Shown: positions 1 to 64,000 of the stretch, piece after piece
Position numbering within the stretch: the stretch's first letter is position 1
Layout: every line of letters begins with the position of its first letter
Assembly (NCBI RefSeq): GCF_047663525.1
Contig: NC_092602.1
Span: 8,987,501-9,051,500 of the forward strand
DNA length: 64,000 nt
Direction: 5' to 3'
DNA from: Anas platyrhynchos
Lineage: Eukaryota; Chordata; Aves; Anseriformes; Anatidae
Position numbers and translations under genes: made by a program
The notes under the pieces: generated by a model
The model's database searches: none
The model's input: only the letters and a program-made list of their open reading frames with translations
What the model was told of the DNA's origin: nothing

Positions 1-9994
<9,994 letters not shown>

Positions 9995-12900
9995 TTCCCT
10001 TTACCCAACTTACACTGCTGCTTCATTTTCCTGGCTATCATTAGCATTGTTTGAGGTGGAATGACTAAATGGCACATTGCTAGCATTGCCCATTTTCCAG
10101 CTTGCTGCAGTTTGACAGTTCTTTTAATATACATTTGGAATACATACAACCGAAGTCACTGCCTGACCTTCATGCCGTAGTTGCATCAACCAGAATTTGG
10201 TTTCACTTTTAAAACTGTATTGGGCCATAAGCTGGAGAAGACTGAACCGCAAGGTGTGTGGCAGACAAGTATGGGAGGAAAACCTTTCTTAAGACTTCCA
10301 CGGGCTTGTTCTGGCCTGCTTAGTAGGAAGAGCCCTAACCTTAGATCAAACATGCAACTCGTGTTACTGTCCAACAAAAAGCAACAACAAAAATGCAATT
10401 TTAGGACTGAAGAAGACTTAGTTTTAAGTGAACCTGTCCTAAGGTAGTACATTTACGATGATGGTCTCTTTAAAGGACAATAATTGAAGCTATGTATTCT
10501 AAGCAGTTGTATTAGTAACTGCTCGTTTCTGTTAACTTTTGAGCTTGTTGTTGACCTTCTTGAAACAGTGTGTGTTAAATACAGATAACCATTGATTGAG
10601 CTGCATTGAAGCTGAGGCATTTATTTATAAGGAAATTTAGGAGGGGTTAATACTCGTAACTCATTTTTGACATACTTAACGCATTTCTGTTGATTTTGCA
10701 AGCACTAACTATAGTAAGTGAGCTTTAAAGGGAAACACTTTGGCCTGGTCTATGTACAGCTCCTCTGCTATGCTGGAAGTCTGGTTTACTGCCACAGCAG
10801 TGCTTGTCACCAAGCTGTTACTTGGTAGACAGAAGAGTCAGTTCAACATAGTGCGGAGAAGTACAAAAGGACCAGGACAGAAGAACCTGGTAAATACTGA
10901 TGGAATCCACTTATTTAAGCATAAACCTTTTATACCCCTTTCTCTGCAGGTTCCCTTATCACTCCAGAGTTCCCTAGCTAAGCCAGCCCCACCTCGCTTA
11001 AGACTCCTTAAACACAGTACCTTTTTTCCAGGGTGTCTCTGCGTTGCTGTGCTTCTCTTCCAGAACTGCATTCTTCTTCATTTTGGGCCTTTTTTTTTCC
11101 TCCCCATCACTCCCTTGTATCACAGTTCCCTGCATGCTACAATTTTTACCCCCTCCAAATGAGTTGGCTCTGGCTTATATATGCCCCAGATCCCTCCCAC
11201 TCCCAGCACCCTCCAGAAAATGGTGAATTGGAGTCAGCTGCCTGGGTTCCCTGTCAGATAAGTGAATGCTCAGGCTGGAGGAGGCCACAAAGTGTCTTTT
11301 ATCAGTATAGTTTTTTCCCCTTTTCTGTACATAAGCTGTACTGTTGTACCTAAAGTAGGGATCTACGTGGCTGTAGCTATGTAAGTATAATTAATGCCAT
11401 GCAGGGTAAGTCCTTAGCCCATTTACAGGATATGAAAGCTTAGGTACAGTGCTGTCTTCTACCTTCCTCTTTAAATGTGTTTTCTAGGTGAACTGGAATG
11501 CTCTTTTTAAAAAAACGCCAAATTAACAGAGTAACATGTCTGCAAAGACTGTAACTATGAAACCTCCCTTTTCAGACAGCCTGCATAAAGAAAAGTGTCT
11601 GCTGCAGAAAGCCAGGAATATCTGACAGGAAAACAGCAGTGCTACAATACATTCATTTTTCAACTTGTGAAGGCTGTCAGTTGTAGCAAAATGAGAAACT
11701 TCAGACACCTGCAGAACTGTACCACTTCTTACAAGTGTTAAATTATATGGAAGTTGTCATCTTAAGTTCCAGCATGTTTTCTTGTTGATTTGTGTCACTT
11801 TTTCCTAGTAAAAGAACGTTATTCTCACTCCTGTGAAGGTGCTGTGAGACCCTTAAATGGAAGGCACTGAAGAAATGCGAAAATGGCATTTACAACAAGA
11901 GATGTAAAATGCTGTGGTTGTTTTCTTTTTAAGAAACTCGGTTCATCTGTTAGTTATTTTCTGTAGTATTAATCAAGTGGCTGACAGTCTAGAAGTTCTT
12001 GTAGAGCATTTTACTACCAAATTAACTGTGAAGTAGCGTAGCATTGACTGAAGTGTTTGGTGCTGAAAGAATTTCTGGACAATAGGCGCTGACAGGTTGT
12101 CTTGCAAAGAAAAGCTATGCAGCTCTCTTAACTAGAGGAGGTTGTGATTCTTCTGTGCCCCAACTCCACCTGAAGTTTACTACATAGATTGTACTACTGA
12201 GAGTCATCATGTGAATACAGAAACTGCACTAAACTCAGTCTGCTGCAGAGAAAGCTTATTTCAGACCTGACCTAGCTGCAGGTAGCTCTTCAGAAAACTG
12301 GTTGTAGAATTCTTCTTTTGCATGTTGAAGTCCATGAATAAATACTGTGAGATTTGAGATCTTGAATACAACTTTTAACCTGGATTTTGTCACTAAAATA
12401 AGTGTCTTGACTCATCTCCTCATTGAATAAGGTATACATTTTGAACACAAGCATTGTTTTAGGTTCAATTATGTTCTGATACTGCAGAAAAGCAAACTGT
12501 TTTCCTTCAAAACTATGCAAAATTTGTTTGCGGTGGCATCTGATGCAAAGATGAGAGTTCATACATTTCTGTGAACCTGGTTTTGGGCCCCAGACGAACA
12601 GTATTTCTCACAGTAGCAGCGGTATAGATCGGTGATGTTCAATGCGGTTTAAATGTAGCATACTGACCAGCCTAAGCTGATTGTAAACTCGCTTCAAAGT
12701 GTCTTTGCCATTTTACTATAAGACGAATATTTTCATATAAAGACTGCATTTGATCATTTGGTGTTTTTCTTTGAAGGACTCTTTTGATTCTCAATCGCTT
12801 GTTGCTTGCTTACATGTGTGCTGTCTGTTGCTTTATGAAGCCTCCTGAATTCGAGTGCTAACCTATCCATGTAGATGTTCCCGGGGGGCGTCAGGTATTC

Positions 12901-13835
12901 GTACTATGAAGCATGAGAGTCTGCAAGTGACGGCTTCGATCTATGCACCATTAAAATCGTTCATGCTTTTGAACTAGCAGCCGGTTTAATCACCAGGTGC
13001 CACACTAGTTAACTATCATGAAAGGCTTACTGTTTGACTCCCTCCTGTTGTGTATGTGTGTATATAGACATTGAAGCCTCTGACCAGTCTGAAAGTTTAA
13101 ACGAAAACTGTTTTAATCAGTGTCCATCACTGGATAAGCGCTAATTTAATTCATGATTGTTTACAAATTGGGAAGAATAAACAAAAGGGAATATCCTGTC
13201 TGGGCTGGGGCTCTGAAGAGCCTGAGCATTATTTTTGTAAAGGGAAATACAGCATTCTTTGTGCCATTTCATGTGCCTGTAAAGTAATTTTTTAATATTA
13301 TATTAACATCCTGGGAACGAGTGGGCTGCCTTTTGTTTTCTAGTCAAGTTTTCAAGCATATTTCTCAATACCTGCATTTGAAAGTGAGACCTGCCTAAAA
13401 GACTGCCTTTTGGGACCAGTGAAAGCATTCTTGTATAGCTGTCATTTTCTGTTCTGTTAAATGAAAATGTTTTTTGAGACAAGGATACAATTATTGCAGT
13501 GGGAAAGGTGGCCTTGTATTCGAGACAGTCTTCACTGTGTAAACTTTAAAACACAATATGTAATTTAAAGACCATGAACTTCAGGCAATAATATTAAAGT
13601 GTAAGCTTTTAAAATTTATTTTGGGGATCATAGCTTGTTTTATTTTTTGTGCTATAAAATTAACAGTATTAAATGAATTATATTCTTAGAATATATGGAG
13701 TGTCTTTTCTTAAGATTAGTGCCTTTTAATTTCTTACTCCACTTATTTCATAGAACTGGTCCCAACATCAAGCCACTGTTTTTTTTTCCAGTGCCCTGTT
13801 TGTACAGTCTAAATAAAACTTGCCTCAACTTACAG
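9995..13835 (+). other. CRKL: CRKL 3' UTR
   Basis: About 3.8 kb of AT-rich sequence runs from the stop codon to the polyadenylation signal at 13812, with no splice-like coding block. CRKL transcripts are known to have long 3' UTRs. Several T-rich and AT-rich elements occur near 13.2-13.7 kb. Earlier AATAAA at 13177 and a later one at 14674 could give alternative ends, so the boundary is inferred. Confidence 0.65.
13812..13817 (+). terminator. CRKL: Probable CRKL polyadenylation signal
   Basis: AATAAA followed within about 20-45 bases by a T/G-rich stretch (CACTTGTTGTCTTTAGTC), the usual arrangement for cleavage. Other AATAAA copies lie at 13177 and 14674. Confidence 0.6.
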
Positions 13836-14892
13836 TATCACTTGTTGTCTTTAGTCTTAAACCCATGGTGATAGTGGCAGAGTATTTAGGTCCTTACTGT
13901 GTCAGTATCATGGCCTGTTCCGTGGGTAAATCTGTGCCAGTTGAAGTTTTCCTGAGTCAAAGCAACAGGTAAGCAGGAGAAAATACTGATGCTGAGTGAA
14001 TGACACTGTCATGCTCCATCCTTGTGCATGTTCTCCAGCTGTTCTGCTGTGCTCTGCAGGCTCAACTGAAAGATGCAGCTCCGGTAACGCCGATTATCGC
14101 TGTTTCCTTCCCCCTCGCACCTGACACCAGCGCTCTTCCTGTCACTACATTTAACTCTTCTTTTGTAGAGGCTTTTAAAAGTCTGTGTGGAAACTATGAC
14201 CTTCTTTCACTGTGATAATTATCTTGACTGTGCCTGTAAGAACAATTTAGGCATTTGTTTTGAATTTAGCTTATTTTTTAGTAACTAAGGCCTGACGGGT
14301 GCAGGTAGGGACAAGTGAAGCCTTCTAGCCCCTGTTGAAGCTGTCACCATAAGGTGTTACAGAGCCCTGCTTTTGTAAATCAAGAACAGGAGGTCAGCTT
14401 TTTGCCTTTTTACAGTCAATCCAGATCAAAAATAGAGATTACAGTAACTTCTTTTTAATATTTGAGATCATTCAGGTAAATCATTCACAATGTGTTGAAA
14501 CTTGAAGTGAGCTTACATGAGATTAAAAAAAAAGCAGAACTTCAAACACGTAAATGCTGTAAGGGAGAAGTCTTAAAAGCTTGCATTGTTTCCCTGGCCT
14601 CTTCGTGGGTATGTGCTCACTGCAATGAAGGCTAGTGGGTGTGTTCTCTGCAGTACAGATTTCTACAGTGTTTTAATAAATGTTATAGCCAACTCTGTAT
14701 AGTGTAGTAGCAAATACTCATATTTGGCAAGTTACCTTTCTTCAGAAAAAAAAAAAATCTCAAATACTCAAGCAAGAACAAGGACAGTGCATACAGGCAG
14801 CCTGAGAACTGCTTCAAATTATTCTGTGTACCTTTCTAGCAAAAACTGAAAGTGCTGAGCTGCTTACTGCAGCTGCTTCTCAGGACATCATT

Positions 14893-14926
14893 GCCTCACT
14901 ATTTATGTTGCTTCACTATTTATGTA
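14893..14926. repeat. 17-bp tandem duplication
   Basis: Two adjacent copies sharing the core TCACTATTTATGT, differing at a few positions. Confidence 0.8.
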
Positions 14927-17900
14927 GCAAAACCAAGGCCCCTGCTTTACCAGCAGATTGCTTCCTACAGCCCGAACTCTGACCGCATGTGCAGAACCAG
15001 CACTGCTCCTGGCTACGGTAAGAGGTGTGCAACGCACTCAGAGGCAGTTGCTGCCCATCCTCTGAGGAAGGGGCGGGCTGCCTGCACCAACCAGCCCAGA
15101 CAGGGCCTGCCCTGGTTTTTGTTTCAGTAAAATTGGGTTTCTCTGACACTAACCTGAGGTGTCCACACGCTATTATCGGGCAGTGGGAGATGAAGTGCTT
15201 TCAGAGCCAGAAGGCTTGGGGAGTTTAATAATACCTGTGTTCTGAACAGAACTTTGCATTTGTCTCAAAATGCATCAGGTTGGTATAAATCTGCACTACA
15301 TAGGGGTAAGAGGCCACAGAACTCTGCATGGCCTTGTTTTGTCGTGTGCTTAGAAATAAATGAGCTCTTCCTACCACTTGAGGTGGGAGGGGGTTGCTTT
15401 ACTTTGGCAATGTTACCAGAAGGGACACATTACACAGTCTGAGTGAGCTGCAGCAACAAGGGTGCAAGGGACTGCCATTTGTCTGCATTTTAAAAGGCAG
15501 CCTGGTTCCTGGCAGCCCTCGCCCCAAGTGCCAGCAGCATCAGCTTGCCCCCAGCTCCCTCTGCCTTCCCTTCCTGCCACCAGGCTGACCCTGGGTGGGG
15601 CCCACAGCTCTCGCTGCCTGCGCTCAGGGCTCAGGGTTTGTACCAGGAGCACCCACGCTGCAGCTGCCTCCAGCTCCAGGAACAGCCAGGGTTACTCAGC
15701 GGAACATCAAAGGTAACAAGAAATGAGCAACGACTCAAACTGAGTTTAGTTGTGGCTTACCTGCGCGCAGACCTTCACTTATTTAAATTGAAGCGAGTTT
15801 GGCTAGGTCAGGCCAAACAGCAGGCAGCATAAGCCCAGGTGCAAGCGAGGTGGAAGGAGCTGGTTTGTCACCTTCATTTAAATAAAAGGTTTTCTTTCTA
15901 AACCAGTACAATAGAAAACACCCCTTTAGTTTCAACCAGCTCTATGCCTGCTTGAGCTTACATGAGTAGCAAGTATGCCTAAATATACTAAAATAAAATG
16001 CTGTCACAACACGTGAACAAGTTTCCTTGTAACTTTTTTTACATGGTTTAACCAGTGTGATGTGCACGCAGGAAAGCTTTTCGGGTCTCTGCCAACAGGG
16101 ATGGCTCACCTTCGAGCAGCTGTAGTGGTTTCTGCCCCCTGTCCTCTGCCCCTTTTTTTAGGGAGCGTATCAGCTGCTCTTGTAGCAGCTGTTGGACCAC
16201 AAGCCACAGCTCAGTGTATTAAGGTAAAGCAGTTCCAATTTCAGGTTACCTTAATACCGCGAGCTGCAAACGGTGACGGTCACTGTGCAAACAGCTGAGC
16301 CCTCCTGCAGCAGGACTGTGAGTCCATGAGGGTCAGGAAGGAAGCAGGGAAAGAAACCATCACAGCTGTCCCAGAGTGAGCCTCCTGCTCCGAAATTTGA
16401 GCCCTACGAGCTTGCCTGCAAGCAGAAGTTGCATCAATTAGTGTGACTTGTTAACGGGACCATTGCGTGCCCGGCCTGAATCTGGTCAGCACCGCGCTGC
16501 TCCAGCTGGACCACCCTCCGCAGCAGCAGCTGGGGACCCCGGTGCTGTGACTCAGGCCCAGTTCTGCTTCGTGGGGTCCCCAGATGGGCACCACCTGCAG
16601 GAACCGGCAGCTGAGCTCCTGCTGCTGCTCAGCGGTGTTGTGACTGCTCACCAGGAACCCAGCGGCTCCTGGCGCTGGACGCAGCCTCACCTGCAGAAGG
16701 TGCCGCCCGCGCTGTTCCTGAAGCAGGCTGGGGTGAGCGAGAGGCAGCAGGGACTTACCGCGGCGCTCTCCTCAGATAACCTTCCCAGCACCTGCTTGCT
16801 TCATTCCGGGCATTTTGTAACCAGAGCCCTCCCGGCACAAGTTATTAGTCTAGCCTGCCGCTGGCACGCCAGACAATCGGGAGCAGGGCTAAATGCAGGC
16901 TATCCGCAGGGACCCAGCTCCTGCTTTGTTCGTCCTGGCTGGTCCAACAAGGGCAGCTCAAAGTCAGCGCTGAAAAATCCATCACTTCTAATCCTGCATT
17001 TGCTCTAGAACTTAAGCACTAAAACACAGGAGGAAGCATGGATCTCAGTGACTGTCAGCCCTCTCGTGTGCTCTGTTTCCCAGTCTGGCTCTCTAAGGAA
17101 TCCCCTTCAGGCCCTGGGGCAGGAAGGGCTCTTGCTCAGATGAGGGAGCAGTGGGTGCTGGTTGGGGTCTGCTTTGCCTGCCCCTGGTGCCTGCCCTAGC
17201 ATCAGAGATGGGGCTGGCTCGGGGAGCCATGAGTCAGAGGCAGGGGCACTACTTGGAAAAGACAGAAGGGACTGACAGAAGTGAACATCAGGGGCTGGTT
17301 GGAAACTCTTGGCACTCCTCTTATTCCTTCTGCCCACTGCCCTGCAGCAGCCAAGCCAGGCCATGAGACCCCCGGCGTGCTCCTGACGAGAAGTGAAAAT
17401 CCCAGCCAGGTCCTAGAGTACACTGCCACTGTCCCTAACTTGTCATTAAAAAAACAAAACAATACAAATTTACCCGTAACTCATTATGGTGAAGCACCCC
17501 TGATCATTTACAAGCCTTTGTGTGCCTAGACTCCAGCCCCAGAGCTTGTTTTTTTTTACTATACTTTATGTTACTGTACTGATTTGATCTAAATTAGGAG
17601 GTAGTTCAAGGCAGGAGACTCTCACTGGGACTTTTATTTGCTGAATCTATTTCTGAAATGTTGGATTTTCTCTTTTTTGCCCTGATCTTGTGACCAGTGT
17701 TATCGTTAATCGACTGACCTTGCAGAGGAACAGCTTTTCTCTTCCCAGGTGAGGCAGCTGACGAACAGTGGGAACTGGCTCCTTGTTGGCAGTGCTGATG
17801 GGTACACACACAGCACACGGGGCTGGCTTCCTGCCGGGCATGGCACAGAGGCAGTGTCATTCATCTCACCAGGCCTTCTTAAGGGCAGGAAGAGCCACAT

Positions 17901-20065
17901 CCTTCAAAGAAAGAATACCTCCCGCTGCCCCGACTACCTGCAATAGCTGTGAGTACTCAGCACTTTGGAGAACCAGCTCCAACATTAAAAAGAGAATTTC
18001 CCTGCATGAAATAACACCTGGACATGGGACACCTCAGCCTGGGGGGTTGGCCACTGAAAGGCTCAAATCGGCTCAGGTCTGGAATTAAGCTGAACAGGGT
18101 AACACCAGGCTGAGCAGCACACACAGCGTATTGGCACTGTCAGAAACTTCTGGTTGAAATCATCCCAAACCACAGGATGTCCCCAGTAGCAGTGTAAGGG
18201 TTTCTTCCAGTACTCAGTAGCAGCTCCTGCCTGTACGGAGCTGAGTAACCCACCTGCATCAGAACAGGCACTTGGCATCATTTGATCGAGGCAGAGGTAG
18301 CTGATGGGATGGAAATAGCTCTCTGACCGGTGGGACAGCACGCTGGGCTCCGAGCAGGGGTTTGTGCTGTACAGCAGTGGTAGCCCACAGACCTCCACCA
18401 TGGCAATTGTGTTATCAACGCTGGCCTAAATTTAAATAGATAAAAATAAAGAGATGTTAGCCTAGGAACAGAAAGCTTGCACAGTCCTTGACAGGGCAGT
18501 GAGGATGTAGGACTTCCATCCATCAAATGTGCGGGACTCGTGCCTCCCTCGCTGCGGTGGCCTGGTTTCAGCCACACGTTGCAGTCCTGCAGCCCTAAGG
18601 CAGCGTGGCACTGAAACAGCTTTGGAAAATGAAGGGGAGTGGAGGAAGGAGATGATGTACCTGGAGGAGGACAGGCGGATTAAACGCCCCTCCCTGCTGC
18701 CAAACACTCCGAGCTCTGTAGTCATCACCCAAAATAGAGCCATAGCCTGTGTCTCCTCCAAGAGACAGTCCCTGCTGCAAACATGTCAGGGCATTGCTGG
18801 GGCAACGATTTACAGCACAGGGAGCCACTTGGGGAGCTGCTGACACCGCACCCCACTGTACCTGGCTGCTTTCCCTTTCCCCCACCATTAAAGCTGCCTG
18901 TTGATGCTTGCTAGCCTGGGAACCTGACACAGGGCTCGACCCAGCAAGGAATGTAGGCAGGGTTTGGGCAGAAAGGAAGAAAGGCCCTGCATTGACCTTG
19001 GGTGTAGATCAGAAAGCCACCACACGTGGCTATCAGCTGAAGCCAGGGCCACCTGAACCGCAGGGGGACCTTTTGGAGGAGGCTGAGCAGCTCTGAGGCA
19101 GCCCCTGCAGTAGCCTGGACCCTCCAGGACTGACCATGCTCTCCCCTAAGTCCTGCCAGGGCTCTCTGGCTCTCCCAGTGCAGACTTTACACTGCAGCTG
19201 GGACCTTCCCCAGGGGACAGATGGCAGCAGCAGTGCTGGGCCACCTTTTTCGGGGCTGTTTCAGCAGGCAGGGTACTTGCCCAGAGTGCAGGAGGCGTGG
19301 ATGCAGCTCCCTCCTCAGCCAGCAAATTGCCAAGCCCAAGTCTCCAGTGTGTGAGGGAACGGCCACAGCACAGCTTCCACAGCGCTGCTCCTCCTCGCCT
19401 TCTCTGGTTGCTCTGGGGTGAGGAGTCCCAGGGTGCGAGAGGTGCATCTGCCTGAAGTGTGGATGTTTGGGGCCCCTCCAGGCCATTCAGCAGCTCTCCA
19501 GCTCCACGCAGCCTTGCTCACTCCTCCTGGACAGAAAAGAAATCAAAGTTGAGAGCATGGAGTGGGCTGGGGCAGCACAGAGCTGCTGGGGCAGAGCCAG
19601 CCCCAGGGCTGAGCTCCTTTGGCCCAGAGAGGGCTGGGGACCAGGTCCCAGCTGCCTGCCACAGCCACGGCATCCCCCCTGTGGGTGGGTGCTGCGCCCT
19701 GGGAAGACAGCGAGGCCCCAGAGCACTCCAGGATCGCAGCCCAGCAGCGAGGTGAGGGGCCAGCCGGGCTGGCTGGAGAAAGGAGAGTTTCAGGGATATT
19801 TGTAACAGGCAGATGACACCGGTGATCCATCGAACGAGGCACTTTGCAAAGCCACACGGCTCCTCCATCCCTCTCACTGCTGCCAGCACAACCCCCTGCC
19901 CACACAGGGCTGCCCGAAGCACCCAGCAGAGCCGGGGGGAGCTGCTCCCAGGGTTGAACCCAGCTGCTCGCTGGGTTCAGCTCTGACAGCCTGCTGAAGC
20001 CACGCTGCCCTGGGAGCTTGCCTGTGCTTTCCAACGCGCAGACACCTCCTTCCCTGTGGAGAGCA

Positions 20066-20091
20066 GCACCTCCTCCTCCTCCTCCTCCTCT
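20066..20091. repeat. (CCT)n trinucleotide repeat
   Basis: About eight CCT/TCC units in the most GC-rich part of the intergenic block. Confidence 0.9.
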
Positions 20092-20099
20092 CACTCGCC

Positions 20100-20290
20100 T
20101 TGCTGCCAGGGTCCCTCCCGCACGCGAGCTGCCTCAGCCCCGACTTGCCCTGGGCCCCATCGCTGGCAGCATCTGAGCAAGACCGCTCACGTCCAACGCC
20201 CGCCGCAGACACGTCGCCACAGCGCGGGAGCTCCGCGCCCCGGTTACAAAGCACCGCGGCGGCTGCTTGGCTTTCCCCGTGCTCCCTCTT
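20100..20290. promoter_or_regulatory. CpG-dense patch (small CpG-island candidate)
   Basis: CpG dinucleotides are locally dense (for example ACGCCCGCCGCAGACACGTC and GCACCGCGGCGGC). No gene start is recognisable beside it. It could be an unannotated promoter, an enhancer or simply GC-rich microchromosome DNA. Confidence 0.3.
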
Positions 20291-23166
20291 GCCCTGAGAC
20301 ACCCAGGCCCCAAAAATCTTCTGCAGCAACCCCTGCGTGTGCTGCCCAGGCCCTGGCCCAGCCGCCCCCTGGCAGTCACTGGGTGGCACTGTGCCCCTGC
20401 CTTGTGCAGCCACCTGCCTGCGCCCACAGCTGAGCCCATGGGGTGATTGCCCTGGCCCAAAGTGTGCCCACGCAGGGCAGCCAGGGGCTGGGCCGCAGCT
20501 GTGGCAGCAGGGGACGGAGGCCCCATGGTGGCTGACAGCCCGCAGGGAGGTGACAGAGCCTTCCCAAGCACCCGGAGCACAGGCTGCCCGCCGGCGAGGC
20601 TGGCTCTCCCCACCGCGCCTCCATTCTCATTACGGTGGTAAAACGAGATCAACTGCGCCCTCACAATATCCCCCCACCATAAAACTAATAGGGCAGGCAA
20701 TTGGAAGGGCTCTGTGAAGTGCTTTATGGTCTGGACACTGGGAGTGAGCTCCGCAGCTCAGAGGCTGTCCCAGTCCCCATTCCCAGGAATTTCCCCCCCA
20801 GCCGCCCCCTCCAGGCTGGGAGCACCGGGAGGAGCCTTCCCAGGGCACGGCACTGGTGCCACCACCTGGAGCCCCACAAGGGCCCACCAAGAGCACCCAA
20901 GGGGCGCTCCTTTCCCCCTCGGGGATCAGGATTTCTGCTTTGCAGCACAGCCCAGCACAGCCTTGCCCCAGCTCAGGGGCTGCGAGGCCATGGGGTGAGC
21001 CAGGGCAGCCACAGCCCTGCTCTGGGCAGGGGGCACACGTTCGCTGGGGCAGCCTCCTGCTTCAGCTGGGATTGAAAGGCAGAGGCTGGGCTCGTCTCTG
21101 TGAGCACGAAGCAGCCCTCCTCAGCCTCGCTACAGTAAAACCACTCGGCTCTGTAAAGGTCACCTCCCTCCACGCTGACAGCCCCGTGCTTGGGAAGCTG
21201 CAGGGAGGCAACACGTGGTGCTGGGGGAGCCCCGCCGCAGAGGGCAGGGTGCAGAGATTAAGGGATGGGTTTAACTTCACGCATTGCCAGGACTCACACA
21301 TCTCAATGCCGTACTCCAGACCCACACCGGCCTGAAACCTAAAGCAGGAGCCCAGCCCTGCCCCTGGCAGCAGCCCCAGCACCACCCCGGGCAAAGCGAT
21401 GACCGAAGGGAGCGGTGGCTGCCCGCTGTGCTTCATCCTGATGTGTAGGAGCAGCCCAAGAGGCTTCCCTTCTTTGCTCAATCTCCATTAGACCCTGCAG
21501 AGAAAATTAGCACGAGCGCGCCAGCAGTGGCACCGAGGGGACGGACCCTGAGCAACTCAGGGGGGGATTTAATTAGTTTGCTGAAAGCTTTTTAGCTACC
21601 TGCTACAGCTCCAGGCCCTGGCAAAAGGGAGAGACCAAGCTCCTCTGCCATCAGGGCAGAAGACAAATGGGAGATGGGAAAGCAAAAGGCTTCCAGGTCT
21701 GCATAAGCATCAGAAGGGAGGCAAAGAGCCTGTTCCTCCCCTCTGTGGTTTAACTGCAATCTCTCTTCTCCTGACTGTCCCTACTCACCCCGTGGGACAC
21801 AGCTGCATTTTGCTGTGCTGAAATCCCTGGTGTTTGCAAAAACGACCCAAGATCCCCTGATAAGAAGTGCCACAGGCACACAGAGCGTTACCGCCTGCTC
21901 CTTCTGAGGGATGAGTGGCTCACCAGCACCGTGGCTGCTAACAGGGGCTCTCCACTGCCTGGTTTTTGGGTTCGTCCCAGCCCCGGATCAGAGCTCGGTG
22001 CTGTCCTGGGGGGACGGGAAGGAGCGAGCACAGCCCCAGCTCCATAACCAAGCCCCTGCTGAGTCCCCTCCTTTAATCCAAGGATACAATTTCTTTGCTA
22101 GGCACATGGTGAGCTGCCCTCCCTACCTTCTCTGCTGCCTGCTGACATTTGTATCTCAAACTAATTGTCGCTATATCATCTGATCCTGCCCAGCTGTCTA
22201 AAAAAGCAACATCCTGCGTACCTCTGGGACCTCTTTGTCAGAGACTGTGAACTCATCTCCATCCAGCACCAAGATGGATTGAACAAACCAAAGCAGTATT
22301 TTATTGCTGAAGCATAAAACATGGGAATAAACAAGCACCAAAGTGCTACTGATCATTAAAACCAGATGGGAGCCCATTTACTGCCTCCAACAGTGAGGTG
22401 CCACCGCTGTGCTGCCGAAGCCCCATTGAAATAGGAAACCCACGGCACCATCTGGGAGGTGCAGGGCGGCCACGGCTACTCACAGCCCCTGGAATTCAGG
22501 CCTGGATTTCGCTGTGGTCGCCTCTCTCCTCCACCCTGGGCACAGTAACACGGCTTTGGGTACTGGCTCCAGAAGCACGGTCACTCCTGTAAGGTTGTGC
22601 CTGAATTAAAACGCCCCGGTGGGGACAAGCAGCCTGTTCGGGGCCAGTTCCAGTGCCTGGGAACTGGGAAGGATTACAGGCCAAGCTGCCTGCACAGGGT
22701 GGGAAGTCAGCTGCATTTTAACAGGATTTTTCTCAGCACAGGTCAGAACCACGCTGGGCAGCCCTGTGCATGTCAGCTCCTGCACGGGGCATCACCCAAA
22801 GCAGCCCGGGCCTTACCTTGTTTCCTTTCTGAGTGGTGCTGGCAGGAGAAGCTGAGCACCACGACGGGAAAATGCTGGGGCCATTTCTTCTCCTTTCTAA
22901 GCACTGCAGACGAATGCACGATCAGCTTCTGCCCCGAGCATAGCAAGGGCATTCCCAAAGCTTGGGGTACTGGAAATCGGCCTTCAGAAGGAGCTTGGTC
23001 CTGAGCTCAGCACCCCACCTGGATTGGGGTTTGTACCTGTGTCTTCGAGCCCCATCTTCCTGCAGCAGGGAGCCCCGAGCACGGTGTGGGGCCGGGGGCA
23101 GGTCCCCGGGATGCACCCCTGTAGCTGGGGATGCAAAACGGAGCAGGAGGCTGCTGGCAAAGCAGA

Positions 23167-23187
23167 GAGACAGACAGACAGACAGAT
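23167..23187. repeat. (ACAG)n microsatellite
   Basis: About five CAGA units (GAGACAGACAGACAGACAGA). Confidence 0.85.
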
Positions 23188-26100
23188 GCTTTTACACTTC
23201 AAAGGAAACGGGGCCCTGGGAGGCTTTCAGGAACACTCACCGATCGATAGGCTCCTTTTAAACACCGAGCACATTTGCTCAAGTGTGAGGCAATTAGTCC
23301 CTGAGGATGGAGGCAGGGCAGGACCATTAACAGCCATACGGGCAGGATGAAGCCAAGGATGAGAGACTTGGGGCCAGGCTCCATGCGAGACCGGCAGCCT
23401 TTGGGCCAGGGGCTGCCCTCCTTTCCTTCCCAAAAGAGCAGCCAAGCTGGCCACGCGTGGCAGGAGACAGCTGCCCTTGTGCGGGGCAGTACCTCTACCC
23501 ACACACCTCGGGAGGGCAAAGAAACGTCTGCAGGGCTGGAAGACAGTCTGGCTCATTTCTTTTAGCAACATAACATCATTTATCCTGCATCTGCTTTGTT
23601 GTTTGTTTGTTTTCTAACCATAACGCAGATCTCGTTTGTGAGCATCCCCAGCAGTTCAGATGCAGCCTCACACTGCTCAGTGCGGAGCTGCTCTCAGCAC
23701 AAAGCACGCGGCATCAGGAGTCTCCTCGGGAGGGGCAGATGGGTTAAAAAATGGGCTGTACTGGTCTGCTGTTCTCACCCACAATTTTCAAATCACCCCT
23801 GTGCCTTGTGCTGGCTGGGGGCTGAGCTGCTCTGGACAAGCTTGTTCTCCACAGAGCCCCTTGGAGGTGGTAAATTAGAGCTAAAACCAGGCTGTGGGAG
23901 CGCAGAGGCTGCCCAGTGAGAACAGAGCCTGCACAGGGATGAACCCCACAGCATAACAGAGATCAGGCCTGGTCACCCCCTTCTGCTCTGTATCAGCATT
24001 TCCACGCAGCTCTCCCCTCAGCACGGCCAGTGAGGGTGTAACAGAGCTCCCGGTGCTTTGCGAGGCCCCCAGGTCAGAGCTGGAGGAGCAGCAGTGCCAG
24101 CGGGCAGGAGGTTTCTCCTGCAAAGCGCTGCTGCAGTTCTCCTGCACGGTCTCATTTTCCAACACGAGGGAAAGAAACCAAAAGTGAGCCCTGCTCTGTG
24201 CCGAGCTGTGTGGCTGAACGCTACTCTCTCTGACTCTCCTTTACAGAGGCACCAAATTTTTCCCTCTTCAGTAAAAATCAGAGAGGAAGAAGAAAATCTC
24301 AGCATGCCCCCAAAGAACTGCAGGGGATGGAAACTGAATCCACCCGTTGCACTCACCGAGCGGGGCACTGTCCGGGCAGGAATGCTGGAGCTGTACACCT
24401 GCACATTCAAAGCAAAAATAATGGAGTATTACAGAAGTGTCAGAGGCAATTCAGCACCCTGCAGCAAAGTACTTCGTGCCATAAAACAAACTCACATGAC
24501 TTGGAAACACAAAAAAGGAACAACACTAAATCAAGCCCAGCAGCACAGAGCGACCGGCTGTTTGTCGTGGCCGCAGGGCCTCTCGTTACTGCTGCATTAA
24601 AGGATTCCTTCACACTTGTTTAAAATTTGGTCTAAAGCTGCTGCTTGGGCCCAGCTCTCAGCAATGCTTCAGCACACGCTGCACGCCGCAGGGAATGCCG
24701 GCTGCAGAGGAGAAACACTTCCCTGGTTTGCTTTGCTTTGCCCTGGGAGCCTGCAAGCAGCAGCGTTAGCTCTGCCTGGGTTTCTTTGCTCAGATTCGCT
24801 GGCTGCAACCTCGAGAAACCACATTTCCACCTCATTACACCTCTACAAAGCACAGCAGCAAAACCAGCTTACCTGGAGGGAGCGGCTGGGAGCCTGGCCA
24901 GGAGCACGCCTGCACCTCGCAGCTGGGGGAACCGAGAACTGAGCCCTGGAGAAACAGGCAGGACCAGGCACCCCCTGTACCGCCACACCAAAACCCTACC
25001 TCTGAGCGCTGCCGGAGCCCACGCAGCCCGCAGGGGGGCTTTGGGGCACACGCACCACCCAGGGCAGAGGGGAAAAGTGCAGCAAATCATCCCCTCCCCA
25101 CGCTTCGAGGAAAATCCCTCATCCTCCTCTCTGCCTTCTCCTGGGTGTTTAAATTCAGCGCTGCCCCCTCACTCCCCAGGGCGAGATGCAGGTAGGTGAA
25201 GACACCTGCGCCCTGCACACCTGGGGGCTGAGGAGGGGGCTCAGAGGGGCTGGCAGCGCTGCTGAGGCTCCTGCCAGAGCCAGGCAGGAGGTGTTGGGCT
25301 CAGCAGCACGGCCCCACGCAGCGGGGGCCAGCAGGTGCCGGCTGCTGTTTGCTGGTGTCAGCCAAATGCTGCGTGCCCCCTGCTAAGAGGCTCCGTGTGG
25401 GACCCCGACGCGGGGCTCATGGTTTAAGTGGCTTTCAAGCCCTGCAATAAAAAAACCATTTGACTCGAAGGATGTTGTTATTCCTGGGAGGGGGCTGCTG
25501 CTGCTCGCTCGGCTCCCGTGGAGGTGACCCAGGATATAAGGCAGGAAGGGCACAGCAGGATGCTCCCCCCGCCACCGCCACCCCCACTGCCCTCAGCGGG
25601 GTGCTTCTGTAGGGCCAGGGGGTGGCTGAGCCTGCAGAGGCCACATCCTGGGCCAGGCGAGAAGGGACCGCGCCTCTGGGAGGAACCGCAGTGCCTTGTG
25701 AGGGCCTGGGGAGAGGCGAGCGCCCCGTGGGGTCACGGCAGCAGCACCACGGGTGCTTCCCCCAGGCCCTGCCACTGTCTGTGGTCAGGGAGCAGCGAGG
25801 TGGTGTTTTTCTGCCATTCCCACTTGCATTGAAACAGCCTCAGACTGGGCTTGTGGCTGCAAAACCAGTAGGAGAAACCAAAATGAATCAGGGTCTTCAT
25901 TTCCCATAGGCAATGTACCTAGATCCCACTTTGAGTCCGTTTGTCCCCATCCTTATGTAACTCCGCTGCGGGAGAGGAGCAGAAAACAGAGAAAATAAAC
26001 AACTTGCTGCAAAGAATTAGCTCAAGACTGAGTCATAGCGAGCACTGCAAGCAGATAACCTGGGGCTCGCTGAATAAGCTGCAGAGAACACCGAGCACTG

Positions 26101-27459
26101 AGATCAACAGCGTGTGCCATGTAGGAACTGGCCCCAGGTAACACGACCACAGCGGAGCCACTGGCGTGCTGGAAAGAGATGCACAAAAACCACATTTCAG
26201 AGTTTATTTTATTGCTCTTAATGGCCTGCCTTCCGCATGTCTCATTTCCTTTTATTGAAGCTGTCAGGGAGGCATTACATTATCTCACATGTGTGCAAAA
26301 ACAGGACTTCAGTCAAGCTCGTACAGATTTTAAATGCCACAGCTGAAGAAAACAGAGTGGAAACTGCAAAGGGAGGAGGCGGCAGCAGAGTCCAGAGCGC
26401 ACACACCTACGGGCAACATTTTCCAAGGCTTCACAGAGCAGCAGAGCTGCAGTCTCTAACCAGAGGCGGGCGGGAGGCAAGTGAAGGTACCTCGCTAACG
26501 AGCAGGATGATTCACTGAAGGGCAGGGAGTCCTGCTGCAGCAGAAGGCTGATGAGTAATTACTGGCTCCTCCTATGCACACAGCTAGGTCTGCCACCCGG
26601 GCGCGGCGGCCGCCTGCCAAGCCAGCCCTACCAACAGGCCCTGTGGGGCAGCAGCACCCCCAGAGCTGCTCCGAAGGTTTGGAAATAGCCCGGGTCTCTT
26701 CAGCTCATCGTACTCACCACAGCACGGTTTCCATCCTCATTAGCACCCTAGGGAAATACAGCCCAGCTTCTAGGATAAAGGACCTGACCTAGGAACTAGC
26801 CAACTCCTTGGCCAGGCTTCTCACCTGATCTCCAAGACTCAGAAAGCAGCGGTGGCAAAGTGAACTACCCACACTCAGAGACACGACCTCTCCTCGCCCG
26901 AAGAGGACAGGCTTTTACAGCTGCCCTTTACACGCGGCTGGCCCGTGGGCAGCAGGAAAGCACGGCTCTGGGGCTACCAACAAGCTCCTCCACGTTTCTT
27001 CCCCGAGTGCTTTCTCCGCAGTGAATCACTCGCATTCGCAGGCGTGTGGTGCACAGCGGGCACAGATCAATACTGGCGAGGGTGCTGCCGGAGGAGCAGC
27101 GAGCCGACATCATCACATGCACTGTGGTGAAGCCTGACCTTTATTTGTGTGCTGCACATCTCACGCCCATCCTGTGAGGCTGAGGGGAAGCATTTGGCTG
27201 CTCTGTACATGTAATTGTGGTGCGAGGCCGGTTAGCAATACGCTATTTAAATAAGGAAGTAGTCATTGGAGTGGAGTTTCACAAATACGTAGGGCTACTC
27301 TTCAAAGTCATTTTAACAATAATAAACACAGTTTAACACCTCTACACTATGCACACGCACAGCGCTGGCCTGCTCTGCTCAGAGAACATCTTGCTACACA
27401 CACACACAGGATGCCAGCTGGCAAACGGACTAAAGGACACACCTCACTGCCTACTGAGG

Positions 27460-28852
27460 GCTACAGACCACAAAGCAGTTTATTGCAAGTGTTACAAGAA
27501 AACATTCCCTAAATAACAACAAGGAACACACCTATCCTCTCTGAGAAGCAAAGAGCCTGTCTCAAACAAGACCCCACTTGGGCAAACGGGGACGCTTCCC
27601 CCTTCGAACACAAGGACAAAAATAAATCCTCTGTGCCAGGCACCTCGCAGGCTGCTCACAGACAGAACAGCTCCTCCAGGAGAGGGGACCAGGGGTAAGG
27701 AAGGTGAAAGCGCTGACAGCTGACTGGACATGGAAGCAGATCCCTACAGGCACCCGAGCAGCAGCACGAGGACTGTGCCGAGCTCTCCAGCAGGGCAGAG
27801 AGCAGCGTGGCACACAGCTCCTGCCTACGCTGCTTTCACTGTGCTAAAGGATGTGGGCGAAGCACAGCGCCAGGCTGGTCAGCAGTGTCTTCTGACTAAG
27901 CTTTCTCATAGCACAGCACACAACAGCTATAAGTTAAATTCCCCAGGGGTGGCAGGGGGTGGAGGAAGGAAGAAGTTCACAGCGAAAGACTTCCTCTCCC
28001 TCGAAAGGAAGAGGTCAGAGTGACACGGCCAGCACCACTGCTGAGGGCCCTATTCGGGCCAGGCACAGGCCTTCGGAGGCCCCCGGAGCAGCCCCAAATT
28101 CTGTGAACGACCTCCCTCCACCACCAGCAGAAGGAAAAGTATTTCACTAACCTCGAATCTAGGGGTGACAGAAGAGGGGTGGGCATGAGGGACATGCAGA
28201 CACAACACAGAGCCTTCTGCTGATTCTCTTGCAGAGGACAAACTCTTCCCTGCCTGCATGACCTGCAAACACGTTTCACTGCGTATTTTACTGTCACATG
28301 CTCCTGGAAAAAAAAGGCAAGACTCTAGCTTCAGTTTGACTATACTAAGTGAGGGAACTGCTCAAAGGGTCACTGGGATTGCGTTTGTTGCTTGTCTTCG
28401 CAAAAATCTTCTACAGCTTCTTGGCCACCTGGAAGGCTAACTGAAACTCCTCAGCCCCTATCTCCTTGCACTGATTTTCCTGGGAGGATTGGATTTTGGA
28501 AGCTGCCACATGCAAGATGCAAATGCAGACTGGGACAGGGTTTGGCAGCTCTTTAACTACTGCTCTTACAGCTTGTGTGCTACTCCTGTTGGAAACAAAC
28601 AATGCAGAACACCCTGATTCAGCCAGATGTGCACTGCCATAGGCGTGGCAGCCAGCAGTTCGGCTGCTGCTTGTGAAATACCACGAGGGTTGTTGTGCAA
28701 GGAGACAAGGAATTGAAGGTGTCCCATGCTCCCGTGTGCGGCAATGCCTCCTTGTCTAGTGTAGACAAGGCTTCAAGGTTAACATCCCAGAGCAAATCTG
28801 TCCTCATTTACAATTTTCTTTTAGTCTTTTCATGGGGAAGGTTCTTCCCTGC
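27460..28852 (-). other. TBX6L: TBX6L 3' UTR
   Basis: The stretch of about 1.4 kb between the TBX6L stop codon and the first downstream AATAAA on the minus strand. It has no coding signal. The end is inferred from the polyadenylation signal only. Confidence 0.55.
27479..27484 (-). terminator. TBX6L: Probable TBX6L polyadenylation signal
   Basis: TTTATT on the plus strand is AATAAA on the minus strand. It is followed on the minus strand by a G/T-rich run (TTTGTGGTCTGTAG, then GTGAGGTGTGTCC). It is the first AATAAA/ATTAAA met downstream of the TBX6L stop codon. Confidence 0.6.
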
Positions 28853-29279
28853 TCACCAGCAGGCATAGGGGAACAGCGGGTACTGGCTCCACTCTGCCAT
28901 CGTCCCGTGGGCATGTCCTGAAGCCCCCTGTGCGTTGTAATCTGTGGAGAAGGCCGAGTAGCTCATTGCCCTGTACTGGCTGTGGGAGGGCACCATCCAC
29001 TGGCCAAGACCTTGCTCGGTGCCGTACGGACTGTACATGGGCGCTCGGGCTCCAGGTTTCCCCACCGAGTCCAGAGCCATGTTCACCACTCCCGTATAGT
29101 CCTGGGGAGGGGGCAGAGGCGGGGGGAGCGGAGGCAGGTTGGTGAAGCCCTCTGGGAGCTGTTTGGAGTCGTGCTCAGGCACTGTGGCAAGATCCAAGGG
29201 GTGGCACCTTGCTCGGAAGTCATTCAAGGCGGCGACGTCGCGGGCGGGAAGCTGCTGGCTGTCCCCAGCTTCATGGAAC
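28853..29279 (-). CDS. TBX6L: TBX6L terminal coding exon
   Basis: Acceptor CGGGGCTCAG; TGA at 28855-28853. Encodes [20 protein letters not shown], a proline run [18 protein letters not shown], and the tyrosine-rich tail ending [14 protein letters not shown]. The tail resembles the C-terminus of VegT/Tbx16 proteins and probably serves transactivation. The open frame extends upstream into the intron but is read-through there. Confidence 0.93.
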
Positions 29280-32200
29280 CTGAGCCCCGAGGGCAGAGAG
29301 AAGAGCAAGTCAAACCTACCGCAGCAGAAAACCACTGAAAACCCACAGAGATTCCCCAGGGAAAGGCAGGGCAAGCCCTTAGCATGCCCTCTTCTCCTCA
29401 CTGTTTCAAACATTCGCTGTCTGTTCAAAACAAGCATGTCTACAAGGACCATTTGGCTCTGTACAGGTTTCTTACTCCCTCCGTTTGCCTTGCTTCCAGA
29501 AGCCTTGACCCGGAGTGGGAATGTGCAATGCGTCAGCTATTTCACAATGATTTCCCACGTGAGGATACTTGCATGAAAGCAAAGTGAGCCATCCTGTTCT
29601 CCAATGCACTTACACACATTGCGTATCAGAAGGGGGCAGAGGAGCATCAGCTCAGTCACTCTGCACCTCCACGTGTTGGCTGACTGCACATTAACTCCCA
29701 CACAAATACAGCCTCACCTACTGCTTTGTCTTATTGTTAACATGGATTTTAGCCCAAGCCCTGCTGTCACCCACACAGAAAGGCTAAGTGCCAGAGAAGG
29801 TAAGCTCAGCCCGCCCTAGCTATGGTTAAGTTCTAGCCTGGGCTTACTGTCACTCGTGTCTGAATTTGTAATGGTAAGGAGGGAAACATCACTGGAGTCC
29901 TGCCACTCCTCCAGCACACTGCCACCAAAGGACAGGCAAGTTCTGTGGTACACGAAGTTGGCTGGGAAAGCATTTCAGGACAGGGAAATAAAGAGCATTA
30001 CTAAGACATGAGTATGCCCAGAAGCAGTGGGCTAGAAGTAACACAAAGGCTTTACTACAGGGATAGCTCCATGCTGCTCGAGTACCTATCACCCAAGTAT
30101 GGCATGCAAAAGAAAGTTATCCTTCCTCACTCTGGCTGTTTTTCTTAGGAAACACCCTGTAGAAGAGGAGGACTCTCATCAATTTAAGGGTGGCTTTGGA
30201 CACCCTTGGACACCCCTTTGGGCTTTTGGAGCACCGAGAGATGGGACTTACCGGTATGTCTGGTAGGATGGGGTAGGCACTTGCTGCTCTCTGGCTGGAC
30301 CCTCCCTCTGGTCGGTCGGTGCTGGCGATGCTGCAGTAAAGGCATGGCTGCCGTTCTGCTCGGAGATCCAGAAGGGGTAGCCACTGCTGACGGCGATGGG
30401 GTTACTCTCTTCCTTCACATCCACATTCTCATCTTTCTCAAAATCTGACTCACAGTGGGGAAAGAAAGAACGGGGAAAAATGAGAAAGGAGAAGAGAAAG
30501 CCAGGGCTCACAACGGTTTATTAGCAGCGGAATTAATTGCAGGATGGTGGAAGGAAACGCACTATTACCTCTTCTGCAGTCATACAGCCTTAAGGAACTA
30601 GCCCTTTGCTGCTGTTTTCTGTCCTTACACTGTGGCATTCAGTCCTTCCCTGTCCCCTCTCCCTAGCTGTGCCACTGCAAGTAGTGCCCTGAACTGGAAC
30701 ACCGAATGATCAAGCTTAAAAATAACCTAACAAAAAGAGTAAAGGTTACTTTAAAATGGTATCAGTTCCCCCATCTGCATCACGACCCAGCTGTACAAGC
30801 GCCAGTGCTGGCACAACTGCACACACAAGAACCAAGGCAGATGGGCAGAAGAAAGCCATGGGCGACACTGCAAGCTGGCAGCACTGTTGAAAAGAAAATG
30901 TTTTGAAAGCGCAGCCTTTGATCACATGTGGTCACAAAGCATGGCTGGGAGGCTGGTGCATGGAGAGCTGATGAGCAGTCACTAATGACAAGTGACATGT
31001 GAGCAGGCTCCTGTGGACCATACACAGTCAGAAGACTTCCTAACCCCTTCCTCATCCTAACACAAACTGAATGTGTGTGTGGGGATATCAGGCAGAAATT
31101 GAGAGGGAAAAGCCTCACAAAGGATGATCAGTCATCATTTGTTGGCTCATTCTACTGAAAGACATCTCTCTGAGCTGCTTTCCTGGCTGCTGTCGTGGGT
31201 GCAAAGTGGGTGCCCTTCAAAGATTACGATTAAAACACATAAGCAAGCATCAGAAATTTTAAGCAGCTGAATCCGTGTCACTGTGCATGTTCCCTGGCTC
31301 CCCATCCCAGTTCCCTGCTCTGTTTGGCCAAACTTCTGTGCTGGGGCTTCCCTCCAGGGCTGCCAGCTGTGGGCAGGGGCAAGCGGTGCACTCTCTGCAT
31401 GCTGGAAGCATCATGTTGGATTGGGGCTGCACTACTTCCCTCTCACCTGCATAGAGCAAAATCTTCTTCAAACAGGGATGCGCTGGTCCTGTCTCACACT
31501 TCTCCCTAATCATTCAAGCTACCCCTCGGTCATTCCTTATTCCTGGCTGTCCTCCCTGAATTAGGGAATTAACTCCACTTTCCAGCTTTGCAAAGCCGTA
31601 CGCAACACCCTTTGGGTGCCCTGCCCAGGCCACTCTCCCCAGACAACAGACAGAGCAGAGCAATGTCACTGCCTGGTTTCCTTCCTGTGGCTTAGGCAGT
31701 ATTCGGGACTGACTCTGGGTTTGTTGTTATCAAGATTACCACGTTCCTCAGCACCAGACTCCTTTTCCTCAGGCAGCTTCCTCTTCTGGCCCTTGGCTGG
31801 ACTGGGCTTCTGGGATTTGGCTCGTCCTTCCCTGGGAAAGAAACAGTGCAATGGAGTAGTTTGCAGTTAGCTTTCTACCTAGATAAATAACACAAGGGAT
31901 GCTGGACAAAGGCCTGGAAGACAAAAAGATAGGATGAACCTCTCTGATGTCCTGCATGTTACAATTCTGCTCACAAAGCAACTTGACAGATCCATGGGGA
32001 ATGTTTGCCACAGCTGATTTACAGAGTTGTGCTGCCTGCCACAAGCATCAGCTTCCAGGGAGAGCTCTTGCCCCACAGGATACTGGGGATAAATCAGTAA
32101 AGGGGTTGCTGCTCCCTTCATGCTTGTACAAAAGGCAAAATCAGAGTGGAAACCTCAGCAGGTTTTTGCACTGAGTTAGTAACTGTACCCAGTGTTGGAT

Positions 32201-35200
32201 ACACATACTACTAGATATGCGTATAGTAGGGTGGGTGTTTTGCTTAAAAGCAGCCTTTTTCCTAAATGGAAAGCTTAGTCAGAAATGATCCTATTATGAG
32301 GAGAAAGAACATCTCTGACAGTTTTGAAGGTTAAGTAACAAGAGTCAGGTTGGGCCTTTTTTCTTCAGGATTTTTTTTTTTCAGGCATAAGATAAAACTA
32401 AATCTCAGATATTTTCGTACTATTTTCTGCTTGGGGAAAAACAAACAAACAAACCAACCATTTTTTCCCTCTCTATTACCAGTTTGTGGGTTGCATTCAA
32501 GATTACTTATTTGTTTAAACTCTCATCCACTGGCTGCGCTCAGACCAGAGAGACCTCACTTGTACTGGCATTCGACTTCCCTCTTGCAGACAAAACTTGC
32601 TGCTGGAAGAGACACTTTTCCACAAAAGAGAAAAGGAGGTGTGAGAGCCCTCAAATGTCAGAAGCAAGCTGATCTCACAGGGACAGAACAATCTACTGTG
32701 GAGTCCTTTTACCTTTATCACCACTATTCCCATGTCAGATTCCAATCTAGATCCAAACTACAACACAATGTAGGTATCAAATCTGTCACGTTTCACACAT
32801 TTCTGTAGGAAATTCTCTATTTCCTCCCATTCCCCAAGTCTCTTGGGCGGCTTCTACGCAGCATCATTCCCAGATATGGATAAATGCAATGTCCGGAGCA
32901 AAATGCTCTGCAGAACTAGCTGGTATACTTTGCTCTGTGGACTTGTGTAGAATTCACAAGTAAACTCTGGTTGTATATAAATCGAGATGGATAAAACAGC
33001 TTACCGCCGAGTGTTCTTCCCGTGCTCCCGGAAACCTTTAGCAAATGGATTGTTGTCAATCTTCAGCTTTGTGATCTTAAAATAAAGGACCAAGATTCAG
33101 TATTGTGGTAACTGGTTGGGCTCATTATTATTTCAAGACCTTCACCTCAGTATTTATCACAACAGGTTTTGGGGGAAGAAGGGCAGGGGCAGGTGTTTGG
33201 GGGATGCCCTTGCCACAGCATCTGAGCTCTCCCAGCAGTTCCCTCTATTAATTAGGAAGTGAGATATAGAGAGAAGTGACTTTCACAGGATCAGTGGGAA
33301 TTTGAGTGGTATTGATCTGACCAGACACATATACAGGGCCAGTACCTACATCTGGACTTCTGTCTCTACTTTTTACTGCATTTGGGATTCTGTTGATCAC
33401 TGACAGGGCACTTAATACAATTAGTGTGTACAATTCATCTAATCCCTGAGTAGACATTTTCTACAAGAACAATAACATGCTGATTTCTTTCCCCTGTCCA
33501 TCACAGGCACGCAGGGTACCTAGCACTGAAGGAGACATCTTCCTCTACATGATTTCTAAGGACAGAATATTTAGCAACGTGTCAGAAGACTTGAACACTG
33601 TACCTGCTCGTTCTGGTAGGCAGTAACAGAAGTGAAGACAGTCTCAGGGAAGCTGAAGACTTGGAAGATGCTCCAGCGGACACTGAAGAGGTCATCTGCC
33701 TGCACAATGTGGAAGCGAGGCTTGTAACGGTGCATGGAGTGGAGGATGATCTGGCACAGAAACAAAAGGAGAAGGTTTCCATGTGCAACCACTGCTAATG
33801 CACTGTGCAAAGTCTTCTGTGGAGACTCTCGGGACATCCCTTTCAAAACAGAGGTTCCTGCCTGGGGCTGGTGTCTTCACCTAGACAGCAGAGACTAAAA
33901 CCTTCCTTAGCAGGTAGTTAAGAGAGCAGAAAGGCCGGGCTGAGGAAGGAAGAGAGGGCCCTTGGATATCTTTTAATTTCCACAATCTAATTTCTCGCAC
34001 ATCTCATTTCACTTTCAACATCTATCTGCAATTAATTCCAAGAGAGAACGGCACAAAGGCCAGCTGCAACCTACGTGCCCATGTTGATCCAGAGTGTTGT
34101 TGGTGAGCTTCAGTTTTTGGAAGGAGACAGGCTCTTTCATCCAGTGGCTGCCAGGAGCTGGGGAATCTGGGTGGACGTAGGTGCGACAAGGGAGCTGGGG
34201 CTCTGCTTTTCCAGCAACTTCCCACTGATCTTTATTCCACTGTGAAGGGAAAGATGGAAATCTAGAGCTTAAAAAAACTACTTTTGTTATAAGGAGCCCC
34301 AGCAACTTTGCTTCACTGCATGATTTAGTGGATTCCTCTGAGGCATGCAATCCTGACAAGTAGCAGATTTTCTCTCATGAGCCATGATCGTGTTACCAAA
34401 ACACCTCCAAGTTTAGGCCTCATTTTTCCTCCCTTTCTCCCAGTGGTTGTCAGAGAAGTCTGACATTAATCACGATCAAAATAGTACGGCTTACAATGAA
34501 GATTAGTTACCTTTCCAGCTGCTCCCCAAGCATAAGTGACAAATAACTGCAGAGAGGTGTAAAATCCACCAATTACTTCTGAACTTTGTCCAAGACAATT
34601 TATTTATCAGCCTGGACAGTGAAGCATAAAGATTAATCTGTTTCAAACAACGATGGAAGGAAAGCATAACGTCTATCATTTAAAGTACTTACCTTGTACC
34701 TGAAGTTGTCCACTGGCACAAAATCTACCAGCATGAGGTACTTGGCATATGGGATTAAGCCAGAGACTTTGATTTTGCATTGTGGAAACATGCGTCTGAA
34801 GGAGAAATTAAATATACAGCATAAGGATTTCTGTATAAAGTGGATACTGTTTCATGATTTACTCAAGCAGCAGGTCACGTTTACTCACTGCTGTGCAAAG
34901 TTCTGGTAGCAGTATTTCTACAGGCCAGCTACTGAACGTTTTTACTCTTATTGATGTATTGATTGTCTAATCCTATGGGTTTAGGTGGAATAGGCACTAA
35001 GAGGGCAGCAGTCTCTGGTGGCCTGACATGCTTATTGCTTTTGTTCTTCTGACTCCTATAATGCAACAGTGGAAAACTTAAAGAAAGCACTTGGAATTTG
35101 CATGTAGTTCCTAGCTTTATGCAGCTAGCATGGACCTGGAGCACATATTAAAGGATTTTCTAGTGTGGGTTGTGCTCATCTGAGAACAGATCTAGCTTTC

Positions 35201-35700
35201 CATTCCAGTATTCTCTACCACCACTTTTATCTTCTGACTTCGCAAAAAAGCTTCAACACCTACCTCCCTACCCAAAGGGATTGCTTTAGCTCACAGCAGC
35301 TGACACAATACGTTACAATTTCATATTCCTTCATTGCAAGCTCCCCAATACATGATTTAAATTTGAATTTTAGAGTAGCCTGCTTACACTGATCATTACC
35401 ATTCTATGCCACGTTCTCATCTGCACTTGCAGAATCAAACCCAGATATTTACTGCCCATCTGCTCCTGCCCACAACGGAGGCAAAATAAATTCAGGGCAC
35501 TTTCCAGAGCAACCTCCCAGTGACAGGAAGAACATCGGTGTTAAGTACTGAGATAAGAGCAGAGAAGATTTCACAACACATCAGCCCCACAGTGACCTTT
35601 TGCACTTCACAGTTTGGACCTCTAGGACATCCTGAAAACACAAGTCTTCTGCCAGAGGCAGGGAGATGCGCATAACTGGCTAACAGTTTAAGAGCTATCA

Positions 35701-35755
<55 letters not shown>

Positions 35756-35967
35756 AAGAGTGCTGGAGTTTTGCAAACAGATTGGAAGGGTGTGGTTTGG
35801 GCAGCTGTCCTGCTCCCCTCACCTGCCGGATTTGGTGATGATCATCTCAGTTCCTATCTGATGAAACTTCATCCAGAGCCCCATGTCCTCCAGGGTGACC
35901 ACGATGGAGCTCTGCGGGTAGGGCTCCAGGCTGGGGGAAGGAAGTGCATCACACGGTGCTTTCACGT
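28853..35967 (-). CDS. TBX6L: T-box transcription factor TBX6L (VegT/Tbx16 family), exons 2-9
   Basis: A sequence-specific nuclear transcription factor. VegT/Tbx16/Tbx6L proteins act in mesoderm and paraxial mesoderm formation. Eight minus-strand coding exons were placed by splice sites: 35967-35823, 34795-34693, 34239-34075, 33750-33604, 33075-33005, 31831-31740, 30444-30252 and 29279-28853. All seven junction phases agree and the joined frame has no stop. The T-box runs from [20 protein letters not shown] through [88 protein letters not shown] and [18 protein letters not shown] to [18 protein letters not shown] basic stretch [11 protein letters not shown] follows. The C-terminus is rich in proline, serine and tyrosine and ends [12 protein letters not shown]. 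These eight exons give 447 codons plus the stop. The first coding exon is not certain. The symbol rests on T-box subtype and C-terminus; VEGT or TBX16 would be equivalent names. Confidence 0.92.
30252..30444 (-). CDS. TBX6L: TBX6L exon: acidic linker
   Basis: Acceptor TGAGTCAG, donor TACCG|GTAAGT. The acceptor was chosen over a nearer AG four bases upstream because only this one keeps the frame from the previous phase-1 donor. Encodes [33 protein letters not shown] and [20 protein letters not shown] resembles a sumoylation consensus. Confidence 0.88.
31740..31831 (-). CDS. TBX6L: TBX6L exon: basic post-T-box region
   Basis: Acceptor TTTCCCAG, donor GAACGTG|GTAATC. It is 92 nt, phase 2 in, phase 1 out. 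Encodes [20 protein letters not shown] then [11 protein letters not shown]. The KGQKRK cluster is a plausible nuclear localisation signal. Confidence 0.9.
33005..33075 (-). CDS. TBX6L: TBX6L exon: end of T-box
   Basis: Acceptor ATTTTAAG, donor CGGCG|GTAAGC. A 71-nt exon encoding [20 protein letters not shown] then NTRR. It contains the NPFAKGFR C-terminal helix that inserts into the DNA groove in T-box structures. Confidence 0.95.
33604..33750 (-). CDS. TBX6L: TBX6L exon: T-box, IILHSMH to AYQNEQ
   Basis: Acceptor TGTGCCAG, donor GAGCAG|GTACAG. It is 147 nt, phase 0 on both sides. Encodes [36 protein letters not shown] and [13 protein letters not shown]. The FPET...VTAYQN segment forms part of the DNA-binding and dimer region of the T-box. 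Confidence 0.96.
34075..34239 (-). CDS. TBX6L: TBX6L exon: T-box, WNKDQW to QHGH
   Basis: Acceptor CCTTCACAG, donor GGGCAC|GTAGGT. It is 165 nt, phase 0 on both sides. Encodes [37 protein letters not shown] and [18 protein letters not shown]. The [12 protein letters not shown] motif is diagnostic for T-box proteins. Confidence 0.96.
34693..34795 (-). CDS. TBX6L: TBX6L exon: T-box, RRMFP to NFRYK
   Basis: Acceptor TCCTTCAG, donor TACAAG|GTAAGT. Encodes [19 protein letters not shown], then [15 protein letters not shown], the conserved core of the T-box fold. The length of 103 nt fits phase 2 in and phase 0 out. Confidence 0.95.
35704..35757. repeat. (AAAT)n microsatellite
   Basis: About 13 perfect AAAT units inside the intron just 3' of the first T-box exon of TBX6L. 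Confidence 0.95.
35823..35967 (-). CDS. TBX6L: TBX6L exon: start of T-box
   Basis: Acceptor CTCCTAG, donor GGCAG|GTGAGG. Enters in phase 1 and leaves in phase 2. Encodes [19 protein letters not shown], then the T-box opening [17 protein letters not shown] and [10 protein letters not shown]. The codon completed at its 5' edge ends in AC, so the preceding exon must end one base into a codon. Confidence 0.93.
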
Positions 35968-37137
35968 CTAGGAGGGAGAGAAAACAGTAACTTCAGACAG
36001 GCAGGAGGGGAGCTGGCACGAAGCAGCCTCTCCTGCACAGAGGCAGGGCTCTGAGAAGCAGCACCCAAGTCAGCCCTCCCAGTGCCTGTACTCACAGCTA
36101 CCAAATTTCACGTGCTATTGTAACAGATGGGCTCTACATCTGGTCATTCACTCTTCCTACCTGCCTCCAGGACTTCTCATCCCCACATCAGTGCACAGGG
36201 CACAGCCCTGGTCTAGCTCAGGTGAATGTTATGGATTTTACCCAGGAAAGGCCCAGGTGCTGCCAAGAGCTCGGTAGTCCGCACCACAATAAACCTCTTA
36301 AAGAAAATCCATTATCTTCCTTTCAAGGTTTCTTTGTTACTTAGTAGACTCAGAAGGAATAAAGGCTTCTTAGACAGGTTTGGTTTTAGGGGATAAGTCC
36401 TTTTGTAAAGATCTGTGTGTTGAACAAATTGAACTTGATTTCCTTTATTCCACAGCTCTGACTGCTAGGTAGCCACAATCTGCTTTTATTCCTGTTCTGG
36501 TGTGACCAGGGTTGCACAAAACACTTTACCAAGAGAATGAAAGAGGACTGGAAATATTTTAACTGTAGCAGTGGAAGAAAACAACAAATATTCAGTAGCA
36601 GAGGTGAAAAATCACTCCAGAGGACTACAGAGGGATAGACAGGAGACAAGAAAGGGAGGAGACAGACCTGGACCAGGGAATATTCCAAAAAAAGGATGGC
36701 TGATCTGAACTGGGCTTGGAGATGGAGACCACTAAGATGCCTGTGATGGCAGCAGAAGGCAGAGGACTAATCATGCTCCTGGGGAAGGGAAAACTACCCC
36801 GGAGGAACTTCAGTGCCGACAGTCCCTGCCTCCTCTGCAATGCCGTTTGGATTAACAACCTTCCATAGGAGCTCTTCACACAAAGCTACTGTAACACACA
36901 CAAGATCGCTGCTGCTGCCGCCCTACTGAAGAGCTCAGGCAGAAAAGACTTTAGGTCCAAAAGTGTGGCCTGGTGTAGCTACTGGTGGATTGATTTCAAA
37001 GCCAGCAAGGCTTTGCTAACGCTGCTCTGTGTATGAAGGACGTATCAGGAACTCTGCTTGGCTCGGAGAGTGCTCACAGCGGCAGCACCGTCCTCAGTTT
37101 AAGGAGGGCAGGCTGCCTTTGCTGGGTGTTGTGTTAC

Positions 37138-37144
37138 CAGCCAT
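37138..37144 (-). CDS. TBX6L: Candidate TBX6L start exon (ATG GCT G)
   Basis: On the minus strand AATAGCC|ATGGCTG|GTAACA gives an optimal Kozak context (GCCATGG) and a GT donor one base into a codon. This is the phase required by the first T-box exon, so the start would read M-A-D-V-K-A-P-C. The donor is weak at +5. It lies 1.2 kb upstream of that exon. A competing candidate lies at 40347-40374. Only a transcript could decide. Confidence 0.35.
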
Positions 37145-40100
37145 GGCTATTTGCTTAAAAGGGAGATTTTTCTGCCTCTTAGCCTAGATTGGATTTTATT
37201 CAGAGTACATCAGAAATAACGGTTTTTATCACCTTGTTACAGTTTTCCTGGGTAATATCTTTAAAAGAATAAACATGAAAATTAGGCAACCACTTCCAGG
37301 GAAAACGGCTTCTTTCACAAAGCGACATATTGCCACAAAAACAACTCGATGCAAGCCTAAGGGCTTCTTCCCACTATATTAGGAATTAAGGAACGTTTAA
37401 ACATAATTCTGCCCGTTTGTAAAGGTCTTTAGACATTTAAAACAAAACAAAACAAAACAAAAAACAACAACAAACCCTTTACCCTTTTTTCTGCTTTGAT
37501 CCAACATTAATGAACTGGCTAAGAAGTGACACCTAGTTTGCTCACCAAGATTAGCCTGTTAACATCTTCCTACTAAAGCTTCCCTCATATCCTCTTGCAG
37601 AGACATGAAAGCTGCCACGAGACGATGCATTGGGTAGCTCAGTGCAGCACATGTATCAAAAGGAGTTACAATAAAATTGGGCTGATTTCCCACAGGAGTC
37701 ATCCAGTCACAAATACATGCAAACAGATTTTGATTAGCTCGACAGATGCTCCCTCCTTTCCCCAAATGAATTTTACAATTAACATTTTTGTAAGCAAATT
37801 CCAATGCCGTTAAATGAGACTACAACAAGGGAGATCTCAGGAGTCCTTACTGAGAGACTTCCAACAAAGAAATCAAAAAGAATGAAAGTAAAAGGAGCTC
37901 AGTACTGAATTAAAAATCAAAGGCAGACGTTATCATCTGTTTTTACCAAAATGATCCCACCACACACCTGTATGAGTGACGGGGAGAAAGAGCTGCGCAT
38001 GCAATAAACATCGCAGCAAAGACTTTAAAATGTTGTTAATGTCCTTCTTGTCACAGCTTTTGTGTGCCCAGTCGGAGGCTGAGAAACAGGATCTTTACAG
38101 TTTGCATGTGGGTCTGGACCACAGTAATGCCTGAGCCTTCTGGTAGACCCTCACTGCTGACAGCAAAGTCATGTGCAATCAACTTTGAGGGGATTCTGCA
38201 GTGGTGGATCCACTTGCAGGATCTATTTCGGATGTGCTTCGCAGAGCCAGAGGCTGCCTTGCAAATTCACTCCTCGTTTGTGCCCATCCAACTAACGCCA
38301 AGGCTCACGTTCACGTCTTCCCCACAAAGATGCCCACATGTTGGAACTGCACCACAAAGAGCTTTGTGGCAGGGCGGCCAAGCACTGAGCTGGATTTGTT
38401 AGGTCTGTACTTCTGATGTTTCCCCTTCTGCGTACCTTAGGTTTTAAGGATTATTTGAAAGCAACTTAAACATCTTCCAAGAATTTTAGTTCCAAGCTAC
38501 TTTAAAACTATTCATTACTGTTACCATATTATTACCGCACATGGCAGATTTTGAAACATATGCCAAGATGAAGGTGTAGAGCTGCTGTGATAAAGGCCAG
38601 CACTGAAAATCAAGAGATCTTCACTCTATTCCATGCTCGATTTTAAAGCCCTGATACAAACAAGACCGGTTTGTGCTTTGGTTTGTGCCTAAATTAGGCT
38701 GTACTAATCTTTTTCCTATCTTGGAGACGGAGAGAAAGGAAAATGAGAGTGAATTCAGTAATGCTTTGAGGGAAAGGAACAAAAATCTTTGGATAGAAGA
38801 TGCTGGAGATTAATTCACTCACCGAAAGCAGTCCCTCAATTAATTGTCCACTACTGAGACAATTACATGATGTCAGAAAATCTGTTGCAGACTTCCCATA
38901 AAGTATAGTATAAGGTTTGCAATAGTGGGAAACTCCAACAAGGTAAAAGGTACATTTCTTATCTTCATCAAAACTGGTTATCATTACATTGTTTCTGTTT
39001 TATTCTCAGTGAAGTCTCATGCTAACAGCTATCTAGCGTCCACGGGGAAGAAACACACATCAGTACAAGAAGTTATCTGATAAATTATTTTTGCCAATAA
39101 TCAATTTAACCCATGTTTTCTGACCTTATATATGCCAGTAGGAACACCTGGAAGAAACCTCACTTCCTGGAGCCAAAAAGCTTTTTTGGTGCTAACGAAA
39201 GGACTGTGTTTCTACAAGTGCAATGGCTTCACCTCTCAAATGCATGCAGTCATATTTCTGTTGTGTAGGGTCATACACCATAAACAACGCAATAAGAAAA
39301 TCAGATGACTTCTGAAAGAGCTGGAATCCTTAACATAACAAAATACTGCAACATGTGATATTCATTTTTGCGCTTTTGCTTAAGTTAAAGTTCTCTTGAT
39401 GTGGCAGAAATCAGTATGAATCCAATCAGCACCCTACGGATGGCTTTATAAAAAACCCAAAACAATGGCGAAGTTGGAAGTCGTCGTACGTGTATTTTGC
39501 TTATGAAACAACACATTACAGCAATAGAGAAAAGAAGGTGAGAATACCCTGCCACCTCTAACGGGTAGGTGAACCGCATACCTAAACTAGGCAAACATTC
39601 GTTTCCTTCCAGCACAGAGGAAAACATGGGACTGAATCTGGGTTTCGGTTATACTGACACACTCAGTGCCCCTGGACTGGTCCTTAGTTTCCCAGTGCAT
39701 TATCTGCCATTGTGCCCAACTGATCATGCCCCGCACAGAGGTTAATAAAGAGGTTAATAGCTTGCTGCGAGAAGGACGGATGAAGAAAACCATAAATAAA
39801 ACCCTGTGGAAAAGAAAAAAAAAAAAACACACCGCTGTGTTTGGGCATAAAATGCTGGTAGAAGTTTCGGGGTATGTCTGCTTGGAGTTTATATTATCAA
39901 AGGGCAGAAAAAAGACAGGGGCAGGCAAAACAGACGGTTTGCATCTGAACTATTAGCAACATACGAAATATTTCCATACCTTCTATGGCCTTCAAACCCG
40001 AAGGAACTCATTGTGCTACCTTTCAGACAATATGCAAAAAACATCTTTATCCTTCAGTGAATGATCACATTGCACAAGGTGACCCAGATAAGGGAGTTTA

Positions 40101-40346
40101 GGGCACAAGAGTGAGTGAACCTCTGCTACCTCTGCAAAAGATCTTCCACAGCTCCCAAAGAACATTCAAAACCACAATTGTTCAACCGTTCCTATGACAA
40201 AATTTAGAAATTATCTCTAGCCACACACATACTATAAATGCTGGTATCCCTTCAGGATGGTTTGTTCGCTTTCTAAAATTATTGTGCATTCTTGGCATAT
40301 CTCTAGGATCTTTCCACGCAGTAAGGAATAGGAGGGAGTCCTTTAC

Positions 40347-40374
40347 CTACCTGATAAAACTTGCATTTTTCCAT
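40347..40374 (-). CDS. TBX6L: Alternative candidate TBX6L start exon
   Basis: On the minus strand an ATG at 40374 reads MEKCKFYQV and can splice at GTAG|GTAAAG in phase 1, also compatible with the first T-box exon. The Kozak context is poorer (TACATGG) and the implied intron is 4.4 kb. Listed because the true N-terminus is not settled by the sequence. Confidence 0.2.
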
Positions 40375-41129
40375 GTACTGTGGAGTCTAGGAAGTTGCTC
40401 AGCCACCAGAGTCCGTAAAAAGGGAGCCCAAATATTCCAGTTCAAAAGCAGGTCTGATTTCCTGCAGCAAGCAAAAGCCGTTCCATCTGAGATCCAGTGT
40501 CAAGAGTGACTGAGATGAGGATGGGACTCCAAGCACAGCTAGCCAAGGTGAGTTCTTGTTTTATGGAGGCTAATGAGCAGGGAGGAGCTTCTCGCCAGGG
40601 CTGTCCCCTTGCAATCCTTTGATGTCCAAAGGGACAAAGAGAGGAAGGATCTGCAGCAATGGCTGGGGCTAAGGGAAGAAAATCAAAGAGAATTAACATG
40701 GCTTTGACATACAGGAAACCCTACAGGGGAAATGCACCTTGATTTACTGCTAACGCACTTTTAAACAAATAGAGACAAAACCAAAAACATTAGTTAAAGA
40801 CTTATCTACAAAATAAAACCTTAAACATTTTAAGGCCATTCCAAGGATTTGATATAATTTTCATCTCCAAGCACAGACTCACTTTACCGTTGATTTCTGG
40901 TATCAGAATCAGGACTGTATTGAGCTGTTTATTCTCCAAGTGAGTGATTAACAGTCTGTGGAAAACTTGAGTTTTGAGAGTTTTATCCCAGCTCAAATCT
41001 GGGATACTGAGGTAACATATACGTTTACATGTCTTTTCCACTCACAGAAATACAGGTGATGGTACAGTGTTACCTACCTAACCAACCTCTCCATTCACAG
41101 ACTTTAACTGTACAGTTCATTTTCCTGTT

Positions 41130-41229
41130 GTTGTTGTTGTTTTGTTTTTTTTTTATTATTATTATTATTTATTTTTTATTTTTGTTTTTGTTTTGTTTTG
41201 TTGTGTTTTTTTTGTTTTTTTTTTTTTGG
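41130..41229. repeat. T-rich low-complexity tract
   Basis: Runs of T broken by G or A, including TTG, ATT and TTTTG units. On the minus strand it could be the A-rich tail of an old retroposed sequence, but no body is recognisable beside it. Confidence 0.85.
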
Positions 41230-41554
41230 CATGGTCCTCACCGCTGCATCAGATATTCTCAAGCTCATGGCTGAGGCTGCTCTGCACGATACCTTTTTCT
41301 GCTGAGCTTCATCACTGAAAGCTGCAGTTGCTTTAATGACACAGCTATGCTAGCACATCGTTTTCCTGGCAGCAAATTTCTTCAGCTGGCACCTTCCAGC
41401 ACCAGTGCAAGTGATCTAAAAGTCTCAGGCGTGGACCAGGCACTGGTTTTATTTAGGCCTGCTCTTATTGAACGAAAGGCTGTGCACAAGCTGAAGGACT
41501 TCAGTGTTTTCCCTTAATTAGTTTATTCTGCAAGTGTGACCATTAGCTTTTGTA

Positions 41555-41576
41555 CTTACAAGTGCTTACAAGTGCT
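41555..41576. repeat. 10-bp tandem duplication
   Basis: CTTACAAGTG occurs twice in direct succession, followed by the first two bases of a third copy. Confidence 0.85.
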
Positions 41577-41860
41577 AAGAGACAGCAATCAAGCCTCATG
41601 CTTCAGGTCACAAACCAGTGGCTACACCTCAGTGAAGAAGGGAGTTCTACGCATTCGTGGACAGAAACGGCTATACTAACATTTACAGGTCCGAGATGGT
41701 GTTCAAAAAGAGGAGGTCAAAAGCAGGACATCAGTCTCGATGGGCCAGAGATGGATCCTGCACAACAAATTTAGGAGTTCTTCATTTCAAAGAGCATTGC
41801 TGGAAGGCTGCAGCTGGTTCATGGTCTAGTTTTCCTCCCAATAAAACAAACACTTTTTAT

Positions 41861-41922
41861 TTTGTGAATGATATTTTTGGGACAGGATTTTTTTGTGAAT
41901 CACATTATTGGGACGGATTTTT
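41861..41922. repeat. Imperfect 31-bp tandem duplication
   Basis: Two adjacent copies share TTTGTGAAT, then a T-rich middle, then GGGACaGGATTT. Confidence 0.75.
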
Positions 41923-44900
41923 AGTCTGACAGGCAAAACTTCCTGAATTTATTTACAGTCAGTTCCTACAGAAGAACATACTTTTAGTTTTACTTTTACT
42001 GCCTTTTGGAGCGGGCAATGCAACAACATGTGAAGAGGACAAATGAATTTAATCAGAGGAGGGCCCATCTCTTTTTCACTATTACTTTGAATTTTAGGCA
42101 TTCTGGTACTGTGGGGGATGGGGGCAAGAAAGGCCAGTGTTTATTGTGGCAAGGAAGAACATTTAAAAGAAAGGGGTTAGAGAGTTTGATAAGTCCTGAG
42201 GAGGATTTTATAGCAGGAGATGGTCCACTGGCTCCTGGCAACTTTGAAGGACCACATCCAGCCTTCCTGACAACCCTTTAAAACTACGGGATAATGCAGC
42301 AGACCACAAGCTTCAGCTAACTCGGGGACATCCAGAACTAGGGGCTCAGCACCACTGAGGAGGAAGTTATCATCTAGTGGGGTAACATCAACTTGTAGCT
42401 CAGCTGGAGATTATTTATTACATGTGTAGAAAAATACATTGGAAGGAAAAAGATCAGCTGTACATGGCATCAAGGTCAAATCTCTTCTGCTTGTACTTGC
42501 AGAGCCACTACCAGACAAACTGAACAGGATGCAGAAATGCTTTTCTGCTCTGCTACAAAAGGGAAGGCAGCATCAAATCTGCTCCCTGTGTCCTGCTTTT
42601 GTAATGCTAGTAGTTTAACTGCAGACAGCAGAAAAGACGACCATAATCAGAATCTGAAAAGGGAAAATGGAACAAAAATTGGGTCATATTGAAGCTAGCA
42701 GTGAGATGGATCAACATCCCACACAGTTAGAATCTGCACAACAGCAGCAGCAGCGCTGGGAATTTCAGACTCTTCACCTGACAAGAGCGTGGGATGTGTA
42801 TCATGACTTACTGCTTCTTCCACGAAAGGGGATCAGATGGTCTCCTGCTGCCACTTCATTTGCACACTGCGGATCAGCATGTCTAGAGAACACACATTTG
42901 CTACAAGTACTCAGATCCTTTTGGCTTTCCCAGCTGATTGATGGGGAAGGTGGAGTCATTAATTACCCATGACTAGTTAACAACTAGCTTTCTCCCAGCC
43001 ACTCTAGTTGCACTGGAGAGGTTTTAAAAGTGAAAAAAAAAAAAAGTGAATTTGTTACTATTCCTGGCAAGCGTGGCTAACAGGAGCAATCCCCATGAAA
43101 TTCATCACAAGCAAAGGGGGATGTAGCAGATTACCCTCCTGTCTGTTTGCCCACAGAGTGCCCTGGGCAGTTTGCTGGGAAATCAGAGGTGAATGTGCTG
43201 GTATCTAACAATTCACTGGCAAATCGAAGGATAGGGGGAGGAAAGGGAAGGGAGAGAGAGTGGATATGTGTAAGCCAGTGACATACACAGCTCTGCTCCA
43301 AGCTCATTTACAAGCAGCAGGTAAAAATCCTGCTTTGCCTAGCTCTAACAGTAGGCTCTCCTGCTACGCTGAAGGGGATGAGCTAGGGCAGCACAGAAGG
43401 GAGGGGACCTGTGATGACAAAAGCAGAAGTCAAGAGCTTTTTGCTTTGCATCTCTTTGAGGAGGTGATTAGAAAGAAACATTCCCCTCTGTGTTTTGTAG
43501 TAGGGCAAATGTTTTCTGGCACTTCTCCTGCACGTGAAGCTTTAACCCTTCACACTCAACAGGCCCGGGAGGGAACTGGCCAGCACACACACCCTCCCCC
43601 ACTCCTACCTTCTGAACTGAGAGCTCTTTGAGACAGGGTGAGCACTTCACCATCTCTGGCTGGTGATGAGGGCTCTCAGACCGCAGAACAGATAAGAACA
43701 GCGTGTGTCAGCTGCAGACTGTGGCTATCAGGATCTGAGTCTGCGAGTGGCTGCACAGGATGCACCACCTCCATCCAGGCAGCATTTCCAGGACACCGTT
43801 CTGCCCTATGAACAAGCTCAAGCACAAGGCATTAAAGTTACTCTCAGGGAGAAGACTGCTGAAATGCAAGAAAAAACAGATTAGTAATAACGATCTTTGG
43901 AATGAGCCAGCCTTGGATCACTTGCTGATCCGTATTAATGCCCTGGTATGGCAGACAGCAACACAGCCCCTTCAGGCTTCCCTCTGTGCATGTTGTTGTG
44001 AGAAAGCATTATCACAACAGCTTTAATAAAGGTGGGCTTAAGTGAAACAGTGGTGTCTGCCTGAGTTTGTCAAGCCAAATAAAGTAACACAGAGATGCGT
44101 AAAATGCATTTAAGAAATACTCCCCTCTACAACATGAAGATTGCCTTTCTGCCATTTAAATGCAACTCACTTAGCAGATTCCTACCAGGTGCATGTAGGC
44201 CACGGTCTCAGAGCATCTTGGCAGCTCTTTGCAAAGGGTACTCTGCCATCTGCACAGGATGAGTACTGAAAATATGGGAAGACAGTGTGTCGTTAACGGG
44301 ACCCAGAATAAAAAAAAATGTCTGTTACATATTTTCATACTTAATTAAAAACATAAAGCAGCCTCAGACTCTCCAGTCAACTTTAAAGCCCACCAATCTG
44401 TCCCTTAACTACAGGCTCAGCCTGCTGCAGAGCAAATGAGGCCTGACTGCACACACCCAGGGCAGTGGGGAAAGGCAGTATTTTTCCAGAGAAAACAAAA
44501 ATGATGAAAGTGTTGTACCTACAGCTGTGCTAGCCTTGAAGTATGCGACTCCCTGTCCTTGTTAGTGACCAATATCTCATACAGAAGAGATATAAGTGCA
44601 ACTTCAGCCAGACACTGAGCTGGCCAAGTGAACAGAACAGGGTCCATCAGGATAGAGAGGTCTGCCTCTGGCAGCATGGGCAGCCTGAAGTCAGGCAGGT
44701 TTATAAGCCAGTCTCTGTATGGGGAGGCTACAGGAACAGTAAAAGCCTGCAAAGTATTTTAAGATGCTCTGGTAAAGTATTAATCAAAATTTCCTGTTGT
44801 GGTAGGCATAAGGAACAGTGCCTTCCTGGTTCCTTACAGCAGTTCCCATAGTACAGTATTTTCTTTTTATGGTGAGAAATGGTACTTTTTTAATTTTATT

Positions 44901-47900
44901 TTTTTTTCTTTAAGCAGCTGGGTTGGATGTTTTTTTCCTGGTAAAAGCTGTCGTCTGCCTTCAAGGTGTGCTACACGTGCATTTGCATTCAGCCATTCCC
45001 ACACTGGAACCCACGCAAGAGGCCCCACCAAAGGCAGCCCTTTGTAGGGCTGAAAGCCCCGTGCTGAGTCCCAAATTGTGTTACCCCAAAATCTTCCCGG
45101 CATTCTCAGCAAGCAAAATCACATTTGGTAAAACAAAACAGTTGGTTGGAGAGGGCCTGTTGGTAACAGCTCGATGCTAAATTCACAAGAGGGTCCCTGG
45201 ACTGAGGCGCAGTGTGCTGCGGGGACTGGCCACATGCCTGCGCCCACCCTGAGGAGGGCTGCATTTAGCAGTGCCTTTTGGGGAAGGGAACATGTGAAAG
45301 TTGCCCATGCAAATGAAAAGTAGTACATTAGAAGTTTAACAGAGGCTTTTCCTCTCGCGGGTTTGTGGATTGAGGTATCTGACCACAAAGCTGTGGCTCC
45401 TGAACTAAAAAGCACACGCTCTGCTGTCTCCTCTTTATCACATCCGCCCTCCCCAGCCCTCCTGGAATATGCACCCACTTCTCCCAGCAGTTAGTTAGCA
45501 TTGAGACAAGAAGGGAAATACTTAACAGCCACTTAACACTGAAGGCTGATTTTGGCCTCAAAGGCTACAGTCCAGAGTCAAATGCAAAATATTTCTGTCT
45601 AGAGCTCTTTCAAGTTTTCACAGACTCCTGATGTTAGATGCACTGTTTTCCTGTCAACCCATTGTGTCTCCCAGACGCGGCTCAGCACTCTGTCCCGCTC
45701 AAATCCACAAAAGATACCTTTTTGAAGGACTTTACAGCTCAGAAGCAGCAAGACCAGCTTTGTCACACAGCAGAGGAAAGTGCCAAAAGCACAATGCTGC
45801 ATAGTGCTGCCCGTCCTCTCCTGCACTGGGGAATGGGAATGCTCTCTGCCCCTGCACACCTGGGGCCCTGCAAGGAAGCATAAAGGATCAGCCTTAGAAA
45901 ACAGGCAGCGAACAGCTCTGGGTTAACACCCGTGCAGAAATATTTTTGTACGGATACACACGCATACACAGGAAAACGTAAAGAGAAGCATTAGGCAGAG
46001 CTTCAAAATTGCTGGCGGTTCAATTTAACCATGAACTGAGATCAGGAAAAAATCCTGGGCAGAATGGATTGTGCTGAATGGAAGGCCAGCTGACAGTGCT
46101 TCAGCAGTCTGCTAAAAAGCTGATCTTTACAGGAAAAAGCAGCAGGCCAAACCTAGAAGCTTGTATCTAAACTTTAGGGGCTTTTGAGATCGCAGATACA
46201 CTGTAATACTGCTTTGGTTTCTGCAAAGGATTCCTTCTGTTGGTGTGCAAGTGTTCATCAAGGCAAGAAATTAACAGATAAAAAGCCCAACCTGAACGAT
46301 GCGAGTCAGTTTGCAAGGCATTTTGGTTTGCCAAGGCAGATTTATTCTGTGAGAATCCTAAGAAAGTTTCCATACACTTTGTATCATAGCAAGGGTCTAA
46401 TCACAACATGAAGTCAGTAAACAGAGCATAATTCCCTATCAAAGGGACTGCCTTCAAAGAGTTTATGAAAATGAAGATTTAAAGGTTTTAGAATTTAAAA
46501 ATAAAGACTTGTGAGCTCTACAGAGCTGAGTAGAGAACTTTGAGAAAGACACTGAACAGCACCAGAAAGCATTGGAGAACAGAACAATTAAACTGTATGT
46601 AGAAGATTTTGATTCAGAGCGTTTTACAACAAATCGTGTTTCATTTTACTAAGGTATTTATGACAGCATTTTTTTCCTTTTACATTATTATTTATCAGTT
46701 CTTAAAAAATAACAAGTTATATAGCCACAGGTTGCACACTACTCTGCCCACACCTCACAGGAAGAAGGGAACTGAGCCCACAGGATGTCTAACCAACCTG
46801 CAGAGCTATTTATAGGATCTCCCATAAAAACAAAGTGAATACCAAGACAGATTCACACAGCACATCCCGCAAAACTGTTTTTGAAAGCCGATATAGAGCA
46901 TTATGATGGGACACGTAATCTGTAGGGAAGTCTGAAGCCAGTAACAAAAAGCTGGAAATATCTACCCACTTTAAGCAGAAAGTCCTTGGATAAAATCCAA
47001 ACCATACTTTTTCTCACCCAACTTGCTCATCCCCTGGTAGCAACACAATACTGGTGTCCACAATAGCCAGATTCAGGTAAGAATCCTTCTAAATCACCAA
47101 TAACAGAAAAAAAAGCACCTGTCAGATTTCATGGATTCCTCAAGTCTGCAGGGGGATGAGGCTGTCATGAATGTACGCTACTTTACATGATCGAACACAG
47201 CTTCCTCTTAGCCATTTTTCTGCAGTCCCTAGCTTGTCTAGAATTTTCCTCCATTCTTCTTGTATTACCAAATTCCTCATACTCAGTCTTTGTTGCTGCC
47301 AAGGGCCAGGGTACAAACTCCAGGCAGGATCACAGACCCCCAGTTCCCTCCCCCTACCCAGCAGATTGTGAAACATTTATGACCTGGCTCTTATGGCTCT
47401 AGAGGTGCCGAATGGCCTTCCCCCCCCCTCCAAATCTCAGCTCCTGATGGGCAGCTACAGACCAACTTTTAGCCGGTTTGGTCCGTAGTTGTGGATTTTA
47501 TTGCCCAGTTTGTCTCTTCAACTCACATTTGTAAGCTCCAGAGTAGATTTTTCCCTGGGTAACACTCTGCAGCTCAAAGAACTCTTCTTGTTTTTATTAC
47601 ATCCTTAGTGATTAAAGGGATATTTAAACCTCACAATGCTCCCTGCTGTGAATATAAAAGCCTGGCATCATTTTGGATAGATGTGTTTTAAAAAAAATAA
47701 ATTAAAAATTAGCCCTCCTATAGCAGACAAATGCTTTTAAGTTGTTAAAACCATCAGGCACTTGAGTGATTTAAATACATTGTTTGCAGTTCCTTGAGAG
47801 ACCAAGGGACAACCCATGGCTTTGAGCTATCTGAACAATTAGACAGACGAGTTCCACTTGGAGGGAGGACAATGGAGGTGTGTAATGACTGTATGATACT

Positions 47901-48442
47901 GAAAATACTCGATTTCATCTACTTACGAATAAATGACTTAGAATTATTTTCCTCTCTAACCTGGCAATCACTAATGCACACATAACAGGTTCCATTCCTG
48001 AAAACATAATCCTTGCTTTTGTGATGGAAAAACTGTTTTTAAATGACTGGCACGTTTCAAGCTAATCTGTGCCTGTCAGCCAAACGTAGGTACAAACAAC
48101 AATATAATGTAAACTCAATCGAAATATCCAAATATCCAAGATCTGTTAAGAAGAGTGCTGGGGAATATGCAGGAGGAAATGAAATCATATTTGAGAGCAA
48201 ACATTCCTTCTGAGCTTTAGATGGTTATCAATAATGGCCTTACTGGTTTTGCCACCCCCTAATGCTGTAGTCACTAGTTCAAGCTTCTCCAGGGAGCTAC
48301 TGCCGGAGTTAGATCTGGTGAGAGTTAAATATGCCTGCAGTGCAGGTTTGGACTCACCGCTAAGGAGCTCAGAGCTTTCCTCCTCACTGCTAGCTCGCTT
48401 TACTGGTTGGTGCTGCTCAGTTTCTTCCTCCTAACATGAAGT

Positions 48443-48466
48443 TTTTGTTTGTTTGTTTGTTTTTTT
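48443..48466. repeat. (TTTG)n simple repeat
   Basis: Four to five TTTG units followed by T7. Confidence 0.9.
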
Positions 48467-50601
48467 GAAAAGATTATCACAAGGTGCAAGGAATATTCAC
48501 ACTTGTGCATACACTAGAATGTGCACCTTGTGGCCCATCCTGAGCTTTTACTGATAATTTTCTCATGACCGAGGCATTTAAAAAGGAGCTTTCCTGTCTG
48601 GATCCTCTGTTGTCTATGATGGTAACTCACATTGCAGCCATTCCCCCAGACACAGCATCTTCAAGAAACCTGTAGGACCTAACTCCTCTGCATGACTGCT
48701 ACGCTTCTGTCAAACTGGGCTGCAACCTGGTTAAAAGAGTTATGGGGGAAAAAAGGCAGTGAGACCATACAAGTCTAACTGCTGCAGAAAGTCAGGCCAT
48801 TGAGGGGGTAGAGAAATACTCTTCAAAAGATGAATCTGGTCACTGTTTCATGAGATTAAGTCCACACTGTTTTGCCTAGCTACTACAAATAATTGGCATA
48901 TTCATAAAGATGGCTCTAACCTCAGTCTCCAGCAGTTCCAATGGCAGTTCCAACAAGCCTGCCTAATAAAATTAGTCCTGACTCATTAATATACAACTCC
49001 TTAGATACGTTTCACATATACCTGTCAAAGGCTAATTATGACAGGACTACTCAGTATTTAATCTTTCTGCCATTCCATGATGCTCCCATTACATGAATTC
49101 TAGGTGGTGAAGAGCTAATCCTAAAAAATCTCAGAGGAAAGTGTTGAGAATACTCTTACACTTCTGGGGAATATCCTGTTGTCTCAGCACTCCTGGTGAC
49201 CTACCAGTCCTTCACTGATTTACTAATTAGCCTGTTTTATCAGTAAAAGGAACCCAAACACAAAAAAGGAACCATCATTCTTACCATGCTGTAACTCAAA
49301 TCTGCCCTACGGACTTCTTGCTGACTGTGGTCTTGAAACACTCTCAACTGCCTCTGTCTCTCATCCTTAACAGTGCTCCTACCACCACAGATGGAACTGT
49401 TGGTGGAAAAGTAAAATGGTGGGTGGTTTCCACTGAAGTGAGAAGCAGATGTTTGATACAACTGGAACTTGTAGTTAAAAAACTACTTACTGATACCTTC
49501 TTGCAGCTGCATCTGTTTTCCTAGAAGCCTTTTTACATCTGTATTGTTGTTGATCTTCAGTTGGGTAACCTGTGACAGAAAAAAAAAAAAAAACAAGGAC
49601 AAAGAAAAAAATGGTTGGATCAGTAGAGTCAGAGAAACGAATGATGAAAAGGAAAGGTGAAAAATGTAAATAAAATAAACAAAATAGGGGAAGAGAGAGA
49701 ATAAGGGAAAGAACCATGTTTAATCGTGCTAAATGTTCTCTGATCTTTCAGAAATGGTTGGTATTAAGCAGCGCATAGAAACTACTGTTGACAATGTAAA
49801 AAGATCAACTGCTGAAATCAGAGAATATTACTGCCCAAACAGTGCTAGAGAAAGGTAACCTCTTTACCAAATCCATCATTTTAAACAAATACAATGGCTT
49901 ATGAGATAATAAAAATTAACTCTACCCTAATGAACCTCACCGGCTTGCTTATTTTTTTAACTATGCTTTACCATGGAATAAAACAGAGCATCTTTTAAGA
50001 GACATAATTACAACGTGCAGCATATATTTTAGTCTTACTTTCAGAAGGAATCTCCACATTTCATAAAAAGGGGTGGATGACAGCACATGCTAGAAACAGC
50101 TGTAAAGTCACCATGTGTTATACAATTTTCCCAGCACTATTTCACTATGCCAGCAGATACTGTGGGGTGACAACGCCTGGTTCCTATATGCTGTGCAGAG
50201 AACGAGGACAAAAATTACTGCCAAGCCTGGTGATAATGGGATGGGATTCTGCCTGCCCTATTCGTTATCTACCTCACCTAATTCCAGTCTATACCGCTGT
50301 GAAAGGAGGTACACATTAACAGCACCTCATATTCTCCTGAGTTTTGTCAGTAACACAGAGTTTTAACCCCCTGATGATTTCAACGCATTATTCCAACTTA
50401 AGCTTCTGGGCTCCCTGGAAGGCAATTTAGCGATGTGTGATAAGCAGAAGGCCAGGCTGGATGCTCTGGTGCTTCTCCCCTTGCAGCTGTTGTTGTTAAA
50501 GCCAGCTACTGAGTTCTGAGGTTTCAAAGGCTTCCACTGGGCAAAGCCATGGCAAAATTCCACTGCAGCATTTTATTTTTTTTTATTTTATTATATCTGA
50601 A

Positions 50602-50637
50602 GTAGGAAAAATGATCAATGTAGGAAAAATGATCAAT
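50602..50637. repeat. Perfect 18-bp tandem duplication
   Basis: GTAGGAAAAATGATCAAT occurs twice with no spacer. Confidence 0.95.
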
Positions 50638-52580
50638 TTTGTTAATGAACTAAAGCAAACTCAGAGTCCAAACCTCTGTCTCTCTCCTACTTATACACAC
50701 TCTGCATTGAGAGATGTTCCTTTGTCTCATGCAAACTTAAAGACGGATTGAAAAGGACATGAAAACAGTAACCTTGGAACTGTGCTCGGCTGTCATGGCC
50801 ACAGAGATCATTTCAGGGAATACAAAGGCAGTTATTGCACTGCAGGGTAGGGTGCAGGTATGCATGCTGGCCAGCACCACGTGAACCTGAGCTGGTATTT
50901 CTGTACCAAATGCAGAATGATCTGAAGCCAAAGACAACATAAGCGATCAGGATAATAGACAATGTCATCAAACCTGCTTGCATTCCTGCAGTCCGCTGTG
51001 GTTTTGTAGAAGTTGCTGGTATCCTGCTTCATTTTTAAATAACAGCTCATGGGCCAGAGGGAGCCTATAAAATTTAAAGAGCAGTCGTGCTCTAAGGGAC
51101 AGGATAGAGGGTTATGGTTAGCAGCTTGGAAGGACTGGTTTAGAAACCTGGAGGCAAAACTTTGATATCAAAACGCATCTACCGTCACATCTTACTTCCA
51201 CTATGTCTTTCTGACCTCTTTGTCTTGTATATCCTCTCCAGGATGGAAATACAGCTCCTCCTCCCTTCACATCACGTTGTCAAGGAGTTGTTCAAGGGAG
51301 GTATTGCTGACTTGAATTGCTCTCCCTCTCTCCTGACTTTCCCCTAAGAGTTGCTTGGTATCACTTAAACTTTTCTTTTGAACACCACGGTGTTCAGCCA
51401 CCTCCATCTATAAAACGTGTTAATATTAAGGAGGTTACAATATAGAGATAGTTTATATAGCTTTTTAAAATAATTTTCTGCAGTAAATGCAACGCTTCTA
51501 TTTCCTTGTTGGATGCATAACCACACATGTGAAAGTAGCATAGGGATGAGCAGGAAAGTGGCAGGGCTTCTTTCTGATAGTCTGTTGTAAAGTAAACTGG
51601 CAAAACCCCACTTAATTCTTATTGCCTTACTATCAAAGCTACAGGTGAACTGGAGGGAGAAGGGATGGACTGAACATGGCAGAAGCTTTGAGCAGTTAAG
51701 AGTAGCTTCATTGACTGATGGCTCTGTGGTACAACATTCATCAGCATCAAGGAGACAGAGGGTCCAGGCCTGAAGCTAGCAGCTGCCCGGAGGAAAATGA
51801 TGTCTGTATGAAGGGAGAGAGCAGAACTGCGTGCTGTCACTGAAGGGTTGATGCTAGATTACCTTGTGCTCCAGCAGAAGCAGAAGTGCAGCTGTCAACA
51901 GAACATGCCAGACAGCTGACACAACACACAAAGCCTTCCTCTTCACCTACTCCCTTCATCTTCATCTTGGGACCATAGCTCTGCCTCTCCTTTGACATTT
52001 GTTCACATCGTACATTGATACATTTCAAATCTGCCCAAGTTATTTAAGAGGGCCTGTGAGATGAAACATTGATCATCCAGAAGGGAGTCGGTGCAAACTG
52101 AGTGAAATGCATAAAGCAAGCATCTTCCATGCTCAAGTTTGAACCTCAACAACGACCCTGAGAAGAGCTTTCTTTATCTCAGGCCCATCTTTTGTTCAGA
52201 AACTTGATAACAGAGACCTTGTGTCAATTAACAGGAAATAAGCTATAGTGATAATGCCAAATTTTCCCCTATCTGCTACATGTTTAGGTCTCACAGTATA
52301 TATAAAACTACATTACTGCTATCTTAGGTGACAAAAATTATGAGTGTATTGGGTGCCTCAGATGACTGACCACTTTCTCCTACCTGGCCTTGGCACCAGT
52401 ATTCTTTGCCGTTGGCCAAAGCTGCAGCTATGGCAAGGCTGGTGCCTGCTTTGGCACTGGTGTTGCGAGCCATCTGCAGACAGGTTTCCTGAAGACTCTT
52501 AGAGAGGAAGTGTAGAAGGGCTCCTTAACTCCTGTTCTCCATAAGAGCTGTGTTTTTACTTGTCCAGATCCTGTGTTTAG

Positions 52581-52603
52581 AAAGAAAAAAAAAAAAAAAA
52601 AAA
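52581..52603. repeat. Poly-A tract
   Basis: AAAG followed by 19 A. On the minus strand it is a long T run just before a CACAG acceptor-like site. Confidence 0.9.
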
Positions 52604-54999
52604 GGATGGGGGTAGGTGGGAGTGAAATGTATGGCAAAGTAAAAGCAGAACAAAGGAAAGAAAAAAGGGGAGGGAGGGAGGGACAAAAGGCAAGATGCCA
52701 TGGAGAATAGAAATGTAAAAGGCTGTGCACGCTTCTACCATTGGTATCCTCTTGCTAGGCTCAGGGGTCCTGCCATCAGCTTTTGTACCTACCTGAGAAT
52801 TCACAACAATAAACCCCTGTATTTCCACACATCATGTTTCATAAACCATCAGCCAATTTCACCCAAGAGAGCAGCAACCGCAATCTGAACATTGCTGAGC
52901 CTGGTAGGGCAGTCCTTTTCCCCACTTGTAGCCCTACACTAAAGTGATGGGAAAGGTGACGTTATTGAGCCTCTGGGTTTCATTTCCCAAGAAGTGCCTT
53001 TTGGTGACAGTGGAGATACACTAAAGCCATCAGCCATTGTGTCAGGGCTGACAAAAGATTGATCCATGGATGAAAGCAGTTTCACTGCAATTACAAAGCA
53101 TGAACTTTACTAGCTGAAGCTCTCTAAAAGCAGAGAGGAAAGCAAACAGCCCTCAAGGGAGAAAAGAGCCTTCAGTTTACACAAATCACGTCCACTTAAT
53201 ATACGTAACTCATGCCCAGTATTCATGTCTCACTAAGGCATTTTCCATGTCTTGACAAACTCCTGCTATGGGCAGTTCTTCCTTGCTTCCATCACGACTT
53301 TCTATCCCTTGTTACCCAAGAGCAGTCCAGAAGCAGAACATCAAATATGCCACTAAGTCTTGTCCTTTGGGGAGCACAACCCAGGGCTGTTCTTATGACA
53401 ACCAGCTGAGACTGACAATACCTCCCTCTCCTGTTTCATTCCTAATGTTCACCGAAGTGCCAGATCCCATTTTGCCAACTGCAGTCCTTTTTTCCAGAAC
53501 TGATTTTACTCTGGCAGAGGGAGGGATTGTGTCACATCAGTGCTGGAAAGGGCTGTGTTTCTCTTTGCCTGGTAAACGGGGGCGATATGAGATGGACTTC
53601 CCATGCTCCAATACCTGGGTTATGGGCTCTGACTAGCAGACACGCAGCAAACCTGGTAATTCATTGATTGAAGGTGACTGCAGAGAATTAAAACTCATAT
53701 AATAAATAGTATTTCAGAAGGGAACTTGCTAGATTAAAGGTTCTGGTTTAGCACTTTCTGACTGAATTTTTTTTCTTACCTGAAGACAAATGAGAATAGA
53801 CTTGCAGAAATATGGGTTTTTATTGCTAGTAAGGAGCTGTTTATAAAAACATTTTCTGTGCAACATCTACATTTAGTTATTTCTTTCTTGCGTTAGGTGA
53901 GGTGGTTACAGTGAGCCTACAGCAGGATTATCACACTTAAAAATTTATCTGACTACCTTGGTCTCACAATTTATTTGCCATCCTCAAAGCTAAACTGAAA
54001 CTTGCATCTTGCCAACGTTTTACCCAGCAACATACCAAAGGTATTTAAGCCTCAATCCATTTCTGTTCACAGAGATGAAAATTGTACTAATGGATGAAGC
54101 TACTGCAGAAGACAATTATTCTCTAGCAAACTCTCCCCAGGCTGAAGAACCCTAGGTTTCCTGAAGGCAGCTCTGCTCCAGCTTTTTTTGGGTCTATTTC
54201 AGAAACGGAATTAGTCCCTTAAGAGAGCTGTCAGTTAAATATATTTGCCAATAAGAGGTCAGCTTAAATAAATCTCAGAATACTTGTGTTTGCACAGACA
54301 GATCCATTCCATGTCTAGCCAATGTAAATTCTTCAGCAAATAAACTAAAGTTAGCAGAAACTAAGTAAAATAAGCAAAATAACTCTTTTTGCATTTTTTT
54401 TTTTAACTTTATCCTCCACCACACAAGATATTAAATCTACATTGACATTTAGGCATTAAGAAGTATTCCCAAAACAGGATCAAAACACTAATGTCCTCGG
54501 ATTTGGAAATGTGTTACCTTGATGTCTGTACAGCCACAGGAGGGCATTCAGCAATGGCAATGCACTAATTCCATTGACATCATCTCTCCAATTCAGTCAT
54601 AGGGACTAGAGAACTCTATTTTATTTTTTATTTTTAACATGTCTTTCATCTAAAAGAGAATAAGGCAGGATATAATGGATGGTTAGTAACGCTGTTAAAT
54701 AGTTAAACGAGACGCAGGAAATTTCAATTGGGGAGCAGAGAACATAACAAAATCTAAGTCTTGATTTAGAAAAAGACTTGATTGTTGCACTGAAGTATCC
54801 CAAAATCTCAGCAATCAGAGCTGAGGGCCCTCCAAAACAAAGAGCACATTCTACTTAGAGAAGCGGACACCCATTATTCTTCTCCAGAATTCTACTCATG
54901 GAATTCTGTTATCTACTATGACAAAGCACAGGTGGGTTTTCTGTATTCCTCTTGTTTAAGTAAATTGTGGGAACAGCTCCTAGGCAAATTTATATTAAC

Positions 55000-55030
55000 T
55001 TTTTTTTTTTTTTTTTTTTTTTAAAAAAAA
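55000..55030. repeat. T23-A8 palindromic homopolymer tract
   Basis: A 23-base T run directly followed by 8 A, able to fold on itself. Confidence 0.95.
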
Positions 55031-58000
55031 GCAGCACCACATAGTTTTAACTGTATTTTATTAGAAAATAAAATTGTAAATTATTTAAGACATAAAAATT
55101 TCCTAGCCTCACATTCAGTGGATTTTTTTTTTTGACAAATAGTTTCAATTTTATAGAATTGGAAAATGGATGATAAAAGGGTTTATTGAAAAATTTGCCA
55201 GCTAGTGGAAAAACTCTGATACACGAATCATTTTTTTTTGACCCTCAAAATTAAGCCAATGAATCAATGGTGTTGTTAATGAAATAGGTGTGGAAAGGGA
55301 ATATCAACAGAGCCCAGCTACAGAACATACCAAGAATGAGCCAGCTTCTAGTCTGTCATATTCAGTAAATATCACCAGCTCGGCTGCTGCTGCTTGGAAA
55401 GTCACCAGGATTTCCTTGCAGGAACAGTATCAACCACTGAGAATGGGGGAGACAGCTGTCAAAGAAAATGATATTCCCAATAAACACTGCCTCAGGGATC
55501 ACACAAAGACAGGTATTGCTAAATGGAGCTTTATTTTACGATTTCCTTTTCTGGAACTTATGTAGATGACGTCCACTTTATCTCCAAAGTTAATCTATAT
55601 GCTGTAGCCATGAAAATTTCAGGGAGAATTAATTGAGGCATTTTAAGTTTCTTAGTACTTCTTTCAATCAATGAAGAACAATTTAAAATTATAGCTTGTT
55701 CCTATTTACTGTTTGTCTGAGGAACCTCAGAGTACATCACCATTTTTATTTACACACTTTACCACACCCAGGCCTATTCTTTGTAGTCGCCCACAAATTT
55801 TATACTTGAATTTCTGATTAGCAAATAAATTTCCATTTTTGTTTGGTCTTTTGATGTTTCAGTGGTTAACTGTAGTATTTGAAAGCTCAAAAGTTTAAAG
55901 AAGTATTTATTCTAAAGCATCTTTTTTCAATGGGAATTTTAGTTGCAGAAATACTTCTGTTGAGCTTTAGAGCTTACAATATAAGTCTATGACCAAATAG
56001 AAGCTGATGATGCTATTGTCATTGAAAGCAACAGTAATCATATACTTCAGTATTTTGTTGAATCAGACACATATTGCTGGAGAAATGTTGTCCTCCTCCT
56101 CTCTTTCTTTTCCCCAGCAGACTCTTTGGAATTGGAAACATTTCCATATTTTCATATTCTTTATACCTACTTTTCTATTTGTCTTTGGGGTTCCAGGTAA
56201 CATGACAATTACTTCTCTGTGCTTTGTATCCACATTATTACTGATGCATGCATACACTAAAACTGGGCATTTTAATATTGTAATACCGAGTTCCATTGAA
56301 CTTGCAGGTTCTTTTTATCACAAGTGTAAATGCAGGATGTTATAGGAGTGCATATTAGCACATATTTACTCTCCCATTTCAGTTCAATTATCATTGTCTG
56401 AAAGTGAACTCATTAATTTAGACAGTAACATTTCCAGAGCAGTCATCTGAATTATGTGCAGTTGTTAAAGGGCCTTGTGTCTGCTTCTTAACAGCTGCCA
56501 ATACACATGTCCATGGAGCTCAGCCTCAGGAACCGCTCTGTGTCCTGCAGAGGGAGAGCTCCAGTGCTCAGACGAAGCTAAGCACCTGTTATCCCAGCTG
56601 AATAGGGACATATTTGTAGCCATGGGGGAGGCAGTGAAAGACATCGAGGGATTAAAAGGACTATGAGATTGTAGTCTTTCAAGCAAGCCTGTACTGCTTC
56701 TCTGGTTTTTGCTTGCATTGAGAAAACCCACTATATTAACTTCCAAAGAAAAGTACAGGCCTGGTAAAACTTGACATTGCTCAGTTTATTTAGAAGATTG
56801 ACTTCAGAGACAACGAAAAGCATCCTGGTGCATCCAACAGAATGCCCGTAAACACACTTGGCTTATTTGGCTTCTATAGAAAGTGAGTCTCTTTCTTCTC
56901 TCAGTTAAATGAACACAGTCCAACAGCACTACTTAAATGCCTATGGATAGTCCTAATTTAAAACATTACCAATGCAATTAAATGGCTTCTTTATGCTAGC
57001 AAAGCAAAGGCAATCACACCCACATTCTCAAAGAGAAACTCTTGAACTTATTTTTTGCAGCAATACTTTAACATGTGCACTCCCGAGCTGTTATTATGCT
57101 CACAGAAGCCAAACTGAAAAATCATCTCGTAGCGCAGCTACTTGCTGTGAGACAAATGTGTCAGACGCTTTGTTATGGTCCCAGGAAAGCCCATTTACTT
57201 ATTAAGTATAGGAAGTGTTTCCAGCAGTGCTGTCTATTGGGAAAGTCATAGCAGCACTGTTATTTGTTTGAACTTGCGTTGACTACTTGAGGGCATAGCA
57301 TTGCAAATAGATGTTGTGAGCTCAGTAACTTCCACTGTGAATTTCTAAACCTTAATATTTTTTTCTAACCCACTTTAACTTAATGGAAATCTAATGTACG
57401 GTCTAGACAATCCTAAGAGACATATTTCCATATTCAAACTACTGCTTTTTGACATTTATATAGAATAGTGTTTTTACATGTTGGTTCAATTAACAAGTTA
57501 ACTGTCTTTGAGAATTCATCTAGTGCCATATCTAAAAGGAAAAGAGAAAATGATCACTGCAATCTTATTGAAGGAGTTACATTTGACATATATGCACACA
57601 TTTAAAATAGAAACTGTGACTGTTCATACATTTGGGTGTGCAACTTAAGGAAATTGTATCTCCAGTGTGACTTACATTAGAAGTGTTCTGTGATTCTCTT
57701 GTAAAGTATGAAGCTTTTCTGCTCACGTATCATACTTGAACAGTATGTGTTCAGTGCCATATTAGATAATGCTCCATGAATGCCTATTTGCAAATAAAGT
57801 TCATTTGCCAATTGTTTCTTGTGAACAGCCCTCCATATGTGGCAAACACCTTTGAGAAGTAAAAAGAAAAAAAGGTGAATACATAGACAGGTTCCTAAGC
57901 TAACTGGAGCTATACATTAGAAGAACACCAATTAAGCACTCCCACATGAAGCACTGTCTAAAATACTGATACCTGGCCTTTCAATGGTAGCCAGGGTAGT

Positions 58001-58873
58001 ATCACTAACTAAAATAAAATTAATCCCAATCTGATTCTCATCTGCTTTTTCCATATATGAACTTTGTTTATATTCCACTTATACCAGAATTCACTGTTGT
58101 TTGAAAAGTCTTTGAAAAGGAAAGGAGAGAAATAATAGGCTGAGAAACACTGAAAGGGGGATATATCACTGTCTGATCTCATAGCAAAAACTCCTTTTTA
58201 ACACATATGTTGACTTAGTTTAGACAGGCAGTTTCCTTTAATATGACAATGTACTTAGACATTGTGAAGTGTTCTTCCCACTGGGATTATATAATTGAAC
58301 GCTCTTGTACTAAGCTATATACACAATCATTTAATTGCATAGATAAATCCTAAATGCAGGCAGAAGTGTGATTTTACTTTTTCCCTTGGTAGAAGAGACT
58401 TTGGTTTTCTGATTTTGCAATCAGTTCACAGCCTCAGCTACATCTCACTACCCTATTTCATGTGCATTTCTGCAAGATAAGTACAGTACTTGATCTTAGC
58501 TCCTGGTGACTTTAGGTAACAGAAATTATACCAGATTTTTCTTTAGGCTTGAAAGCTACGTATTTCTTTCCTCATCCGCACATACATTTTCATCCCCAAT
58601 TAAAATTTGCCTTAATGAAACTAACTCAAAGCAGTTTACAGATCCATTTATCACTTACCCCTGGACTCAGGTTACGCTGACACAAACCCCATGCCACTGC
58701 AATGAACCAGATGGAATTAATCAGGATTTGCAATGATGAAGCTGAAAACACTATTTGAGCCCTTTGACACAAGACTGTCAAAAAATATTTTTTCCCTCCC
58801 CCGTTATAATATGCTGCGTATCAAGACAATGAAAAACACCCAGTAGGCTTCTTACAGGAGGGAAGGGAAAAGG

Positions 58874-58888
58874 AAAAAAAAAAAAAAA
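58874..58888. repeat. Poly-A tract
   Basis: Fifteen consecutive A within purine-rich DNA. Confidence 0.9.
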
Positions 58889-59592
58889 GCTAAAAAAAGC
58901 TATATGAAAAGGAAGCATAGAGTATATCTGGTTTTATGCTAGCGCTGTCAGATTAATAATGGAGCACCTTTGTGCGTCTGTTGCTGCTGTATTATTGTTT
59001 TGTTTGTTTTGCTAGTGGGAGTTAGTAAACTGACTATGAGAATTCTCTCCTCATTCCCTTTGATTCAGACTATAAATGACTATAGAAATATGAAAAAGAC
59101 ATACGTTACAGTAAGACTGCAGAAGCCTCTTAGAAGTGAGATTAAAAGCAGCAGTATAGTTCAGTCTTTCAGAAATTTAAAGATAGAGCCTGGTCATCCA
59201 TTTTATTTATTTTTTTTTCCTGTCTTAGGGCACCCTCTAGCGCTATTACAGCAGCTAGTGTAACTTCCAAACAGCATGTGATGAATGAACTCTGAGCATG
59301 GCTATATACTCTCACAATCTTGAGACAGCCCTCCAGCCAGGTTTGCCATTTACCTTGTTCTTATTCCTACATAACATTTTATTATGGATAAATCCATCCA
59401 TAGGATAGAAAATATTTTGGAGCTAACATACAGCACAGCCCCTTGATGAGGTCCTACTTACTGTGCTGTGAGGTTGCATCTGAACCTCTGCAGGCAATGA
59501 ACTCTAATACATGGCAAACAGTTCATGTGCTTGATATATAGAAGGCTTGTGGGCAGTACAGAAAAAAAAATCAAGCAAGCATGAGTGTTCCG

Positions 59593-59645
59593 CGTGCGTG
59601 TGTGTGTGTATATATCTCTCAAAAATATATACACACATATATACT
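59593..59645. repeat. (GT)n/(TA)n repeat with inverted arms
   Basis: GTGTGTGTGTATATAT is followed, after a short AT-rich spacer, by ATATATACACACATATATAC. The two arms are partly complementary and could form a hairpin. Confidence 0.8.
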
Positions 59646-60141
59646 CTAAGACTCTGACTCTTTTTATGGGTCAGCTGTGGCCAAATCTAATCGAGAGCAG
59701 CAAGATCCCCACATTGCCATAACAAAGCTGCAGAGATGTTGGTGACAACACGCTGCTCTAAGACTGGTACAGAGGTTCTGGAGCTGGCTAGCAAACATTT
59801 GCTGATAAGGTGACCCCATATATGCATTAAATAATCAGCAGCAGGTATAAAAATGTCTATCCAAGGAGAGATGTGTCTTTAAATCTCTATTGAGATTTGC
59901 CTGGAGTCTCTACGTATTAACATTGAAGAGCCATTCAAGTGAAGATGAATAAAAGTCATCCTCCAGAAGCCAACAAACCCCAGGTGCTGGCCTGTTACCC
60001 TTCACAGTGCTGTTGTACCATAACCTGCAACGACAGCTGAGAGTCACACAGGGCAGATCTCACAAAGGCTTAACTTGGACTCGTACAGCCTGTGGTACAG
60101 TACCCCAAGGTTACTCGCAAAACACTAACACACAGATTGAT

Positions 60142-60196
60142 GTTTGGACTTGATGATCTTAAGGGTCTTTCACAACCTAAATAATTCTATGATTTT
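60142..60196 (+). mobile_element. CR1 LINE, 3' end fragment
   Basis: TTGGACTTGATGATCTTAAG, GGTCTTTCACAACCTAAA and TAATTCTATGATTTT follow the well-known CR1 3' end. That end reads gacttgatgatctt, a ggtc-tttccaacc block, then the attctatg-type terminal repeat. No reverse transcriptase portion is visible, so it is a severely 5'-truncated copy. CR1 is the dominant LINE of birds and other sauropsids. Confidence 0.85.
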
Positions 60197-62162
60197 AGCA
60201 TTAGTGGCTTCCTAGTCATTAGCTAGAAGAGAGGGGAAGGAAGGAAAGGTGTCAATTAGCACTCAACATCTACACTAACATATTCACCATTTTCTTTAGA
60301 GGCAAGAGCAAAGCTCCTTCATTCCAGTTTTATGTAACTAAGAAATCATAGTAATTATGCCTGTTGCCTTTTCTTCTGAGAACTCCAACATATTTACTCT
60401 GCCACCTTTTTCCTTAAAGTATACGAGCTATGTGCTGTGTGTAGAACTGCATGCAAGCTACATCCACCACAGGTTTTTCCACCTTCCCCAGAAATGTTAC
60501 TGCCACTACCCAAACTAGAACATCGAATTTAACAAGTGTGATCCTACCCTGGATGATAAGACTTTGTCTATTCTCACCTGGCCCCTCTGCTGCCAGTCAG
60601 TGCATTTTGTCTCCTAATCAGCTTCAGCTGCCATGCCTTCCTCATCTTTTCCTGGTCCCTTTCTCCCTGACCATATGGTGTTTGTTTGGGCTGCAAAAGA
60701 CATTAATTTCATTATTTATGAGAAAGTCTTGTTCTAATAGAGAGTGAGGAGAGAGTGAGAAGAGAATGAGAAGGGAGAGAGAACAGAGAGAAAGAACAAG
60801 TACTGAACCCTAGTGTTTGATAAAATTAAGGAAGGTATTTGCTGTCTTCCTTGATTTGGTAATGTTTCATTCCATAACTAAAATATTAGCTTTTGAAGAA
60901 CAGCATTTCTGAGGCAGTGGGGAGAAGTCACTAACAACAGCTGTTGTTTCAACAAAATTAAGTCTTCACAGCACACTAACCGCTACCTCAGACACAGAAA
61001 TTCTCGATAGTGTCAATCATATAGATTATACAATCGTTATGCCAGACAATGAAACTTAGATGAAAATTAAACACAGACAAATCCAGTACTACATACTGGA
61101 ATGATGGTGATCAGTGAAAGATACTTTACAATGTGTAAAACCAATGCCAAATAACAGAAGAGCTATACACAAGTTATTCTCAACATTTGAGTAAAAGTAA
61201 TTTTTTTTCATTTGCCTGGATGTCTCAACTGTTTGGGTTTTCAGTAGCCAAAAATACTTGCTTTTTAATAAAATCTGTTTTTCTAGCTCCAAGTATTCTG
61301 GATAAAAATGACATTTGAGTTGGACAATGTACTTTATTTGTCAAATTGTTTTCTGTTTTTAAAGCTCTTCCTACGTCAGAGCAGTAAGGATGGTACAAAA
61401 TACCATCTTTCAATACATTTCTGTCTGCACATGATAAAGACAGCTTCTTAATCCACAAGCTGACTAAACAAAGACCTTACCTTTAAGTTTACTTTAGGCA
61501 CCAGACATTCCTCTCCCTATAGCCTCATAGGGAAAAACAACAACTTATATACAGGAGCAGTATACTTCAGCAGCAGCCATTTATTCGTCTGGCACAACAT
61601 TACAGACACATCTGGGAACAGAGATTTCAGAACCAATGGTTATCCGGTATATCCTGAAGACAGATGCCGTGTTTACATTTGATATTCAACTCTGAAAGGA
61701 GAGAGTTGGTAAGTTTGATCTTGCCTATACTTGAATGTCAAGCTAGTGCAACTAGAATTAGACTAAAATCAAATAAGTGATGAGTTTCCTTTGAATAATT
61801 AAGTGCAGTTTTACCATAAGGCATATTTTTTTTTCTCCTTGAAAAATCCCACAAAACTACCCTGGTAGGCTTCAGAAGCTGCCGTATTAAGTGAATGCTT
61901 CTGTTTGTACAGGATTTGAAGTTCTTGCTCCAAAATACCTTTAGGCAGGATGCTTCAGACAAACATATTCTTGGCATCTTCTCTCCAGAATATGGTTCCT
62001 GGGACTGAAGGACTATATAAACCGTACTTACAGAGAGAGGATTTCACACATACAGAATGGCTCCATTAGCCTAAGTCAGCAGCAATGCCCACTATGGAAG
62101 ATGGCTCACAGTCAAACAGTGCACTGTTCAGCCATTAGCAGAAGAATGGGATTTGAAGGAGA

Positions 62163-62192
62163 TTAATCTCACATTAATCTACATTAATCTCA
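62163..62192. repeat. Tandem ATTAATCT repeat
   Basis: ACATTAATCT occurs twice in a row, preceded by a related GATTAATCTC. Confidence 0.8.
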
Positions 62193-63174
62193 GTAACTTC
62201 TCGAGATTTACAAAAAGCCCTTGAGCTACCCAACAACATAACGGGAATGTAAAATTATAGATTAAAAAAAATAAAGGAAAGAAACAAGGGGAAAAGATAT
62301 AACAGTTTTGAATATAGGACTAAAAAAAAGTTACATGGTTCTGTAGTTTGAAGATTAAAACAAGCTTAGTATAGATCAGCAATGTTCAGCTCTCTTTGCT
62401 GATGGGAACAGTTGTGTTTACTGTTCTTACTTTCCTTCACCAGCAAAAAAGGACTAGAAATCAAAGAAAGTTCAAGATCAGGTATTTTAACAAGCTCTGG
62501 AAGTTGGAAAGAAAGCCCAACTACAAAGAATTCTTAAGAAGAATAAAGAAAAACATTTTCAATGGCCAAATTCAATTAAGACAATCAAATGCTCAGTCAT
62601 CATACCTCAAACTCAAGCTAGAAGTCATTCACACTATGAACTTAAATGTGGTCATAAAGTTAACCATACACTGAAAACATAAATCAGCCAAAAAGCTTAT
62701 GAAATCTATTCAATTTGAGTGAAGGACCACTACTGAGAACTAGCTACTCTGAGCTGTCTTCCATTTCTCATTAAATATATATATATTTACCACGCTATTT
62801 TTTTGCAAAAACAAAGCTTTCTAAAACTTTGTTTTTTGGCTTTGATTTTTTTTCCTAAAGCCAGTCAATGACTAGAAAGTATACTATACATTGTATTTAT
62901 AAGAACTTATACCAAGTTAAAGAGCAAACAAACACTGAAAACATATTATTACTATTGAAAAGATCCACATACTTTTACTAATCAGTTACCCTGATCTTTT
63001 TCATATCAGTTGCATCCAGCTCACCTATCACTTGTAGAAAGTGAACAAGTTACAGGAACAACTGCTAATATGCCCAAGATGGACATCCTCACTTACTTAC
63101 AAATTACATTTTGTTCAAAATAAACAACCCGGAGCAAGAGAATAAACTTGCAATGCTAAATTCAATGCTGCTTC

Positions 63175-63220
63175 TTTTTATTATTATAAAAAGAATATTT
63201 TTATTATTATAAAAAGAATA
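63175..63220. repeat. Perfect 23-bp tandem duplication
   Basis: Two identical adjacent copies beginning TTTTTATTATTATAAAAAGA. Confidence 0.95.
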
Positions 63221-63641
63221 AGTCCATTTATTATTCTTACACTGAATGAACGACCACTGTACCAGCAGATTAACTGCTACTTTGTTCAGCCAAATATTCT
63301 TTCTATGTGGTCATATTTACTACATGTTGTCTTCTCCTTTATGTTGTTCATCAGTATTTAAAGACACTCAGGTGAAAAAACTCAGATCACGTACCAGCGG
63401 GGGAAGTGAAACCACTGCATGCCATCTTGGTAACACTGACTAACCCAGCTCTGGGGGGTTAGTTAGACCAAATCCATCCTAAGAGATCTGACATTCTTCA
63501 GAAAAAGAGGCTTCCCCCAACTCCCTTCCTGCACTACCTCCTCATCCAAGAAATAAAAGAAAGGGAAGAGTACTACTTCTTCCAGGACCATGGCATCTTG
63601 TCCTCTCAGACGAACAGAGGCAACAATAGGTACATTTCAGC

Positions 63642-63647
63642 TTTATT
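63642..63647 (-). terminator. Polyadenylation signal, minus strand
   Basis: AATAAA on the minus strand, preceded by TTGTTGTTGTTTTTTTCT. It presumably serves the gene beyond the right edge. Confidence 0.45.
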
Positions 63648-63754
63648 AGAAAAAAACAACAACAACAAAAGTTTATACAAAGCTCTGCATTTTACAGAAA
63701 ATCACCTCCCCCAAACACAAAGAAATCCAACATGGCAAGCTGTATGCATTTTTT

Positions 63755-63818
63755 CATATACATACATATATATGTACATACACATATATATGTGTGAACG
63801 CACGCGTGTATATATACT
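63755..63818. repeat. (TA)n/(TG)n palindromic low-complexity tract
   Basis: Alternating TATA, TACATA and TGTG/CACGCG segments (for example CATACATATATATGTACATA), largely self-complementary, inside the presumed 3' UTR. Confidence 0.85.
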
Positions 63819-64000
63819 GTGACTTTTTTTTGCATGGTTTGCATTCATTATTTTACAAAGTTAACATTCAGTAGAAAAAAAGGTCTTTGTTACCATTATT
63901 TTCTCATATAAATAACTGTGAGCAGTCCCTCTGCAGATAGATAAAAAACACCTTTTCGTGTCATTCTGTAAAAAACAGACATTACTGAAATGGCATTGAA

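Follow-up and report, generated by a model that had tools for sequence, protein, structure and literature searches.

A probable dead T-box gene, once in tandem with TBX6L, traced through three decayed exons

Introduction

Does the DNA upstream of TBX6L hold the remains of a second T-box gene, and is that gene dead, or does it persist as a fast-evolving protein gene or a spliced non-coding RNA? Formation of the mesoderm is steered by T-box genes of the Tbx6/16 group, which have a tangled history of gain and loss among vertebrates. The question arises from a preliminary description of a stretch of 64,000 nucleotides, hereafter the window, in which five blocks upstream of TBX6L were likened to its exons 2 to 6 and read as either a decaying duplicate of VegT/Tbx16 type or a fast-evolving T-box-derived gene.

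We conclude, with a probability of roughly 0.87, that these remains belong to a second T-box gene, once in tandem with TBX6L, which arose through duplication of DNA with its introns and is now a dead pseudogene. Titles and abstract openings of the open-access literature contained nothing on such a relic, and we provisionally regard it as undescribed in print.

Materials and Methods

The window corresponds to C16:8987501-9051500 of a genome of 1.26 Gb in 42 contigs. Protein profiles were compared with both strands of its DNA by a frameshift-tolerant aligner under two frameshift penalties, the profiles being built from TBX6L alone, from TBX6L, TBX3 and TBX5 together, or from all T-box genes of the genome. 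In a separate, anchored scan every AG acceptor on either strand was scored (approximately 9,700 sites in the window for each exon), and P values were derived from 60 shuffled windows. Real control DNA covered 80.5 kb on each strand, including 50.5 kb from elsewhere in the window. A plain Pfam T-box scan of the genome gave at least 72 matches at E ≤10. A column was counted as conserved if 80% or more of the T-box genes in the genome have the TBX6L residue there; these genes are named after the resemblance of their sequences.

Results

The setting of the locus

TBX6L itself is intact (Table 1). The exon ending at 35967 is the most upstream identified and lies 13.5 kb from the relic described below. 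A perfect AAAT tetranucleotide repeat of 12.8 copies (35706-35756) occupies the TBX6L intron directly after the TEMIITK exon. Grouping of the Pfam matches, with two strays (E 4.8 and 8) excluded, gives at least 16 T-box genes besides TBX6L in the genome. Besides one TBX19-like gene there are two Brachyury-like genes (G000:C1:83520196-83526794 and G000:C3:84112592-84125709), both labels being judged from their sequences. Contig G000:C16 carries TBX2, TBX4, TBX6L and TBX1, while TBX3 and TBX5 are found on C20; C16 may thus join parts of two chicken chromosomes.

The first kilobase of the window holds a plus-strand exon of a CRK-like gene (CRKL), matching a Crk-like protein in PDB at E 1.7e-91; CRK, at 3e-39, was rejected as the flanking gene. 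What appears by eye to be the first CRKL exon lies just beyond the window edge. An AATAAA motif stands at 63642-63647 on the minus strand and, because it sits within a UTR-like stretch, a minus-strand gene, the next upstream of the relic, may end near that position.

Table 1. Coordinates of TBX6L, of the relic exons and of further candidate blocks in the window.
Feature	Position	Strand	Remarks
TBX6L, intact	30252..35967	-	Open frames and splice sites; Pfam T-box matches coincide
TBX6L exons	35823-35967, 34693-34795, 34075-34239, 33604-33750, 33005-33075	-	
TBX6L later exons	31740-31831, about 30252-30444, another near 28.9-29.3 kb	-	
T-box RMFP exon relic	51706..51803	-	98 nt (TBX6L: 103); acceptor present, no donor; frame shifted twice
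T-box IILH...YQN exon relic	50773..50921	-	149 nt (TBX6L: 147); full length, AG and GT kept
T-box TQLKI...KGFR exon relic	49497..49569	-	73 nt (TBX6L: 71); strong acceptor, weak GT donor
158-nt block, claimed HPDSP exon	51196..51353	-	Unsupported; rank 5,044 of 9,739 acceptors
Last 73-nt block, claimed exon after T-box core	48358..48430	-	Unsupported; rank 449 of 9,744
Tentative LW.KFH..TEMIITK exon remnant	58790..58852	-	No donor; 7 kb upstream of RMFP block; may be chance

Three decayed T-box exons

Three of the five blocks are homologous to T-box exons. They lie on the minus strand, upstream of TBX6L and in its exon order, with the intron-exon borders of T-box genes and with broken frames, and their acceptors at 51803, 50921 and 49569 are the top sites outside the TBX6L locus for their respective exons in the anchored scan.

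In the IILH block a single frameshift follows the RF residues. The unanchored scan with TBX6L, TBX3 and TBX5 places the match exactly at 50921-50773, through all 49 residues, with P 8.5e-9 per window over both strands (3.7e-7 under the milder frameshift penalty); the match scores 66, whereas 100 shuffled windows scored 33.3 on average and 41 at most. P was 2.9e-6 and 2.1e-6 with the all-gene profile and 2.4e-4 with TBX6L alone. When anchored, the block ranks first among 9,739 sites outside TBX6L (P 5.3e-8), none of 60 shuffles reaching its score of 57.0, against a control-DNA maximum of 25.0.

The unanchored match of the TQLKI block begins at residue 1 and covers 49524-49569, with P 1.2e-3 and 2.2e-4 per window for TBX6L, TBX3 and TBX5 together, 0.0058 and 0.0029 for the all-gene profile and 0.008 for TBX6L alone. 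This block too is first when anchored, among 9,754 sites outside TBX6L (P 2.4e-4; 0/60 shuffles reach its score), and scores 42.5 against a control-DNA maximum of 27.0. A GTAAGT lies 6 nt beyond its weak GT donor.

Unless anchored at its AG, the RMFP block gives a weak signal. Its unanchored match at 51727-51796 shares or takes first place outside TBX6L when TBX6L, TBX3 and TBX5 form the profile, at non-significant P values of 0.62 and 0.24; the all-gene profile puts it in third or second place (P 0.78 and 0.48), and it is absent among the matches listed in the TBX6L-only scan. In the anchored scan of the window its acceptor ranks first among 9,742 non-TBX6L sites with P 0.019, two of 60 shuffled windows attaining the score; this score, 24.0, is twice the maximum of 12.0 given by 11,781 acceptors of control DNA.

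Joined across one frameshift, the IILH and TQLKI relics match the Pfam T-box family with 35.4 bits (E 1.3e-8; cut-off 26), and the IILH relic alone, with the frameshift read through, matches at E 0.0037. Pfam was silent on the parts of the IILH relic before and after the frameshift when each was taken alone, on the RMFP read-through and on one RMFP frame, and found no T-box match in the raw six-frame pieces. A PDB search with the joined reading returned 14 sequences at E ≤10, all of them T-box proteins (TBX3 best, 4e-9), while eight of its nine non-self matches at E ≤10 in the genome were T-box genes, matched in the IILH part (best E 6e-4). The relic is not among the at least 72 matches listed by the plain Pfam genome scan because that scan neither reads the frameshift nor joins the exons.

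These results decide between homology and a chance resemblance selected by eye. Two of the five blocks, the 158-nt block and the last 73-nt block, are indeed resemblances of that kind, and alignment to T-box profiles is significant for neither; for the other three, the scan statistics, Pfam, genome matches, anchoring and control DNA all argue against chance. Alignment is significant for the 149- and 73-nt (TQLKI) blocks, for which chance is already refuted, and for the 98-nt block when anchored, and we give chance a negligible likelihood as an explanation of the whole. Thus far the preliminary description stands: a tandem, same-strand, intron-containing T-box relic adjoining TBX6L is well supported, and the splice sites of its three confirmed exons are mostly intact, as had been stated, with three of three AG acceptors and two of three GT donors. 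Conserved T-box intron positions are present, the acceptors lying at homologous borders and in homologous phases with one donor in three lost; a processed pseudogene is rejected, the blocks being 784 and 1,203 nt apart and each starting at an acceptor.

Missing exons and doubtful remnants

A local scan for the HPDSP exon between the neighbouring blocks found nothing beyond chance under either frameshift penalty (113/500 and 248/500 shuffles do as well), the top match being five residues inside the 158-nt block and non-significant. Nor was the exon after TQLKI recovered from its interval (367/500 and 430/500 shuffles do as well under the two penalties), the third-best match in one setting, at 48380-48454, overlapping the last 73-nt block without significance. 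Downstream of the relic no later TBX6L exon was found (367/500 and 273/500), nor was an LW.KFH exon within 51.8-54.8 kb (446/500 and 427/500).

Farther upstream, LLGVFHCLDTQHIITGEGK at 58790-58852 on the minus strand is like a TEMIITK-type exon in one frame, with borderline statistics (P 0.027-0.13 per window; 3/500 and 0/500 shuffles of 51.8-60 kb do as well); it scores 32-36, against 32 for a rival plus-strand match at 3423-3470 that is taken as chance. Also taken as chance were scraps resembling TQLKI (46050-46079; P 0.043-0.13), IILH (56447-56494; P 0.2-0.68) and KIKLTN (61690-61731; P 0.22-0.78). Finally, an open stretch on the minus strand at 52384-52473 starts with ATG and runs to a GT donor; approximately 100 nt upstream of it lie an AG and a polypyrimidine tract. 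Judged by eye, it would continue in phase into the TQLKI block, and among families it matches only an unknown domain, and that poorly (E 0.085).

Loss of T-box function

No single open frame runs through the whole T-domain of the relic. The TQLKI exon departs from the T-box frame after NNN, and stops flank KGF on both sides in KGF's own frame. The NPFAKGFR segment, which contacts DNA in T-box proteins, is not kept. Because of the frameshifts, the stops and the undetectable HPDSP exon, the relic cannot work as a T-box factor, and it is probably without protein function today. Decay beyond T-box function and loss of the DNA-contact segment, both noted previously, are therefore borne out.

The relic might instead be a fast-evolving protein gene of T-box descent, still alive and translated in other frames. 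The earlier statement that the frames no longer join is correct in part, since the open frame of the 149-nt block continues in phase into the 73-nt block for 73 codons in all; moreover, five of six splice dinucleotides are kept across the three exons. By hand arithmetic, however, one open frame among three over 49 plus about 24 codons is not rare, and if each dinucleotide survives with a probability of about 0.53, at least five of the six would be kept in about 0.14 of cases, so that both the kept dinucleotides and the joined open frame are within chance expectation. Taken literally, without the frameshift, the open frame matches Pfam T-box at E 8.4e-5 with 23.0 bits, below the cut-off, and a genome-wide search with it found no T-box gene. 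A living gene is also hard to square with frameshifts in each of the three exons, with stops in the T-box frame and with the failure to find the HPDSP exon; the analysis gave no positive evidence for this second alternative of the preliminary description, and we consider it very improbable.

Persistence as a spliced non-coding RNA would be in keeping with the acceptors and two donors still present. Neutral decay could nonetheless have left as much at the divergence measured here, the donor of the RMFP exon has gone and no Rfam family exceeds its threshold in the window; we give this explanation a slender likelihood and retain that of a dead pseudogene.

Age and placement

The relic carries changes at 23 of the 86 first and second codon positions within conserved columns (p 0.27, interval 0.18-0.37), equivalent to a JC distance of 0.33 (interval 0.20-0.52). 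Third positions differ from those of TBX6L at 58 of 97 sites (0.60), compared with 0.37-0.62 for seven old pairs of T-box genes in this genome and 0.52-0.61 between TBX6L and five other T-box genes. Since its third positions are as divergent as those of old T-box pairs, the split between relic and TBX6L looks old; such divergence counts tend to be underestimates, the alignment having been selected for its match. With a neutral rate for birds of roughly 2e-9 per site per year, a very rough guess would place the death of the gene some 100-260 million years ago, a figure that leans low and has intervals allowing for death soon after duplication. The introns of TBX6L and the relic share no similarity beyond chance (best E 0.25), and the genome contains no other long copy of the relic, three short matches of 40-67 bases being found; a recent segmental duplication was rejected on these grounds.

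Among 11 columns peculiar to TBX6L, a comparison that omits the middle of the IILH exon, the relic has the family-majority residue at six, that of TBX6L at two and neither at three, one of the last including two filled-in residues. Because the majority residue is kept at six columns and TBX6L's at two, there is a hint in these residues that the relic was an old paralogue and was not copied from TBX6L. The relic branch is long in the tree, at 2.39 changes per column, and none of eight groupings tested was rejected at 0.05 (p-AU 0.063-0.46), values for this long branch being 0.27 with TBX6L and 0.46 with TBX2/3. Hence, while the decaying duplicate described previously is upheld, its assignment to the VegT/Tbx16 type is not settled by the tree.

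Discussion

Under the pseudogene reading, a T-box duplicate would have arisen beside TBX6L by DNA duplication, introns included, and would have lost its function long ago, with neutral decay since. That decay would have broken the T-box frame in all three surviving exons and carried the HPDSP exon beyond recognition. We infer that the gene died long ago and that its ancestor was a paralogue which separated early from TBX6L. More speculatively, and with considerable doubt, a separate T-box paralogue may have stood beside Tbx16/TBX6L in early vertebrates, leaving the relic as its final remnant in this lineage and perhaps surviving elsewhere, for example as the orphan genes tbx6l/tbx16l in fish or Tbx6r in frogs; if so, the tandem pair would predate tetrapods.

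A mapped dead copy adjoining TBX6L points to a former tandem pair and gives an exact locus at which reptiles, amphibians and fish can be searched for a living partner. It could also assist in placing certain orphan T-box genes from other vertebrates. Anchored, frameshift-tolerant scanning recognises a heavily decayed coding exon where a plain domain scan misses it.

The relic resembles TBX6L (Tbx16/VegT type) in strand, exon order, acceptor phases and exon lengths, which agree within 5 nt, with 39% residue identity over 59 aligned residues; it differs in its broken frames, in one core exon not found and in the majority residue at 6 of 11 TBX6L-peculiar columns. TBX2/TBX3 provide the top match of the joined reading in PDB and in the genome, at 43-47% identity, a closeness that may come only from TBX2/3 being near the ancestral T-box. 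In TBX2/3 the RMFP and HPDSP parts share one exon, whereas the RMFP match of the relic stops at the border of TBX6L, TBX1 and Brachyury type, which serves as a hint only because the relic's donor there is lost. Xist is a non-coding RNA that arose from a dead protein gene, and the relic is like it in having decayed exons with some splice sites kept, although the relic is known here from DNA alone. Xenopus Tbx6r is a divergent paralogue of the Tbx6 subfamily, expressed and needed in development (PMC2877776). Like Tbx6r as described there, the relic is a T-box duplicate with introns and a long branch that blocks placement (PMC2877776); the relic is broken, whereas Tbx6r is expressed and developmentally needed (PMC2877776).
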